DNA from: Candidatus Accumulibacter regalis
GTDB taxonomy: Bacteria; Pseudomonadota; Gammaproteobacteria; Burkholderiales; Rhodocyclaceae
DNA: 64,000 bases
Reading direction: 5' to 3'
Assembly: GCA_000585075.1 (NCBI GenBank)
Contig: JEMY01000004.1
Span: 186,001-250,000 of the forward strand
The notes below the pieces were generated by a model. The model did not search any database. It saw only the letters and a program-made list of their open reading frames with translations, and was not told the origin of the DNA. The position numbers and the translations under genes are program-made. Positions 1 through 64,000 of this stretch are shown piece by piece. How positions within the stretch are numbered: the first letter of the stretch is position 1; each line of letters starts with the position of its first letter.

Positions 1-680
1 CGCTCGACTTCGAAGTCGTCGGCATCTTTCAGAGCTTCTCCAAGGAGTTCGACGCACGCGCCGTGCGCATTCCGCTGGCGGCGGCGCGCAGCCTCATGGA
101 TACGCAATCGGCACACCTGATGGTGGTCCTGCTGAGCCGGACTGAAGACACCGAGCGCGCCCAGGCTTCGCTGCGGGAGAAACTGGGCCCGCACGGCTAC
201 GAAATCGCGTCGTGGCACGAACTGTCCGACTTCTACGACAAGACGCTGGAACTCTACGATCGGCAGTTCGGCGTGCTGCGCCTGATCATCCTGCTGATGG
301 TCCTGCTCAGCGTCGTCAACAGCGTCAACATGACCATCTTCGAACGTACACGGGAGTTCGGCACCATGCTGGCGCTGGGCGATCGCCCGGGACAGGTGTT
401 CCGCCTGATCCTTGCCGAAAGCGCCTTGATCGGCCTGATCGGCGCACTCCTCGGGATCGGTTTCGGCTGTGTTTGCGCCTGGCTGATTTCGGCCATCGGC
501 ATCCCGATGCCCCCCCCACCGAACGCCAACATCGGCTACACGGCGTTGATTCGCCTGCTTCCGGTCGATGTCGTCACGGCCGGCGCCGTGGGCTTCGTGG
601 CCACCTGTCTGGCCGCCTTGCTCCCAGCGCGGCGGGCGTCGCGGGTACTGATCGTCGACGCCTTGCGCCAGGGCACCTGA
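1..680 (+). CDS. ABC transporter permease, FtsX/MacB family (C-terminal part)
   Basis: The open frame is already running at the window edge (reading from base 3), so the N-terminal part is missing. The visible part holds the end of a periplasmic MacB-like domain, then three hydrophobic segments: one at the LRLIILLMVLLSVVNSV stretch, one around LIGLIGALLGIGFGCVCAWL and one near the C-terminus before PARRASRV. The cytoplasmic loop ERTREFGTMLALGDRP between the first two is the usual FtsX-family coupling region. It ends in the typical ARRASR...DALR tail. Such permeases work with a LolD/MacB-type ATPase on lipids, lipoproteins or peptides. No ATPase is visible next to it; its partner is probably upstream of the window. 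Confidence 0.85.
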   Translation, partial: LDFEVVGIFQSFSKEFDARAVRIPLAAARSLMDTQSAHLMVVLLSRTEDTERAQASLREKLGPHGYEIASWHELSDFYDKTLELYDRQFGVLRLIILLMVLLSVVNSVNMTIFERTREFGTMLALGDRPGQVFRLILAESALIGLIGALLGIGFGCVCAWLISAIGIPMPPPPNANIGYTALIRLLPVDVVTAGAVGFVATCLAALLPARRASRVLIVDALRQGT

Positions 681-729
681 GCCCCTGCCAGACCGATCCC
701 GGCTTCTCGTTTGCGACGAGCGCCGGAAC

Positions 730-763
730 GAATGAACGGGCAGCATAGGCTGCCCGTTCATTC
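730..763. terminator. Perfect 15-bp hairpin between convergent genes
   Basis: GAATGAACGGGCAGC pairs perfectly with GCTGCCCGTTCATTC around the tetraloop ATAG. It lies 50 bp after the permease stop and 20 bp beyond the stop of the convergent GDSL gene, the expected place for a bidirectional terminator. There is no long T tract on either side, so termination is inferred from position and stem strength. Confidence 0.6.
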
Positions 764-784
764 ACCCGCACACCACGTCGTCTG

Positions 785-1834
785 TCACGCCCCCGCAGGA
801 ACGCCCTTAGCCCTTGGCCGCCGCGCGCCACCGCGCCCGGCAGCGAGCAGTCCAATGGCCAGTACCAGCAACGGGAGAGTTCCCGGGAGCGGCACTGCGG
901 CGTGGTAGGTTGCCGCCGCCATCAGTTGGTGAACCTCGGTGGTCGGATGGATCGGATCCCAGAAGACATAGCCCGCCGGATTGGCAACCTGCCCGAATCC
1001 GGGAATGAAGGCTGGCGTCGTGGCGTTGGTGAACCCGAATGCCGACGGATTCGCCTCTACCGATTTGAGCAAGCCGAACATATCAACCGGAAAGAGCTGC
1101 ATCTGCAGGGTGGGATCGGCCATCAAGCCGGTGAGCAGTGCGTCGAGCTGCGTATTGAACGCGACGGTGAGGAACGCCAGGAGCGGCTGGGTGCCCGCTG
1201 GAAGCGTTGGCCCGTAGCCGTTGAAGAACGGCGCAGTGCTGGCGTCGATCTGATTCGGCACGACCACGCGCTGCGCGCCGTTGGCGTCAAGCTTGCGCAG
1301 CTCGAGTTCGAATTCGGAGAGGGTGGCCGCCACGGCAGCCAGGCCGCTGGCAACGCTACCCGTCAGGGTTGCCTGCAGGAGGTTCTGCGCGCCGCCCCAG
1401 AAAAGGACCATCTGGTCAGGCGAAAAGCGATTGCCGGCGCTTGCCGCCAGGAAGTCGTCGATCTGCTTGCCGGTATTCGAAACCGGTTGTACCTGCCCCG
1501 GAATGGCGATCGAATTCCGTAGCCGCGTTCCCGGACCGATCGCTGAACCCGCATACGCATAGCCTGTTCCACCCGTGCCCTGCTGACTTGCCTCGGCGCG
1601 CGGAACGTTCATCGCATCGGCCAGGTAGTCCACCCAGATTGGACCGTTGGACATTCTGCCCGCGTAATAGGGCGGCGTGGGTGGATCGGGAGTCAGTCCC
1701 AGGGCAATACTGTCGGCATAGACGTTGCCAACGTCGGAAAGGCTGTCGCCAAAAACGACGATCTGTCCGGCCCACACCCACGACGGGAAAAAAGCCACGA
1801 TGACGATGGCCAGAAAGGATCTTAGAGTGCTCAT
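785..1834 (-). CDS. PEP-CTERM-type GDSL/SGNH hydrolase
   Basis: A 349-residue exported hydrolase. It starts with a signal peptide (MSTLRSFLAIVIVAFF...WAGQ), followed at once by the SGNH block I motif FGDSLSDVGN with the nucleophilic Ser. Block V, DPIHPTTEVH, supplies the Asp and His. The C-terminus carries a sorting signal: VPLPGTLPLL, a hydrophobic helix, and then a basic tail (GRGGARRPRAK), a VPxP variant of PEP-CTERM. The protein is therefore probably processed by an exosortase and sent to the envelope or exopolysaccharide matrix. Esterase or lipase substrate is unknown. The start at 1834 was chosen over a longer in-frame extension because GGAGAC lies just upstream and the signal peptide begins there. 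A sigma-54-like promoter and a 17-bp element lie upstream. Confidence 0.85.
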   Translation of the reverse strand: MSTLRSFLAIVIVAFFPSWVWAGQIVVFGDSLSDVGNVYADSIALGLTPDPPTPPYYAGRMSNGPIWVDYLADAMNVPRAEASQQGTGGTGYAYAGSAIGPGTRLRNSIAIPGQVQPVSNTGKQIDDFLAASAGNRFSPDQMVLFWGGAQNLLQATLTGSVASGLAAVAATLSEFELELRKLDANGAQRVVVPNQIDASTAPFFNGYGPTLPAGTQPLLAFLTVAFNTQLDALLTGLMADPTLQMQLFPVDMFGLLKSVEANPSAFGFTNATTPAFIPGFGQVANPAGYVFWDPIHPTTEVHQLMAAATYHAAVPLPGTLPLLVLAIGLLAAGRGGARRPRAKGVPAGA

Positions 1835-1992
1835 CTTCGGTCTCCAGAGTGTCAAGCAAGCGGACAAAAGTACTACCGGAAGAGTCCGGCGGGAACGGAG
1901 CAGCCCCCTGAATTCACCGCCTCCCTGCCAGAACCTTCCTGCACACGCCAGGAAGGACGATTGGTGAGTCACCGACGCACTTCTGTCTTGAA

Positions 1993-2008
1993 AGCAAGTT
2001 TCACACCA
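1993..2008 (-). promoter_or_regulatory. Candidate sigma-54 promoter of the GDSL PEP-CTERM gene
   Basis: On the minus strand the sequence reads TGGTGTGAAACTTGCT. GG and GC are separated by exactly 10 bases, and the TTGC of the -12 element is intact; the TGGCAC of the -24 element is only partly matched. It lies about 160 bp before the GDSL start. Sigma-54 control of PEP-CTERM genes (PrsK/PrsR with RpoN) is known in related floc-formers. Confidence 0.5.
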
Positions 2009-2071
2009 CGATATGCTATACACATTAAATCAGCCCGCTAGAAAACGCAGAAGGTGGCCGGCGGACGAGAG

Positions 2072-2088
2072 TGTAAAGAATTCCGACA
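2072..2088. promoter_or_regulatory. 17-bp element shared by the two PEP-CTERM-type genes
   Basis: TGTAAAGAATTCCGACA is an imperfect palindrome centred on GAATTC. An identical 17-mer occurs at 16568-16584, upstream of the other PEP-CTERM-like gene, in the same orientation relative to its gene. It lies 65 bp upstream of the -24 GG of the candidate sigma-54 promoter, the usual position of an enhancer-binding-protein site. Confidence 0.55.
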
Positions 2089-2176
2089 GACCCCCGCCCT
2101 CCAGCAGCCGTGCCGGCGAGATCTTTCGGAGTGACGCGGGCAGCGCTCCGCTCGAGCGCGGATCGAGCCCGCGCGA

Positions 2177-3670
2177 TCAGGCCGGGTCGGGACGACCGCC
2201 TGCCGATCGACCGCTGCTGCTGCCCGCCGCCGGCAGGCTCAGCACCACCCGCAACCCGCCCAGCGGCGAATCGGCCAGGCTCAGTTCGCCCGCGTAGAGT
2301 TGCGCCAGGTCGTCGGCGATCGACAGGCCCAGGCCAGAACCCGGCACCTGCTGGTCGGCGCGCACACCGCGGCGGAATACCGCATCGCGATCGCTGGTGG
2401 CGATTCCCTGGCCGTCGTCGTCGATGGTGATCCGCAGGCGGTCGCCGGTCGCACAGGCAGCGACCTCGACACGGCTGCGCGCCCACTTGCAGGCGTTGTC
2501 GAGCAGGTTGCCAAGGATTTCCTGCAGATCCTGCTCTTCGCCGCGAAATGCCAGGCTATCGGCAAAGGGACGCAGAAGCAGTTCGAGCTGGCGCTCCGCG
2601 TGTATCCGGCGCATCGTGCGCAGCAGTGCTTCGAGGCTCGCTCGCAGCGGCGTGCGGGCGCCGGGAAGGCAGCGTTTGGCCGCCACCTGCGCCCGCGCCA
2701 GGTGATAGTCGACCTGGCGCTTGGCCGTGTCGACCTGGCCGACGATCAGGCGGGCAAGTTCGTCGTGCTTGCCACTGGCGGCGTTGGCGAGGACGCTCAG
2801 CGGCGTTTTCAGCGCATGCGCGAGATTTCCCGCCTGCGTGCGGGCGCGCTCGACGACCTCGGCGTTCTGTGCCAGAACGGTATTGAACTCGTCGACCAGG
2901 GGAGCGATCTCGGCCGGAAATCGACCTTCGAGACGCTGCGCGTCGCCATCGCGAACGCGACCGAGGGCGGCGCGCAGCGTGCGCAACGGCGCCAGCCCGA
3001 CGATCACCTGGACCAGGGCAGCGACGACCAGACCCGCCGCGAGAATGCCGAGTGCCAGCCACAGCGCGCCATCGAATCTGCTCACCGGTTCGCGCATCAG
3101 TTGCTCGTCGGCAGCGACGATCAGGCGAAAGGCGCGTGCAGTGCGCCTGCCGGCATCGCTTCCCTCCGTTCCGCCGCTCCCTTCTTCGACGCGGATAACG
3201 CGTTCGACCATGCCGAGCATGCTGCCGCCCGGACCGCTCAGGCGGTGCTGATGAATCTCGCCGTCTGCCGGCGCATCGGGCGGCACGGCAAGAACGCTGT
3301 CCCAAAGCGAGCGCGAACGCAGCCGGCCGGCAAGCGTAGTGCGCGCCGACGCAGAGTCGACCTCGGCCGGCAGCTCGTCGACCTGCCAGTAGAGTCCGCT
3401 GTACGGCAGGCTCAGGCGCGGATCGCTCAAGGGCATCGCCAGCGTCGCCTGCCCCTTGCCGTCGACCGCCAGCTGGGCGGTCAACTGGTCGAGATGCGTT
3501 TTCAGCTCGGCGTGAAACTGCGTCGCCACGTGTTCGCGAAAAAGGCTGCTCAATCCCCAGGCGGCGACGGCGATCGACGCGGCGATCCAGAAAAGCGTCC
3601 CGGCGAGGAGGCGGATGCGCAGCGAGCCGCGGGCGAAAAGAGCGAAGCGCGGCGCGGCGGGCAAGCTCAT
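2177..3670 (-). CDS. Sensor histidine kinase (two-component system, PhoQ/QseC-like)
   Basis: A 497-residue inner-membrane sensor. It has a first membrane segment near residues 20-45, a periplasmic domain to about residue 200, a second membrane segment (LGILAAGLVVAALVQVIVGL), and a HAMP-like linker. The H-box is NLAHALKTPLSVLANAAS. The ATPase domain has an N-box (GNLLDNACKWA), a G1 box (DDDGQGI) and a G2 box (GSGLGLSI). The start overlaps the stop of the response regulator gene (ATGA), so the two are translationally coupled. The order PepSY - regulator - kinase suggests a sensor of an envelope or metal/redox signal; the ligand cannot be told from the sequence. Confidence 0.9.
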   Translation of the reverse strand: MSLPAAPRFALFARGSLRIRLLAGTLFWIAASIAVAAWGLSSLFREHVATQFHAELKTHLDQLTAQLAVDGKGQATLAMPLSDPRLSLPYSGLYWQVDELPAEVDSASARTTLAGRLRSRSLWDSVLAVPPDAPADGEIHQHRLSGPGGSMLGMVERVIRVEEGSGGTEGSDAGRRTARAFRLIVAADEQLMREPVSRFDGALWLALGILAAGLVVAALVQVIVGLAPLRTLRAALGRVRDGDAQRLEGRFPAEIAPLVDEFNTVLAQNAEVVERARTQAGNLAHALKTPLSVLANAASGKHDELARLIVGQVDTAKRQVDYHLARAQVAAKRCLPGARTPLRASLEALLRTMRRIHAERQLELLLRPFADSLAFRGEEQDLQEILGNLLDNACKWARSRVEVAACATGDRLRITIDDDGQGIATSDRDAVFRRGVRADQQVPGSGLGLSIADDLAQLYAGELSLADSPLGGLRVVLSLPAAGSSSGRSAGGRPDPA

Positions 3671-4329
3671 GCACCGGCACTCAGGCGATAGCCGAGGCCG
3701 CGTACCGTTTCGATCAGCCCTGGCGGCAATTTCTTGCGCAGGCGGGCGATGAAGACCTCGACGGTATTCGAGTCGCGATCGAAGTCCTGCGCGTAGATGT
3801 GCTCGACCAGGTCGCTGCGCGAGACCACCGCGTCGCGATGGTGGATCAGATAGGCCAGGACGCGGTACTCGTGGCTGGTCAGCGTCAGGGCCTGGGCATT
3901 GACGGTCGCCCGGGCGTTACGCGTATCGAGCGTCAGCGGACCGCAGACCAGTTCGGCGCTGGCGTGTCCGCCGGCACGGCGGATCAGCGCGCGCAGGCGG
4001 GCGAGCAGCTCTTCCATGTGGAACGGCTTGGTCAGGTAGTCGTCGGCACCGGCGTCGATGCCGGCGACCTTTTCGTGCCAGCCGTCGCGCGCGGTCAGGA
4101 TCAGCACCGGCATGGCGCGGCCGGCGGAACGCCATTTCCGGAGCACGCTGATACCGTCGAGCTGCGGCAGGCCGAGGTCGAGAACGACGGCGTCGTACGA
4201 GCCGCTGTCGCCGAGGTGGTGGGCGTCGACGCCGTTGCTTGCGGAATCGACCGCGTAGCCGGCCGCGCGCAGCGCGTCGGACAGTTGCGTCTGCAGCAGA
4301 GGTTCGTCTTCGACGATCAGGATGCGCAT
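3667..4329 (-). CDS. OmpR/PhoB-family response regulator
   Basis: 220 residues. The receiver domain has the acidic pair E-D near the N-terminus, phospho-acceptor Asp51 in VVLDLGLPQLDG, and the conserved Lys in DDYLTKPF. The C-terminal winged helix runs from about residue 125 and ends in the family signature VRGLGYRL. Partner kinase is the overlapping downstream gene. CTGAAC direct repeats with 11-bp spacing, typical for OmpR-family dimers, lie upstream of this operon and in the divergent cytochrome cluster, so both are likely targets. Confidence 0.92.
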   Translation of the reverse strand: MRILIVEDEPLLQTQLSDALRAAGYAVDSASNGVDAHHLGDSGSYDAVVLDLGLPQLDGISVLRKWRSAGRAMPVLILTARDGWHEKVAGIDAGADDYLTKPFHMEELLARLRALIRRAGGHASAELVCGPLTLDTRNARATVNAQALTLTSHEYRVLAYLIHHRDAVVSRSDLVEHIYAQDFDRDSNTVEVFIARLRKKLPPGLIETVRGLGYRLSAGA

Positions 4330-4718
4330 CAGTGCTGCTCCCCGCGTTGCTCCCCGCCCGCCTCGCCACGGCGCTCGCCCTGCCTGTGATCCTTGCGCCC
4401 CTTGACGCCGATAATGCTGCCGTCACGAGCGTCGACCCTGAGCTTGACCAGCGCTCCGCCGCTGCGCAGCAGCTTGATCTCGTACTCCCAGCGGCCGTCC
4501 TCGCGTTCGAGTTCGACCTCGACGATCTGCCCCGGATAAGCGCGCTCGACGCGTTCGAGGATCGCTCGTAGCGGCAGCACCTCACCGGCTTCGAGCGCCT
4601 GGCGCGCGCGGTCGTGGTCAGCACCGTGGCCGTCGCCGGAACCGCCGGCACTACCGGGACTGGCACTGGCCATCAGCGCCGTGGCAAGGGCAAGCAAAGC
4701 GTTCTTCAAGCGGCTCAT
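4329..4718 (-). CDS. PepSY domain periplasmic protein
   Basis: 129 residues, first gene of the operon with the regulator and kinase; its stop overlaps the regulator start by one base (TGATG). It has an N-terminal signal peptide (LLALATALMASASPGSA), then a His/Asp-rich stretch, and a PepSY-type domain that contains VELEREDGRWEYEIKLL and ends near DARDGSIIGVKG. PepSY proteins next to two-component systems usually modulate the sensor or an envelope redox/protease function. The C-terminus is Arg/Glu/Gly-rich (GERRGEAGGEQRGEQH), so the tail is probably disordered. Confidence 0.82.
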   Translation of the reverse strand: MSRLKNALLALATALMASASPGSAGGSGDGHGADHDRARQALEAGEVLPLRAILERVERAYPGQIVEVELEREDGRWEYEIKLLRSGGALVKLRVDARDGSIIGVKGRKDHRQGERRGEAGGEQRGEQH

Positions 4719-4808
4719 CTCCAGAGTGTAACGGGAGCAAGGACTTTCCGGGCTGACCCTCGCTCGCCACGGCGGCCTGCAGTGGACCTCCTTTCTACGC
4801 CGTTGCAG

Positions 4809-4847
4809 CTGAACGCAGGATGAACACGCGCTTCAGCCTTCGTTCAG
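4809..4847. promoter_or_regulatory. Two divergent CTGAAC direct-repeat operators
   Basis: The plus strand at 4809-4825 reads CTGAACGCAGGATGAAC. The minus strand across 4831-4847 reads CTGAACGAAGGCTGAAG. Each has two TGAA half-sites 11 bp apart, the spacing bound by OmpR-family dimers. They lie back to back between the PepSY-regulator-kinase operon and the divergent cytochrome gene. A third copy is at 5945-5961. Binding by the adjacent regulator is inferred. Confidence 0.5.
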
Positions 4848-4899
4848 AGGGCGCCAGGCAAAGTGGCGCCATGTCAAACCGAAGCGAAAGGGAACGAGC

Positions 4900-5334
4900 A
4901 TGAAACGGCACGCACAGAGGCACCCGAGAACGAAGCTCCTGGCAGCGACGTTGGCAGTCCTGGTCAGCACAACCGCGTTCGCCGCGGCACGCGACGATCT
5001 GCTTGCCGCCTATTCAGCGGCAGCGAAGAGCGGCGACCCCCATTTTGCCGGTTTCTCGGCAACTCGCGGCGAAGCTTTCCATCGCCAGTCGTTTGCCGGC
5101 GGCAAGGCCGATACCCCGGCGTGCACCAGCTGCCACGCAAACGACCCGCGCAAATCCGGCCAGACTCCGGCCGGAAAAGCGATCGACCCGGTAGCGCTGT
5201 CGGCCAGCCCCGGCCGCTATGCCGACCCGGCCAAGGTCGAGAAATGGTTCAAGCGCAACTGCAACGACGTGCTTGGCCGTCAGTGTACGGCGCAGGAAAA
5301 AGGCGACTGGCTGAGCTTCATGATCAGTCAGTAA
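4900..5334 (+). CDS. DUF1924 / SHP-like monoheme cytochrome c
   Basis: 144 residues. A signal peptide (LLAATLAVLVSTTAFAA) is followed by a single-heme domain. The heme-binding motif is CTSCH, and there is a C-terminal Cys pair in NCNDVLGRQC, typical of the sphaeroides heme protein (SHP/DUF1924) family. SHP is a high-spin cytochrome that binds oxygen, NO or other small ligands and receives electrons from a diheme partner. That partner is encoded next (DHC-like), and a ferric-reductase-like membrane protein follows, matching the known SHP-DHC-cytochrome b neighbourhood. Confidence 0.85.
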   Translation: MKRHAQRHPRTKLLAATLAVLVSTTAFAAARDDLLAAYSAAAKSGDPHFAGFSATRGEAFHRQSFAGGKADTPACTSCHANDPRKSGQTPAGKAIDPVALSASPGRYADPAKVEKWFKRNCNDVLGRQCTAQEKGDWLSFMISQ

Positions 5335-5397
5335 GCACGCACCCGCCGACACTTGCACCAATGCATGCACCGCACCAGCCATCCCAAGGAGAAACCG

Positions 5398-5889
5398 ATG
5401 AATCTGCCCTATCGCCCCATCGCGCTCGGCCTGCTGGCGATCGCCTTTTCAGCGCTCGTCTTCCAGCGCGCGCAGGCCGGTGGCAGCCACTACTTCCCGC
5501 CGGTCAGCGACCCGGTGGTCAAGGAAGAATGCGGCAGCTGCCACCTCGCCTTTCCGCCGTCGATGCTTCCGGCCAGTTCGTGGCAGCGAATGATGGGCGA
5601 ACTCAAGGACCATTTCGGCGACGACGCCAGCGTCGATCCCGTGACCGCCGCACAGATCACCCACTACCTGGTGAGCAACGCCGGCGATACCGGCGGCCGG
5701 CGCTACGGCGACAAGCTGCTGCGCGGGGCCTCGACGAACAAGGCGCCGCTACGCATCACCGAGCTCAAGCGTTGGGTCAAGGAACACCGCGAAGTTCCCG
5801 CCTGGGAGTGGCAACACAAGGAGGTGCGCAGCAAGGCCAACTGCCTTGCCTGCCACGCCGGCGCGGAACGCGGCTACTACGACGACTAG
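5398..5889 (+). CDS. Diheme cytochrome c (DHC-like)
   Basis: 163 residues. It has a signal peptide (IALGLLAIAFSALVFQRAQAGG), a first heme site CGSCH in CGSCHLAFPPSMLP, and a second heme site CLACH near the C-terminus. This matches the DHC family, the electron donor to SHP. The start at 5398 follows AAGGAGA with good spacing; an earlier in-frame ATG at 5353 would only add a non-signal extension. It probably acts in the periplasm between the membrane flavocytochrome and SHP. Confidence 0.86.
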   Translation: MNLPYRPIALGLLAIAFSALVFQRAQAGGSHYFPPVSDPVVKEECGSCHLAFPPSMLPASSWQRMMGELKDHFGDDASVDPVTAAQITHYLVSNAGDTGGRRYGDKLLRGASTNKAPLRITELKRWVKEHREVPAWEWQHKEVRSKANCLACHAGAERGYYDD

Positions 5890-5944
5890 GCACTGAACGT
5901 TGGGCGCTGGGCCTTGCTCTTCGGCAACAGCAGATGAACAGCCG

Positions 5945-5961
5945 ACTCAGCGGACGTTCAG
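5945..5961 (-). promoter_or_regulatory. Third CTGAACG direct-repeat operator
   Basis: The minus strand reads CTGAACGTCCGCTGAGT, matching the CTGAACG-N3-GCTGA pattern of the site at 4831-4847. It lies 70 bp before the second PepSY gene, in the gap after the diheme cytochrome, which suggests a secondary regulated promoter inside the cluster. Confidence 0.4.
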
Positions 5962-6031
5962 AAAACACCTTGCACACTTGCCCCGCGGTCATTTCCTTGA
6001 ACCCCCGACCGCTCAACAGGAGATCGCCACC

Positions 6032-6460
6032 ATGAGCTTGAAAAACTTCCTTCCCGCGCTGATCATAGGCGTCGTTCTCGGCGCCGCCAGCGCTTTCATC
6101 ACACCTGCCTTCAGCGACGACAAGCGTCCACCGGCCGCCGCTTCCACTGCCGACCGGCAGTGGCTGTCGATTCCGCAAATCGTCGACAAACTCGAGGCGG
6201 CCGGCTACCGCAACATCGAGGAGATCGAACGCGAGCACGGCAAGTACGAAGTGCGCGCCACCCGCCGCGATGGCACGCGCAGCAAGCTGTACGTTCATCC
6301 GCAGACCGGCGAAGTCATGGACTCTCGCCAGGGTGAGCGCCAGCGCGCGAGCGACGAACGTGGCGAACGCAGGAGCGGCTCGGCCGACTGCAACGAAAGG
6401 CGTTGCCGCGACGACCTGCCGCAGGCCGCCGTCGGCGCGCTCCCGCCTGCCGGCAAATGA
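6032..6460 (+). CDS. PepSY domain exported protein
   Basis: 142 residues. It starts with a signal peptide or anchor (LPALIIGVVLGAASAF), then a PepSY-type domain: QWLSIPQIVDKLEAAGYRNI, IEREHGKYEV, and LYVHPQTGEV. The C-terminal 40 residues are Arg/Glu-rich with two late cysteines. The start at 6032 has CAGGAG 11 bases upstream. This is the second PepSY protein of the locus, which supports a regulon of PepSY proteins and heme-redox partners under the divergent two-component system. Confidence 0.82.
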   Translation: MSLKNFLPALIIGVVLGAASAFITPAFSDDKRPPAAASTADRQWLSIPQIVDKLEAAGYRNIEEIEREHGKYEVRATRRDGTRSKLYVHPQTGEVMDSRQGERQRASDERGERRSGSADCNERRCRDDLPQAAVGALPPAGK

Positions 6461-6542
6461 CCTCGAGTTTTCATTCGCCGGCCACCTCGCCCGCTGTCGA
6501 AGACTCCCCTGCCTGATCCACTGACGGAATGATGCGCCAACC

Positions 6543-7865
6543 ATGAAAACCGCTCTCACTCTGATCATCACCCTCGTCACCGCGGCCTGGGGCTGGGATG
6601 TACTCGTCACCGGCACGCCGTCCGGCGGCGCCCCGCTGTGGGTCCTGCGCCAGGAAGCGCTCTACCTCACCGGCCTGCTCGCGATCGCCTTGATGTCGGT
6701 GGCGATGTTTCTCGCCACCCGCCCGACATGGCTCGAAGCCCCGCTGGGCGGCATGGACCGCGTCTATCGCACGCACAAATGGGCAGGGATCCTGGCCTGC
6801 GCTTTCGCCGCCGCGCACTGGCTGATCGAGATGTCGAGCGACATCCTGAAGGCACTCGTCGGCCGTGAGGGACGCGTGCCGAAGGAGAACTACGGCGGCT
6901 TTCTGGAAGTGCTGCGCGATCTCGCCGAAGACCTCGGCGAATGGGCGATCTACGCGCTTCTGGCGATGCTGGCGATCACGCTGTGGCAGCGTTTCCCGTA
7001 CCGGATGTGGCGATTCCTGCACCGGGCGATGCCCTTGCTCTACCTGATGCTCGCCTTCCATGCGCTGTTGCTGGCACCGACAGACTACTGGACGCAGCCG
7101 GTCGGTACGCTCCTCGCGCTGCTCATCGCCGGCGGCGTCTACGGCAGCGTGCTCGCGCTGGCCGGGCGCATCGGTCGTTCGCGACAGGTGTGCGGAAGCG
7201 TCGTTGCGCTCGACCACCCGGCAGGTGACCTGCTCGCCGTTCGCTGCCGCCTGGACGCCGGCTGGCCGGGGCATCGGCCCGGCCAGTTCGCCTTCGTCGG
7301 CTTCGACGACGGCGAAGGGCAGCACCCGTTCACGATCGCCAGCGCCGACCGTGGCGACCGCGAGATCACTTTCCAGATCAAGGCTCTTGGCGACTACACG
7401 CGCCAGCTCGCGCGACGCCTGGCCGTCGGCCAGCCGCTGCGCGTCGAAGGACCGTACGGACGCTTCGACATCGCCCGCCAGCAGCGTGGCGCGCAGCAGA
7501 TCTGGGTCGCCGGCGGCATCGGCATCACGCCTTTCCTGGCCTGGCTGGAAGCGCTGCAAGGCAGGGCCGCCGACGTGCCGACCGCCGATCTGCACTACTG
7601 CACGCGCGATCGCGACGGTGATCCTTTCGTCGCCCGACTGGAGGCGCTCGCCGATCGACTGCCCTCGATCCGCCTCCATGTCCATGACGCCAGGCAGGGT
7701 CAGCAACTCGGCGCCGACGAACTGGCCGCGAGACACGATCGCGCGCGCCCGGCCGAGGTCTGGTTTTGCGGCCCGCAGGGACTCGCCGACAGCCTGCGCG
7801 ACCGCCTGCACGAGCTGTGGCAGAGCCGCCTGCGCTTCCATCAGGAGGCGTTCGTCATGCGCTAG
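6543..7865 (+). CDS. Ferric-reductase-like transmembrane flavocytochrome
   Basis: 440 residues. The first 215 form about six membrane helices of the ferric reductase/NOX type, with histidines in HKWAGILACAFAAAHW and in FLHRAMPLLYLMLAFHALLL suited to two b hemes. The C-terminal half is an FNR-like module with an FAD motif (HPFTIAS), an isoalloxazine or phosphate loop (GPYGRFD), and an NAD(P) motif (GGIGITPF). It should move electrons from cytoplasmic NAD(P)H across the membrane. Given the neighbours, the acceptor may be the DHC/SHP cytochromes instead of ferric iron; this is inferred. Confidence 0.87.
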   Translation: MKTALTLIITLVTAAWGWDVLVTGTPSGGAPLWVLRQEALYLTGLLAIALMSVAMFLATRPTWLEAPLGGMDRVYRTHKWAGILACAFAAAHWLIEMSSDILKALVGREGRVPKENYGGFLEVLRDLAEDLGEWAIYALLAMLAITLWQRFPYRMWRFLHRAMPLLYLMLAFHALLLAPTDYWTQPVGTLLALLIAGGVYGSVLALAGRIGRSRQVCGSVVALDHPAGDLLAVRCRLDAGWPGHRPGQFAFVGFDDGEGQHPFTIASADRGDREITFQIKALGDYTRQLARRLAVGQPLRVEGPYGRFDIARQQRGAQQIWVAGGIGITPFLAWLEALQGRAADVPTADLHYCTRDRDGDPFVARLEALADRLPSIRLHVHDARQGQQLGADELAARHDRARPAEVWFCGPQGLADSLRDRLHELWQSRLRFHQEAFVMR

Positions 7866-7910
7866 GGTGGTGCGGCAGGCAGGGTGGAAGCAACCACTGC
7901 CCGCCCACCA

Positions 7911-7926
7911 GTCATTGCGAGGAGGC
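7911..7926 (+). repeat. REP-like repeat, truncated copy (GTCATTGCGAGGAGGC)
   Basis: Copy of the 16-base core GTCATTGCGAGGAGGC, also found at 15349, 16705 (inverted), 38831, 38942 (inverted) and 41702. Only the left half of the element is recognisable here. Confidence 0.7.
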
Positions 7927-8085
7927 GCAGGCTCGCCTGCCTTCGCGCGAACACCTTGGCAAGCGCCCCTCCCTGCACCATAACTCGCACCAGCACGCGC
8001 CGGCGTGCCCCGAACTTGTGCGCCGCATCATTTTGCGCCCGGCGACGCCAGAAGAAACTTCAGGAAAATCAACCGTCGCCGCCTA

Positions 8086-8101
8086 TGGCACGCCAATTGC
8101 T
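8086..8101 (+). promoter_or_regulatory. Near-consensus sigma-54 promoter of nirBD-narK
   Basis: TGGCACGCCAATTGCT matches the sigma-54 consensus TGGCACG-N4-TTGCW at every fixed position; GG and GC are 10 bases apart. Transcription would start near 8112, about 30 bases before nirB. This places nitrite assimilation under sigma-54 and an NtrC-type activator. The leader is too short for a NasR/NasT antitermination hairpin. Confidence 0.85.
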
Positions 8102-8141
8102 TTAATGCCTCCATAGAGACGTTTCGAATGGAGTTGCGAAA

Positions 8142-10571
8142 ATGAGCAAGAAGAAGCTGGTGATGGTCGGCAACGGCATGGCGGGCGTGCGCACGCTCGA
8201 GGAGCTGCTGAAGATCGCCCCCGATCACTACGAGATCACCGTTTTCGGCAGCGAGCCGCACCCGAACTACAACCGCATCCTGCTCTCGCCGGTGCTCGCC
8301 GGCGAGATGACCATCCAGGACATCATCCTCAACGATCACCAGTGGTACGCCGAGAACGGCATCCGGCTGCATCTGGGCAAGACGGTGAAGCGCATCGACC
8401 GCGTCAAGCGCCGGGTGATCGCCGACGACGGCAGCGAGGAAGGCTACGACCGCCTGCTGCTGGCAACCGGCTCCAACCCGTTCATGCTGCCGGTTCCCGG
8501 CAACGACCTGCCCGGGGTGATCTCGTACCGCGACATCGCCGACACCGACGCCATGATCGACGCCGCCAAACGCTACAGCCACGCGGTGGTGATCGGCGGC
8601 GGCCTGCTCGGCCTGGAAGCGGCGAACGGGCTGAAGCTGCGCGGCATGGACGTGACCGTGGTGCATCTCGCCGACTGGCTGCTCGAACGCCAGCTCGACG
8701 AGACCGCCGGCAGGATGCTGCAGAAGTCGCTCGAAGAGCGCGGCCTGAAATTCCTGCTCGGGAAGCAGACCGAGGCACTGGTCGCCGGCGAGAGCGGCCG
8801 CGTCGCCGCCATCCGCCTCAAGGACGGCCTGCAGCTGCCGGCCGATCTGGTTGTCATGGCGGTCGGCATCCGCCCGAACATTGCCCTTGCCGAGGCGGCA
8901 GGGATTTATTGCAATCGCGGCATCGTCGTCAATGACACCATGCAGACCTACGATCCCAAGGTGTACGCGGTCGGCGAATGCGTTGCCCACCGCGGCATCG
9001 CCTACGGACTCGTCGCGCCGCTCTTCGAGCAGGGCAAGGTCGCCGCCAACCATCTTGGCGACTACGGCATCAGCCGCTACACCGGCTCGGTGACCTCGAC
9101 CAAGCTCAAGGTGACCGGCATCGATCTCTTCTCGGCCGGCGACTTCTTCGGCGGCAAGGATTGCGAGGAAATCATCCTCAACGACGCCGCCGGCGGCGTG
9201 TACAAGAAGCTGGTGATCCAGGACAACAAGCTGGTCGGCGGCGTGCTCTACGGCGACACCGCCGACGGTCCCTGGTACTACCAGCTGCTGCGCGACGGCC
9301 AGGACATTCACGAGATTCGCGACCACCTGCTCTTCGGGCAGTCGCACGTCGGCGACGTCGGCCACCAGGGCCACAGCAAGGCGGCGGCGATGAGCGACAG
9401 CGCCGAGGTCTGCGGCTGCAACGGCGTCAGCAAGGGGACGATCGTCAAGTCGATCAAGGAAAACGGCCTGTTCACGCTCGACGACATCAAGAAGCACACC
9501 AAGGCCGCATCGTCTTGCGGCTCGTGTGCCGGCCTCTGCGAGCAGATTCTCTCGGCGACGATCGGCGGCGCCTACACGCCGGCAGCGTCGAACCGCAAGC
9601 CGGTCTGCGGCTGCACCGAGTTCTCGCACCAGGAGGTCCGCGACGCGATTCGCCAGCAGCCGCTGCTGAGCATCGGCGAAACGATGCGCTTCCTCGAATG
9701 GACGACGCCCGACGGCTGCGACAAGTGCCGCCCGGCGCTCAACTACTACCTGATCTCGACCTGGCCGAAGAAGGCGAAGGACGATCCGCGCTCGCGGCTG
9801 ATCAACGAACGCGCGCACGCCAACATCCAGAAGGACGGCACCTACTCCGTCGTGCCGCGGATGTGGGGCGGACTGACCACTGCCGCCGAACTGCGCCGCA
9901 TCGCCGACGTCGCCGACAAGTACCAGGTGCCGACGATCAAGGTCACCGGCGGCCAGCGCATCGACCTGCTGGGAATCAGGAAGGACGACCTGCTCGGCGT
10001 CTGGAAAGACCTCGACATGCCCTCGGGGCACGCCTACGGCAAGTCGATCCGCACCGTCAAGACCTGCGTCGGCGCCGAGCACTGCCGCTTCGGCACCCAG
10101 CTGGCGATGGACATGGGCGTCAAGCTCGAAAAGATGCTCTTCGACATGTACTCGCCGCACAAGGTCAAGCTCGCCGTTTCCGGCTGCCCGCGCAACTGTG
10201 CCGAAGCCGGCATCAAGGACGTCGGCGTGATCGGCGTCGATTCGGGCTACGAGCTGTACGTCGGCGGCAACGGCGGCATCAAGACCGAAGTTGCGCAGTT
10301 CTTCGTCAAGGTCAGCAACGACGACGAGGTGATGGAGTACGCCGGCGCCTTCCTGCAGCTCTACCGCGAAGAGGCCTTCTATCTCGAGCGCACCTGCCAT
10401 TACCTCGAACGCGTCGGCCTCGACCACGCCAAGAGCCGGGTCGTCGACGACGAGGAAAACCGCAAGGCGCTGCACGGCCGCCTGCTCGCCGAACTCAAGG
10501 ACGCCAAGGACCCCTGGGCCGAGCGCATCGCCGGCGTCGAGAAGAACGAATACGAAACGCTTTCGGTATAG
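8142..10571 (+). CDS. nirB: Assimilatory nitrite reductase [NAD(P)H], large subunit
   Basis: 809 residues, full length. The N-terminal FAD/NAD oxidoreductase starts with the Rossmann motif MVGNGMAGV; a second dinucleotide fold lies at VVIGGGLLGLEAA. Two BFD-like [2Fe-2S] regions follow, with cysteines in VCGCNGVS / SSCGSCAGLC and in VCGCTEFS / GCDKC. The C-terminal siroheme/[4Fe-4S] domain has CVGAEHC and CPRNC, the four cluster ligands. It reduces nitrite to ammonium in the cytoplasm. nirD begins 24 bases downstream and narK follows, all behind a sigma-54 promoter, which indicates nitrogen assimilation. Confidence 0.96.
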   Translation: MSKKKLVMVGNGMAGVRTLEELLKIAPDHYEITVFGSEPHPNYNRILLSPVLAGEMTIQDIILNDHQWYAENGIRLHLGKTVKRIDRVKRRVIADDGSEEGYDRLLLATGSNPFMLPVPGNDLPGVISYRDIADTDAMIDAAKRYSHAVVIGGGLLGLEAANGLKLRGMDVTVVHLADWLLERQLDETAGRMLQKSLEERGLKFLLGKQTEALVAGESGRVAAIRLKDGLQLPADLVVMAVGIRPNIALAEAAGIYCNRGIVVNDTMQTYDPKVYAVGECVAHRGIAYGLVAPLFEQGKVAANHLGDYGISRYTGSVTSTKLKVTGIDLFSAGDFFGGKDCEEIILNDAAGGVYKKLVIQDNKLVGGVLYGDTADGPWYYQLLRDGQDIHEIRDHLLFGQSHVGDVGHQGHSKAAAMSDSAEVCGCNGVSKGTIVKSIKENGLFTLDDIKKHTKAASSCGSCAGLCEQILSATIGGAYTPAASNRKPVCGCTEFSHQEVRDAIRQQPLLSIGETMRFLEWTTPDGCDKCRPALNYYLISTWPKKAKDDPRSRLINERAHANIQKDGTYSVVPRMWGGLTTAAELRRIADVADKYQVPTIKVTGGQRIDLLGIRKDDLLGVWKDLDMPSGHAYGKSIRTVKTCVGAEHCRFGTQLAMDMGVKLEKMLFDMYSPHKVKLAVSGCPRNCAEAGIKDVGVIGVDSGYELYVGGNGGIKTEVAQFFVKVSNDDEVMEYAGAFLQLYREEAFYLERTCHYLERVGLDHAKSRVVDDEENRKALHGRLLAELKDAKDPWAERIAGVEKNEYETLSV

Positions 10572-10595
10572 AGCCGGAAGAACTGGAGAACAGCA

Positions 10596-10904
10596 ATGGC
10601 TGAATGGAAATCGATTTGCAAGCTCGACGACATACCGCGCCTCGGCAGTCGCATCGTCAGGTCAATGAATGGCGACATCGCGCTCTTTCGCACGTCGTCG
10701 GACGAGGTCTTCGCGCTGCGTGACCGCTGCCCGCACAAGGGCGGGCCACTGTCGCAGGGGCTGGTGCACGGCAACCAGGTGACCTGCCCGCTGCATGGCT
10801 GGAGGTTGCGCCTTGATTCCGGAGAGGCCGTCGCCCCCGACCAGGGATGCTCCCGCCGTTACCCGATCCGCATCGAAAGCGGTACGGTGTTTCTCGATAT
10901 CTGA
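10596..10904 (+). CDS. nirD: Nitrite reductase [NAD(P)H], small subunit (Rieske type)
   Basis: 102 residues with a Rieske fold. Both ligand pairs are intact: CPH in RCPHKGGPL and CPLH in TCPLHGW, so it should carry a [2Fe-2S] cluster, unlike some NirD proteins (e.g. in E. coli) that have lost the ligands. It follows nirB by 24 bases with a GGAG ribosome-binding site, and partners it in electron transfer to siroheme. Confidence 0.93.
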   Translation: MAEWKSICKLDDIPRLGSRIVRSMNGDIALFRTSSDEVFALRDRCPHKGGPLSQGLVHGNQVTCPLHGWRLRLDSGEAVAPDQGCSRRYPIRIESGTVFLDI

Positions 10905-10949
10905 AATAGCTGCAAGCTGAACTCTCACCCCCACCGACGGAATACGACC

Positions 10950-12161
10950 ATGGACAACTCGTTCTGGAAAGCCGGCCACCGGCCGACGCTCATCGCCTCC
11001 TTCCTCTACTTCGACCTGGCCTTCATGGTCTGGGTCATGCTCGGCCCGCTCGGCGTGCAGATCGCCGGCGACCTCGGCCTGACACACGCCCAGAAAGGGA
11101 TGATGGTCGCCACGCCGGTGCTCGCCGGCGCCCTGCTGCGTATCGTCATGGGCCTGATGGTCGACCACCTGAAGCCGAAACTCACCGGCGCCATCGGCCA
11201 GCTGGTGGTGATGGTCTCCCTGTTCGTCGCCTGGTACGTGGGCGTGCAGACCTACGAACAGACGCTGATCCTCGGCATCTTCCTCGGTGTCGCCGGCGCG
11301 TCGTTCGCCGTCGCCCTGCCGCTCGCCTCGCGCTGGTATCCGCCCGAACATCAGGGAACGGCGCTGGGCATCGCCGGTGCCGGCAACTCGGGCACGGCAC
11401 TGGCGGCGCTGATCGCGCCGAGCCTGGCCATCGCCTACGGCTGGACCAACGTCTTCGGCCTGGCGCTGATTCCCCTGCTCGTGGTCTTCGTCTTCTACAT
11501 GGTCGCCGCCAAGGATTCGCCCGAGTGCCCGCCGCCGAAGTCGCTGGCCGAGTACCTGAAAGTGCTCAAGGACAGCGACGCCTGGTGGTTCATGTTCTTC
11601 TACTCGGTCACCTTCGGTGGTTTCGTCGGCCTCGCCTCGTCGCTGACCATCTACTTCAACATCCAGTACGGCCTCGACGCCAAGACCGCCGGTTTCTTCA
11701 CCGCCGCCTGTGTCTTCGCCGGTTCGCTGGTACGACCCATCGGTGGCAACGTCGCCGACCGCATCGGCGGCATCAAGAGCCTGTCGGTGATGTACGTCTT
11801 TGCCGCGATCTTCCTGGCCATCGTCAGTATCGGCCTGCCTGAAGCGTGGATGGCGCTGCTCGCCTTCGTCGGCGCCATGCTGGCACTGGGCATGGGCAAC
11901 GGCGCAGTCTTCCAGCTGGTGCCGCAGCGCTTCCGCAAGGAGATCGGCGTGATGACCGGGCTGGTCGGCATGGCCGGCGGCATCGGTGGCTTCTATCTGG
12001 CATCGTCGCTCGGCTACGCCAAGCAGCTCACCGGCAGCTATCAGATCGGCTTCCTGATCTTCGCCGCACTGGCCCTGCTCGCGCTGGCCGGGCTGAGCGC
12101 CGTCAAGAACCGCTGGCGGACGACCTGGGGTGCGGCGCACCTGACGGCAGCGAAGATCTGA
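10950..12161 (+). CDS. narK: Nitrate/nitrite transporter, NarK/NasA family (MFS)
   Basis: 403 residues with about 12 membrane helices. It shows the nitrate-porter signature as GxxxGxG-type motifs (GIAGAGNSGTALAAL; VGMAGGIGGFYLA) and the MFS loop motif (GNVADRIGG). It follows nirBD by 45 bases in the same orientation and should import nitrate or nitrite for assimilation. The symbol narK is used for the family; the physiological role here fits NasA. Confidence 0.92.
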   Translation: MDNSFWKAGHRPTLIASFLYFDLAFMVWVMLGPLGVQIAGDLGLTHAQKGMMVATPVLAGALLRIVMGLMVDHLKPKLTGAIGQLVVMVSLFVAWYVGVQTYEQTLILGIFLGVAGASFAVALPLASRWYPPEHQGTALGIAGAGNSGTALAALIAPSLAIAYGWTNVFGLALIPLLVVFVFYMVAAKDSPECPPPKSLAEYLKVLKDSDAWWFMFFYSVTFGGFVGLASSLTIYFNIQYGLDAKTAGFFTAACVFAGSLVRPIGGNVADRIGGIKSLSVMYVFAAIFLAIVSIGLPEAWMALLAFVGAMLALGMGNGAVFQLVPQRFRKEIGVMTGLVGMAGGIGGFYLASSLGYAKQLTGSYQIGFLIFAALALLALAGLSAVKNRWRTTWGAAHLTAAKI

Positions 12162-12280
12162 GGGCGGCAACGACGACGGCACGGTCTGGCTCGGTCTGCA
12201 GGCGGTAAGCGAACGACTCGCGGCGGCAATCGCTGACCGCATCGGGGCGACCTGCGAACGCCTTGCTCCTTTCAGCAAAC

Positions 12281-12316
12281 CGGCGCGGCAAGGTATATTG
12301 CCACCTTGCCGCGCCG
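12281..12316. repeat. Perfect 14-bp inverted repeat after narK
   Basis: CGGCGCGGCAAGGT pairs exactly with ACCTTGCCGCGCCG around an 8-base loop (ATATTGCC). It lies 120 bp after the narK stop and 127 bp before the glycosyltransferase. No T tract follows, so it could be a Rho-independent-like terminator with a weak tail, an mRNA-stabilising hairpin, or an operator. The rest of the 12162-12442 gap shows nothing else. Confidence 0.55.
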
Positions 12317-12442
12317 TTCCCGCTCCCGCCGCCCTGCTTTCAAGCCGGCCAGCGTCGACGGCCGGCAGGCCCGTCGGCGCGTCGAACATCTGCCGCTGGC
12401 GACTCGAACAACGCCTTGATGAAGCCGTAGAAACCCATTGCC

Positions 12443-13264
12443 ATGAGTACACGCAGCGACAGCCAGGAAGAAATCAGCGGGCAGGTCGATCGCCCGCCGC
12501 GATTCAGTATCGCGCTGGTCAATTACAAGTCCTTGGAAATGACTTCGATCTGCCTGGATTTGCTGCAAAAAGCGGTCGACGTTTCCGAGATCCCGGTGTG
12601 GGTCGTCGATAACGATTCCAACGACGCCAGCCTGGAGTACCTGAGGTCGATCGACTGGATCAAGCTGATTGAAAGAAAACCTCCCGGCGAGGAAGTCGGC
12701 TTTCTGGCGCACGGCCGCGCGCTGGACATGATCCTCGAAAAGGTGAGCACCGAGTATCTCCTGCTATTGCATACCGACACTTTCATCTATGACCCGGCCA
12801 TTATCGACATCATGCTGGAGAAATTCTCTGCCGACGACAGGGTTGCCGCCGTGGGCTGCATGGAACCGGTGTTGCGCAAGCTGCCGCACACCGTCTGGCG
12901 GACTGCGACGCGAGGAACGAAGTATTACTTCAGGCGGCTGAAGATGGCGCTTGGCTTGAAAACAAGACCACCGACCCTGTATTACGAGGTTTACTTCAAG
13001 AGTTTCTGCGCTCTGTGGAACGTGAACATCATCAAGAGCCACGGCATGAGCTTCTCGATGGGAGAGAAAATCCCCGGTTACGAGATGCAGGACGAGCTGC
13101 CCAGGCTGGGTTACAGATTCGTCAGGATAGCGCCTCGCGAGATGTTCAGATATCTGGACCACATCGACAAGGGAACGGCGTCGGCCAAGGACGGGATCAG
13201 GCTGAAACGCGGAAAAATCCGCAAGTATCAAAACATCGTCGGGAAAAACCTGGCGAATCGCTGA
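12443..13264 (+). CDS. Family 2-type glycosyltransferase
   Basis: 273 residues. The start FSIALVNYKSLEMTS and VWVVDNDSNDASLEYL correspond to the nucleotide-binding beta strands of GT-A enzymes. YLLLLHTDTFIYDP carries a DxD-like motif, and WNVNIIKSHGMSFSMGEKIPGYEMQDEL fits the acceptor-site region. No membrane segment is seen. It probably adds a sugar to a cell-surface glycan. Its codons are visibly more A/T-rich than those of its neighbours, and it separates narK from the PP2C/kinase gene that normally follows; both facts suggest insertion by transfer. The ribosome-binding site is weak. Confidence 0.75.
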   Translation: MSTRSDSQEEISGQVDRPPRFSIALVNYKSLEMTSICLDLLQKAVDVSEIPVWVVDNDSNDASLEYLRSIDWIKLIERKPPGEEVGFLAHGRALDMILEKVSTEYLLLLHTDTFIYDPAIIDIMLEKFSADDRVAAVGCMEPVLRKLPHTVWRTATRGTKYYFRRLKMALGLKTRPPTLYYEVYFKSFCALWNVNIIKSHGMSFSMGEKIPGYEMQDELPRLGYRFVRIAPREMFRYLDHIDKGTASAKDGIRLKRGKIRKYQNIVGKNLANR

Positions 13265-13378
13265 TTTCATCCAGCGCAAGACTCCGGCTCGGTGCACGAT
13301 AGAGGGCGCCGGGCGAGGCTCGTGAGCGCCAGACACAGGCGGCACAGCAGACCATGAAATCAGAAGGCTAGCCGAGAA

Positions 13379-15061
13379 ATGCCGCTCAGAGTCGATATCG
13401 GTCACTCGTCGCTCACCGGACCGCGCGAGCGCAACGAGGATTTCTGCGGCATGGTCACCCCCGCCGGCGCCGAACTCGACAACAAGGGCCTGATCGCCGC
13501 CGTCGCCGACGGCGTCGGCGGCCACCAGGGCGGTCGCGAAGCCGCCGAGTACACGGTACGCGGCCTGCTTTCCGACTACTACGCGACCCCCGACACGTGG
13601 AGCGTGCCGCACGCGCTCGATAAGGTCATCGCCGCGCTCAACCGCTGGGTAATGGCCGAAGCCGGCCGACAGCCCGATCTCACCGGCATGGCCACGACCC
13701 TGACCGTTCTCGTCCTGCGCGGCCGTCGCTACGTCAGCGCGCACGTCGGTGATTCGCGTCTCTACCTGCTGCGTGCCGGGGTGTGCACACGTCTGAGCAG
13801 CGACCACGTCTGGGAGCATCCGGAACTCAAGAACGTGCTCTCGCGCGCGGTCGGCCTCGACCGCCACTTCCAGCTCGACTTTGCCGACGGCGAACTGAAG
13901 GTCGGCGATTGCTTCCTGCTCTGCAGCGACGGCGTCTGGGCGGCGATCGGTGACGGCCGCATCCGCTCCGCATTGCTCGCCCATCCCGACGCGCAGCAGG
14001 CAGCCGCGTCGCTGACCAGCCTGGCGCTGGCGGCCGGTGGCCAGGACAACGCCAGCGCCGTCGTTGCGCGCATCGAAGAACTGCCGGCCGAGAACCTGCG
14101 CGACTCGCTGGAAGGAACGGCGCGCCTGCCGCTGCCGCCGCAGTTCAAGCCGGGCCAGGAAATCGACGGGCTGCAGATCGACGAAGTGCTGCACGACTCG
14201 CGCGCCACCCTGCTCTACCGCGTCACCGATCTTTGCTCACGCCAGCCGCTGGTGCTCAAGACGTTGCGCCCGGAGCTGGCCGACGACGGCGAGGAAATCC
14301 GCGCGCTGATCATGGAGGAGTGGCGCGGCCGGCGCATCACCTCGCCCTTCTTCGCCCAGCTGCTGCCCGCCGAAGGACGCAGCTGCCTGTACTACCTGCA
14401 GACCTGGCACGAGGGAGCGACGCTGCAGAAAATGCTCGACGCCGGCCTGCACTTCACCGTTGCCGACGCCGTCCAGCATGCCGTCCGCCTGATGAAGGGG
14501 CTCTCGGCGCTGCACCGCCTCGACGTCGCGCACCGGGACATCAAGCCCGACAACATCCACATCGGGCGCGACGGCCGCCTGCGCATCCTCGATCTCGGCG
14601 TCGCGCTCAGCCTCTCCGAGGACGACCCCGCCACCGGCAGCCCGGGCACCCCCAGCTACATGGCACCGGAGCTGCTCGCCGGCGAGCGCGCCGGCCCGGC
14701 GCACGACCTCTACGCGGCCGGCGTGACGCTCTACCACCTGCTCACCCGCAAGTACCCCTACGGCGAGATCGAGCCTTTCCAGCATCCGAAATTCGGCGAA
14801 CCGGTAGCACCGACGCGCTACCGCCCGGACATCCCCGGCTGGCTGGAAAATGTCCTCCTCAAGGCGGTCGCCAGGGATCCCGCGCAGCGCTTCGAAACCG
14901 CCGAGGAATTTCTGCTGGCGCTCGAACGCGGCGCCAACCGCCCGGTCGGCCGACCACCCGTCACGCCGCTGGCGCTGCGCAACCCCCTGCTCACCTGGCG
15001 GGTCATCGCTGGCGTCTCGCTGCTGCTCAATCTGGTGTTGTGGATGCTGCTGACGCGCTGA
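13379..15061 (+). CDS. Fused PP2C phosphatase / serine-threonine protein kinase
   Basis: 560 residues. Residues 1-235 are a PPM/PP2C phosphatase: RNEDF, ADGVGGHQGG, HVGDSRLYL, CSDGVW and GGQDNAS give the metal-binding acidic residues. About residues 260-525 are a eukaryotic-like kinase: Lys in PLVLKTLRP, catalytic loop HRDIKPDNI, DLG in place of DFG, and GTPSYMAPE. A single C-terminal membrane helix (GVSLLLNLVLWMLL) anchors it, leaving both domains in the cytoplasm. Such fusions often sit in nitrate assimilation loci next to NarK/NasA, so it may act on nitrate uptake or reduction; this is inferred from position. Confidence 0.9.
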   Translation: MPLRVDIGHSSLTGPRERNEDFCGMVTPAGAELDNKGLIAAVADGVGGHQGGREAAEYTVRGLLSDYYATPDTWSVPHALDKVIAALNRWVMAEAGRQPDLTGMATTLTVLVLRGRRYVSAHVGDSRLYLLRAGVCTRLSSDHVWEHPELKNVLSRAVGLDRHFQLDFADGELKVGDCFLLCSDGVWAAIGDGRIRSALLAHPDAQQAAASLTSLALAAGGQDNASAVVARIEELPAENLRDSLEGTARLPLPPQFKPGQEIDGLQIDEVLHDSRATLLYRVTDLCSRQPLVLKTLRPELADDGEEIRALIMEEWRGRRITSPFFAQLLPAEGRSCLYYLQTWHEGATLQKMLDAGLHFTVADAVQHAVRLMKGLSALHRLDVAHRDIKPDNIHIGRDGRLRILDLGVALSLSEDDPATGSPGTPSYMAPELLAGERAGPAHDLYAAGVTLYHLLTRKYPYGEIEPFQHPKFGEPVAPTRYRPDIPGWLENVLLKAVARDPAQRFETAEEFLLALERGANRPVGRPPVTPLALRNPLLTWRVIAGVSLLLNLVLWMLLTR

Positions 15062-15516
15062 CCTGTCCGCTCGGACAAATCGTAGGCCCTAGCAAAGTCA
15101 CATCTCTTTATCCATCGCCGCCAACGTCCATTGCCGTTCGCCGTCCTCCCCTTTCAGCACAACCATTGCCCCTGCCAAGTGGCGGAGCTCTATGGCGTTT
15201 GGTGTGGAACGGGCGCCGGCGTCGTGCTCGCTGGTGTAGTGTTGCGCGCAGCATGAAACGCATACATCCCAGCCACCACAGGGGTTGCGTGCGGCTGTCG
15301 GGCTTGCTGAAAGTCTCGTCGGGTAGGCGGCAACACGCCAGCACGCTGGTCATTGCGAGGAGGCGACGAGAGCCGCCCCGGCATGGACGATGCGAATTTC
15401 AGCCACCACAGGGTTTTCGCCCTGCTTTCAGCAGTCGCCAAAAGTCTCATTGAGAATGCAGAACACCACTAGCGCGCCCTCGCGCGAAATCGAACGACGG
15501 CGCACGAATGCCGCCA
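15062..15516. repeat. Intergenic region with dispersed hairpin repeats
   Basis: No gene is supportable here. Near 15275-15335 and again at 15395-15465 are copies of a dispersed element built around CTGAAAGTCTCGTC and a GGG...CCC hairpin; 15302-15320 is identical over 19 bases to 49659-49677. A REP-core copy lies at 15349-15364. The segment 15360-15450 is an inverted counterpart of 38716-38805. The repeats abut the 3' end of the PEP-CTERM-like gene. Confidence 0.65.
15349..15364 (+). repeat. REP-like core copy
   Basis: Exact GTCATTGCGAGGAGGC core, directly joined to a copy of the second repeat family. Confidence 0.7.
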
Positions 15517-16251
15517 TCAGACCGAGTCGAGCAGATTGGCCCAGGTTTGCGGCTCGGGAATGGCGCAGACCTGCGGGTCGGAAACGACCCGAACCAGCGT
15601 AAAAGTATCCCCGCCGTCACTTAACTGCAGAGTGTTACAACTTACGGCGGCGAAAGCGATATTGCTGTGCGACAGGCCCCATTCCCCCGACGTATCCACG
15701 AGCGTCGTGGACGAAAAAGCATTCGTGAGCGCATTCCATGTGAAGCTGCCCTTTTCCATGCCATCCTGTCCGCTGGGATCGAGGATCGAACTTCCGTCTT
15801 CGGCCATCATGTAGCTTCCGTCAGACAGGAAAGTGATAAGCACCGTGCTGGCAGCTTGTCCGCCAGCGGTGGCATACCAGGAGCCGACAATGGCGCTGGT
15901 TGGGCTGGTTACGCGATTCAGCGTGACGCCACCAGCGATCGTCATCGTGTCACCGGAAATGCCGATCGAGGTCAGGCCCGAGTGAGACAACCCCCATTGC
16001 CCCGACGTGTCCACGAGCGTCGTGAACGAGAAAGCACTGGTGAGCGGATTCCAGGTGTAGGTGCCTCTTTCCATGCCGTCCTGCCCACTGGGGTCGAGGA
16101 CCGAACTGCCATCTTCGGCCATCCAGTAGCTTCCGTCTGCAAGGAACGTGATGACCGCAGTGCTGTCAGCCTGTCCGAGGTGGGTGCCATACCAGCCTCC
16201 CACAATGGGTGATGCGTGCGTTGGTAGCGAACCGAGCAAGCTGATTGGCAA
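15517..16251 (-). CDS. Two-repeat PEP-CTERM-like exported protein, apparently frameshifted at both ends
   Basis: The open frame encodes two tandem repeats of about 95 residues. Each has IVG(G/S)WY, ITFL(A/S)DGSY, MAEDGSS(V/I)LDPSGQDGM and TTLVDTSG(Q/E)WGLSHS; function unknown. It ends in the start of a sorting signal (IPEPQTWANLL) and then stops after DSV. The neighbouring frame continues with LGLMAAFVRRRSI, the missing hydrophobic and basic half of a PEP-CTERM signal. At the N-terminus the frame opens only at a TTG (16251), while ATG 16288 in another frame gives MKPLHDLFAFSL, which would join LPISLLGSLPTHA as a signal peptide after a one-base correction. So the intact gene ran from 16288 to about 15430, and this copy is either decaying or mis-sequenced. 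Confidence 0.65.
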   Translation of the reverse strand: MPISLLGSLPTHASPIVGGWYGTHLGQADSTAVITFLADGSYWMAEDGSSVLDPSGQDGMERGTYTWNPLTSAFSFTTLVDTSGQWGLSHSGLTSIGISGDTMTIAGGVTLNRVTSPTSAIVGSWYATAGGQAASTVLITFLSDGSYMMAEDGSSILDPSGQDGMEKGSFTWNALTNAFSSTTLVDTSGEWGLSHSNIAFAAVSCNTLQLSDGGDTFTLVRVVSDPQVCAIPEPQTWANLLDSV

Positions 16252-16500
16252 CGAGACTGAACGCGAACAGATCGTGAAGTGGTTTCATCGTTGGACCCCA
16301 AAAAAAGCCGCAATCGGAGAAATTTCTCCTGGAAACAGCAAGGTGCGCGGGAATCCAGTCGCAGGCAAGCTGCGGCAACGGTGTGTCCCCCACACGTTCC
16401 ACTACTCCCCTGACCGAAGGGGCCTGCTGCGTCGCAGGCGAAACGGGAACGCCGCAAGAACTGTGCGGCGGGCGGGACGCAAGCGAATATGCAAACTGCA

Positions 16501-16517
16501 AGCACAAAGCATGCCGG
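16501..16517 (-). promoter_or_regulatory. Candidate sigma-54 promoter of the PEP-CTERM-like gene
   Basis: The minus strand reads CCGGCATGCTTTGTGCT: GG and GC are 10 bases apart, with CATG after GG and a TGTGC -12 element. It lies about 220 bp before ATG 16288 and 53 bp downstream of the 17-bp element at 16568, the same layout as in front of the GDSL gene. Confidence 0.5.
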
Positions 16518-16567
16518 AAAATACTTTGTCATGGAATCAGGGCGTTGTGTGTACGCCGAATTCGGAC

Positions 16568-16584
16568 TGTAAAGAATTCCGACA
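16568..16584. promoter_or_regulatory. Second copy of the 17-bp PEP-CTERM-associated element
   Basis: TGTAAAGAATTCCGACA, identical over 17 bases to 2072-2088 and in the same orientation relative to its downstream PEP-CTERM-type gene. Confidence 0.55.
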
Positions 16585-16685
16585 AGATTCCTTTTCCAGG
16601 GGTTGCAGGAACACTAATTCCCGAGCCGCTGAGTGCCGTGCTCGGGTTCGATGCCGTTTATGATCGTGCGCAGCGGCAAATGTCT

Positions 16686-16720
16686 GGATTGCCGCGTCGA
16701 CTGCGCCTCCTCGCAATGAC
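16686..16720 (-). repeat. Full-length REP-like palindrome
   Basis: A 35-base unit, inverted here: GGATTGCCGCGTCGAC at one end and GCCTCCTCGCAATGAC at the other. The outer ATTGC...GCAAT arms pair. The same unit occurs at 38831-38865 and 38923-38957. Confidence 0.7.
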
Positions 16721-17331
16721 GGCAGGTGGGGAATGTTTGCCGGGAGTGGGCAACGCGGGGTGCCCCATGTGACTGGTGAAATCCCGCCACCGCAGGGGTT
16801 CCACCCTGCGGTCAGGGTCGCTGAAAGTCGCATCGGGAATGCAGCACTACGTTCGCCACTCGCCCGGAATCGCGCCGGAAGTCGGCAACGGGTTGGCACC
16901 AATACCGTCAGAATGCCTGGCACCAATAATGGCCTCAGGCTTCCTTGTCACCCCGCAGCGCGGCCACCATCGAGCGCTCGCCAGACCCGCAGAAATACCA
17001 CAGAACCTCTGCATGTCTTTGTTTTAAATATTGTTGCTTTCTGGCGCTTTGCTCGCCACAAATCTTATGTCGCGGATGTGGATAATCGGCTGGTGCGGTT
17101 GGGCGCGTAATGCCGACGAAGAACGTGCTTGCATTCCCATCTTCGATTGGTGTTAGTTTGTACTACGGAAAGACCCCACCTTGACCAGAAATCAGGCGAT
17201 CTGCTTCGCGGCCAAAGGAGAAAAACAAGGGCGTACCGTGCAGCTGCGAGGGTAAGCGTAGGCGCAGCTGACGCGCGATGGAGGCTCGTCGCGACTCCAA
17301 GAGACAGCATTACCCATATTAGGAGGTGGTC

Positions 17332-18669
17332 ATGAATCTGACAGTCAAAGTATTGCTGGGGATGGCGCTAGGCATAGTGGTTGGCCTGGTGATCAACCTG
17401 GGCGGCATGAATGCCGCAGGCTCGCTAATCAACGAATACCTGGTCAACGGCCTGTTCCACGTCGTCGGCAAGATGTTCGTCAACGCATTGAAGATGATGG
17501 TCGTTCCCCTGGTGCTCTTTTCGCTGATCTGTGGTGTCTGCGGCATCGGCGACATCAAACTGCTGGGGCGTATCGGTTCGAAGGCTTTCGTCCTGTATAT
17601 GGTCACCACCGCGATCGCCATCGCCACCGGCATCCTGCTGGCCGCCAGCCTGGGCATCGGCGAAGGCATGAACGCCGAAACCACGGCGAAGTTCACCGGC
17701 AAGGAGTCGCCACCCTTGTCCGAGGTCCTGATCAACGTCATCCCGTCCAACCCGGTCAATGCCATGGCGCAGGGCGAGATGCTGTCGATCATCTTCTTCG
17801 CCATTCTCTGCGGCGTCGGCCTGCTGCTGGTCGGCAAGAAGGCCAAGACGGTCGTCGAGTTCGTCGAACTGCTCAACGAAGTGATGATGAAGATGGTCAG
17901 CATCATCATGGCGCTGGCGCCTTACGCCGTGTTCTGCCTGATCGCCAAGGCGATTGCCAGCCTGGGACTGGATCTGCTGGCGCAACTGCTTGGCTATGTG
18001 CTGGTGCTCATCGGTGTCCTGCTCTTCCACCTCTTCGTCACCCTGCAGGTGGTGCTCAAGGTCTTCTCTGGACTCGGTTCGAAAATCTTCCTGGCGAAGA
18101 TGCGCAATGCACAGGTGTTCGCCTTCAGCACCTCGAGCTCCAATGCCACCATCCCGGTGACGCTGCGCACGGTCACCGAACGCCTGGGCGTCAAGAACTC
18201 CGTCGCCTCGTTTACGGTCCCGTTCGGCGCCACCATCAACATGGACGGAACGGCGATCATGCAGGGCGTGGCCACGGTATTCATTGCCAACGTCTACAAC
18301 GTCGATCTCGGCATGGGCGGCTATCTGACGGTCATCCTGATGTCGGTGCTGGCGTCGATCGGCACGGCGGGCGTGCCCGGTGTCGGCCTGATCATGCTCT
18401 CGATGGTGTTCACCCAGGTCGGCCTGCCGATCGAAGGCATCGGACTGATTCTCGGTGTCGACCGCTTGCTGGACATGATCCGCACCGCGGTCAACGTCTC
18501 GGGCGACGCGGTGGTTTCGGTGATCGTCGCCAAGAGCGAAGGGCAGCTGAACCTGGACGTCTATAACGACCCCGACGCCGGCGCCTTCAACACCGCCGAC
18601 GTGCATCTCGACGAGGAGGTCGAGCGCGAAATGGCGCAGGTGGTCAGCAGCACGCACGACCACAGGTAG
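17332..18669 (+). CDS. Dicarboxylate/amino acid:cation symporter (SDF family, GltP/DctA-like)
   Basis: 445 residues with about eight membrane helices and two re-entrant loops. The diagnostic serine-rich hairpin is FAFSTSSSNATIPVTL. The second signature FGATINMDGTAIMQG lies in helix 7, and the second hairpin is SVLASIGTAGVPG. The C-terminus has DRLLDMIRTAVNVSGDAVV, with the Asp/Asn substrate and Na+ ligands. ATG 17332 is preceded at ideal distance by a perfect AGGAGG. It imports C4-dicarboxylates, glutamate or aspartate with Na+ or H+; the substrate cannot be fixed from sequence. A strong terminator follows. Confidence 0.93.
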   Translation: MNLTVKVLLGMALGIVVGLVINLGGMNAAGSLINEYLVNGLFHVVGKMFVNALKMMVVPLVLFSLICGVCGIGDIKLLGRIGSKAFVLYMVTTAIAIATGILLAASLGIGEGMNAETTAKFTGKESPPLSEVLINVIPSNPVNAMAQGEMLSIIFFAILCGVGLLLVGKKAKTVVEFVELLNEVMMKMVSIIMALAPYAVFCLIAKAIASLGLDLLAQLLGYVLVLIGVLLFHLFVTLQVVLKVFSGLGSKIFLAKMRNAQVFAFSTSSSNATIPVTLRTVTERLGVKNSVASFTVPFGATINMDGTAIMQGVATVFIANVYNVDLGMGGYLTVILMSVLASIGTAGVPGVGLIMLSMVFTQVGLPIEGIGLILGVDRLLDMIRTAVNVSGDAVVSVIVAKSEGQLNLDVYNDPDAGAFNTADVHLDEEVEREMAQVVSSTHDHR

Positions 18670-18687
18670 CAAGTAGCAGGACTCCCG

Positions 18688-18726
18688 ACGACCACGCGCC
18701 CGCCCGGCGGCGCGTGGTCGTTTCCT
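18688..18726 (+). terminator. Rho-independent terminator after the symporter gene
   Basis: A 13-bp perfect stem (ACGACCACGCGCC with GGCGCGTGGTCGT) closes an 8-base loop and runs into TTTCCTT, 18 bases after the stop codon. Confidence 0.85.
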
Positions 18727-18942
18727 TGTCCGTGACGCGTTCACACAGACGCATGCTTGCCGCCGCTGTCGCCGGCAGCGTCAAGAAACAACTGCCGCGG
18801 CCGTTATCGTGCCCGGGCGAGAAGGCCTCGAGCTTGTCGCCTTCACGCGACTCACCAATGGTGATCAGGGATTCGTTACACTGCGCGGCGTGGGTCTGCG
18901 CAAACAGTCCATCTGGACGATACTGGAACAACGGGAGAGAAA

Positions 18943-19749
18943 ATGATGGGACGAAACATGATGGCACATCTTGTCGGCGGCACTTTTCTGGCCGCCACGG
19001 TGCTTCTCGGGGGCCTCGGCACGGCCCTGGCCGACGACAAGGCTGAGCAGCCGGTCACGCCCGCGAAGGAGATCACGGATCAGCGAGCTCTCAAGCTGCT
19101 GAAGGATATGAGTGACACTCTGGCCGCGGCGCGGACACTCGCCTTCAAGGCGCGCAGCCTGCTGCCCCTGGAGGCGCCGAGCGGGCAGTACGTCAGCCTC
19201 TTCGCTGCGACACGCGTACGGCTGCAGCGGCCCGACCGCCTGTTCGTCGAGTCGCGCGGCGACCTCGTGCCAACCGACCTTTACTACAACGGCAAGACGG
19301 TGACGGCGATCGGCCCGGCCAAGAAGTTCTACGCGCAACACGACGCCAGCGGCAGCACCCTCGACTCCGTCCTCGCCCAGGAACAGCCGGGCGCGGACAC
19401 CTTGGCGCCCTTCGTTGACCTACTGGTCTCCGACCCCTACGCCCGCCTCACCAAGGATCTCTCGAGCGCCCTTCTGGTAGGGCAATCGACAATCGACGGG
19501 GTCAACACCGATCACCTGGCGTTTACCGCCCCCGGCGTTGACTGGGAGCTCTGGATCGGCACGCGGGACAGGCTGCCGCGCCTGGTAATCGCGTCGTACC
19601 GCAGTGGTGAGCGGCAGCCCACGTTCACGGTCGAGTTCTCGGACTGGAAGCTCAATGCGCCAATGCCGACCCAGAGCTTCGAGGTCGCCATTCCCAAGGA
19701 CGCGGTGAAGCTCGAGTTCAAGCCGATCGGCCTTGCGCAGTCCAAATGA
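18943..19749 (+). CDS. DUF2092 periplasmic protein
   Basis: 268 residues. A signal peptide (VGGTFLAATVLLGGLGTALA) precedes the mature protein. Features of the DUF2092 family are RALKLLKDMSDTLAAARTLAF, VRLQRPDRLFVESRGD, YYNGKTVTAIGPAKKFYA and ELWIGTRDRLPRLVIASYR. The family has a LolA/LppX-like half-barrel fold, so binding of a hydrophobic ligand is possible but not shown. Its stop overlaps the next open frame (ATGA), and GGGAG precedes the start. Function unknown. Confidence 0.8.
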   Translation: MMGRNMMAHLVGGTFLAATVLLGGLGTALADDKAEQPVTPAKEITDQRALKLLKDMSDTLAAARTLAFKARSLLPLEAPSGQYVSLFAATRVRLQRPDRLFVESRGDLVPTDLYYNGKTVTAIGPAKKFYAQHDASGSTLDSVLAQEQPGADTLAPFVDLLVSDPYARLTKDLSSALLVGQSTIDGVNTDHLAFTAPGVDWELWIGTRDRLPRLVIASYRSGERQPTFTVEFSDWKLNAPMPTQSFEVAIPKDAVKLEFKPIGLAQSK

Positions 19750-19769
19750 GTGACATGAGGAGCAAAACG

Positions 19770-20270
19770 ATGAAACCGGTGAAAAAACTCATTCTCGGCG
19801 TCGCGGTGACCGCGAGCGTCCTGGCTCCCCTTGCCGACGCCAACGCCTGGGTCGCGGCTGGACGCGGATGGGGCGGACGAGGCTTCGTTGCCGCCGGCCA
19901 CCCCTACCATGGCGGCTACTACCACGGCGGCGGCTACTACCATCGCGGTTGCTACGGGTGCGGCGCGGCCGCGGGTGCCGTTGCCGGCCTGGCGGTTGGA
20001 GCGATGACCGGGGCAGCGATCGCCAGCGCGGCGCAACCGGTGGTGGTCCAACAACCCGTCTACGTGGCCCCACAGCCGGTTTATGTGGCCCCACAGCCGA
20101 CCTACGTGACCCCGAACAATTTGCCGATCGGCAGCCAGTACGCGGCACTGCCTCCCAACGCCCGACACATGACGGTGAACGGTGCCCAGTACTACCAGAG
20201 TGGGCCGAACTGGTACAAGCCCTACTTCGGGTCGAGCGGCGTGTATTACGAAGTGGTGCTGGCGCCGTAA
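19770..20270 (+). CDS. Exported Gly/His/Tyr-rich protein of unknown function
   Basis: 166 residues from ATG 19770, which follows AGGAG; an earlier in-frame ATG at 19746 overlaps the stop of the DUF2092 gene. It has a signal peptide (LILGVAVTASVLAPLADANA), then a Gly/His/Tyr-rich stretch (HPYHGGYYHGGGYYHRG), a hydrophobic Ala/Gly segment with glycine zipper spacing (GAVAGLAVGAMTGAAIA), a PQPVYVAPQP repeat, and a C-terminal module ending in YYQSGPNWYKPYF...YYEVVLAP. This architecture is common in small envelope proteins adjacent to DUF2092. The His-rich part could bind metal. Confidence 0.78.
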   Translation: MKPVKKLILGVAVTASVLAPLADANAWVAAGRGWGGRGFVAAGHPYHGGYYHGGGYYHRGCYGCGAAAGAVAGLAVGAMTGAAIASAAQPVVVQQPVYVAPQPVYVAPQPTYVTPNNLPIGSQYAALPPNARHMTVNGAQYYQSGPNWYKPYFGSSGVYYEVVLAP

Positions 20271-20335
20271 GCGCCATGCCCTGTCTCGCGTAGTTGCGGG
20301 CCGTTCGACGATCCTTTTCCTCTCCGCAGAGAACG

Positions 20336-20998
20336 ATGCGCGTGCTATTGGTCGAAGACGACCCGATGATCGGCAAGAGCGTCCAGCAGGGCCTGCGCCA
20401 GGAGGGCACCAGCGTCGACTGGGTGCGCGACGGGGAGGCGGCCGAACTGGCGCTGACGACGACTCCCTACGAGCTGCTGCTCCTCGACCTCGGCCTGCCC
20501 GGCAGATCCGGTCTGGACGTTCTCGCCAGGCTGCGGCGTTCGGACAACGACATTCCGGTGCTGATCATCACCGCCCGCGACGCCGTCACCGAGCGCATCA
20601 AGGGGCTCGACAGCGGTGCCGACGACTACCTGATCAAGCCCTTCGACCTCGACGAGCTGTCGGCGCGCATGCGCGCGCTGCTGCGCCGCCGTTCCGGTCG
20701 CGCCAGCCCGGTCATCGAACACGGCGATCTGCGCATGAATCCGGCAACTCACGAGCTCACTCAGGACGGCAAGCCGGTAGCGCTTTCGGCACGGGAATTC
20801 GCCCTCCTGCAGGCGCTGCTCGAACAACCGGGAGTGCCGCTGTCGCGGGCGAAACTCGAAGAGCGGCTGTACGGCTGGGGAGAAGAGATCGAAAGCAACG
20901 CCGTCGAGGTCTATATCCACTCGCTGCGGCGTAAGCTCGGAAGCGAGCGGATCAAGAACATCCGCGGTGTCGGCTACCTGGTGCCGGCTGGCCGATGA
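20336..20998 (+). CDS. OmpR-family response regulator (QseB/PmrA-like)
   Basis: 220 residues. Receiver with Glu-Asp-Asp in VEDDP, phospho-acceptor Asp51 in [13 protein letters not shown], and Lys in [13 protein letters not shown]; winged helix ending [12 protein letters not shown]. The start at 20336 was chosen because the canonical [10 protein letters not shown] begins there. It overlaps the kinase gene by 4 bases. A QseB/PmrA-like box lies at the end of the kinase gene, in front of the protease gene, which is thus a likely target. Confidence 0.93.
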
Positions 20999-22344
20999 CG
21001 TCGATCCGCCGCCAGTTGCTGCTGGCGCTCCTGTCGGTGATTACGCTGACCACGCTGCTCGGCGCGCTGGCCACCTACCGCACGGCGCGCGACGAGGCGA
21101 ACGCGATGTTCGATTACCAGCTGCGCCAGCTGGCCCTGTCGTTCCGCGACCAGGTGTTCCAGGGCGGGCGGCCGCACGATTTCACGATCGACGGCGACGC
21201 GCAGGACTTCTCGATCCAGGTCTGGCGCCCGGACGGCACCCGCCTCTACCTGTCGCACCCGCGCAACGAACTGCCGGACCGGACGCCGCTGGGCTTCGCG
21301 ACCATCGATACCGGCCATGGCAGGTGGCGTGTCTTCGGCATGCAGCAGCACGGCCAGACGATTCAGGTCGCGCAGCCGATGCATTCGCGCGACGAACTGG
21401 CGCTCGCCGCCGCCTTGCGTACCGTCGCCCCATTCCTGCTCATGCTGCCGGTTCTCGGAGTGCTGATCTGGGTCGTCGTCGGCCGCGGACTGCGCCCGCT
21501 CGACGCCGTCGCACGCGCGGTCAGCACGCGCACCGCGGTCGCCCTCGACCCGCTCCCGGAAAATCGGGTGCCGAGCGAAGTCGTGCCACTGGTACGCGCG
21601 CTGAACGAGCTGCTCGACCGGCTCCAGCACGCGCTGCAGGCGCAGCGCGAGTTCACTGCCGACGCCGCGCACGAACTGCGCACGCCGCTGGCGGCACTGA
21701 GTCTGCAGGTACAGCTTGCCGAGCGCGCACCGGATGCTGCCGCCCGCGCCGAGGCCTTCGGCGAATTGAAGGGCGGTTTGCAGCGCGCGACGCATTCGGT
21801 GCAACAACTGCTGACCCTGGCCCGCCAGGAACCGGGCAGCGGAGAACGTGCGACCAGCGCGGTACACCTTGGCGATCTCGTGGCGACGGTGATCGCCGCG
21901 CAGCTGGCGCTGGCCGAAGCGAAGGGAATCGATCTCGGCGCCGCGCCCGGCACCGACAATGATGTTATTCGCGGCGACCAGGAAGCGCTGCGCATCCTGA
22001 TCACCAACCTGGTCGGCAACGCCATTCGCTATACCCCGGCCGGCGGTCGCGTCGACGTTACCGTCGGTGACGATGACGGCGTGTTCATCGAAGTCAGTGA
22101 CTCCGGCCCTGGCATTCCCGCCGCCGACCGGCAACGCGTCTTCGACCGCTTCTATCGCCGCGCACAAAGCGAAGAAGCGGGCAGCGGCCTGGGGCTCGCC
22201 ATCGTCAAGACCATCGCTGAACGGCACCAGGCGACGGTGCACCTCGGCGAAGCCCGGCTCGGCGGCTTGTGCGCACGCGTTCAATTCGACCGCTCAGCCT
22301 CCGCCACCAATTCGTCCACCACTCCGACCCGCACTTCGTTTTAA
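20995..22344 (+). CDS. Sensor histidine kinase (QseC-like)
   Basis: 449 residues. N-terminal membrane helix ([18 protein letters not shown]), periplasmic domain to about residue 135, second helix ([17 protein letters not shown]), HAMP linker, H-box [20 protein letters not shown]-box [11 protein letters not shown]1 DSGPGIP, and G2 GSGLGLAIV. It is coupled by overlap to the regulator. The order regulator-kinase-DegP protease suggests sensing of envelope stress or cationic/redox signals, but the stimulus is not visible in the sequence. Confidence 0.92.
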
Positions 22345-22356
22345 GTCAGTCTTAAG
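22340..22356 (+). promoter_or_regulatory. QseB/PmrA-like box in front of the DegP-type gene
   Basis: TTTAAG-TCAGT-CTTAAG is a direct repeat with a 5-base spacer, matching the YTTAAK-N5-YTTAAK pattern of PmrA/QseB sites. It overlaps the stop codon of the kinase gene. A possible -10 (TATCGT, 22368) follows at a distance suited to an activated promoter without a -35 element. Confidence 0.55.
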
Positions 22357-22426
22357 TCATGGCCGTCTATCGTACGTTGCACCGGAAGCGATGCGCTTCC
22401 TCGATGAAACGAAAGAGGAGATCACC

Positions 22427-23872
22427 ATGCAAGCAACGACCTTCAAACGCAGTCTGCTGGCTGCGGCACTGATCGCCGCCGTCGGCGTCGGCTACGCCAA
22501 GCTGGGCGGCGACGTCATCCGCCCGGCCGACGCCGTTGCCGCTCTTGCGGCGCCGAGCGCAGCGCCGCTGGCCAATCCTGCCGTCGGGCTGCCCGATTTC
22601 CGGGCAATCGTCGAGCACAGTGGCCCGGCGGTGGTCAATATCAGCGCCGTCGGAGCGTCGAAAACGGCGTACTCAGGCGGCGACCGGGATGAACGCGTCC
22701 CCGAGCTTTTCCGCCACTTCGGCATTCCGATGCCCGACGGCGGAGCCCCCTCGCGCGGCATGGGCTCGGGCTTCATCGTCAGCGCCGACGGGCTGATTCT
22801 GACCAACGCCCACGTCGTCAGCGATGCCGACGAGGTCACCGTCAAGCTGACCGACAAGCGCGAATTCAAGGCCAGGGTCGTCGGCCTCGACAAGCTCACC
22901 GACATCGCCGTGCTGCGTATCGCCGCCAAGAACCTGCCGGTCGTTCGCCTCGGCAGTCCGGGCAGCGCCCAGGTCGGCGAATGGGTCGTCGCCATCGGCT
23001 CACCGTTCGGCTTCGAGAACAGCGTCACCGCCGGCATCGTCTCGGCCAAGGGCCGCTCGCTGGCCAGCGACAGCTACGTGCCGTTCATCCAGACCGACGT
23101 GGCGGTCAACCCGGGCAACTCGGGCGGACCCCTGATCAACCTGAACGGCGAAGTGATCGGTATCAACTCGCAGATCTACAGTCGCAACGGCGGTTATCAG
23201 GGCGTGTCGTTCGCCATCCCCATCGATGTGGCGATGAACATTCAGGAGCAGTTGCTGAAGAACGGCAAGGTCAGTCACGGGCGCCTCGGCGTCACCATCC
23301 AGGAAGTCTCGCAGTCGCTGGCCGAGTCCTTCGGCTTGAAGAACACCGCCGGCGCGCTGATCAGTTCGGTCGAGAAAGGCAGCCCGGCGGCGGCCGCCGG
23401 TCTCGAAGCGGGCGATATCATTCTCAAACTGGACGCCACGGAAATCGGCAGCTCGGCCGAGCTGCCACCCCTGGTGGCGGCGATCAAACCGGGAACGCAG
23501 ATCGCGCTGCAGGTCTGGCGCAAGGGTGGCACGCGCGATATTGCGCTGTCGGTCGGCGAAATCCCCACGCAGGCGCAAGCGGCGGCAAGCGGCGGCGAAG
23601 CCGACAATCCTCGCCTTGGTCTGGCGCTGCGTCCGTTGAGCCCGCAGGAGCAGCAGGCAAGCGGCACGGCCGGCGGTCTGCTCGTCGAGAACGTCAGCGG
23701 CCCAGCCGCCAAGGCCGGCATCCGGCGGGGCGACATCGTCCTGTCGCTCAACGGCCAGGAGGTGCGCGACATCGCCCAGCTGCGCGCGCTGCTCGACAAG
23801 TCCGGGAGGAAGGTCGCCCTGCTCATCGAGCGCGACGACGCGAAGATCTTCGTTCCGGTCGACATCGGTTGA
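22427..23872 (+). CDS. DegP/DegQ-family periplasmic serine protease
   Basis: 481 residues. A signal peptide (FKRSLLAAALIAAVGVGYA) is followed by a trypsin-like domain with His129 in LTNAHVV, Asp159 in LTDIAVLRI and Ser232 in NPGNSGGPL. Two PDZ domains follow, at about residues 290-370 and 395-475. This is the complete Do/HtrA layout, so it should act as a periplasmic quality-control protease and chaperone. The start at 22427 follows AGAGGAG; a longer frame reaching into the kinase gene is an out-of-frame overlap. It is probably controlled by the adjacent two-component system. Confidence 0.92.
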   Translation: MQATTFKRSLLAAALIAAVGVGYAKLGGDVIRPADAVAALAAPSAAPLANPAVGLPDFRAIVEHSGPAVVNISAVGASKTAYSGGDRDERVPELFRHFGIPMPDGGAPSRGMGSGFIVSADGLILTNAHVVSDADEVTVKLTDKREFKARVVGLDKLTDIAVLRIAAKNLPVVRLGSPGSAQVGEWVVAIGSPFGFENSVTAGIVSAKGRSLASDSYVPFIQTDVAVNPGNSGGPLINLNGEVIGINSQIYSRNGGYQGVSFAIPIDVAMNIQEQLLKNGKVSHGRLGVTIQEVSQSLAESFGLKNTAGALISSVEKGSPAAAAGLEAGDIILKLDATEIGSSAELPPLVAAIKPGTQIALQVWRKGGTRDIALSVGEIPTQAQAAASGGEADNPRLGLALRPLSPQEQQASGTAGGLLVENVSGPAAKAGIRRGDIVLSLNGQEVRDIAQLRALLDKSGRKVALLIERDDAKIFVPVDIG

Positions 23873-23954
23873 GCCCGTCTCGGCACCGTCAGGCTGCAGG
23901 TGGAGTGATCGCGCCGCCTGCAGCGCCGGCCATTTCTCGCAAGGAAGCCCGCCA

Positions 23955-24487
23955 ATGATCGACGCCCTGTTCGACCTTCTCGGCACCTTCTATCAAAGCG
24001 GCGACTTCGCGCAGGCCGAATGGATCGCACGCAGCATTTTGCAGGCGATCCCGGACGATATCGTGTCGCTGCAGTTTCTTGGTCTTGTCTATTATCGGAC
24101 CGACCGTCGCAGCCAGGCGCTGCAGGCGTTCAGCGCCGCCGATCCGGACGCGCCAGCGGCTCCACCGGTCGCCGGCGGGCCGGATCTGCTGGCCTCGGCG
24201 CAGTGCCTGCGCGCAGCGAGCGGCCACGGCTCGGCACTGGCGGGCGCCACGGCTCGGCACTGGCGGGCGCCTGGTACGACCTCGGCCTGCTGCTCTTCCG
24301 CCTGGGACGCGACCGGCAGGCGCTCGGCGCGCTACAGGCCGCGCTTTGCGCACGCCCGGACTATCAGGCGGCGAAGGCGGCGGTCGCGCGAATCGCCGGA
24401 TTTTCTGCCCACCGACGAGTGCGGGCCAAGCGGCGAGAACTGGCGCCCCGCGTGGACAACAGCTTGCCCGGCAGCCAGCAGGAATAG
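23955..24487 (+). pseudogene. TPR-type protein broken by a 23-bp tandem duplication
   Basis: The frame opens with MIDALFDLLGTFYQSGDFAQAEWIARSILQAIPDD..., a tetratricopeptide-like repeat. After SGHGSALAGA it meets a tandem duplication of 23 bases and shifts frame. The correct continuation, AWYDLGLLLFRLGRDRQALGALQAAL, lies in another frame and ends at 24487. Removing one 23-base copy restores a 169-residue protein of TPR repeats. Family members lie near secretion and signalling genes; function here unknown. The frameshift is either a recent mutation or an assembly artefact. Confidence 0.7.
24223..24271 (+). repeat. 23-bp tandem duplication
   Basis: The unit CCACGGCTCGGCACTGGCGG plus GCG is present at 24224-24246 and again, exactly, at 24247-24269. 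Because 23 is not a multiple of three, it shifts the reading frame of the TPR gene. Confidence 0.9.
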
Positions 24488-24585
24488 CGGCAGCCGCAGG
24501 GTCAACGCCGCGTGCAGCGAGCACAGCCGTGCTTGCCGACGGCAACGAAGAGTGGAATCATGCACCGGTGAAGGTCCCTCGCCCC

Positions 24586-25695
24586 ATGGGCACATCCCCC
24601 ACCAAGGTCATCATCGTCGCCGACTCGGTGCTGGTGCGCCAGTTCGTCGCCCAGGCGCTCGCCGGCGAAGCGGGGATCCAGGTCATCGGCAGCGCCGCCG
24701 ATCCGCTGCTTGCCCTGGAGAAAATGCGCCGGCAATGGCCGGAAGTGCTGGTGCTGGACGTCGAGACGCCACGCCTGGACAGCCTCTCGTTCATGCGCAA
24801 GGTGCTCGCCGAGCGAGCGACGGCCATCGTCATCTGCTCGTCGCTGGCCAAGCGGCAGGGACCAGCGACGCTGGCGGCGCTGGCAGCCGGCGCCGTCGGC
24901 AGCTTCTGCACGCCGGCGATCGGCGTGCAGCCCGCCGCCGGACATCATGCCGAGGCCATCGTGCGCGCGGTGCGCGCCGCTGCGCAAACCTGCCTGCCAC
25001 TGCAAAAGCGCCCGACACCAGCACTAACCAACGATCTGCTGCGCCCGAAGAACTCGGCCGACGTCATGCTTGCCGCCGGTGCGGCGACCGCCAGCGCCGG
25101 GAGTACCGAGCGCATCGTGGCCATCGGCGCGTCGACCGGCGGCACGCAGGCGCTGGAGTTCGTTCTGGGCCGACTGCCGACAAGCTGCCCGGGAATGGTC
25201 ATCGTCCAGCATATGCCGGAGCGCTTCACCGCGATGCTCGCCCAGCGCCTCAACGAGATGTGCCAGATCGAAGTGCGCGAGGCAGGCCACGGCGACCGAG
25301 TCGTCGCCGGCCGGGCGCTGATTGCGCCCGGCAACAGGCACATGATGCTCAGACGCAGCGGCACCCATTATCTGGTCGACGTCGTCGACGGACCGCTGGT
25401 CAACCGCCACAAGCCATCGGTCGACGTGCTTTTCCGCTCGGTGGCCAGGTTCGCCGGTGGCAACGCGCTGGGCATCATCATGACCGGCATGGGAGACGAT
25501 GGCGCTCGCAGCCTCAAGGAAATGCGCGACGCGGGCGCCCGGACGATCGCCCAGGACGAAGCGAGTTGCGTCGTCTTCGGAATGCCCAAGGAAGCCGTCA
25601 GGCACGGTGGTGCCGAGCAGGTCATGGCTCTCGAACGGATCCCCGGCGCCCTGCTCGCCTTCGGCCGCAACAGCACGCTGCTCGGCGTTTCCTGA
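24586..25695 (+). CDS. cheB: CheB-type protein-glutamate methylesterase (orphan)
   Basis: 369 residues from ATG 24586; an in-frame GTG lies at 24568. The N-terminal receiver has Asp in VLVLDVETPRLD, but its Lys region reads SSLAKRQG in place of the usual SSLTEKG. The C-terminal methylesterase has Ser183 in GASTGGTQAL, His in IVQHMPERF and Asp in MTGMGDDGA, so the catalytic triad is intact. It would remove methyl groups from, or deamidate, chemoreceptors. No cheA, cheW, cheR or receptor gene lies nearby, so its partner system is elsewhere. Confidence 0.9.
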   Translation: MGTSPTKVIIVADSVLVRQFVAQALAGEAGIQVIGSAADPLLALEKMRRQWPEVLVLDVETPRLDSLSFMRKVLAERATAIVICSSLAKRQGPATLAALAAGAVGSFCTPAIGVQPAAGHHAEAIVRAVRAAAQTCLPLQKRPTPALTNDLLRPKNSADVMLAAGAATASAGSTERIVAIGASTGGTQALEFVLGRLPTSCPGMVIVQHMPERFTAMLAQRLNEMCQIEVREAGHGDRVVAGRALIAPGNRHMMLRRSGTHYLVDVVDGPLVNRHKPSVDVLFRSVARFAGGNALGIIMTGMGDDGARSLKEMRDAGARTIAQDEASCVVFGMPKEAVRHGGAEQVMALERIPGALLAFGRNSTLLGVS

Positions 25696-25850
25696 AAGGC
25701 GCCTGGCGGCAGCCGCTTCGCCACGCGGGCTACCGCCGGCGAAAGGCCGGGGTATGGCAGCCGGCGTGTTGCGCAGCGAGTGGCGAGGGTGAGGTGTCGT
25801 CGGCTGCACATCGTGTTCACTCGCACGCGGCCATCGCGTATCCTCCGCCA

Positions 25851-27416
25851 ATGGGGATTCTTGGAGTCATCGCGGCGTCGGAGCCGCATACCGCCGAAGC
25901 CGGCGCCTGCCTTCTGCGCCGGGGCGGCAACGCGGTCGATGCCATCGTCGCCGCCAAGCTCGCGGCGACCGTCACCGAACTGCCGCTGACCTCGCTGGGA
26001 GGCGGCGGCGCGTGCATCTGGGGCGACGCCGACGATGGCTACAAGGTCCTCGACTTCTTCGCAGCAACACCGGGGCGCGGCCTCGCCAGCCCGCCGCGCC
26101 TCGACTTCGCGCCGGTGACGGTCGATTTCGGACGCACGACGCAGGTTTTCCATGTCGGCAGGGCGGCAGCGGCTGTCCCCGGGGAACTGGTCGGACTGCT
26201 CGAGCTGCACCGTCGCGCCGGCCGCGTACCGCTGCGCGAAGTCGTCGCGCCGGCGGTCGCCTGGGCGCGCGACGGCTTCACGGTCAGCCCGCAGATAGCG
26301 ATGATCATTTCACTCGTCGCGCCGATCGCCCGCCGCTCGCCGACCGTGGCCAACCTGTTCTTCCCGCGCGGCGTCCTGCCGCAAGCAGGCGATCGCCTGA
26401 GCAACCCGGATCTCGGCGACTTCCTCTACGCGCTTGGCGAGGGCGACACGGACACCCACGTCGCCCGCTACTGGGCGGCGCTGGTCGCCAACTTCGGCCC
26501 GGCGCAAGGCGGACTGATCACCGCCGAGGACGTGGCGGCGTACGCGCCGGTGATCCGTGCACCGCTGCGCGTCGGCTTTGGCCCGTACACGGTGCTCACC
26601 AACCCGCCGCCGGCGGCTGGGGGCGGCCTGATCGGCGCCGGCCTGCGTATCGCCGAGCGACTCGGTCTCGGCGAAGAGGAATTCCTGTCGCGCGAGCAGC
26701 AGCTGAAGATGGCGGCGCTGCTGGCGACGGTATCGGAAATCCGCCAGGCGGGTTATGACCACCGCCTCTACGCCGACCCGGGATCGATTCTCGATCTCGC
26801 CGCCGGCGACGGCATTCCCGCCTGGGGTGCGCGAACACAAACGCTGATTGCCGAGAACCAGCTCGGCGCGACGACCCACATCTCGGTCATCGACGCCGAC
26901 CGCATGGCCGCGGCGATGACCACCAGCAATGGTGAGGGTTGTGGCGAAGCCCTGCCCGGACTCGGTATCCACGTCAACAACTTCCTCGGCGAGGACGACA
27001 TCAACCCCAGCGGTTTCCATCACCGGGCAGCGGGAACCTGGATGAGCACGATGATGTCCCCGACGATCGTCGTCGCCGGCGAACGGCCATGCTTCGCGCT
27101 CGGCAGCGGCGGCTCAAATCGGATTCGTAGCGCCATCCTGCAATCGCTGCTCAACCTGCTGGCCTATCGCCGCCCGCTCAAGGAGGCGGTGAACGCGCCG
27201 CGCCTGCACGTCGAAGGGGCCAGATTGTGGTTTGAAAGTCACGGCCTCGGCGCCGGGGCCGCCGACGCCCTGCAGGCGGCATGGCCGGCAGCGACCCGCT
27301 TCGACGAGGCGAGCCTGTTCTTCGGTGGCGTCAACTGCGTCGCCAGCGGTCATGGGCACCTCTACGGCGCGGGTGACCGCCGGCGTGGCGGCGTCGTGGT
27401 GGTCACCGAACAGTAG
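25851..27416 (+). CDS. Gamma-glutamyltransferase family protein
   Basis: 521 residues, Ntn-hydrolase type. The large-subunit part has the family features HTAEAGACLLRRGGNAVDAIVAA and LTSLGGGGACIW. The autocleavage site and nucleophile is Thr341 in GATTHISVIDADRMA, followed by NGEGCGEALPGLGIHVNNFLGE and GSGGSNRIRSAILQ. It lacks an obvious signal peptide, so it may be cytoplasmic or use another route. Substrate could be glutathione, other gamma-glutamyl compounds or an acyl amide. No operon partner is apparent. Confidence 0.85.
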   Translation: MGILGVIAASEPHTAEAGACLLRRGGNAVDAIVAAKLAATVTELPLTSLGGGGACIWGDADDGYKVLDFFAATPGRGLASPPRLDFAPVTVDFGRTTQVFHVGRAAAAVPGELVGLLELHRRAGRVPLREVVAPAVAWARDGFTVSPQIAMIISLVAPIARRSPTVANLFFPRGVLPQAGDRLSNPDLGDFLYALGEGDTDTHVARYWAALVANFGPAQGGLITAEDVAAYAPVIRAPLRVGFGPYTVLTNPPPAAGGGLIGAGLRIAERLGLGEEEFLSREQQLKMAALLATVSEIRQAGYDHRLYADPGSILDLAAGDGIPAWGARTQTLIAENQLGATTHISVIDADRMAAAMTTSNGEGCGEALPGLGIHVNNFLGEDDINPSGFHHRAAGTWMSTMMSPTIVVAGERPCFALGSGGSNRIRSAILQSLLNLLAYRRPLKEAVNAPRLHVEGARLWFESHGLGAGAADALQAAWPAATRFDEASLFFGGVNCVASGHGHLYGAGDRRRGGVVVVTEQ

Positions 27417-27508
27417 CGTGCACGCACGCTCGCTGCCGGCGACGCCCCGCGTCTCGGGCTCCATGGTTTCGCTGCCGCGGTATCGATTTCCGGCCGGAAC
27501 CCGACGCT

Positions 27509-29143
27509 TTAGAAGCTGTAGCGCAGCTCCGAATAGACCCGGTCGCTGTCGTCATAGCGGCCGAAGAATCCCAGCGGCGGGCCGTTGAAGATATCGACGC
27601 CGACCGCCAGGTCCCAGTTCTTCTCGAAGTTCCAGCTGACCCGCGGGCGCAACATCCAGTCGTTGCGGTTGAGGCTGGAAATCCATAGCGCCTGCGCCTC
27701 GAACCTGTCGCCGAACTTGCGGTTCACCAGCAGGCTGTAGCCGTTCTCGTTGGCCGACTCGATGATATCCGGGCTGTGGTCGAAGAAATGACTCTGGAAG
27801 ACCTGGACGTTGACCCGGGTGTCGGTAATCTGGGAAAAGTCCAGGCCGAGCACCCAAGTGAGCGTGTTCTGCGCGACCAGTCCATCGGGGGTCGTCAGAT
27901 TTGTTGACTGATACTTCTGGCCGCTGGTGTAGACCGCTTCGCCCTTGAGAACCGTCGAACCAAGGTCTTTGGCAAAGGTCGTTCCGTACTGGTCGATGCG
28001 CTCGTGCCGCGCCTGATACTCCACCGTCGGCTGCGCTCCGGCAATGATCTGCCGGTAGAAGGTCGGCGCGACGCTCATGCTGCTGTAGGCAAATGCCGCC
28101 ACATCCCAGCCGTTCTGGAGAACGGAAAGGCGCAGGCCATAGTTGGTGTTCTCGAGGTTTTGCGTCGGGATCTTCTCGTTGCGAAAAGTGGCCTGGCCAT
28201 AGGGTATCAGCGTGTAGTCGTAGAACTGCGCCCCCGGCTTGCCGATGTTGTCGTAGCTGGCCACCGGGATCCAGATCGCCTCGGCGTGAAAGTCGCCCTT
28301 GAAGTACTCGGCCCGTGCAGCCCACTGCGGAATGCGCAGGATGTCGAACTCGGGGAGCACGAAATGCCGCATATCCTTGGCCGAAACGACATCGCCGAAC
28401 AACAGACCGACCATCTCGCCCCAGATGATGTGCTGCCGACCGAGACGGAAATCCCAGTCGCCGGCGCCGATATCGATGTAGTTCTCGCGCAACATCGCAT
28501 TCAGGGTTTGATTGTCGTTCACCGCCTGCGGGTAAAAATCACTCATCGGATAAACGGCGTCGAAGTCCACGCGCGCGCCCAGATGCCACTTGACGCCACT
28601 GCCGAAATCGCCCTGCGCACTGACATCGGCACGTGTCATCGCCTCCGACCAGTGCGCCGGCCCGGGCGTGGTGTAGGCCATGACGTTCTGGATGAAGCCG
28701 CGGTAGCGAACCGGGCGCGACGCCGACTGGGCAACAGCCTGCGCCGCCTTTCCTTTCGGCAGGGCATCGTCGCCGTCGCCGAACAGGGCATCGCGGCTAA
28801 GCGGCAGTTCGTCGGCGGGCGCAGCGACGGCTGGCGTATCGGTCCCAAACAGGGCGTCGCGACTGAGCGGCGGTTCGCTTGCCGGGGCGGCGGCTGGAGC
28901 GACGACCGGCTTTGCGGCGGGCTTCGCAGCCGGCTCGTCGGTGCCGAACAGCGAATCCCGGCTCAGCGGCAGATCGTCCGACTTGGCGGCGAGCTGAAAC
29001 GGCACCCGCTCTGGCGTGGCGGCGAGGAGGGCATCGCCAGCAGCGCGCCCGGCGTGATCCGCCGGCTGGGCCAGAAGCGACAGCGGCAAGCTCGCCAGAA
29101 GCAGGGCGAGAACGGTCAAAGGCTGCTTATTTCTGATCTGCAT
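27509..29143 (-). CDS. DUF1302-family outer membrane protein with N-terminal repeat region
   Basis: 544 residues. Signal peptide (LTVLALLLASLPLSLLA), then an Ala/Pro-rich linker containing three copies of a short motif: LPLSRDSLFGTD, PPLSRDALFGTD and LPLSRDALFGDG. From about residue 150 to the end it alternates short beta strands and closes with a C-terminal aromatic residue (SELRYSF), as for an outer-membrane beta-barrel. DUF1302 proteins often accompany LolA-like and export proteins for hydrophobic compounds. Start at 29143 overlaps the end of the ABC ATPase gene by 17 bases, so translation is probably coupled. Confidence 0.83.
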   Translation of the reverse strand: MQIRNKQPLTVLALLLASLPLSLLAQPADHAGRAAGDALLAATPERVPFQLAAKSDDLPLSRDSLFGTDEPAAKPAAKPVVAPAAAPASEPPLSRDALFGTDTPAVAAPADELPLSRDALFGDGDDALPKGKAAQAVAQSASRPVRYRGFIQNVMAYTTPGPAHWSEAMTRADVSAQGDFGSGVKWHLGARVDFDAVYPMSDFYPQAVNDNQTLNAMLRENYIDIGAGDWDFRLGRQHIIWGEMVGLLFGDVVSAKDMRHFVLPEFDILRIPQWAARAEYFKGDFHAEAIWIPVASYDNIGKPGAQFYDYTLIPYGQATFRNEKIPTQNLENTNYGLRLSVLQNGWDVAAFAYSSMSVAPTFYRQIIAGAQPTVEYQARHERIDQYGTTFAKDLGSTVLKGEAVYTSGQKYQSTNLTTPDGLVAQNTLTWVLGLDFSQITDTRVNVQVFQSHFFDHSPDIIESANENGYSLLVNRKFGDRFEAQALWISSLNRNDWMLRPRVSWNFEKNWDLAVGVDIFNGPPLGFFGRYDDSDRVYSELRYSF

Positions 29144-29984
29144 TGCGGTTTTCCCCGTTGCTATCCAGCGCCTCGATCGGCGCGCTGTCCTGCTTCTCGT
29201 CGTCATTGACTGCCGGCTCCTCGTTAGCCAGCGCACTCGCCGGCTCGTCGACAACGGCTTCCGTCGGACGGTGACGCGCCAGCGACCACTTGCCACTCGA
29301 ACGCTTCCCGAGCAGGGCGATCTCGCCATCCTCGACGCGGACCAGACGGTCGGCCTTGGCGATCACCCGCCTGTCGTGGGTAGAGAAGATGAAAGTCGTC
29401 TTGAGCTTGCGATTGATCCTCTTCATCAGAAGAAGGATTTCCTCACCGGTCTTGTGATCGAGGTTGGCGGTCGGTTCGTCGGCGAGGACGATGGCCGGCT
29501 TGATCACCAGGGCCCGGGCGATGGCCACGCGCTGCCGCTGACCGCCGCTCAGCTGGTTCGGACGGTGACTGGCAAACTTTGCCAGGCCAACGATATCGAG
29601 AAAGTACGCCACCCGCTCGCGCCGTTCGGCAACCGACATATCGCGGCGGTGAAGCAGCGGATACTCGACGTTTTCAGCCGCCGACAGCACGGGCAGCAAA
29701 TTGAACGTCTGAAAAATGAAACCGATGGTCCGCGCGCGAAGATCGGCGAGCTGGTTCGGCGTCCGGCCGCTGACGTCCTTCTCGTTGATGTAGATCTTGC
29801 CGCTGCTTGGGGTGTCGATGCAGCCGATCAGGTTGAGCAAAGTTGTCTTGCCGCTGCCCGACGGACCCGCAATTGCCAGAAACACTCCCGGGTCGAAGGC
29901 CAGCGTGATGTCCTTGAGCGCTTGGACTTTCTGCTCGCCGAGTTGATAATCCTTGTAAACGTGGTCGATGCGGACAACTTTCAT
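29127..29984 (-). CDS. ABC transporter ATP-binding protein (LolD/MacB type)
   Basis: 285 residues. Walker A GPSGSGKTT, Q-loop IFQTFNLLP, signature LSGGQRQRVAIARAL, Walker B AIVLADEP and H-loop STHD are all intact. After about residue 230 there is a 55-residue acidic extension unlike standard LolD. It is coupled to the DUF1302 gene and divergent from the LolA-like gene. No permease is encoded at this locus; the FtsX-type partner must be elsewhere (one partial FtsX permease lies at the window start, but linkage is not shown). Confidence 0.92.
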   Translation of the reverse strand: MKVVRIDHVYKDYQLGEQKVQALKDITLAFDPGVFLAIAGPSGSGKTTLLNLIGCIDTPSSGKIYINEKDVSGRTPNQLADLRARTIGFIFQTFNLLPVLSAAENVEYPLLHRRDMSVAERRERVAYFLDIVGLAKFASHRPNQLSGGQRQRVAIARALVIKPAIVLADEPTANLDHKTGEEILLLMKRINRKLKTTFIFSTHDRRVIAKADRLVRVEDGEIALLGKRSSGKWSLARHRPTEAVVDEPASALANEEPAVNDDEKQDSAPIEALDSNGENRNADQK

Positions 29985-30038
29985 GCGGTGGCACTTCCTG
30001 CCAACCGACTGAACGGCCAGCACAATGAGGTGAAAACG

Positions 30039-30836
30039 ATGGAAAGCATGACGATCCGCCATTCTGGTGTCAAGACTGCCTTGGCGCTTCTCCTGCTGAC
30101 TTTCTCCGCCTGGAGCGCGGCAGCGCCGGCGGCAACGCCCGCGCAGGAAGATCCCGGCAACGAGGCCATGGCCCGGATGATCGTCCAGAAAGCCGACGAG
30201 GTTCGCTTCCCCGCCGACAGCTTTCAGGTCGACGTGGCAATCACCACGACCACCAACGGCGACAACCCCGACGTGCATAAGTATCGGGTGCTGTCCAAGG
30301 GCAACACCAACAGCGTGGTGATGGTCACCGAACCGGCATCCGAGCGCGGTCAGATCATCCTGATGAAAGGCCGCGACCTGTGGATCTTCATGCCTGAAGT
30401 CTCGCAGCCAATTCGCCTCGCCCTCTCGCAACGGCTGACCGGACAGGTGGCCAACGGCGACCTGGCACGGGCCAATTTCGCCGCCGACTACAACCCGAAG
30501 CTTCTGCGCAGCGAGAAGATCGGCGACGACAGCTATTTCGTGCTTGAACTGATCGGGGTCGACCGCGGCGTCACTTACCAGCGGGTGCTTTACTGGGTCC
30601 GGGAAAAGGACTCCTGGCCGTACCGCGCGGAATTCTATTCGCTCTCCAACCGCCTGCTGAAAACCTGCAAGTACGAGAACTACCAGACCATGGAAGGCAG
30701 GAAGCGCCCGACTCGACTGGTCATGGAAGATGCGCTGCGCGGCGGCGAGCAGTCGGTCCTGGAATACGGCAGCATGAAGCTGCGCGATCTTCCGGACAAG
30801 ATCTTCACCAAGGATTACCTCAAGAAACTCGACTGA
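30039..30836 (+). CDS. Outer membrane lipoprotein-sorting (LolA-like) protein
   Basis: 265 residues. Signal peptide VKTALALLLLTFSAWSAAA, then a LolA-like half-barrel: AMARMIVQKADEVRFPADSFQVDV, ERGQIILMKGRDLWIFMPEVSQPIRLALSQ and YQRVLYWVREKDSWPYRAEFYSLS. It is of the COG2834-type subgroup found with DUF1302 or RND/ABC exporters for lipids. The start at 30039 follows GAGG; ATG 30048 is an alternative. It lies divergent from the ABC ATPase/DUF1302 pair, and the three would form a periplasm-spanning lipid or lipopeptide route. Confidence 0.85.
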   Translation: MESMTIRHSGVKTALALLLLTFSAWSAAAPAATPAQEDPGNEAMARMIVQKADEVRFPADSFQVDVAITTTTNGDNPDVHKYRVLSKGNTNSVVMVTEPASERGQIILMKGRDLWIFMPEVSQPIRLALSQRLTGQVANGDLARANFAADYNPKLLRSEKIGDDSYFVLELIGVDRGVTYQRVLYWVREKDSWPYRAEFYSLSNRLLKTCKYENYQTMEGRKRPTRLVMEDALRGGEQSVLEYGSMKLRDLPDKIFTKDYLKKLD

Positions 30837-30937
30837 CGTGGCGCCCGCCAAGGGTGCGAGCCCCGCACTTCGTAGTAGTATGCGCAGGTCGTGCCGGCAG
30901 CTCGCCGGCCAGACAGACAACACCACAAGGGCGGCGG

Positions 30938-31729
30938 ATGTTTCTTTCCAACTTGACAGAACTGACCATGAGCCAGGGCTACCGGCGGTTCTTCAGGGTC
31001 GTGCCGGCGCTGACCGACGAGCTGCGCGCCGAAAACTACCGCATCCGGCACCAGGTTTATTGCCAGGAGCTGGGTTACGAGCCGCTGCGCCCCGAGGGTC
31101 TCGAAGCCGACGCCTACGACAAGCAGTCGCTGCACTGCCTGGTGCAATCGGTTTCGACGGGGGACTTCGTCGGCTGCGCTCGCCTCGTGCTGATCGATCC
31201 GGAACTTGCCCAGGAGGCCAGGCTACCGCTGGAGATCAGCTGCGCGGAAACGCTGGACCGCTCGATCGTCGATCCGCTGGCGCTGGACCGATCACGCATT
31301 GCGGAAATCTCTCGCCTGGCGGTGATCGGCAGCTACCGCCGCCGGCCGGGCGAGAAGGAAAGACCCATCTCGATCTCGGAGGAGGACTTCGGCACTGCCA
31401 AGCAGCCGCGCCAACCCTACCTCGCTCTGGCGGTCTATCTTTGCCTGATTTCGCTGGCTCGCAGCTACGGAATCACCACCCTGTTCGTCCTCACCGAGCC
31501 GCGTCTGGCGTCGAACCTGACGCGCCTGGGCGTCAATGTCGAACAGATTGGCGGCGCGATAGAACACCGCGGCACCCGCGTTCCCTCGATGCTGTCGGTC
31601 GATGAAATCATCGACGGCATGAACTTCGTCGTCCGTGCGCTCTTCGAAGTCGTTTCACGCGAGGTCCAGGAAGGTATCGACGCTGCCGGCGAGAACGCTG
31701 TTCGCGCCGGGCACCACCCGTTTTCCTAG
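30938..31729 (+). CDS. PEP-CTERM/exosortase-associated acyltransferase (N-acyl amino acid synthase type)
   Basis: 263 residues. The autoinducer-synthase-like GNAT fold is shown by LRAENYRIRHQVYCQELGYEP, GLEADAYDKQSLHCLV, FVGCARLVL and IAEISRLAVIGSYRRR. Family members (TIGR03694 type; FeeM-like) join acyl chains from acyl-ACP to amino acids and occur almost only in genomes with exosortase/PEP-CTERM systems. It may therefore make an acylated amino acid signal or surfactant. It starts after AAGGG and is followed at 75 and 40 bases by an HDOD kinase and a c-di-GMP enzyme, a likely operon. Confidence 0.85.
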   Translation: MFLSNLTELTMSQGYRRFFRVVPALTDELRAENYRIRHQVYCQELGYEPLRPEGLEADAYDKQSLHCLVQSVSTGDFVGCARLVLIDPELAQEARLPLEISCAETLDRSIVDPLALDRSRIAEISRLAVIGSYRRRPGEKERPISISEEDFGTAKQPRQPYLALAVYLCLISLARSYGITTLFVLTEPRLASNLTRLGVNVEQIGGAIEHRGTRVPSMLSVDEIIDGMNFVVRALFEVVSREVQEGIDAAGENAVRAGHHPFS

Positions 31730-31804
31730 CCCCCAGGACAATGCGCGCGCCTTCCCGCCACTCTTCTGCCGCAAGGACACCGTTTCGCATCCTCGCTCAC
31801 GACG

Positions 31805-33985
31805 ATGTATAGCTTGCCGGAGCCCGTCCGCCACGCCATCGAGTCGGGACGCGCCCCTTCGCCGCCACAGGTCCTGCTGCGCCTGCTGCAGATGGTCGAC
31901 GACGACAGCACGACGATGGCCAAGCTGGCGGGCCTCGTCGAACAGGATCCCGGTTTGTGTACGCGCGTGCTGACGGCCGCCAATTCACCCGCCATTCGCC
32001 GCGGCACGCAGCTGCGCAGTATCGAAAACTGCCTGATCGCGCTCGGAACCAGGCTGGTGCGTTCGATCGCCACCTGCCTGTCGGTGCAGAACCTGTTCGA
32101 CGAACGCGCCGGCACCCGGTCGGTCGACCTCTCCGCCTTCTGGACGCACTCGCTGCTCGTCGCCGAACTGTCGCGAAGCCTGGCTGCGGCCAGCGGCTAC
32201 CAGCGACCGGACGAGGCCTACCTGGCGGGACTCCTGCACGACGTCGGCGAGCTCATTCTGCTCTCGGCACTTGGCGACCCTTATTTGCAGCTGCTTGCCA
32301 CCTGCCCCAGCGAAGCCGAACTTTCCGCTCGGGAAAGCGCGCAGTTCGGCGTGCACCACGGCGAAATTGGCACCTGGCTGGCCGACCAGTGGCATCTCGA
32401 TTCGCCATTCGCCGACGGCATCCTCTTTCACCATCTGCCCGCCGAGCAGATCGTCACCGCCGCCGGGCTCCCGCGGTTGGTGTGGCTGGCGCACGCGCTG
32501 GTCTCCTGCGACGAGATTCCGCACGGACTGGCAGCCCTCGCCGAGCAGATGCTGGGCAACGGCAGCAGCGCTCGCCTGACCGGCCTGCGCGACCAAGCCG
32601 AACAGCGGATGTGCATCATCGCCGACGCCATCGGCATCGCCCCCCCGGAAAGAGCAGCTGCCGGCGGCAGCTCGAACGGCATGCCGCGGGTGCTTGGCGC
32701 TCGTCGCTGCTGCGAACACGACGCCCACGAGCAGATCGCCGCGATCATCGGTGAGCGGGCACTGTTGGCTCCCTTGCAGGAGGATCTCTGCAGCCTCGAT
32801 AGCGACGCCGAAGTCCTCCTCTCGCTACGCGAATCGGCACGCATCCTGTTTGACCTCAACCACCTCGCCTTCCTGCTCTGCGAGCCGCAGGGCGGCCAGC
32901 TCACGGGCAAAGGCGTTGCCGCACAGCCGGCGATCTTTGGCCAGGTCAACATCCTCGCCGAGGCGCATCGCAGCCTCGCCGCCGCGGCCGCGATCAGCGG
33001 CCTGATCTGCTCGACCTACGACCGCGGTGCGCCGCCCGCGAATTCGCTGATCGACATCCAGTTTGCCCGAGCGCTGTCAAGCGCCGGCCTGGTGTGCATT
33101 CCGATGATCGGCCGCGGGCGGACGATCGGGGTGATCGTCGCCGGGCTGAGCGCCGGTCAGCACACCCGCCTGACGCGCCGCCTGCCCTGCGTGGCGAATT
33201 TCGGACGCATCGCCGGCGTCACCCTGGAAAGCTGGCGCAACGCACAGGACCTTCGCCAGGAAGCCGACGAAGCGGTGTCGGCGCGCTTCACTCGCCACGC
33301 CCGACGCGTGGTTCACGAAGCGGGCAACCCGCTGACGATCATCAAGGGCTACCTGCGCATACTCGACGGCAAGCTGCCGGCGGGAGCAGGCGTGCACCAC
33401 GAACTCAAGGTGCTCAGCGAAGAGATCGACCGTGTGGCCAGCATCGTGCGGCGGATGAGCGAAGTTCCCGCAGGCGGCAGCACCGACAAGGCAGTCGATG
33501 TCTGCGAGCTGGTGCGCGAGCTGCTGCAGCTCTACCGCGAAACACTTTTCGATGCGCGCGGAATCGGTATCGAAACCTCCCTGCCCCTGCGCCCGGTGCG
33601 CATCGCCGCCGATCGTGGCAGCATCAAGCAAATCCTGGTCAACCTCTGGAAGAATGCTTCCGAAGCGCTCTCACCCGGGCAGCGGGTCAAGCTTTCGCTG
33701 AGTGAAGACATCCTTCACCAGGGACAGCCGGTTTGCGAATTGCGCATCGAGGACAACGGTCCCGGCATGAGCGCAATGGCGATGAGCGCGCTGCACCGCG
33801 CCGCCGAAGGTCGGCTCGGGGCGACGCGTGGCATCGGTCTGTCGATCGTTGGCGCGCTTGCCCACCGCCTTGGAATTCCCGTCTCGTGCCGCAGCAAGGC
33901 CGGCCAGGGGACCATGATTTCACTGCTGTTGCCAACACCGGGCCGCGTAGAGTGCCGGAGCGACGGCGAAGCCAAACCCAACTAA
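31805..33985 (+). CDS. HDOD-GAF-like-histidine kinase signalling protein
   Basis: 726 residues, no membrane helix. Residues 10-215 form an HDOD domain (SPPQVLLRLLQMVDD, LCTRVLTAANSP, YLAGLLHDVGELILL, HHGEIGTWLADQW). Residues about 320-475 look GAF-like. A histidine kinase follows: H-box VVHEAGNPLTIIKGYLRIL, N-box LVNLWKNASEAL, G1 DNGPGMSAM and G2 ATRGIGLSIV. It is a cytoplasmic sensor kinase; its probable receiver is the N-terminal domain of the next gene. HDOD domains usually assemble signalling complexes; the signal is unknown. Confidence 0.88.
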   Translation: MYSLPEPVRHAIESGRAPSPPQVLLRLLQMVDDDSTTMAKLAGLVEQDPGLCTRVLTAANSPAIRRGTQLRSIENCLIALGTRLVRSIATCLSVQNLFDERAGTRSVDLSAFWTHSLLVAELSRSLAAASGYQRPDEAYLAGLLHDVGELILLSALGDPYLQLLATCPSEAELSARESAQFGVHHGEIGTWLADQWHLDSPFADGILFHHLPAEQIVTAAGLPRLVWLAHALVSCDEIPHGLAALAEQMLGNGSSARLTGLRDQAEQRMCIIADAIGIAPPERAAAGGSSNGMPRVLGARRCCEHDAHEQIAAIIGERALLAPLQEDLCSLDSDAEVLLSLRESARILFDLNHLAFLLCEPQGGQLTGKGVAAQPAIFGQVNILAEAHRSLAAAAAISGLICSTYDRGAPPANSLIDIQFARALSSAGLVCIPMIGRGRTIGVIVAGLSAGQHTRLTRRLPCVANFGRIAGVTLESWRNAQDLRQEADEAVSARFTRHARRVVHEAGNPLTIIKGYLRILDGKLPAGAGVHHELKVLSEEIDRVASIVRRMSEVPAGGSTDKAVDVCELVRELLQLYRETLFDARGIGIETSLPLRPVRIAADRGSIKQILVNLWKNASEALSPGQRVKLSLSEDILHQGQPVCELRIEDNGPGMSAMAMSALHRAAEGRLGATRGIGLSIVGALAHRLGIPVSCRSKAGQGTMISLLLPTPGRVECRSDGEAKPN

Positions 33986-34025
33986 ACGAGAAGAGCGCGT
34001 CGCCGAACACCCGTCAGGAGGAACG

Positions 34026-36221
34026 ATGAAGGCCATAGCAAACGTCGATTTTTCGCCGCAGGTTCCGGACCAGCCGGAAACCAGCTGCATCCTGATCGTC
34101 GACGATGAGGAGCGAATCCGCGCGGCCTATCGACAACTGCTCGCGGCACCAGAGCGGAGCATCGAGGAATGTGCCACGGGGGGGGAAGCGATTGACCGCC
34201 TCGACCGCCGCGACGTCGACATCCTGATCCTGGACCTCAATCTGCCCGACGTCCATGGACTGGAAATCATGGAATGGATGGTTCAAAAGCACGTTCCGAC
34301 GGCGGTGCTGGTCTTCAGTGGTGACGAATCGATCGATTCGGCAATCCGCGCGCTGCGCCACGGCGCTTTCGAATTCATCCGCAAGCACGGCAACGCGCAG
34401 GAGCTCATCGACGCCGTCGAGCGCCTGCAGAGCCGCCGCCGGATCGAACGCGAACACGCGATGATGACCGTCCAGCTCGAAAACTCCGAGCGCCTGCACC
34501 GCTTTCTCGTCGAGCAGTCGCCGGACATCATCTACACCCTCGACCGCGACGGCCGTTTCATCTTCATCAATGGCCGCGTCGAAGCACTGCTCGGTTACTC
34601 GCGCGGTGAACTGCTCGGCAAGCACTACTCGCTGATCGTTCATCCCGACGACCTGGAGCACGCCCGTTTCGCGTTCAACGAGCGTCGCATCGGCGATCGC
34701 GCGAGCACCAATGTCGAAATCCGGCTGCAAACCAAGACCCAGGGGGTCCGCCACTTCGAGAATCGGACCATCGTCACCATTCTCAGCGCGCAAGGCCTCT
34801 ACGACACCACCGACGGGCCCGCCACGCAGCACTTCATGGGTACCTCGGGCGTTGCCCGCGACATCACCGACCGCAAGAAAGCCGAGGAAACGATCGCCTT
34901 CCAGGCCTTTCACGATCTGCTCACCGGGCTGCCCAACCGGATCCTGTTCAAGGACCGGCTGGGAGTCGCCCTGACGCAGGCGAAAAGAAAAGGCAAACGG
35001 CTTGGCGTGATGTTCATCGACATCGACCGTTTCAAGCTGATCAACGACAGCTACGGTCATCACGAAGGCGACGAGCTGCTCAAGCGCTTTGCCGAGCGGG
35101 CGCGCAGCTGCCTGCGCTCGGGCGACACCCTGGCCCGCCAGGGGGGCGATGAATTCACCGTCCTGTTGCCCGATCTGAGCAGCGCGGAGGACGCGGCGGT
35201 GATCGCCGAGAAGCTGCTCGCCGAGCTGAAACTTCCCTTCAAGATCGCCGGACTGGACTTCTTCGCCACGGTCAGCGTCGGCATCTCGCTCTATCCGGAA
35301 GACGGCGAAAGCGCCGAACTACTGATCCGCAACGCCGATATCGCGATGTACCAGATCAAGGGCCGCGGCAAGAACGGCTACCTCCAGTTCACGCCGGAAA
35401 TGCACAGTGGCCACAGCCTGCGCATCACGCTCGAGAGCGACCTGCGCCTGGCGCTGGAAAGCGGCGGCGATCAATTCGAACTCCACTATCAGCCACAGGT
35501 CAGCCACCGCGACGCGCGCACCGTCGGCATGGAAGCGCTGATCCGCTGGCACCACCCGCGACTCGGCCTGATGGCGCCGGACACCTTCATTCCGCTGGCC
35601 GAGGAAACCGGCATGATCGTGGCCCTCGGCGAATGGGTACTCGAACGCGCACTGAGCCAGTTCGCCGACTGGCGCGAAAAGGGCTTCACCGGTCTGCAGC
35701 TGGCCGTCAACCTGTCGCCCAAGGAATTCGACCGCGCCGACCTGCCCGAACGACTGCTGCGCCGTCTCGAAGCCCACGCCGTCCCGCCTGATGCGCTCGA
35801 TGTCGAGATTACCGAGAATCTGTTGATGAAGGACGCCGAGAAAAATATCGACATGGTCAAGCAACTGCGCAACAGTGGCCTGCGAATTTCGATTGACGAC
35901 TTCGGCACCCGCTATTCGTCACTCAACTACCTGCGCCGCTTTCCGATCAACAGCATCAAGATCGACCAATCGTTTGTCCGTGACCTGAACGCCGGCAACA
36001 GCAACTCGACGTCGATCATTCACGCGATTTCCTGCATCGCCCGCAGCTTCGGCTTGCGCATCCTCGCCGAAGGCGTCGAAACCGAAGCGCAGCGGCAGTT
36101 GCTCAGCGGCCTGGCGTGTGACGACATGCAGGGCTACCTGTTCAGCCAGCCGCTGCCGGCCGCCGAATTCGAAGCCTTCCTGACCAGCAGCGCCTTCCCG
36201 TCGCGCACGTCCGTCAACTAG
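34026..36221 (+). CDS. Receiver-PAS-GGDEF-EAL c-di-GMP signalling protein
   Basis: 731 residues. Receiver about 18-135 with Asp in ILILDLNLPDVHG; PAS about 155-275 (SPDIIYTLDRDGRFIFINGRV); diguanylate cyclase about 295-455 with an intact active site RQGGDEF and inhibitory site RSGD five residues before it; EAL phosphodiesterase about 470-715 with EALIRW, ITENLL and DDFGTRYSSLNYL. Both catalytic sites look functional, so the net activity must be set by phosphorylation or the PAS ligand. It follows the HDOD kinase by 40 bases and should be its output. c-di-GMP governs exopolysaccharide and floc formation. Confidence 0.92.
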   Translation: MKAIANVDFSPQVPDQPETSCILIVDDEERIRAAYRQLLAAPERSIEECATGGEAIDRLDRRDVDILILDLNLPDVHGLEIMEWMVQKHVPTAVLVFSGDESIDSAIRALRHGAFEFIRKHGNAQELIDAVERLQSRRRIEREHAMMTVQLENSERLHRFLVEQSPDIIYTLDRDGRFIFINGRVEALLGYSRGELLGKHYSLIVHPDDLEHARFAFNERRIGDRASTNVEIRLQTKTQGVRHFENRTIVTILSAQGLYDTTDGPATQHFMGTSGVARDITDRKKAEETIAFQAFHDLLTGLPNRILFKDRLGVALTQAKRKGKRLGVMFIDIDRFKLINDSYGHHEGDELLKRFAERARSCLRSGDTLARQGGDEFTVLLPDLSSAEDAAVIAEKLLAELKLPFKIAGLDFFATVSVGISLYPEDGESAELLIRNADIAMYQIKGRGKNGYLQFTPEMHSGHSLRITLESDLRLALESGGDQFELHYQPQVSHRDARTVGMEALIRWHHPRLGLMAPDTFIPLAEETGMIVALGEWVLERALSQFADWREKGFTGLQLAVNLSPKEFDRADLPERLLRRLEAHAVPPDALDVEITENLLMKDAEKNIDMVKQLRNSGLRISIDDFGTRYSSLNYLRRFPINSIKIDQSFVRDLNAGNSNSTSIIHAISCIARSFGLRILAEGVETEAQRQLLSGLACDDMQGYLFSQPLPAAEFEAFLTSSAFPSRTSVN

Positions 36222-36248
36222 CCCACCGGCAAGCCCCGCGAGCGCAAA

Positions 36249-38657
36249 TCACGGGCTGACCTGCGGCACGAGTGTCAACTCATGCTGCGTCGCTTGCGGC
36301 AAAAATGGCGTCGCTTCGCCTTTCACCCACGCTTCGTGCCCGGCCAGGTAGTAGGGAGAAAGCGGGTGCCCGCTCTGCCCCCCGGGCATATGAAAGATCG
36401 CGCGCTCTTCATGGCCGGGAGAAACGACCATGCGTTGCGAGGAGCCGAACGAAGGCGCCGCAACTCGCGGCATGTTGGCATCGCCATCGACAGCTTCGAC
36501 CGGCGCGTTCAGGAAGCTGCCGACCAACGGAATGAAGCGACTCAGCGGGTGCTCGATCGCCGCCGTGTTGCGCGCACCCCAGGTGAGTTCCGCCAGCCGT
36601 TCCTTGTTGTCCGCCCCCAGGGAAAGCAACGTCGCCTTCAAGACCTCGCGCTCGAAGTCGCCCCACGAAGCAAACGGTGCCGGCAGGAGATGCGCGGGCT
36701 TTTTCTCGATCACCTCCCAGAGCACGCCCTCCCACTGGTTCGAGAGCGAGCCGATCTTGAGGTCGGGCTGTGCGGCATAGGCGGCAGACAGCCAGGCCGT
36801 GAACAGCGTGTCACGCAGCATGTAGCGATAGGCCCTGACGACGCGATAGGCCACCGAGTCACGACGCGCACGCAAGGCTTCTTCGGATTTCAATCGAACC
36901 AGCAAGGCCTTCCCCACGTCGTCCTGCAGAACGCTTTCGTCGGCCAGCAAACGTTCCAGATGTTCCTTCCAGCGCGCCAGAAACAAGCCGCGATCGTCAA
37001 GCGCAATGGCCAGCAGATCGTGCTCGGCAAAGGATTCGCGGGCGAACAAGTCGTCGCGAATCTGTCTGGCGCGGGCTCCCAGGTCATAGCCGCCATCACC
37101 GATACGCCTGAGCATCTCGCCCGAGGCGACGCGGTTGTTCGCCGTCCATAAGCGGCCTTCAGGCGGGTTCAGGAGCAGCGGATATTCATCGTCGGCGAGG
37201 TAGCCTTGCCACGAACACGATCCGTCGGCGAAGCTGACCGGTTCTTCGCCGTCACATCCGACACGCCTGGGAATGGCGCCGATGATCGTCCAGGCCAGAT
37301 TGCCGTCACTGTCGACGAGCAGGATGTTTTGCGACGGCAGGCGCGCCCTGTTGGCAACGCGTATCGCGTCGGCGACGTTCTCCGTCGTCTCCAGGGCAAG
37401 AATTCCGAAGTCGATCGCCTGCGTGACGTCATGGGCCAGCCACTTGAAAACGAACTTCCGGCCATCAGCACCCGTCTCGGCGACCGGTCCCCAAATCGTC
37501 TTTTCAATGGCCAGACGCCGCGCTGGCGCACCTTTGACGTCGATCGTCTCGACGACCGTTTCCAGCGGGTATTCGCCGTTCGGCGTCAGGTAGCTTCCCG
37601 GGCGCGCCTGCTCGAGAATGATCACGTCACTGAAGTCGCCATAGCTGTTGGTGTAACCCCAGGCGACCTTGCCGTTGCTGCCGACGACGACAAGTGGTGC
37701 TCCGGGCAAGGACACGCCGGTGACCTGGTGCCGGTAGCGACCGCCCGATGGCTCGTCTTCACCATAGCGAATCTGCATCCGAAACCAGATGTTCGGCACG
37801 CGCAGCTTCAAGTGCATGTCATTGTGCAGAATCGCCGATCCGTTGTCGCTCAGCTCACCCGAGACGGCCCAGCTATTACTCCCCGGGAATACCGGCTCCA
37901 GACGGTCGTTGTTTTTCAGCGGCAGTTCCAGCCTTGCCGACCAGTTCGCCAGGCTTGATTCCTCGGGAATCGAAGGCGGCAACAGCGGCTTGCCCCATAG
38001 TGGTGCGTCCCATTCCGAGCCCTTGGCTCGCAGGAAGGCGTAGAGCGATTCGGGAACGCGTTCTTTCACGTTCATCCGGGTCAACTTCTTTTCCGGCGTC
38101 GACGGCTGCAGCACCAGGTACATCGAGTACGCCGCCAGGATGCTGTCCTCGGCCGTCCAGGCGACGGGTTCGGCGTGCAGCAGCCAGTATTCGAAGGGCT
38201 TGGCAGCGAGACCGTGCAAGCCCGCGTTTACGCCGTCCACATAGGCTTGCAGAATCGCCGACTGGTCTTCGGCAAGCTGGCCAGCAATGACGCGGGCACG
38301 CGCACGCAACTGGTGAATCCGAACGAGCTGGTCGAACTCCAGCGCCGCGCCGCCGAGCAGGGCCGACAACTCGCCGGCCGCCTGACGGCGCATCAAATCC
38401 ATCTGGAAGAAGCGCTCCTGCGCATGCACGAAACCCATCGCCCTGGCCACGGCGGTGCGACTGTTCGCCGAAATGGTCACCATGCCGACCTCGTCCCGCG
38501 TGACGCTGACCTCCTCGTCCAACCCGGCAATCGCCACTACGCCATCGAGGACCGGCAGGCTGGCGCGCAGTTGCCAGTACGCCCAGGACAGCAACACTCC
38601 CGCCAGCAATACCGAGAGCAACGCCAGGCGAGCCGCCCACTTCCGGAGTTTTTGCAT
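36249..38657 (-). CDS. Penicillin acylase family Ntn-hydrolase
   Basis: 802 residues. N-terminal membrane segment or signal anchor (LALLSVLLAGVLLSWAYW), then the alpha-chain part (GFVHAQERFFQMDLMRRQAAGELS). The autoprocessing site gives Ser260 as beta-chain nucleophile in FPGSNSWAVSG; HNDMHL and the Asn in NNRVAS further downstream are other conserved sites. It should act in the periplasm on an amide-linked acyl group. Family members include AHL acylases and penicillin acylases. It faces the acyltransferase/HDOD/c-di-GMP operon tail to tail, so an acylated amino acid is a plausible but unproven substrate. The start at 38657 excludes an upstream repeat-derived extension. Confidence 0.88.
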   Translation of the reverse strand: MQKLRKWAARLALLSVLLAGVLLSWAYWQLRASLPVLDGVVAIAGLDEEVSVTRDEVGMVTISANSRTAVARAMGFVHAQERFFQMDLMRRQAAGELSALLGGAALEFDQLVRIHQLRARARVIAGQLAEDQSAILQAYVDGVNAGLHGLAAKPFEYWLLHAEPVAWTAEDSILAAYSMYLVLQPSTPEKKLTRMNVKERVPESLYAFLRAKGSEWDAPLWGKPLLPPSIPEESSLANWSARLELPLKNNDRLEPVFPGSNSWAVSGELSDNGSAILHNDMHLKLRVPNIWFRMQIRYGEDEPSGGRYRHQVTGVSLPGAPLVVVGSNGKVAWGYTNSYGDFSDVIILEQARPGSYLTPNGEYPLETVVETIDVKGAPARRLAIEKTIWGPVAETGADGRKFVFKWLAHDVTQAIDFGILALETTENVADAIRVANRARLPSQNILLVDSDGNLAWTIIGAIPRRVGCDGEEPVSFADGSCSWQGYLADDEYPLLLNPPEGRLWTANNRVASGEMLRRIGDGGYDLGARARQIRDDLFARESFAEHDLLAIALDDRGLFLARWKEHLERLLADESVLQDDVGKALLVRLKSEEALRARRDSVAYRVVRAYRYMLRDTLFTAWLSAAYAAQPDLKIGSLSNQWEGVLWEVIEKKPAHLLPAPFASWGDFEREVLKATLLSLGADNKERLAELTWGARNTAAIEHPLSRFIPLVGSFLNAPVEAVDGDANMPRVAAPSFGSSQRMVVSPGHEERAIFHMPGGQSGHPLSPYYLAGHEAWVKGEATPFLPQATQHELTLVPQVSP

Positions 38658-38715
38658 TGAACGGGGTTCTTGAGTTCGATCGATTGCCCAGTCTAGCGCT
38701 GTGCTGCATTCTTGA

Positions 38716-38805
38716 GGAGGCTTTTGGCGACTGCTGAAAGCAGGGCGAAAGCCCTGTGCTGGCCGAATTCCGCAGGGTCCATGCCGGGGCGGCTCTCGTC
38801 GCCAC
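38716..38805 (+). repeat. Second-family dispersed repeat
   Basis: Contains the perfect hairpin CAGGGC-GAAA-GCCCTG and reads, on the opposite strand, like 15360-15450. The segment from CTTTTGGCGACTGCTGAAAG to GCCGGGGCGGCTCTCGTCGC is the shared part. Confidence 0.65.
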
Positions 38806-38830
38806 CCCTGGCGCTCACACCCCACACACC

Positions 38831-38957
38831 GTCATTGCGAGGAGGCGTAGCCGACGCGGCAATCCAGTTCCATTCTCTGACTACGGGTGCGCCACGTCAG
38901 CCCGGCGAAAAACAAGACCTCGGGATTGCCACGTCGGCGACGCCTCCTCGCAATGAC
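38831..38957. repeat. Pair of inverted REP elements (BIME-like)
   Basis: A full 35-base REP unit at 38831-38865 faces an inverted unit at 38923-38957, with 57 bases between. Each unit begins GTCATTGCGAGGAGGCG and ends in GGCAATCC. This head-to-head arrangement is typical of REP/BIME elements mobilised by a REP-associated transposase (TnpA-REP), none of which is in the window. Confidence 0.7.
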
Positions 38958-39004
38958 GTGCGGGCTACTGTCCCTCGACGCTGCGAACAAGTGTGCCGTC
39001 AGGC

Positions 39005-39355
39005 CTACCTGGCACCCGCCGCAGCAGATTTGCTCCGTGCACCATTCCCGATGTCGTTGAGAGCCAGGCGGCCGGGCGGTTCGACGCCAGCGCGGGAATC
39101 CGGCCGCGTGGCGGATGAAACGACCTGCACGCTGCCCGCGTCCGATACCGGCGTCGCACACGGTCCCTGCAGCGACTCACTGGCGGGCGTTTTGCCGTTC
39201 CTTTGCGGGCAAACCGCTGTCTGTTTCACCGGTTGGCAGCGCCGATCGGAGAACTCAATCCGGCCATCGACCTCGCACCTGAACAGCGAACCGGCGACAG
39301 CCGGCTGGCAGATCTGCAAACCGAGAAGAACCACAAGCATGCTCTGCAATTTCAT
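39005..39355 (-). CDS. Small exported DUF4124-like protein
   Basis: 116 residues. Signal peptide MLVVLLGLQICQPAVA, then LFRCEVDGRIEFSDRRC, which fits the beta strands of DUF4124 (YRCxxxGxxxYSDxPC type). The two Cys in this motif and further ones after it could form disulfides. The C-terminal 60 residues are low-complexity. GAGGGAG precedes ATG 39355. Function unknown. Confidence 0.65.
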   Translation of the reverse strand: MKLQSMLVVLLGLQICQPAVAGSLFRCEVDGRIEFSDRRCQPVKQTAVCPQRNGKTPASESLQGPCATPVSDAGSVQVVSSATRPDSRAGVEPPGRLALNDIGNGARSKSAAAGAR

Positions 39356-39572
39356 CGCCAACTCCCTCGTCCGTGTCCGCCCAATGCGACAATCTTTGCA
39401 CGGCGCAGATATTGACTTGGTGTCGAAAGTCACAGGCAGGCGGCGATCTCCGGCTGCGGGCGAATTCAGCCTGCGCCGGGACGGCGGGAAACAGCAGCGC
39501 GCCGGCTTGCTCCACCGTGCACGTCTCGCGGCCTTTGCGCGCCCGCTCGCGGCGCGAAGGAAACGATTTCGA

Positions 39573-41066
39573 TCACTGCCGCACTGCGCCACGACGCCCG
39601 CCGCGATCGCCCGCCAGGAAACGCAGCGTGGTCGCCGGCAGGTCGGCCCAGAGACCGACCAGGTCGGCAGTCGACAGGTGGGCACCGACGGCACGAGAGT
39701 CGGCCCAGGCCCAGGGACGCCACATGAGGCCCCGCAGAAACTGGGCAGCGCCGTGGCGGACGAGCACGCCGTCCATCCCCGTCTGCCCGGAAACATCGGC
39801 GACCACACCCGACAGCGTCAACAAAGCCTTGCGAAAGAGCGCGATCTCTTCCGGGAAACGAACGGCCGAGGCCGCTGCCAGACTATCCATCAGCGACGTC
39901 ATCCAGTCGAAGCCGGGAAAGCGGCCACAACGCACCTGCGCAATCGCTGCGCTGACCGCGACCTGCACACGGGTTTCGTCGCCAGGCTGGCCCAGCGCGG
40001 CGATTGCCGTGCACACGCGCGTCTCGTTGAGCGTCACGGCGCCCAGGACGAGTTGCACGACCGCCTCGCACTGCGCCTTGGTCAGCCGTGTGGTGAGTGC
40101 CCAGTCGATGATCGCCAGGCGTCCATCTGCGGTGGCCAACAGGTTGCCGGCGTGCGGGTCGGCATGAAACATCGCCCCCGCCTCGCCACTGCCCCAGAAG
40201 GGCTGGGCCAGCAAGGCCCTGGTGACCCGCTCGGCACGCTGGCACATTTCCCCGGCGGGCAGGTCCTGGTGGGTCACCTTGCAGCCATCGACCCTTTCCA
40301 TCGCCGTGACCAGCGGCGTACAGAAAGGAAACAGCCGCGGGATGAGGATATCCGCTGCGCCTGCGTAGAGATCGGCAGCCTGCCGCAGGTGCTCCTGTTC
40401 CTGGTCCAGGCGGACTTCGTTGGCCAGCAGACGGGCGACCATTTCCAGCGTATTGCCGTAGTCGAGCACCGGCAGTCCGTGGTGAGCGCAGCGTTCTTCC
40501 AGAAACGTCCCGAGCAGCGGCCAGATGGCCAGTTCTTCCTCCAGCCTGTCCTGCACCCCCGGGCGCAGAAGCTTGAAGACGCCCCGCTGCGGCGCTTCGC
40601 CTTTCGCCTGGCGCCAGACGAAAGGCACGACGACGGCGACACTGCCCTCGGCGATCGTCTCCTGCCCGAGCTGCAGACCGGCGACAGTGCCCACCTCGCG
40701 ATCGAGCAGCGAACGCAGCGCAGCCAGCGAATCGGTCGGCGCCAGTGTTTCGAGTTCCTGCAAACGCGCGCGCAAATCGGCCGACAGGCGCCGGTCGTGG
40801 GCCACCACCTGCCCCAGCTTGTGCAGGGTCGGGCAGAGACGGAACAGGCTGAGCACGCGCCGCTCGCGGCTGGCGGCAGTCGGCAGCGCAAGCTGTGCTG
40901 CAAGGATGGCTTGCTGACGCAGCGGGGAAAGGCGTTGCAGGAAGAACGACAAGCCGTCCGCGACCAGTGGCCGATACTGCGCGTAGTTCGCCGGCAACAA
41001 TTCGGTGAGCTGCAGCAGCATTTCCAGCGGGCCGCTGTGCTGCTCGATTTTCGAGGGGAGGATCAT
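39573..41066 (-). CDS. ABC1/UbiB-family atypical kinase
   Basis: About 497 residues. The protein-kinase-like core has Lys in FKLLRPGVQDRLEEE, the catalytic loop MFHADPHAGNLL and the metal site AIIDWAL. It lacks the C-terminal double membrane helix of UbiB. ABC1 proteins act in isoprenoid or quinone lipid metabolism; a true UbiB would normally lie with ubiE, so this is a paralogue of uncertain role. The start is uncertain: ATG 41066 has no clear ribosome-binding site and a longer N-terminus is possible. Confidence 0.78.
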   Translation of the reverse strand: MILPSKIEQHSGPLEMLLQLTELLPANYAQYRPLVADGLSFFLQRLSPLRQQAILAAQLALPTAASRERRVLSLFRLCPTLHKLGQVVAHDRRLSADLRARLQELETLAPTDSLAALRSLLDREVGTVAGLQLGQETIAEGSVAVVVPFVWRQAKGEAPQRGVFKLLRPGVQDRLEEELAIWPLLGTFLEERCAHHGLPVLDYGNTLEMVARLLANEVRLDQEQEHLRQAADLYAGAADILIPRLFPFCTPLVTAMERVDGCKVTHQDLPAGEMCQRAERVTRALLAQPFWGSGEAGAMFHADPHAGNLLATADGRLAIIDWALTTRLTKAQCEAVVQLVLGAVTLNETRVCTAIAALGQPGDETRVQVAVSAAIAQVRCGRFPGFDWMTSLMDSLAAASAVRFPEEIALFRKALLTLSGVVADVSGQTGMDGVLVRHGAAQFLRGLMWRPWAWADSRAVGAHLSTADLVGLWADLPATTLRFLAGDRGGRRGAVRQ

Positions 41067-41249
41067 GATGGAGATGGCCAGCGCACTGGCGGAACGGGAG
41101 GCTGATGAGCAGGGCGATGGGCCCATTGTAGACCGGATGGAGCAGCGCGTAAGCGGGCGCGCCGGCAGCGCGCTGGTCGCTATCATCACCGGGCATTTTC
41201 CGCTACTGTATCCCGCTCGTAAAACCAACCCCAGCAAGGAGTTACCAAC

Positions 41250-41621
41250 ATGATCGGATACGTGACCGTCGGTGTAAGCAACATGGACAAGGCGAAGGCG
41301 TTCTACAGCGAGCTGCTCGCCGACCTGGGCGCCAAGGTGTTGATGGACATGGGCCGCATCGCCTTCATCGGCAGCACGATGGACGCCCCGATGCTGAGCG
41401 TCTGCATCCCCTACGATGAAAACGACCCCAGCCCGGGCAACGGCAACATGATCGCCATCAACCCCGGCTCCAAGGAAAAAGTGGACGCGTTGTACCTCAA
41501 GGCGATCGCGCTGGGTGCCAGCTCCGAAGGCGAGCCCGGCCAGCGCGTTCCCGATGTCTTCTACGGCGCCTATATTCGCGACCCGGACGGCAACAAGATC
41601 GCTTTCTACGAGTTCGGCTAA
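41250..41621 (+). CDS. Glyoxalase/bleomycin-resistance (VOC) family protein
   Basis: 123 residues, one VOC module. IGYVTVGVSNMDKAKAFYSELLADLGA forms the first beta-alpha-beta unit, and AYIRDPDGNKIAFYEFG is the last strand with the usual metal-ligand Glu. AAGGAG precedes the start. Divergent from the ABC1 kinase gene. Enzyme activity cannot be assigned. Confidence 0.88.
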   Translation: MIGYVTVGVSNMDKAKAFYSELLADLGAKVLMDMGRIAFIGSTMDAPMLSVCIPYDENDPSPGNGNMIAINPGSKEKVDALYLKAIALGASSEGEPGQRVPDVFYGAYIRDPDGNKIAFYEFG

Positions 41622-41701
41622 GGCCGGGAACGCAGGCCGGTAAACTCCAGTCGCGCTCGATCGCTTCGTCGCCAAATCCGGGCCACCACTCCCCAGCCAC
41701 C

Positions 41702-41717
41702 GTCATTGCGAGGAGGC
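41702..41717 (+). repeat. REP-like core copy
   Basis: Exact GTCATTGCGAGGAGGC core directly downstream of the VOC gene and just before the stop of the convergent oxygenase gene. Confidence 0.7.
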
Positions 41718-41736
41718 GGGATACGGCGTTGGATGA

Positions 41737-42540
41737 TCAGCCCTTCTTCCTTGTCCACTTGTCGAGATAGTACCTGACGCTCAGACGATCCCTTGGGCGT
41801 GGCTTGTAATGCGTCTTGTCCCGCTCGATTTCATCGTAGATATTGCGCGACGAGGTGTAGTAGTAGAGAGCGACCGACCTCCTGGTGATGTGTTCTGGCG
41901 TGCGCAACGGCTCCGGATGCCCGTGATTGCTGTCCTCGTCGGTGTTGAAGATGACGCAGCGATTGTAAACAGGCGAGACTCTCTTCAGGCAGGCCGTCAT
42001 CTTCTGGTCCCAGAGTTCCAGATTGCCGCCGTACTCCTCCTGCCAGTTCTTGTTCAGATAGATGATGACGTTGATTCGGCGCACCAAGTGCAGCTTCTTG
42101 TTGATCCTGAAGTCGGCGTGTACGCCCAGCAAGCCGCCGGTCTTGGTCTCGTGCAGCCCACCACCATCGAAATAGGGGTCAGGGATGAGACCGTCTATGG
42201 TGGTCAGGTTTTCGAGGAACTGCAGCATGGCCGCCGAGTTGAAAGCGGAAAATATGTTTCTGAGAGTGGGATTGCACCGATTCGGGTTGATCTGCCGCTT
42301 GTGTAATCCCTTGTAGCCCCGCTCATAGAGCTTTTCGTCATTGGTCCGTTCAGCCGGGAAATTGGCGTGAATGCTGTCGATCACGTCGGCCGGCAAGAAA
42401 TTATCGATCACCACATGGGGAAATGGCCCGGCCGCGGTATACGTGGCGGTCAGTTGGCGACCGAACGCGCTCGCTTCGTCAAGGTTGAAATCCAGTTCCT
42501 TGCCGAGGGTGATTGGCAGTGCTGCTACTGTAGAACTCAT
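41737..42540 (-). CDS. 2-oxoglutarate/Fe(II)-dependent oxygenase
   Basis: 267 residues. The jelly-roll iron site reads HAD in GLLGVHADFRINKKLH and the distal His in SNHGHPEPL. The Arg/2OG side is likely ITRRSVALYYYTS. NVIIYLNKNWQEEYGGNLELWD is characteristic of prolyl-4-hydroxylase-like enzymes that hydroxylate proteins or glycans. Its codon use is visibly more A/T-rich than most of the window, as with the glycosyltransferase at 12443, pointing to transfer. Substrate unknown. Confidence 0.82.
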   Translation of the reverse strand: MSSTVAALPITLGKELDFNLDEASAFGRQLTATYTAAGPFPHVVIDNFLPADVIDSIHANFPAERTNDEKLYERGYKGLHKRQINPNRCNPTLRNIFSAFNSAAMLQFLENLTTIDGLIPDPYFDGGGLHETKTGGLLGVHADFRINKKLHLVRRINVIIYLNKNWQEEYGGNLELWDQKMTACLKRVSPVYNRCVIFNTDEDSNHGHPEPLRTPEHITRRSVALYYYTSSRNIYDEIERDKTHYKPRPRDRLSVRYYLDKWTRKKG

Positions 42541-42694
42541 CGCCGCTCCAGAAGTCGATTGCAGATCGCGTGACTGCTCGCCATGCGGCTGCGCGTCGTC
42601 ACACCAGCGGAAGAAGTATACGTGAGCGGGGGTTCGCCGGCGGCATCGCTTTCCACCCCCGACTCCCGACCGCCACCCTCAGCGCGCCGCCCTG

Positions 42695-43846
42695 CTACGC
42701 GCCTTCATCCAGCGCGAGCCTGACCGCGGCGACAATCCGCCGCCGGCCGCGCGCGCGGCTGACGAGATTGGCCTCCTCGCCGGTGGAATCCAGCCATTCG
42801 ACCAGGCGCGTCAGCGCATGACGCGTCGTCGTTGCGTCGCGGCAGTTGGCCAGGAAGACCATCTGGATCTTCTGCACCTTGTCGGCCACGTAGACGCCAA
42901 AGGGCGCGGCGACGATGGTCGCATCGGGAAAGCCCAGTTGCCGCATGGCCTGCGACTCGCTGACCGTCTTCAAACAGGCGACCAGATGCACGGGGCCGGC
43001 CAGCGACGGTGCCTCGCCGCTGGCGTCGTAGCCGTGATCCCTGAGAAAGGGTTGGCCGACCAGTTCGCGCGCGGCGGCGACACCAAAGGCGGCGGGCAGG
43101 CCGTGCACGATGGTGAGCAGGGATTCGTCCGCCAGCGGCCAGTCCCAGCCGCCGGCAACGGACGACAGAGGGCTCGCGCCCAGGTCGCGCAGTGCTTCGC
43201 CCAGCGCTTCTTCCATGGCCTGTTTGCGGGTGCCGAAATCGAGCCGGCTCCAGTCGAGGGCGGTGCCGTAGGCAAAACGCCCCTTGCGCGCTTCGCGGCC
43301 GCCCAGCTTGACCAGGCTGGCGACGGCCTCGCGCAGGGCTTCGAGACTGCGCGCGACGACATCGTCGGCGTTGCGCGCCTCCGGCGAGGTCGGGTTGAGT
43401 GTCTGGAAGTAGTCCTGGAAAGTCCTGTCGGCCTTCGTCTCGGCGGCCGATTTTCTGGCCGGGAACGTCACCTCGAGCACGCGAACGACCTTCAGCCTGG
43501 CCGGGCCGTTGTTCCAGACTTCCTGAAACTCGGCATGGCAGATACCGATCTCGCCACTTTTCGGTGCCCAGCCGGCTTCGCCCGTATATAGGGCCAGGAC
43601 GATGTCGGCCTTGCGCACTTCTTCGAGCGAGCGGTTCCAGGCGGTATCGAGGTCGCCCTGCGACTGATCGGGCGCGTTGTCCGATATCCAGACCTCGAAC
43701 AGCGCTTCACCGAGCAGCGGCTCGTCGCGCAGCCTGTCGTGCAGGCGCTTGCGCACGACGGTCATGCTTACTTGCTGCTCGCCGTCGGCGACCAGCGAGG
43801 AGCACCGGCTGGAAATCATGATGCGGATTCTCTTGAAATCGGCCAT
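42695..43846 (-). CDS. DUF4062 domain protein (putative nucleotide-signalling/defence type)
   Basis: 383 residues. The N-terminal part IRIMISSRCSSL...LFEVWISDNAPDQ...VRKADIVLALYTGEAGW fits DUF4062, a TIR-like Rossmann domain found at the N-terminus of NLR/STAND-like proteins. Here it is not fused to an NTPase; the remaining 230 residues have no motif recognised. It stands alone between the oxygenase and MscS genes. Roles in phage defence have been proposed for relatives, but nothing at this locus shows it. Confidence 0.65.
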   Translation of the reverse strand: MADFKRIRIMISSRCSSLVADGEQQVSMTVVRKRLHDRLRDEPLLGEALFEVWISDNAPDQSQGDLDTAWNRSLEEVRKADIVLALYTGEAGWAPKSGEIGICHAEFQEVWNNGPARLKVVRVLEVTFPARKSAAETKADRTFQDYFQTLNPTSPEARNADDVVARSLEALREAVASLVKLGGREARKGRFAYGTALDWSRLDFGTRKQAMEEALGEALRDLGASPLSSVAGGWDWPLADESLLTIVHGLPAAFGVAAARELVGQPFLRDHGYDASGEAPSLAGPVHLVACLKTVSESQAMRQLGFPDATIVAAPFGVYVADKVQKIQMVFLANCRDATTTRHALTRLVEWLDSTGEEANLVSRARGRRRIVAAVRLALDEGA

Positions 43847-43954
43847 CGCGTTGCCCTCGATAAGCGCTGCACGCTACCTGCCGTGACGGTTTTCGGCCCG
43901 CCGGCACGCTGGCGTCGTCAGCAGTGCGGTGCCGCGACCAGCCGCCAACAACGC

Positions 43955-44836
43955 TCAGTTGGCCGCGCCGTGCTGATGAATGTGCACATCCCGCTGCGGA
44001 AAGGGGATGTTCAGCCCGGCGGCGTCAAAGCGTTTCTTGACCTGTTCGTGCAGATGAAAATGAACCGCCCAGTAGTCGCCTGAATTGACCCACGGGCGAA
44101 CCACGAAATTGACGCTGCTGTCGCCGAGCGCGACGACTTCGATGGTCGGCGCGGGCTCCTTGAGGATGCGCTCGTCGCTGGCGACCAGCTCGTTGAGCAC
44201 CCTGCGGACCTGGTCGAGATCGTCGCCATAGCTGCAACCGACGATCATATCCAGCCGCCGGGTATCGTTGGCCGAGTAGTTGATGATCGTTCCGGCCATG
44301 ATCTGGCTGTTGGGAACGAGGATTTTCTTGTTGTCGGGCGAGTGAATGATGGTCGTCAGAATCTGCACTTCCTTGACCGTCCCGGCGACCCCGGCAGCTT
44401 CGATGAAGTCGCCGACCTTGTAGGGGCGGAAGGCGACGATCAGGACACCGGATGCGAAGTTGGACAGCGAGCCTTGCAGCGCGAGGCCAACCGCCAGGCC
44501 AGCCGCGCCGAGAACGGCGAGCAGCGACGTCGTCTGCACGCCAAGAGCGCCAATGGCGGCGATGATCACCACCACCAGCAAAACGGCGCCAAGCATGTTG
44601 CAGAGAAACTTCTCGAGCGTATCCTCCATGCCCGTCTTCTGGAAAGCCTTGCGCGCGAAGTTGGTCACCGCCTTGGCCAGCCATCGGCCGACGAGAAAGA
44701 TCAGAATCGAGGCGATCACTTTCAGGCCGATCGACGTCCCCTGCTCGGTCACCAGGACAATCAGCTGGTCGACGTTGCTGTAATCAATGACTTGCGCAGC
44801 GGCTTTCTCGACCGCCGCGACCGCGTTTCTTTCCAT
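43955..44836 (-). CDS. mscS: Small-conductance mechanosensitive channel (MscS family)
   Basis: 293 residues. Three membrane helices end in the pore helix LLAVLGAAGLAVGLALQGSLSNFASGVLI with the Gly/Ala packing pattern of TM3. The beta domain follows with RPYKVGDFIEAAGVAGTVKEV and ILVPNSQIMAGTIINYS, and a C-terminal alpha/beta domain. It is close to E. coli MscS in length and releases solutes on hypo-osmotic shock. Confidence 0.94.
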   Translation of the reverse strand: MERNAVAAVEKAAAQVIDYSNVDQLIVLVTEQGTSIGLKVIASILIFLVGRWLAKAVTNFARKAFQKTGMEDTLEKFLCNMLGAVLLVVVIIAAIGALGVQTTSLLAVLGAAGLAVGLALQGSLSNFASGVLIVAFRPYKVGDFIEAAGVAGTVKEVQILTTIIHSPDNKKILVPNSQIMAGTIINYSANDTRRLDMIVGCSYGDDLDQVRRVLNELVASDERILKEPAPTIEVVALGDSSVNFVVRPWVNSGDYWAVHFHLHEQVKKRFDAAGLNIPFPQRDVHIHQHGAAN

Positions 44837-44953
44837 GTCCGCTTCCTCCGATCCTTCGATTTCAAACCACTGGCTGGGCCATCGCCTGCCGCAGTTCCCC
44901 GCCTGGCCAGCGGCGACGGGGGAAAAGGGCTTAAATCTTGTCCGACCCTGCGC

Positions 44954-46096
44954 TCAGCGACTCAGCGCATCAAGCGCGGCGGCCAGGCTGTTCACGGTGC
45001 GCTCCGGGTTGTGCAGTTTATCGAGGCCGAACAGGCCAATGCGAAAACTGCGGAAATCGGCCGGCTCGTCGCATTGCATGGGCACACCGGCGGCGGCCTG
45101 CACGCCGATGGCGACGAACTTCTTGCCGGACTGGATATCCGCGTCATCGGTGTAGCTGACGACGACGCCTGGCGCCTGGAATCCTTCGCCGGCGACACTC
45201 TTGAAGCCCTTGCTGGTGAGCAACTCGCGAACCCGGCGGCCGAGTTCCTGCTGCTCCTTGCAGACAAGCTCGAAGCCGTAGCTTTCGGTTTCCAGCATCA
45301 CGTCACGCAAGACCGCCAGGGCGTCGGTGGGCATCGTCGCGTGGTAGGCATGAGCGCCTTTCTCGTAGGCCTCCATGATCTGCAGCCATTTCTTGAGGTC
45401 GCAGGCAAAGCTGCTGCTGCTGGTTTCGTCGATGCGCGCACGCGCGCGCTCGCCAAGGGCGACCAGCGCGCAGCACGGCGAGCCACTCCAGCCTTTCTGT
45501 GGTGCGCTGATCAGCACGTCGACGTCGTTGGCGACCATGTCGACCCAGACGGTCCCGGACGCCACGCAATCGAGGACGAAGAGTCCATCGACGGCGCGGA
45601 CGGCGGCGCCGACCGCGCGCAGGTAGTCGTCGGGGAGAATCAGGCCCGAGGCGGTTTCGACGTGCGGCGCGAAGACGATCTCCGGCCTTTCGGCGTGGAT
45701 GCTGGCGACGACGTCTTCGAGCGGCGGCGGGACAAATGCCGCCTGCGGCTGCTCGTCAACCGGGCGGGCGACCATGGCCACGCTCTCCGAGGCGATCCGC
45801 CCCATGTCGAGGATTTGCGTCCAGCGGAAGCTGAACCAGCCGTTGCGGATGATCAGGCACTTCCTGTCGGTGGCAAACTGACGGGCGACCGCCTCCATGC
45901 CGAAGGTGCCGCTTCCCGGAACGACGATCGCGGCCTTGGCGTTGTACACGGTCTTGACGATCCTCGAGATGTCTTTCATCACACCCTGGAAGCGCCGCGA
46001 CATGTGGTTGAGGGCGCGGTCGGTATACACCACCGAGTACTCGAGCAGACCATCGGGATCGGGTTGAGGAAGGAGTGCGGGCACGATTGTCTCCAT
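44954..46096 (-). CDS. Class V aminotransferase (serine/alanine-glyoxylate type)
   Basis: 380 residues from ATG 46096, with a plausible start context; a long upstream extension of the frame is spurious. PLP-enzyme fold type I: GSGTFGMEAVARQF binds the cofactor phosphate, LFVLDCVASGTVWVDM holds the Asp that contacts the pyridine N, and SAPQKGWSGSPCCALV holds the Schiff-base Lys. VVSYTDDADIQSGKKFVAIGV and RIGLFGLDKL close the small domain. It probably works on serine, alanine or aspartate with glyoxylate or pyruvate. No operon partners are present. Confidence 0.85.
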   Translation of the reverse strand: METIVPALLPQPDPDGLLEYSVVYTDRALNHMSRRFQGVMKDISRIVKTVYNAKAAIVVPGSGTFGMEAVARQFATDRKCLIIRNGWFSFRWTQILDMGRIASESVAMVARPVDEQPQAAFVPPPLEDVVASIHAERPEIVFAPHVETASGLILPDDYLRAVGAAVRAVDGLFVLDCVASGTVWVDMVANDVDVLISAPQKGWSGSPCCALVALGERARARIDETSSSSFACDLKKWLQIMEAYEKGAHAYHATMPTDALAVLRDVMLETESYGFELVCKEQQELGRRVRELLTSKGFKSVAGEGFQAPGVVVSYTDDADIQSGKKFVAIGVQAAAGVPMQCDEPADFRSFRIGLFGLDKLHNPERTVNSLAAALDALSR

Positions 46097-46433
46097 TGGG
46101 TGATTCGGCGAGCCGAGTTCAGCGGGTGCACGGGAAGTCCGTGCGGCACAAGGCGTGCAGGATAACGCCAAGTCCGGACGCTGCGCTAGTCGGGGCGGGC
46201 GCAGCACCTGGCTCTGCCGTGCTTGCCGGCGGCGTGTCGAAACGGACAACCGTTGGCCACCGTCGGCCAGGGTTCCGCGGCTCGGGCGACCGCGCCCTGT
46301 CGCGCAAGACGCTGGACAGCCGTTACACTTCCACCCCTTGAGCAGAAGGCCGCGTCGCGCGGGCCGGGCATGATGCACGGCACGGCTGGCTGCCAGAGGC
46401 GTGCCGGCTCTCACCAGACACTGGAGACCCCCA
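46097..46433. other. Intergenic region, nothing recognised
   Basis: Divergent promoter region between the aminotransferase and the DUF808 gene, about 340 bases. No clear promoter, repeat or small gene was found. Confidence 0.5.
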
Positions 46434-47402
<969 letters not shown>

Positions 47403-47449
47403 CATCGCCAAGGCTGCGGGCAAAGCCGGGAGCACGCCCGGCCAGGCGC

Positions 47450-47902
47450 CTAGGCCGCAAGCCGCCAGCCGACTTCGGTTTCTTCGAAGATCTGACGCAC
47501 TTCGTCCTTCTGACGATCGGTCTCGTTCCACTGGGCAATTAGCTCGGTGACGCGAGTGGCGCCGTGGATATGCTCGAGGTACATCAGCCGCAACATGCGC
47601 TCGGCCGCAATGGTTGGCCGGCGCTTGCCGCGCTCCCAGAGCGACGCACTCTGCTCGTCGACGCCGAGGCAGTCGCCGAGTCGCTTCTGCGACATGCCCA
47701 TTTCGACGCGCAGGAAACGGATCTCGACGCCGGTCAGGCGCCGCTTGTAATCGACCAGATGGCGACCGATGGTCCGGTGCAAGCCGTCGATATCGTAAAT
47801 CTCGAGGCACGGACCGAGCCCGTCGACGTCCTCGTAGCGGAAACCGCTCGCCAGCCAGATGTTCTTCAGCCCGCAGTCTTCATACTTCAGCATGTCGCCC
47901 AT
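47450..47902 (-). CDS. HTH antitoxin-like protein
   Basis: 150 residues. The middle carries a Xre-type helix-turn-helix: GVEIRFLRVEMGMSQKRLGDCLGVDEQSASLWERGKRRP. N- and C-terminal extensions are hydrophilic. It starts one base after the stop of the DUF4258 gene (GAGG ribosome-binding site within that gene), so the pair is co-translated. By size and arrangement it looks like the antitoxin and autorepressor of the pair. Confidence 0.75.
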   Translation of the reverse strand: MGDMLKYEDCGLKNIWLASGFRYEDVDGLGPCLEIYDIDGLHRTIGRHLVDYKRRLTGVEIRFLRVEMGMSQKRLGDCLGVDEQSASLWERGKRRPTIAAERMLRLMYLEHIHGATRVTELIAQWNETDRQKDEVRQIFEETEVGWRLAA

Positions 47903-47903
47903 C

Positions 47904-48239
47904 TCAGCCCTCGACAACGGTGGCCACGACGGCCAGCTCGCCGCCCGCGCCGCCTTCCTGGGCGTCGCCAAGCTTGAAGATCACGCCAACCGTCAAACGA
48001 GCGCCGGCGTAAAACCAGCTCAGATTACACCGCCAATCGTCCCCCGCATCCTTGTGCAGCGGCTCGCTGACCAGGCCATTCTTCAAGGTTTCCAGCACCT
48101 GCCGGCGGCCGATGTAGCGATTCTTCATGCGCGCTTCTGCCTGCTCGCTGAACACCAGACGGCGCTGGCCGTTACCGACTTCCTTGACCCACTCCATGGC
48201 CTGCCTGGGAGTGGGTTTGATGCCGGCGAGCTTGCTCAT
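47904..48239 (-). CDS. DUF4258 toxin-like protein
   Basis: 111 residues from ATG 48239. A conserved pattern of DUF4258: LVFSEQAEARMKNRYIGRRQVLETLKNG, DDWRCNLSWFYAGARLTVGVIF and ELAVVATVVEG. DUF4258 is a BECR/RelE-like fold seen in toxin-antitoxin pairs. Its partner HTH gene follows immediately. It lies 46 bases downstream of tRNA-Leu. RNase activity is inferred from the family only. Confidence 0.75.
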   Translation of the reverse strand: MSKLAGIKPTPRQAMEWVKEVGNGQRRLVFSEQAEARMKNRYIGRRQVLETLKNGLVSEPLHKDAGDDWRCNLSWFYAGARLTVGVIFKLGDAQEGGAGGELAVVATVVEG

Positions 48240-48284
48240 GACGATCCACCGTGGGTCGCAATTGGCGACGGTATTGAATTCTTG

Positions 48285-48371
48285 TGGTGCCCAGGAAGGG
48301 AATCGAACCCCCACACCTTGCGGCGGCAGGACCTAAACCTGCTGCGTCTACCAATTTCGCCACCTGGGCAC
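48285..48371 (-). tRNA. tRNA-Leu (TAG anticodon)
   Basis: On the minus strand: acceptor stem GTGCCCAG / CTGGGCAC with encoded CCA, D-loop GGTAGACGC, anticodon stem-loop GCAGG-TTTAGGT-CCTGC giving TAG, a long variable arm as in class II tRNAs, and T-loop GGTTCGATTCC. 87 bases including CCA. Reads CUA/CUN leucine codons. Confidence 0.97.
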
Positions 48372-48687
48372 AGCCAGCCGCCAAGTCAAGCACGTGCCCG
48401 AACACGAAGCACCCATATGGCGACCCGGCAAGCACGCCGGCCCAACCGCGCCGACGCCAGTGCGGCATTCTAACCGCGACACGCCGGCGCTGTCAGCATC
48501 TCCGCGCCGCAGCGACCGCCAGGCGACGCCCGCTGCGTCCTTGCCTTCTCCTCGTCCCCTCGCCCATCGTCAGCGCACGTCGCCACGGTGATGACCGGCC
48601 GACCGGCCGGAAAGCCGCAGGCGTGCCGGAGATTGGGCGCCGATTCCGGCCTATAATTGCCGCCTTTTTCCAATTGCGAGTCCGTCC
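48372..48687. other. Intergenic region with rdgC promoter
   Basis: About 315 bases between tRNA-Leu and rdgC, with no gene. A perfect -10 hexamer TATAAT lies at 48652-48657, 30 bases before the rdgC start, with no good -35 at 17 bases. Confidence 0.5.
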
Positions 48688-49587
48688 ATGTGGTTCAAGA
48701 ACCTTTATCTGTACCGCCTCCCCAAGCAGTGGGCCGTTGATCCTGCCGCGTTGGAGGAACAGCTCGCCCGACTGACCCTGCAAGGGTGCAGCGCGACCGA
48801 TCCACGCAGCATCGGCTGGGTGGCGCCACGTGACGGCGGCGCTCTGATCCACTCGGTCAACCAGCAATGGCTGCTTTCCCTCGGCGTCGAGGAGAAGCTG
48901 CTGCCGGCGTCGATCGTCAAGCGTTTTGCCAGCGACAAGGCGAAAGCCATCGAGGAGACTGAAGGGCGCCGCATCGGGCGCAAGGAAATGCGCGAAATCC
49001 AGGAAGAGATGACCCTCGAACTGCTGCCGCGTGCCTTCGTGCGCCGGCGCAGCACCTTCGCCTGGATCGACCGCGGCAACGGCTGGCTGGTGGTCGACTC
49101 GGCGTCGCCGGCAAAAGCCGAGGAGTTCCTCGAACATCTGCGCAAGTCGGTCGACGGCGTGCCGGCCAAGAGTCTCAAGGTCATCCAGTCGCCATCGGCG
49201 GCAATGACCGACTGGGTGGCTGGCGGCGAGGCACCGACGGGCTTCACCCTCGACCAGGATCTCGAACTGCGCTCGGCCGAAAAAGCGACCGTCCGTTACG
49301 TCAAGCACAGCCTGGAAGGTGAGGAAATCCGCCAGCACATCGAAGCCGGCAAGGTCGTCACTCGTCTGGCCATGACCTGGAATGACCGCATCTCCTTCGT
49401 TCTCGACGACAACCTGCAGATCAAGCGGCTGGCCTTCCTCGACATCCTCAAGGAGCAGGCCGACGGCCAGGCGGACAACGAAGACGAACGCTTCGACATC
49501 GACTTCACCCTGATGAGCGGTGAAGTCGCGCAACTGCTCGACGATCTGCTCGCCGCCTTCGGTGGCGAGGCGGCAGCCGCGGTCTAG
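48688..49587 (+). CDS. rdgC: Recombination-associated protein RdgC
   Basis: 299 residues, full length. Family features: MWFKNLYLYRLPK at the start, IGWVAPRDGG, IEETEGRRIGRKEMREIQEEMTLELLPRAF and FTLDQDLELRS. RdgC forms a ring dimer on DNA and modulates RecA-dependent recombination in the nucleoid. Single gene, with REP-like repeat sequence after it. Confidence 0.96.
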   Translation: MWFKNLYLYRLPKQWAVDPAALEEQLARLTLQGCSATDPRSIGWVAPRDGGALIHSVNQQWLLSLGVEEKLLPASIVKRFASDKAKAIEETEGRRIGRKEMREIQEEMTLELLPRAFVRRRSTFAWIDRGNGWLVVDSASPAKAEEFLEHLRKSVDGVPAKSLKVIQSPSAAMTDWVAGGEAPTGFTLDQDLELRSAEKATVRYVKHSLEGEEIRQHIEAGKVVTRLAMTWNDRISFVLDDNLQIKRLAFLDILKEQADGQADNEDERFDIDFTLMSGEVAQLLDDLLAAFGGEAAAAV

Positions 49588-49614
49588 CGTAGGGTTAGGG
49601 TTGCACACAGTGTG

Positions 49615-49700
49615 GAGCTTGGAATTCCAGCCGCGACATGGTTTCAAGCGGCTGTCCAGCTTGCTGAAAGTCTCGTCAAGAATGCTGCGCTGCACTGGTT
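49615..49700 (+). repeat. Second-family dispersed repeat copy
   Basis: GCTTGCTGAAAGTCTCGTC at 49659-49677 is identical to 15302-15320. An adjacent hairpin CAGCCGC...GCGGCTG lies just upstream. It sits between rdgC and the convergent hypothetical gene. Confidence 0.65.
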
Positions 49701-49754
49701 TCCGAACAAGGAAACAGGACGGAGTTTCTGGCTCGACCGCGCGGCAGGTTACCG

Positions 49755-50219
49755 TCAGCCGGCGAACAAGGCGGTCGCCGACCCGGATTCCGAGAACTCG
49801 TGGCAGCGAGTCACTTTCAGCCAGCTCTTGTGCGTATTCAACAGCGCCAGGCTCATTTCCACATACTCAGGCGAGGAGAGCTCGTCGGCGGCGTAGCGCT
49901 CAAGGAGCTTCAGCCAGCGGCGATGGATGGCGCAAGGCTTTTCCTGGCTCCCGCCGGCCAGCGGGCAATCGGGACAGCGTCTACGGGCCAGCGTGCTGAT
50001 CGCCGTCTGCTTCTGCCACTGCTGGCGATAGTGCATGGCGTTGGTCTCGATCCACTCCAGGGCTCGCGCGTCGCGCTGGTCCTCGGGAAAACGCTCGACG
50101 TAGGCTTCGATGGCACTGAACTGGCGACGGAAGAACTCTTCATCCGCACGGCCTTCAGGCGCAACGTCGCCCAGAAAACGAGCGATCAACGCCAGGGTGG
50201 GATCATCTACGATATACAT
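49755..50219 (-). CDS. Conserved hypothetical cysteine-motif protein
   Basis: 154 residues, not recognised. It is hydrophilic and mostly helical. A central CPDCPLAGGSQEKPCAIH has three Cys and a His with spacing suited to a metal or cluster site, followed by RRWLKLLERYAADELSSPEYVEMSL. No signal peptide or membrane segment. Codon use is like its neighbours. Coding is judged from the length, composition and the Cys motif. Confidence 0.65.
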   Translation of the reverse strand: MYIVDDPTLALIARFLGDVAPEGRADEEFFRRQFSAIEAYVERFPEDQRDARALEWIETNAMHYRQQWQKQTAISTLARRRCPDCPLAGGSQEKPCAIHRRWLKLLERYAADELSSPEYVEMSLALLNTHKSWLKVTRCHEFSESGSATALFAG

Positions 50220-50414
50220 GGAGCTTCTGGGAAGCCGTGGTCAGGTCATCAATAGATTCCACTATAGCACTATTTTTGCTGCGGTGCACAATCTCGCAGC
50301 CCGCCGCTTCTCGAAGGCGCCGATTTCCCGTCAAGGACCGTTCACTACTCCTGCACGGAGACGTCGCCGGCCAGCGCAGCGGCGTTCACCGGGAAGCACG
50401 CGCCAGCCGCCTGA
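50220..50414. other. Short intergenic region, nothing recognised
   Basis: The upstream part (50240-50290) is A/T-rich and probably holds the promoter of the hypothetical gene at 49755-50219. No repeat or small gene was seen. Confidence 0.4.
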
Positions 50415-51224
50415 TCAGAGTTTCAGTTCGGCGATCAGCGGCGCATGATCCGAGCAGCGCGCCCACGCCAGACCGTTGGGGACGTGCATGTCGAGCACCT
50501 CGAAACCGCGCACGTAGATCCGGTCGAGCGTCAGCCAGGGAGCGAAACTGGGGAAGGTGCGCGAGACGCCGGCGCTCGGATGCTTGCCGCTGCGCCAGGT
50601 GAGCAGCCAGTTGAGGACGGTCTTGGCAGGTGATGCGGCCCGGGCCGCGACGGCGACTTCCTCGACGCCGAGGCGGGCGCGCAGCAGACCATCGACACGC
50701 TGCTGCCAGTCGTTGAAATCGCCGGCAATGATCAGCGGCGCATCGGGCGGGACTTCGCGCTGCACCAGATCAGCCAGAAAAGTCGCCTGGCGAACACGGC
50801 TGCGCTTGATCAGCCCGAGGTGCAGGCAGATGAGGTGCACTTCGGTGCCCTGGCCACGGCCCACGCGCATGACTGCGTGCAGCAGGCCGCGCTTTTCGAG
50901 CACGTGGTCAGAGATGTCGTGGTTGACGAAGTTGACGATGCGGTGGCGCGAAAGAATGGCGTTGCCGTGATGCCCGTGCGGGTAGACGGCGTTCATGCCG
51001 TAGGCGCGATGCGCGTAGGCACCGAATGACAGGAACTCGAGCTGGGTTCCCAGCGGCTGGTCGGGGTGATGCGCGAGGCGCTCGTTACAGTCCTGGACTT
51101 CCTGCAGGAAAACGATGTCCGCGTCGATCGCCTGCAAGGCCTGGCGCACGTCGTGGATGCGCGGTCGACCGCGAATGCCGGTAACGCCTTTATGGATGTT
51201 GTAGGTGGCCACTCTGATATTCAT
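50415..51224 (-). CDS. Endonuclease/exonuclease/phosphatase family protein
   Basis: 269 residues. EEP fold: MNIRVATYNIHKG (metal Asn), FLQEVQDC (metal Glu), HLICLHLGL, IAGDFNDW (catalytic Asp/Asn), LDRIYVRG and CSDHAPLIAEL (final Asp-His). Cytoplasmic; the N-terminus has no signal peptide. Substrate may be nucleic acid, phospholipid or inositol phosphate; the fold alone does not tell. Start at 51224 where the conserved MNIRVATYN begins. Confidence 0.87.
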   Translation of the reverse strand: MNIRVATYNIHKGVTGIRGRPRIHDVRQALQAIDADIVFLQEVQDCNERLAHHPDQPLGTQLEFLSFGAYAHRAYGMNAVYPHGHHGNAILSRHRIVNFVNHDISDHVLEKRGLLHAVMRVGRGQGTEVHLICLHLGLIKRSRVRQATFLADLVQREVPPDAPLIIAGDFNDWQQRVDGLLRARLGVEEVAVAARAASPAKTVLNWLLTWRSGKHPSAGVSRTFPSFAPWLTLDRIYVRGFEVLDMHVPNGLAWARCSDHAPLIAELKL

Positions 51225-51457
51225 GACTGGGCACGGCAGATGCCGATTGGCAAGGTCGTCAAGGCAGGCGCTCGAAATAGCGATCGATGAGTGGCAGGTC
51301 GTCCGCATCCTGACGCCCGATAGAGTGCGTTGCGCGGCGAGTGCATTGTCGCATCCGGCCGGTGCTGGCGGTAGCCATTTGTCCACAGCGGACAGGCTCG
51401 TGCCGCGCTGCGCTGGTCGCGACACGGGTCATTGACGTTGGCGGAGTCTGCCCGGCT

Positions 51458-51847
51458 TCAGTTCAGGTCGATGGCGTGCGCCTTGAGGTCGTCGAGGCTG
51501 ACGACCAACAGGGCGGCTTCGTTGGTCGCGTTGAGGACCACCTGTGGCGCCTTGCCAGCAAGCAGGGCTTCGCGCCAGCGCGCGGCACAGAGGCACCAGC
51601 GATCCCCGGGCTGCAGGCCGGAAAATCCGAACTCCGGTCGCGGCGTCGACAGATCGTTGCCGCTGGTCTTGGAAAAAGCCAGAAATCCGGCGGTCGCGAC
51701 GACGCAAATGGTATGACTGCCGAAATCCTCGTCGCTGGTATTGCAGCAGCCGTCGCGAAAGAAACCGGTCATCGGCGTTTCGCTGCATGCGCCAAGGATG
51801 CCGCCGAGGACATTGCGCTGCTGGCCACCGCTATCGTCAGGCTTCAT
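51458..51847 (-). CDS. DUF2237 family protein
   Basis: 129 residues. Signature positions: NVLGGILGACS, PMTGFFRDGCCNT, EDFGSHTICVV, GNDLSTPRPEFGFSGLQPGDRWCLCAARW and a C-terminal AALLVVSLDDLK. The conserved cysteines and histidine could bind metal, but the function is unknown. It overlaps iscX by 4 bases (ATGA), so it is translationally coupled to the isc operon as its last gene. Confidence 0.9.
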   Translation of the reverse strand: MKPDDSGGQQRNVLGGILGACSETPMTGFFRDGCCNTSDEDFGSHTICVVATAGFLAFSKTSGNDLSTPRPEFGFSGLQPGDRWCLCAARWREALLAGKAPQVVLNATNEAALLVVSLDDLKAHAIDLN

Positions 51848-52038
51848 GCCAGCTCGTCGATCCAGGCCTGCTGGATGGCCTCGAGAATTTTCTCGCCACA
51901 GTGGCGGCTATCGTCCTCGAAGCCCGGTAAGGCGACGACCCAGTTCATCAGGTCAACGAAATTGATCTTCAAGGGGTCGACCTCCGGATGGGCTTCGACG
52001 AGCTCGATGGCCAGTTCGTTGATATCGGTCCACTTCAT
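51844..52038 (-). CDS. iscX: Fe-S cluster assembly protein IscX
   Basis: 64 residues, the normal length. [22 protein letters not shown] and FVDLMNWVVALPGFEDD match the acidic helical IscX fold, which binds IscS and possibly iron to regulate sulfur transfer. It overlaps the ferredoxin stop and precedes DUF2237. Confidence 0.94.
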   Translation of the reverse strand: MKWTDINELAIELVEAHPEVDPLKINFVDLMNWVVALPGFEDDSRHCGEKILEAIQQAWIDELA

Positions 52039-52376
52039 CGCTTGCCTTCCTTGGTCATGTTGATCGAGTAACGCGGGATCTCGATGGTCAGCGGTGTTTC
52101 ACTGACTATCGTCTGACACGACAGGCGGGAATTCGGCTCCAGACCCCAGGCCTTGTCGAGCAGGTCGTCTTCGACTTCGTCGGATGGCTCGAGGGCGTCG
52201 AAACCTTCACGGACGACGACGTGACAGGTGGTACAGGCGCAGGACATCTCGCAGGCGTGTTCGATGGCAATGCTGTTTTCGAGCAGGTTCTGGCACAGCG
52301 ACTCACCAGGCCTGGCATCGAACACGGCGCCGTCCGGGCACAGTTCGAGGTGGGGCAGAACGATGATCTGGGTCAT
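52035..52376 (-). CDS. fdx: [2Fe-2S] ferredoxin of the isc system
   Basis: 113 residues. Cluster ligands lie in [15 protein letters not shown] and in RLSCQTIV. It supplies electrons to IscS/IscU during cluster assembly. Start at 52376 overlaps the hscA stop (ATGA). Confidence 0.95.
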
Positions 52377-54274
52377 GCGGTTTCTCCCGTCTTGCTGGTC
52401 GTGGACTCGACGTCGAGATCGTTGATATTGCGGCCGGCAAACGCCCGCCGGATCGACTTGTCCATTCGCCGTGCCGCAAAATCCTTGGTGTCGGCTTCGA
52501 GATCGTCCATCGCCAGCATGATCTGGCGGCGATTGTCGGCCAGCGCTGCGTTCTCGAGCTTGACGATGTCGTCCTCGACGCGTGCCAGTTCGTCGCTGGC
52601 GAGCAGTTCGCGGTCGACGGCGAGCGCCGCGCGCACCGCTTCCAGCAAGCGCTGCGCGTCGACCTGCGATTCCTTGAGCGCCCGCAGCTGTGCGTCGCCC
52701 TTGACGTGGGCCATCGAGTCCTTGAGCATGCCCGCGATTTCGTCGTCGGAAAGGCCGTACGAGGGTTTGACGACGATGCTCGCTTCGACTCCGGAAGCCT
52801 GTTCGCGGGCGGTCACCGCGAGCAGACCGTCGGCGTCGACCTGGAAAGCGACGCGGATGCGTGCCGAACCCGCGACCATCGGCGGGATGCCACGCAACTC
52901 GAAACGCGCCAGCGAACGGCAATCGCTGACCAGCTCGCGCTCACCCTGGACGACATGAATGGCCAGCGCCGTCTGACCGTCGCGGAAGGTCGTGAACTCC
53001 TGCGCGCGCGCCGTCGGAATCGTCGAATTGCGCGGAATGATCTTCTCCACCAGGCCCCCCATCGTTTCCAGGCCGAGCGATAGCGGAATCACGTCGAGCA
53101 GCAGCCAGTCGTCACCGGCCGCACGGTTGCCGGCCAGGAGATTGGCCTGCGTCGCGGCACCGATGGCCACGACCTTGTCGGGGTCGAGATTGTTGAGCGG
53201 GTCCTGCCGGAAGAACTCGCCAACCGCACGCTGTACCTGCGGCATGCGCGTCGCGCCACCGACCATGACCACGCCCTTGACGTCGCTGACCGACAGGCCG
53301 GCGTCGCGCAGCGCCTTCTTGACCGGCTGGATGGTCTTGGCCACCAGCGTCTGGCTGATCGCGGCAAAGATTTCGGTGGTCAGTTGCAGGTCCACCCGCT
53401 CGCCGCTGGTCAAGCGCGCAGCGATGGGCGCCGCACCGTGTACGGTCAGGTATTCCTTGGCTTCGCGTGCCCGCGCCAGCAACATGCTGGCGTCCTCGAC
53501 CGAGAGCGGCTTGAGGTCGGCCGCTTCGATAATCCAGCAAAATATGCGATGGTCGAAATCGTCGCCACCCAGCGCCGAGTCGCCGCCCGTCGCCAGGACC
53601 TCGAAGATTCCCCGCGACAGTCGGAGAATCGAGATATCGAAGGTACCCCCACCGAGGTCGTAAACGGCGTAGACACCCTCGGCGGCATTGTCCAGACCGT
53701 AGGCAATGGCTGCCGCGGTCGGCTCGTTGAGCAGGCGCAGAACCGGGAGGCCGGCGAGTTTCGCCGCGTCCTTGGTCGCTTGCCGCTGCGCCTCGTCGAA
53801 GTACGCCGGAACGGTGATCACCGCGCCAACCAGCGCGCCGCCCAGCGCGGCCTCGGCACGCAGGCGCAGCACGCGGAGAATGTCGGCGGAGACTTCCACC
53901 GGACTCTTCAGCCCGGCTGCGGTATGCAGGCGCAGCATCCCTGGACTGTCTTCGAAAACGTAAGGCATGGCTTCACGATTGGCGATGTCGGCGATCCCAC
54001 GGCCCATGAAGCGCTTGACCGAGGCAATGGTGTTGCGCGGGTCGAGCGCTTGCTGCGCCTGCGCCTCGTAGCCGACTTCGCTGTGACCGTCGCTGCGATA
54101 ACGAACGACCGAGGGCAGCAAGGGACGGCCGAGTTCGTCGCGAAGAACGACCGCCAGGCCGCTGCGCACGGTCGCCACCAGTGAATTGGTCGTCCCCAGG
54201 TCGATGCCGACCGCCAGCCGATGCTCGTGCGGCGCAGCTGACTCGCCGGGTTCCGCAATCTGTAGTAGCGCCAT
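52373..54274 (-). CDS. hscA: Hsp70-type chaperone HscA
   Basis: 633 residues. ATPase domain begins [15 protein letters not shown], with [12 protein letters not shown] and [14 protein letters not shown]; the substrate-binding domain starts near residue 390 ([14 protein letters not shown]). It binds the LPPVK motif of IscU, which is present in the neighbouring iscU, and works with HscB to transfer clusters. About 120 bases separate it from hscB. Confidence 0.96.
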
Positions 54275-54395
54275 GAGGAAATTGTGGTCCTGAGATTTGT
54301 TGCCGGTGTGAGGATAGGTTTTACGACGCGACGCAAGTTAACACCAGGTGACGCGACTGCCTTGCACTTGCTGCCTGCCGTTCAGGGGCAGCGAT

Positions 54396-54923
54396 TCACT
54401 CTTCGCAGGCGATCATTGCCTCGTCGAGTTCGACGAGCAGCTTCTCGATGAACATCAGGCGCCGGACGCGATCCGCCGCCTGCTCGAGGTCGTGAGCATC
54501 GTCGAGCAACGCGGCAAGTTCTTCATAACGTTTGCCGATGTCGTGCTGCAGGCGATGGTGCAGATGCTCGAGCTCGTGGTGCTCGCCCGCCGTCCGCGCT
54601 TCGGCCACTGCCTCGCGCCATTCCATCTGTTCGACGAGAAAATCGTTCGGCATCAAGACGTTGTTTTCGCTGCCGACGTCGTGATCGGCCAAATGCAGCA
54701 GGTATCGGGCACGCGAAAGCGGCTTCTTGAGCGTCTGATAGGCTTCATTGACCCGCGTCGCCCACTGCAGCGAAAGGCGGCGCTCGGCGTCGCCAGCGCC
54801 GGTGAAGCGATCGGGGTGGACCCTCGACTGCATCTCCAGATAGCGGCCATCGAGCAGTGGCGCGTCTAGCCGGAATCTGGCCGGAAGCTCGAACAGCGAG
54901 AAGTGATCGGTGTTGAAATCCAT
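54396..54923 (-). CDS. hscB: J-domain co-chaperone HscB
   Basis: 175 residues. The J-domain spans residues 1-75 with the HPD motif at residues 36-38 (SRVHPDRF); a C-terminal helical domain contacts IscU. Stimulates HscA ATPase. Confidence 0.94.
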   Translation of the reverse strand: MDFNTDHFSLFELPARFRLDAPLLDGRYLEMQSRVHPDRFTGAGDAERRLSLQWATRVNEAYQTLKKPLSRARYLLHLADHDVGSENNVLMPNDFLVEQMEWREAVAEARTAGEHHELEHLHHRLQHDIGKRYEELAALLDDAHDLEQAADRVRRLMFIEKLLVELDEAMIACEE

Positions 54924-55016
54924 GCTTTTCGATCGCGGTGCGCGTCGGGGCAGGCAGCGAGCGGTCGACGGCTAGGCCACCACCGTCAACCACCGCCTAC
55001 TCAGCCCCGGGCAAGG

Positions 55017-55340
55017 TCAAACGTTGAAGCTTTCGCCGCAGCCACAGGCGTCCTTGACGTTCGGGTTGTTGAACTTGAAGCCTTCGTTGAGACCCTCGCG
55101 CGCGTAGTCAAGCTCGGTGCCGTCGAGATAAGGCATGCTTTTCGGATCGACGAGTACCCTGACGCCGTGCGATTCGAACTCGACATCGTCCGGTTGCGCG
55201 CTATCGGCGAACTCGAGCTTGTAGGCCATGCCCGAGCAGCCACTGGTGCGTACACCAAGGCGCAGGCCGATGCCTTTGCCGCGCTTGACCATGTAATTGG
55301 CGACGTGGCTGGCGGCCCTTTCGGAAAGCGTCACTGCCAT
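55017..55340 (-). CDS. iscA: A-type Fe-S carrier IscA
   Basis: 107 residues. [17 protein letters not shown] and DACGCGESF supply the three invariant cysteines. It carries Fe-S clusters to target proteins. It lies 53 bases after iscU. Confidence 0.96.
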
Positions 55341-55392
55341 GGAAACCTCCTGCTGTAATTGCGTTTGCGGTTCTGTGATTGCTGCCGCCCGC

Positions 55393-55788
55393 TCAGCCGG
55401 CAGCCTGATCAACGTGCTTTTTCTTGTAGTCGGCGACCGCCGCCTTGATCGCGTCCTCGGCGAGAATCGAGCAGTGGATTTTCACGGGCGGCAAAGCCAG
55501 TTCTTCGGCGATCTGGGTGTTCTTGATATCCAGAGCCTGATCCACGGTCTTACCCTTGACCCACTCGGTGACCAGCGACGACGAGGCGATCGCCGAACCG
55601 CAGCCGTAGGTCTTGAACTTGGCGTCTTCGATGACGCCGCCCTTGCCGACCTTGATCTGCAGCTTCATGACGTCGCCACACGCCGGCGCACCGACCATGC
55701 CGGTGGCGACGCCCTCGTCTTCCTTGCCAAACGAGCCGACGTTGCGTGGATTCTCATAGTGATCCAGAACTTTTACGCTGTATGCCAT
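55393..55788 (-). CDS. iscU: Fe-S cluster scaffold IscU
   Basis: 131 residues. Cys37 (GAPACGDV), Cys63 ([11 protein letters not shown]) and Cys106 ([11 protein letters not shown]) are the cluster ligands, with Asp39. LPPVK just before Cys106 is the HscA-binding peptide. Between iscS and iscA. Confidence 0.97.
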
Positions 55789-55819
55789 GATGATTCTCCT
55801 TGATTCCTTGTATGTCTTG

Positions 55820-57031
55820 TCAATGAGCGGCCCACTGGACCGTACTCAAATCGACGCCGTCCTGGACCATTTCCCACAGCGGCGAAAGCTCGCGCAGCCG
55901 GCTGATCTTCTCGTGCAGCAGCTTGATCGCGTAGTCGACCTCTTCCTCGCTGGTGAAACGACCGAGGGTGAAACGGATCGAGCTGTGCGCCAGTTCGTCC
56001 TCGCGGCCGAGGGCGCGCAGCACGTACGAAGGTTCGAGCGATGCCGAGGTGCACGCCGATCCCGACGACACTGCTAGGTCCTTGACCGCCATCAGCAGCG
56101 ACTCGCCTTCGACGTAGGCAAAACTGATGTTCAGATTGTGGGGAACACGCTGCTCCATGTCACCGTTGACATAGACCTCTTCGATGTCCGACAGCCCCTT
56201 GTACAGGCGGTCGCGGAGCATGCGGATACGCTCGTTCTCGGCGCCCATCTCCAGACGTGCGAGACGGAAAGCCTCACCCATGCCGACGATCTGATGCGTC
56301 GCCAGCGTGCCGGAACGGAAGCCACGTTCGTGACCGCCGCCATGCATCTGTGCGGTCAGGCGAATGCGCGGCTTGCGGCGCACGTAGAGCGCGCCAATGC
56401 CTTTCGGGCCATAGGTCTTGTGTGCCGAAAAACTCATCAGATCGACTTTCAGCGTCGCCAGATCGATGACCACCTTGCCGGTCGCCTGTGCCGCATCGAC
56501 GTGAAAGATGATTCCCCTGGCACGGCAGATTTCGCCGATCTCGGCGATCGGCTGGATGACACCGATCTCGTTGTTGACCATCATCACCGACACCAGAATG
56601 GTGTCCGGACGCAAGGCTGCCTTGAAGACCTCGAGGTCAACCAGGCCGTTGTCCTGGACGTCGAGGTAGCTCACTTCGAAACCGAGACGTTCGAGTTCGC
56701 GACAGGTATCGAGCACCGCCTTGTGCTCGGTCTTCACCGTCACCAGGTGCTTGCCCTTTCCAGCATAGAACTGTGCGGCTCCCTTGAGGGCCAGATTGTT
56801 CGACTCGGTGGCGCCGGAAGTCCAGACGATTTCCTTGCTGTCGGCGTTGACCAGCCTGGCCACTTCCTCGCGCGCTTCTTCGACCGCCGCCTCGGTTTCC
56901 CAGCCGAAGGCATGCGACCGCGAGGCCGGATTGCCGAATTTCTCGACCAGATAGGGAATCATCTTTTCGGCGACGCGCGGATCGACCGGCGTGGTCGCCG
57001 AATAATCGAGATAGATGGGCAGTTTCAGCAT
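55820..57031 (-). CDS. iscS: Cysteine desulfurase IscS
   Basis: 403 residues. [18 protein letters not shown] holds the PLP Lys; the mobile catalytic loop [21 protein letters not shown] contains the persulfide Cys. The full length and C-terminus match IscS. It supplies sulfur to IscU and tRNA thiolation. Placed after a second NifS-like gene. Confidence 0.97.
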
Positions 57032-57144
57032 TGCTCTTGCTCCGGTGTGTACAGGTTGCGTGCTACGCGTGACTCTTGACTCGTTATCCTGCTGGTTTGT
57101 TCCACTTCTTTGTCCCGCTTTCCAGACCCATTTACGCTGACTGT

Positions 57145-58302
57145 TCAGACGACCATTGCGGTCAGTTGCTGCAATCTGAGCATCGTGGCCTGCAACGCCG
57201 CCAGAAATCCATCGACGTGTGCGGCGCTATTGCCAACCCCCAGGCTGACCCGCACGGCACCGCGTGCCAGCTCTGCTTCGACACCCATCGCCCGCAATAC
57301 ATGCGACGGCTCCGGGTTGGCACTCGAACAGGCGGCACCGCTGGCCAGCGCATAACCGGCGCGGTCGAGCTGGCCGACCAGGGTCTCGCCGTCGATGTCG
57401 CGAAAGGCGAAGTAGACGGTGTTCGGCAAGCGCTCGGCGGCCCGGCCAAAAAGCGTCGCGCCGAGGGCGACAAGGCCACGCTCGAGTTGCTCGCGGAGCA
57501 CCCGCAGGCGCGGCGCCAGGTCGGCGAGACGTGCTGCCGCCAATTCACAGGCAACGCCAAAACCGACGATTGCCGCCACATTCTCGGTACCCGAACGCAA
57601 GCCACGCTCATGACCGCCACCCGCGATCAGCGGCTCGATGTCGAGTCGCTTGTCGAGGATCAGCGCGGCCGCACCCTTGGGGCCGCCGATCTTGTGCGCC
57701 GACACGCTGAGGGCATTGACGCCGGCGGCGTTGAGGCGGCGAAAATCGACGGCCATCTTGCCCACCGCCTGCACTGCGTCGCTATGAAACCAGGCCCCCG
57801 CCGCTCGCGCCTGCGTGGCCAGCGATTCGATGTCCTGCACGACGCCGGTCTCGTTGTTGGCCAGCATCACCGAGACGATGCTCGGCCGCTCCGCCATCAG
57901 CGTCTGGAATTTCGCCCCATCGATGCGTCCGGCGGCGTCCACCGCCAGCTTGTGCAGCGTCCAGCCACGCTTGCGCAGCTGCTCGGCAGGCCTGATCACG
58001 CAAGGGTGCTCGATCGCGCTGACCACCAGCACGCCGGGTTTCAGACACGCGGCCGCGCCCTTGATCAGCAGGTTGTTGGCTTCCGAACCGCCACTGGTGA
58101 ACACCACCTCGCTGGCATGCGCACCGACCGCCGCCGCCACCTTGCTACGCGCCTCGTCGATCGCTCGCCGCGCCCCCCGACCATACTCATGGCGACTCGA
58201 GGCATTGCCGCAGAGGCCGGCAAGATAGGGCAGCATCGCTTCGACCACCGCCGGATCGGCGGGAGTCGTTGCGTTGTGATCGAGATAGACGGGAGCGAAC
58301 AC
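57145..58302 (-). CDS. Second NifS/IscS-like cysteine desulfurase
   Basis: 385 residues. PLP Lys in [18 protein letters not shown]; catalytic Cys loop [36 protein letters not shown] near the start. It belongs to the same family as IscS but is clearly diverged (N-terminus [20 protein letters not shown]). It sits between iscR and iscS, 30 bases after iscR. Such duplicates in isc loci are seen in some betaproteobacteria; whether it feeds IscU or another scaffold is unknown. Confidence 0.92.
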
Positions 58303-58332
58303 GGCGGCGGGCGAAGTCTTCCAGTTCCGGAT

Positions 58333-58824
58333 CTAGCGGCCGAAAGCGACGACTTTGGCGCGCTGCCGAGCACTCGTTCGCCGCTCGTCATGCAGGACAG
58401 CGACGTCGCCGCCACCCTTGCTCACCTGCTGTGCGACGAGGTCGGCCAAGGTCACCGAAGTCAGGTAGTCGAACATCTTGACGTTCAGCGTCGCCCACAG
58501 GTCGTGGGTCATGCAGCGCTCTTCGTCGTGGCAGTTCTCGCGACCACCGCACTGGGTGGCGTCCAGCGGCTCGTCGACGGCGCGAATGATGTCGGCGACG
58601 GTCATCGCGCTGGTGGGTCGCGCCAGGCAATAGCCCCCACCCGGGCCACGCACGCTGCCGACCAGCTGATGGCGACGCAACTTGCCGAACAACTGCTCCA
58701 GGTAAGACAGCGAAATCTTTTGACGCTCGCTGATGCCAGCCAGAGATACCGGCCCTTCACTGCAGCGCAGGGCCAGGTCGATCATCGCCGTCACTGCGAA
58801 ACGTCCTTTGGTCGTCAGTCTCAT
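58333..58824 (-). CDS. iscR: Rrf2-family regulator IscR
   Basis: 163 residues. N-terminal winged helix (MRLTTKGRFAVTAMIDLAL; SLSYLEQLFGKLRRHQLVGSVRGPGGGY). Cluster ligands Cys92, Cys98 and Cys104 with His107 occur at exactly the E. coli numbering. It senses Fe-S supply and represses the isc operon when holding a [2Fe-2S] cluster. Two type-1-like operators lie upstream. Confidence 0.97.
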   Translation of the reverse strand: MRLTTKGRFAVTAMIDLALRCSEGPVSLAGISERQKISLSYLEQLFGKLRRHQLVGSVRGPGGGYCLARPTSAMTVADIIRAVDEPLDATQCGGRENCHDEERCMTHDLWATLNVKMFDYLTSVTLADLVAQQVSKGGGDVAVLHDERRTSARQRAKVVAFGR

Positions 58825-58855
58825 GCTTCCTCCTCCAATGCCACGATTACTAATA

Positions 58856-58928
58856 ATTGTTGATTAAATTACTACACTATCCACTCTAGTGACCGCTCGC
58901 TTATTAGTCAACTATTTTACTCAAGTAT
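58856..58928 (-). promoter_or_regulatory. iscR promoter with two IscR type-1-like operators
   Basis: On the minus strand, the 25-base site at 58904-58928 starts ATACTTGAGTAAAATAGTTG and agrees with the type-1 consensus at 22 of 25 positions. A second at 58856-58880 starts ATAGTGTAGTAATTTAATCA and agrees at 20. Between them lie a -35 (TTGACT, 58906-58911) inside the first site and a -10 (TAGAGT) 17 bases on. Two sites around the promoter resemble E. coli iscR. The first site overlaps the cysE stop codon. Confidence 0.7.
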
Positions 58929-59656
58929 TGCGGATCGAACCGATCCGCCGTTGCCAGGTCGCCATTGACGTGCACGCCGGCGTCTTCGAGTTTCTTGAGC
59001 AACAGTTCAAAGCGCCGATCGGCGTCTGCCGCGTGATCGAGCAAACCGTGAATCGCCTTGGCCAGCGGGTCATCCTGATTGGTGGCCAGCGCATACGCCG
59101 AGAAACCGAGCTGCCCGGCCATCTGCTCGCGCTTCTGATCCTGCTCGTTGTCGATGATCCGCGCCGGATTGCCGACCGCCGTCGCCCCGCTCGGGACGTT
59201 CTTGACAACTACCGCATTGGAACCGACCTTGGCCGACGCGCCGACGGTAATCGGCCCGAGCACCTGTGCCCCGGCGCCGATCACCACACCATCCGCCAGC
59301 GTTGGATGGCGCTTGCCCTTGTTCCACGAGGTGCCCCCCAGGGTGACGCCATGGTAGAGCGTCACATCGTTGCCGATGACCGCCGTTTCGCCGATCACCA
59401 CTCCCATCCCGTGATCGATGAACAGGCGCCGACCGATGGTCGCGCCAGGATGGATTTCAATACCGGTGAAGAAGCGTCCGAGATGCGAGACCAGGCGGCC
59501 CGGCCAGCGCAGACCGCGCGTCCACAGCCAGTGCGCAAGACGATGCAGGGCGATGGCATGCACGCCGGGATAACAGGTCAGCACCTCCCAGAAGGTGCGC
59601 GCGGCGGGATCACGATTGAAAACTGACTGGATGTCTTCGCGAAGACGGCTGAACAT
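58904..59656 (-). CDS. cysE: Serine O-acetyltransferase
   Basis: 250 residues. Left-handed beta-helix with hexapeptide repeats: [49 protein letters not shown] and [21 protein letters not shown]. The helical N-terminal domain contains [24 protein letters not shown]. It makes O-acetylserine, the cysteine precursor, next to the operon that consumes cysteine sulfur for clusters. IscR-like sites bracket the gene. Confidence 0.95.
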
Positions 59657-59693
59657 GGAAAGAAAGTCCTTGAACGATGAGCGCGATTATACA

Positions 59694-59718
59694 ATACCGC
59701 ACTATTTTAGTACACTAC
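59694..59718 (-). promoter_or_regulatory. IscR type-1-like site and promoter of cysE
   Basis: The minus strand starts GTAGTGTACTAAAATAGTGC and matches the IscR type-1 consensus at 20 of 25 positions. It overlaps the trmJ stop codon. A perfect -10 TATAAT (59686-59691 on the opposite strand) lies beyond, with -35 TGTACT inside the site at 17 bases. Confidence 0.55.
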
Positions 59719-60523
59719 TTCCGGCACTGGTTCCGACACTTCCGCCCGGCGCCGGCCCCGCTCCCGCCGTGCGTTCAACCGCGTCGAGCAGCCCACGCAG
59801 GATGTTTATCTCGTCGCGCTCGAGCTCGGCGCGCCCGAACAGTCGGCGCAGCTTGGGCAGCAGCCGTCGCGGTCGCTGCGGATCGAGAAAACCACTGCTC
59901 ACCATTACCCGTTCGAGGTGCCGATAGAAGCGCTCGACGTCCTCGTGCGGCGCCGGCGGCGAGGCGAAGGGCACGGCGCGGGCAAGCACCGGCGGGCGAC
60001 CGTCGAAGGCGGCCAGGCGCAGCTCATAGCACAGCAGCTGCACCGCAGAAGCCAGATTCAGCGAGCTGTAGTCGGGATTCGCGGGGATGAACACCGTCCG
60101 CTGGCAGCGCTGCACCTCGCTATTCGACAGGCCAGCGGTCTCGTTACCGAAGAGCAGCGCCACCTCGCCCTCGCCGGCCCAGGCGAGAATGTCGTTGGCC
60201 GCCTCACGCGCCGGCATCGCAGGTGGCCCGAGGTTGCGCTGCCGCGCCGAGAGCGCGTACACCTGCACCGTCCCGACCAGCGCCTCGTCGAGGCTGCTGC
60301 ACACCTGCGCCTGCTCGAGAATGTCGTCGGCGTCGGCCGCGCGCGCCACTGCCTGCGGGTCCGGGAAGTGCTTCGGATTGACCAGCAGCAGACGCGACAG
60401 ACCCATGGTCTTCATCGCGCGCGCGGCAGCGCCGATATTGCCCGGGTGACTGGTATGCGAGAGGACGACGCGAATCCGCGACAGCGGCGAGCCGGAAGAA
60501 TGCGACCCTGGGGGTCTGTTCAT
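59702..60523 (-). CDS. trmJ: tRNA (cytidine/uridine-32-2'-O)-methyltransferase, TrmJ type
   Basis: 273 residues. SPOUT fold: [36 protein letters not shown] (motif 1), [15 protein letters not shown] (motif 2), and [26 protein letters not shown] (motif 3, the trefoil knot). It methylates ribose at position 32 of the anticodon loop with S-adenosylmethionine. Immediately upstream of cysE-iscR in E. coli-like order (trmJ-iscR). Confidence 0.95.
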
Positions 60524-60586
60524 ATTAGAATCGGGGTCCTCTACACCAATCGGGCGGCATCAACCGCCCGTCGCGTCTTCAAAATC

Positions 60587-61396
60587 ATGCATCCAGCTCT
60601 GAACATCATCATCAAGGCGGCGCGTCGCGCCAGCCAGATCATCAACCGTGCCGCACTCGATCTCGAGCACCTGCAGATCACCACCAAACGCCAGAGCGAC
60701 TTCGTCACCGAAGTGGACAAGGCGGCCGAGGCGGCGATCATCGACATCCTGCGCGAGGCCTATCCCGAATACGGCATTTTAGCAGAAGAGTCCGGCCTGA
60801 CAGCCGGCCAGGGCGGCGGCAGCGAGTATCAGTGGATCATCGACCCACTCGACGGGACGACCAATTTCATCCACGGCTTTCCCCAGTACGCCATCTCGAT
60901 TGCCCTCGCCTACCGCGGGCAGGTCACGCAAGCGGTGGTCTACGATCCGGTGCGCAACGAGATGTTCACCGCCAGCAAGGGCGGCGGCGCCTTCCTCAAC
61001 GACCGCCGCATCCGCGTCAGCAAGTGCCTGAAGCTGGAACAGGCCCTGCTTGGCACCGGCTTCCCCTACCGCATGTACGACCACATCGACGCCTACCTGC
61101 GCATCTTCAAGGAACTGGCGCAGAAAACCGCCGGCATGCGCCGCCCGGGCGCCGCCGCGCTCGACCTCGCCTACGTCGCCTGCGGACGCTTCGACGGCTT
61201 CTGGGAGTTCGGCCTGTCGCCCTGGGACATGGCCGGCGGCGCGCTGCTCATCTCCGAAGCCGGCGGCCTGGTCAGCGACCTCGCCGGCAACGAAACCTAC
61301 CTCCAGTCCGGCAACCTCGTCGCCGGCACGCCGAAAGTCTTCGCGCAGCTGCTGCAGGTCATCGACAGCCATCGCACACCGGGGCTGGAAGCCTGA
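60587..61396 (+). CDS. suhB: Inositol monophosphatase family protein SuhB
   Basis: 269 residues. Metal sites: Asp/Glu in EVDKAAE, Glu pair in [19 protein letters not shown], and [17 protein letters not shown]. SuhB also acts in rRNA antitermination in E. coli. Divergent from trmJ with a 63-base gap; start 60587. Confidence 0.95.
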
Positions 61397-61556
61397 AATC
61401 CGTGCGCGAGGCCCTCTGAGACACGCTTCCTGAGTCCCTCGACCGCTCCGTAAGAGTCTCCGCCGTGGAAATCGGTCGGAGACCGCGAGGCTCCCTCAGA
61501 GAATCCCTCGGCTGGCCCCCGGCCGCTTGCGTGGTACTGGCGAGAACGCGTCCGGG
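61397..61556. other. Intergenic region between convergent suhB and ald
   Basis: 160 bases with several imperfect GC-rich inverted repeats around CCCTCGAC and GGAGACCGCGAGG; possibly termination. No strong T-tract. Confidence 0.35.
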
Positions 61557-62675
61557 TCAGGCGGCGATCACCGACAGCGCATCGTGGTAGTCGTACTTGA
61601 GGTCGTCGGCGACCTCACGGCAGGTGACCTTGCCGAAAGCGACGTTCAAGCCGTTGCGCAGGTGCTCGTTATCCTTCAGCGCCTGCCGCCAGCCCTTGTC
61701 GGCAATCTGCAGTGCGAAAGGCAGCGTGGCATTGTTGAGCGCGTAGGTCGAGGTACGCGGCACGCCGCCGGGCATATTGGCGACGCAGTAGTGCACGACG
61801 TTGCCGACCATGTAGGTCGGGTCGGCGTGCGTCGTCGCGCGGGCCGTCTCGCAGCAGCCGCCCTGGTCGATAGCGACGTCGACGATCACCGACCCCGGCT
61901 TCATGTCATCGACCAGCTGACGGGTGATCAGCTTCGGCGCCGCCGCACCCGGGATGAGCACGCCGCCGATCACAAGATCGGCGCGCAGCACGTGATGCTC
62001 GACGTTGTCGCGGTTCGAAAAGACGGTGATCACGCGCGCGCCGAGCAGCCTGTCCATGCGCCGCAGGACATCGAGATTGCGATCGATGACCACCACCTGC
62101 GCACCGGTGCCGACGGCGATCTGCGCGGCGTTCGAGCCAACGACACCACCGCCGAGAATGACGATCTTCGCCGATGGCACGCCGGCGACGCCGCCGAGCA
62201 GGATACCCATGCCGCCGTGCGCCTTCTCGAGGCAATAGGCACCGGCCTGGATCGACAGGCGCCCGGCGACTTCCGACATCGGCGCCAGCAACGGCAGGCC
62301 GCCGCCCGGCTGGGTGACCGTTTCATAGGCGATGCATACCGCGCCGCTGCTCACCAGGTCGGCACACTGCGCGGGATCGGGCGCTAGGTGCAGGTAGGTG
62401 TACAGAATCTGTCCTTCGCGCAACATCGCGCGCTCGCCGGCCTGCGGCTCCTTGACCTTGATGATCATCTCGGCGCTGGCAAAGATCTCCGCGGCGGTCG
62501 CGGCAATCGTCGCTCCGGCCTTCTCGTAGACCTCGTCAGCGGCACCGATGCCCGCGCCAGCGCCAGTCTCAACACTTACCGGGTGACCGTGGGCGACCAT
62601 CTCGCGAACCGATGACGGGGTCAGCCCAACGCGGTATTCGTGGTTCTTTATCTCCTTGGGTACGCCGATGTGCAT
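61557..62675 (-). CDS. ald: Alanine dehydrogenase
   Basis: 372 residues. Starts [20 protein letters not shown], with KVKEPQ as the catalytic Lys region, HLAPDP with the active His, and the Rossmann motif [17 protein letters not shown]. It oxidises L-alanine to pyruvate and ammonia with NAD+, or runs in reverse for ammonium capture. No linked regulator (e.g. Lrp) is adjacent. Confidence 0.96.
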
Positions 62676-62951
62676 TTCTGTCTCCTCATGGTGGTATCGG
62701 GGCCGCTTATCTTAGGTCATTTCCGAATGGCGAACGGGTTTTTTCCGGCTCCTGAACCTGGCCGTCCGGCATCGTCGTGCGGGGCTTGCCCGGGCAGCAA
62801 CTTCCCTGCAACTGATCCCGATGCACGCCACCGGCGACGACGGCAGCAAGGCATGTGCAAGCCGCTGCACGCCTATCGCCGCCGCACGCTTGCGTATAAA
62901 CTGCCCTTCTCGAACCCGGCGCGACCAGCCTCCCAACGATTGCCGCAGCCA
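62676..62951. other. Divergent promoter region of ald and the sigma factor gene
   Basis: 275 bases. A -10-like TATAAA lies at 62894 toward the sigma gene. No repeat or small gene was seen. Confidence 0.4.
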
Positions 62952-63605
62952 ATGACCAGCAACCATCATCAGAGCATCGACGGCACGCCTACGGCAGACG
63001 CTGGCGGCCCTGCGCTCCCCCCCGCTGCCGGGACGATCGCCACGGAGCTGGACGGTTTTCGCCGCGAGATGCTGCGTTTCGCCGTCCTGCAATTGCGCGA
63101 CCAGGCGAGCGGCGAGGATGCCGTGCAGGAAACCATGCTCGCCGCGCTGCAAGGCGCCGATCGCTTTGCCGAGCGCGCCAAGTTGAAGACCTGGGTATTC
63201 TCGATTCTGCGCAACAAGATCGTCGACATCATCCGGCGGCGAGTTCGCGAACCCATCCACGAAGCGGTCGAACAGGAAGTCGACGACAGCGACTTCGACG
63301 CGCTGTTCAAGGGCAATGGCCACTGGCAACGCGACGCGCGGCCTTCGGACTGGGGAAATCCCGAAAAGAGCTTCGAAAACCGCAGCTTCTGGGCCGTCTT
63401 CGACGCCTGCCTGGAGCGCCTGCCGCCAGCCACCGCGCGGGTTTTCATGATGCGCGAGATCCTCGGCCTGGAAACCAGCGAAATCTGCCAGGAGTTGTCG
63501 ATGAGCACCAGCAACTGCTGGGTGATCCTGCATCGGGCACGCATGGCGCTGCGCCTGTGCCTCGAACAGAAGTGGTTCAGCGCCGGCGAACGTGCCCGCC
63601 CATGA
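62952..63605 (+). CDS. ECF-type RNA polymerase sigma factor
   Basis: 217 residues from ATG 62952. Region 2 is seen in LRFAVLQLRDQASGEDAVQETMLAAL and KLKTWVFSILRNKIVDIIRRR. A 45-residue acidic linker follows (EQEVDDSDFDALFKGNGHW). Region 4 is LPPATARVFMMREILGLETSEICQELSMSTSNCWVILHRARMALR. This layout matches the TIGR02943 sigma group. The usual small zinc-finger anti-sigma partner is not found downstream, where a convergent PhoX gene lies. Its regulon is unknown. Confidence 0.88.
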   Translation: MTSNHHQSIDGTPTADAGGPALPPAAGTIATELDGFRREMLRFAVLQLRDQASGEDAVQETMLAALQGADRFAERAKLKTWVFSILRNKIVDIIRRRVREPIHEAVEQEVDDSDFDALFKGNGHWQRDARPSDWGNPEKSFENRSFWAVFDACLERLPPATARVFMMREILGLETSEICQELSMSTSNCWVILHRARMALRLCLEQKWFSAGERARP

Positions 63606-63629
63606 ACTCGCCAGGAAGCGGTCTGCGCT

Positions 63630-64000
63630 TCAGCTCCCGACGACGCCGCCGTCCGCACGCCTGATCACCAGCGTCGCCGAACGCGGGCGGCCACCGGTCA
63701 CCCCGGCGAACTGGTTCGCCGGCCATCCCGACCCTGCCAGTGGCGCCGCTGGTGACGACCGCCCACCGGCCACCTCGCCGGGATGCTGAACGTTGATGAA
63801 CAGGTTGCGTGCATCCGGCGTGGCGCTGATGCCGGTGATCTCGCAACCCTTGGGTCCTGTCAGGAAGCGCCGAATCTCACCGCTGGCGACGTCGGCAACC
63901 AGCATCTGATTGTTGCCGAAGCGCTGGTGATCGCCACGGTTGAGGACGCTGCCGGAGACATCGGTCTGGATCCACAGGCGACCTGCGCGGTCGAACCACA
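63630..64000 (-). CDS. PhoX/DUF839-family phosphatase (C-terminal part)
   Basis: The N-terminal part lies beyond the window. The visible 123 residues contain WFDRAGRLWIQTDVSGS, RFGNNQMLVADVASGEIRRFLTGPKGCEITGISATPDARNLFINVQHPGE, all typical for the PhoX beta-propeller with Ca/Fe ligands. It ends in RRADGGVVGS. PhoX is an exported alkaline phosphatase, in keeping with an organism that handles phosphate. Confidence 0.85.
   Translation of the reverse strand, partial: WFDRAGRLWIQTDVSGSVLNRGDHQRFGNNQMLVADVASGEIRRFLTGPKGCEITGISATPDARNLFINVQHPGEVAGGRSSPAAPLAGSGWPANQFAGVTGGRPRSATLVIRRADGGVVGS

Follow-up and report, generated by a model that had tools for sequence, protein, structure and literature searches.

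The locus raises a simple question: is a 17-bp word that stands upstream of two minus-strand genes the activator site of a σ54-dependent control region, and, if so, which activator would act there and how? The window, i.e. the whole 64-kb stretch of DNA analysed, comprises positions 186001-250000 of contig 4 in a genome of 4.63 Mb and 85 contigs. Its features are listed in Table 1.

Table 1. Features of the two box-promoter regions, in window coordinates
Feature	Position	Strand	Remarks
PrsR-type box (Haft motif 1), TGTCGGAATTCTTTACA	2072..2088	-	Sequence scan and published motif; PrsR binding putative
IHF-like 13-mer TAGCGGGCTGATT	2028..2040	-	Differs from YAANNNNTTGATW at 2 positions; lies -33 from GG, the preferred place; weak alone
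σ54 promoter TGGTGTGAAACTTGC, gene 1	1994..2008	-	GG 2007-2006, GC 1995-1994; 64 bases from box
Gene 1, GDSL hydrolase (PF00657)	785..1834	-	ATG 1834; longer GTG ORF from 2023; profile and eye
PrsR-type box, same 17-mer TGTCGGAATTCTTTACA	16568..16584	-	Sequence scan; PrsR binding putative
IHF-like 13-mer CAACGCCCTGATT	16535..16547	-	1 mismatch to YAANNNNTTGATW; -32 from GG
σ54 promoter CGGCATGCTTTGTGC, gene 2	16502..16516	-	GG 16515-16514, GC 16503-16502; 52 bases from box
Gene 2, two similar repeats, end ...PEPQTWANLLDSV	15517..16251	-	Signal-peptide-like start ATG 16288; ORF reading

The box, its promoters and the two window genes

A preliminary description of this DNA had reported that the 17-mer occurs twice in the same relative orientation, and the scan bears this out: both copies are exact and lie on the minus strand, and they are the sole matches in the window at up to three mismatches. 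Chance recurrence within 64 kb, already held to be implausible, was ruled out, as 0.03 such matches are expected and two copies were reached in none of 100 shuffles. The window 17-mer represents a single form of a degenerate box, approximately TGTCGR-N5-YTTACA, an imperfect 17-bp dyad with TGT/ACA ends which we take to be akin to other NtrC-family sites. Only the two copies match this consensus without mismatch in the window; 11 more places carry one or two mismatches, with promoter-like words downstream of one of them.

Both boxes are followed by GG[CT]-N8-TGC, and in each copy the σ54-like promoter that had been claimed is present as GG-N10-GC with TGC at -12; the genome encodes one RpoN above cut-off. 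The distances of 65 and 53 bp given earlier are right if the G itself is counted, whereas strictly between box and GG there are 64 and 52 bases. Judging from the promoter positions, transcription would be expected to start near 1982 for gene 1 and near 16490 for gene 2.

In the available text of Haft et al. 2006 (PMC1569441), a 17-nt motif ending in TTTACA together with a σ54 motif is described before proteobacterial PEP-CTERM genes, the spacer between motif 1 and motif 2 having a mean of 62.8 (SD 10.6) nt and a range of 32-92. Matching phylogenetic profiles led there to a kinase (PrsK), a response regulator (PrsR) and a TPR protein (PrsT), and PrsR was proposed as the activator of the region formed by motif 1 and the σ54 motif 2. 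Both window boxes are 17 nt long with TTTACA at the 3' end, and their distances to GG lie inside the published range. The genome encodes adjacent prsK-prsR-prsT genes (846.1, 738.9 and 879.9 bits for PrsK, PrsR and PrsT by NCBIfam, all above cut-off), which adjoin an XrtA-type glycosyltransferase gene of family TIGR03013. These features fit an assignment of the window boxes to this control region, a class published in 2006, with which they share the box, the downstream promoter, the spacer range, genes that by eye are of PEP-CTERM type and the Prs proteins. They differ in their genes, one of which is a VPLPG variant and the other frame-broken.

Gene 1 matches PF00657 (E = 1.2e-17), and by eye it begins like a signal peptide and ends in a tail of the VPLPGTLPLLVLAIGLLAAGRGGARR type, a C-terminal anchor of the VPLPG kind. 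In gene 2 (15517-16288, minus), the signal-peptide-like start and the C-terminal anchor are each out of the frame of the body: IPEPQTWA is in the body frame, and the remaining tail (LGLMAAFVRRRS, hydrophobic) is in another. Because start and tail sit in a different frame from the body, gene 2 looks broken, as a pseudogene or through an assembly error. Homologues were found in two of 40 relatives, too few for dating the frame break; the one in relative G038 ends in VPVPATAWLLGSGLLGLIGVARRKVA. Neither gene is a member of TIGR02595 (no match at E≤1), and sorting-signal models gave no match to either gene in Pfam (E≤0.01) or NCBIfam (E≤1); the third reference in these searches, part of L143, was an arbitrary and uninformative stretch. 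The earlier statement that a PEP-CTERM-type gene follows each 17-mer on the minus strand thus stands for the strand and, by eye, for the tails, but not for agreement with a curated model, and the frame of gene 2 is broken.

The leader of gene 1 (about 150 bases, 1835-1983, minus) contains a perfect 8-bp hairpin, CCTTCCTG...CAGGAAGG. A special fold of this leader was ruled out, since z was 0.32 and 122 of 200 shuffles folded equally well or better.

Distribution of the box and its relation to PrsR

When the whole genome was scanned at up to three mismatches, 19 box sites were obtained, against none in the reversed control. The exact 17-mer makes up three of the 19, i.e. both window copies and C3:3091, where the box precedes a gene ending in TPEPATWLLALPALLAMRRKLLT. 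With a regulon pattern of TGTCGR-N5-YTTACA, a spacer of 48-109 and GGY-N8-TGC, the genome has 22 distinct sites (17 at spacers of 48-78 and six in the longer-spacer set, one being common to both; the spacer at C56:68610, for example, is 63). It is hardly credible that the window copies are a chance or recent duplicate of a functionless repeat. The two 17-mers are indeed identical, the N5 core included; against this, their flanks differ, both have a σ54 promoter at the phased distances, and the same box recurs across the genome.

By position, 11 of the 22 box-promoters lie upstream of TIGR02595 matches; one more is that at C3:3091, two belong to the window genes and eight precede no recognisable PEP-CTERM gene. 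A tie of genome-wide hits to PEP-CTERM genes, on which the earlier reading depended, was therefore found at 12 sites beside the window pair and is lacking at these eight. Downstream of the eight were found a giant protein of SdrD-B type, a gene truncated at the end of its contig, a PqqD/HPr-kinase-like gene and a YfbK-like von Willebrand protein (each of the last two about 570 bases off), or nothing recognised. Conversely, the genome has 25 TIGR02595 matches above cut-off, and the box is upstream of 13 of them and absent at one mismatch in 12. The box allows a listing of the likely PrsR regulon from sequence alone. The giant protein with SdrD-B repeats, of more than 1900 aa (incomplete in the stretch examined), and the PqqD/HPr-kinase-like gene are separated by a divergent pair of box-promoters (G000:C13:20182-21034; L141, L142).

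To which regulator the box belongs may be judged from its distribution. PrsR scores above cut-off in 27 of 41 relatives, and each of these 27 has at least five box-promoters; the 14 without it have none in 10 cases, one in two cases, 12 in G005 and nine in G029. In 369 genomes of the class, PrsR and box occur together in 72, the box without PrsR in 12, PrsR without the box in 34 and neither in 251 (Fisher p = 2.5e-37). The link has exceptions on both sides: at least one box-promoter is present in 12 of 263 PrsR-negative class genomes, and the strict box-promoter pattern is absent from 34 of 106 PrsR-positive ones. These exceptions bear on the idea that another activator of the NtrC family, and not PrsR, binds the box in some or all hosts. 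For this speak the box-promoters of G005 and G029, two to four box-promoters each in the PrsR-less class genomes G166, G237, G246 and G382, and the plentiful NtrC-type paralogues. The sets in G005 and G029 point either to draft assembly, as PrsR may be missing from draft genomes through an assembly gap, or to another activator. In view of the strong co-occurrence over the 369 genomes and of the 27 PrsR-positive relatives, we regard a different activator as improbable and keep PrsR as the preferred candidate.

Spacing of box and promoter

In the 41 relatives, box-promoters with a spacer of 48-78 gave 345 matches, against two for the reversed pattern; phasing therefore cleans regulon lists. Among the 150 matches listed of these 345, the spacers lie at 50-54, 63-67 and 72-78, and none at 55-62 or 68-71. 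The longer spacers (all 122 matches listed) form two peaks, 85-88 and 97-99, between which a few are thinly scattered. Short spacers of N17-47 yielded 10 matches in the 41 genomes; seven fall at 40-43, and the remaining three have spacers of 24, 29 and 38. One of the seven, in G035, which is without PrsR, looks like chance. Altogether the clusters are centred at 42.1, 53.0, 64.5, 75.1, 86.5 and 97.7, and 266 of 282 tabulated matches (150 + 122 + 10, a small number of boxes that have two promoter-like words, e.g. C26:89981 of G000, being counted twice) fall inside windows that were drawn after the histogram had been seen, the 10 short spacings being taken by hand from coordinates. A line fitted to the cluster means rises by 11.11 bp from one cluster to the next (bootstrap range 11.01-11.21, sites being treated as independent although orthologues are not). 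The preliminary description had noted that the two window spacings differ by about one helix turn, and the clusters of the relatives in 11.1-bp steps fit this remark.

A similar picture was obtained outside the relatives. The class-wide scan found 230 box-promoters in 84 of 369 genomes, and among the matches listed, 130 of 135 (52 genomes; G000 and G039, already in the relatives' set, left out) are in the same three central clusters. The slope of the class sample, 11.48 (11.19-11.82), comes from three clusters only and lies slightly above the 11.11 obtained in the relatives. A world scan gave at least 120 stretches, 80 with labels and 40 without, some non-Proteobacteria being among the latter. 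It was scored in preset bins, into which 13 of 31 positions would fall by chance and which had been fixed from the earlier sets before the world spacings were tabulated. In named genomes, 67 of 71 proteobacterial sites among the matches listed fall in these bins (p = 6e-21; the label 'Proteobacteria' was taken from record titles), and so do 34 of the remaining 40 unlabelled loci (p = 2.5e-8). Sites from other or unassigned phyla fall in the bins in four of 11 cases, as by chance, and form an accidental negative control, although PEP-CTERM tails follow two of these 11. A PEP-CTERM tail was detected in the directly downstream ORF at 42 of the 71 proteobacterial sites among the matches listed and at 20 of the 40 unlabelled loci (19 of 34 inside the bins, one of six outside), by a strict regular expression that misses long or cut genes. 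Two loci not labelled Proteobacteria, L219 (a Nitrospira MAG, spacing 62) and L223 (an unassigned bacterium, spacing 53), have a box-promoter directly before a PEP-CTERM tail; they may be mis-binned contigs or reflect a wider spread of the switch.

These spacings suggest that the box sits whole helix turns from the promoter. Common descent of a few promoters, instead of a helical constraint, could also give clusters; some sites of the genus sample look orthologous (e.g. those with like spacers in G008, G011, G014 and G022), and the bootstrap ignores kinship. We consider this very improbable as the source of the clusters, since the same ones are seen class-wide and in world samples of alpha-, beta-, gamma- and deltaproteobacteria, up to six of them follow in even steps of about 11.1 bp, and the IHF-like element described below likewise steps by about 11 bases (mostly -33/-32, fewer -44/-43).

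The step length of a helical constraint can be compared with known loops. In the text available from PMC8501960, lac loops studied inside living E. coli are given about 11 bp per turn, a value with which the 11.1-bp step agrees. For the LuxO-qrr system of Vibrio, the available part of PMC4740811 reports 61 σ54 enhancers with loop lengths clustered about 11 bp apart, and predicts tolerance of the qrr enhancers to 10-11-bp changes. An NtrC-type activator, σ54 and loop lengths in steps of about 11 bp are common to both systems. According to the same source, the qrr case differs in having another activator, tandem sites, one genus and loops of about 80-120 bp; here there is usually one strong box, and the set is larger and Proteobacteria-wide. 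A second strong box as a rule was ruled out: in the 160 bases upstream, 13 of 156 sites have another box with at most one mismatch, where 0.2 would be expected, and at the same stringency none of the 156 sites has a second box inside the spacer.

Section 7 of Haft et al. 2006 describes the spacer by mean, SD and range, and the clusters are resolved here. The available main text of that paper (PMC1569441) nowhere uses IHF, integration host, periodic or helix turn, and has helical once, in a reference title. A helical spacing rule for PEP-CTERM enhancers was not found in print in open-licence full texts. Within the literature searched, the class has been known since 2006, and what is new are its members here and the quantitative spacing rule.

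The spacer, the proposed loop and candidate small transcripts

IHF has the consensus YAANNNNTTGATW, and at the IHF-assisted σ54 promoters nifH and Pu its site lies between the activator site and the -24/-12 promoter. When 90 spacers were aligned on GG, positions -32/-31 showed AA and positions -26 to -24 favoured T-T-G, as in the core of the IHF consensus. IHF-like words (at most one mismatch) occur in 79 of 156 spacers and perfect ones in 25, compared with about 18 and about 1.2 in dinucleotide shuffles. At the 153 sites with full flanks, 77 spacers have an IHF-like word, against 12 upstream and 11 downstream stretches of equal lengths. The words start mainly at -33/-32 (35), then at -44/-43 (8), and in the opposite orientation at -20/-21 (13). 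The likeness to nifH and Pu lies in the order of the sites, IHF being represented here by a consensus match only. The genome encodes one IHF-alpha above cut-off, alpha being the subunit searched. In open-licence full texts, a search for PEP-CTERM with integration host factor returned only papers with unrelated titles.

Alternatively, the AT-rich element of the spacer might be an intrinsic bend or an UP-like element and no IHF site. The A+T content is 0.59 in the spacers, as against 0.45 in the upstream and 0.53 in the downstream flanks, and the perfect consensus is present in only 25 of 153 spacers. The excess over dinucleotide shuffles and the preferred positions and orientation of the matches argue in the other direction, so we find this explanation possible but doubtful and prefer an IHF-like site.

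Taken together, a PrsR-type box and a σ54 promoter looped at whole-turn spacings very probably explain both window elements. The reading of the 17-mer as an activator box with a σ54 promoter is supported by phased recurrence at hundreds of sites, by the PEP-CTERM tails of the world sample and by the co-occurrence with PrsR. In this model a phosphorylated dimer of PrsR, an NtrC-type activator, would bind the dyad TGTCGR-N5-YTTACA, with its site centred near -98 for gene 1 and near -86 for gene 2, counted from where transcription is expected to start. The spacer would then bend, an IHF-like site presumably aiding in about half of the sites, and the AAA+ domain of PrsR would contact σ54 RNA polymerase at the -24/-12 promoter. 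Because the loop is so short, box and promoter would need a fixed helical orientation, and mainly whole-turn spacings (about 11.1 bp) would be kept in evolution because the partners must face each other. PrsR binding, looping, occupancy by IHF and use of both window promoters are what we infer from these patterns.

With rather less assurance, though we lean towards it, the model may be extended to the whole proteobacterial PEP-CTERM enhancer class as a helix-locked, IHF-assisted short loop, whose six even spacer classes would record about 11.1 bp per turn in vivo; the same PrsR/σ54 switch may drive a terminator-ended small transcript in the genus, like LuxO with the Qrr RNAs. If the loop reading is true, the spacer statistics of 2006 look broad because they combine evenly spaced helix-locked classes. 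The spacings would be a naturally occurring collection from which to study the helical repeat of short activation loops in vivo, and phased spacing makes looping activation sharply and cheaply testable. A related case is pepA of Aquincola tertiaricarbonis, described in the available text of PMC9850573 as an RpoN-dependent PEP-CTERM gene whose mapped start lies behind TGGCAC/CTGCTT, the predicted enhancer being upstream. It shares with the window genes a σ54 promoter and a predicted upstream enhancer; there the start was mapped, and here it is predicted from sequence. That text reports no binding of PrsR to the enhancer. In the literature consulted, PEP-CTERM proteins and RpoN are linked to the formation of flocs by activated-sludge bacteria; Candidatus Accumulibacter is a sludge bacterium, and this link matters for the host.

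At C3:36693 (L138, G000:C3:36193-42693, 501-793), no recognised gene accompanies the box-promoter, and a stretch of 198 bases runs from the expected start to a strong intrinsic terminator. Look-alikes are present in G008, G014 and G022 (L294-L296). From the expected start to a strong hairpin followed by Ts there are 160-198 bases in this set and 354 in G014, whose stretch contains an insert. Beyond the terminator the sequences of this genome, G008 and G022 diverge, and those of G014 and G022 stay alike. The stretch is a candidate PrsR-dependent small RNA, and its transcript in this genome possibly contains a small ORF. Rfam gave two matches for the candidate, both far below gathering scores, and a plasmid search gave no match; a PrsR-dependent small RNA for PEP-CTERM systems was not found in open-licence full texts. 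Of 89 sites scanned, only C3:36693 and L190 have such a terminator in the first 420 bases from the expected start. At the latter, on the minus strand downstream of the box, a ribosome-site-like GGAGG is followed by a tiny Gly-Met-rich repeat peptide and a strong terminator; here the PEP-CTERM switch would control a very small product.
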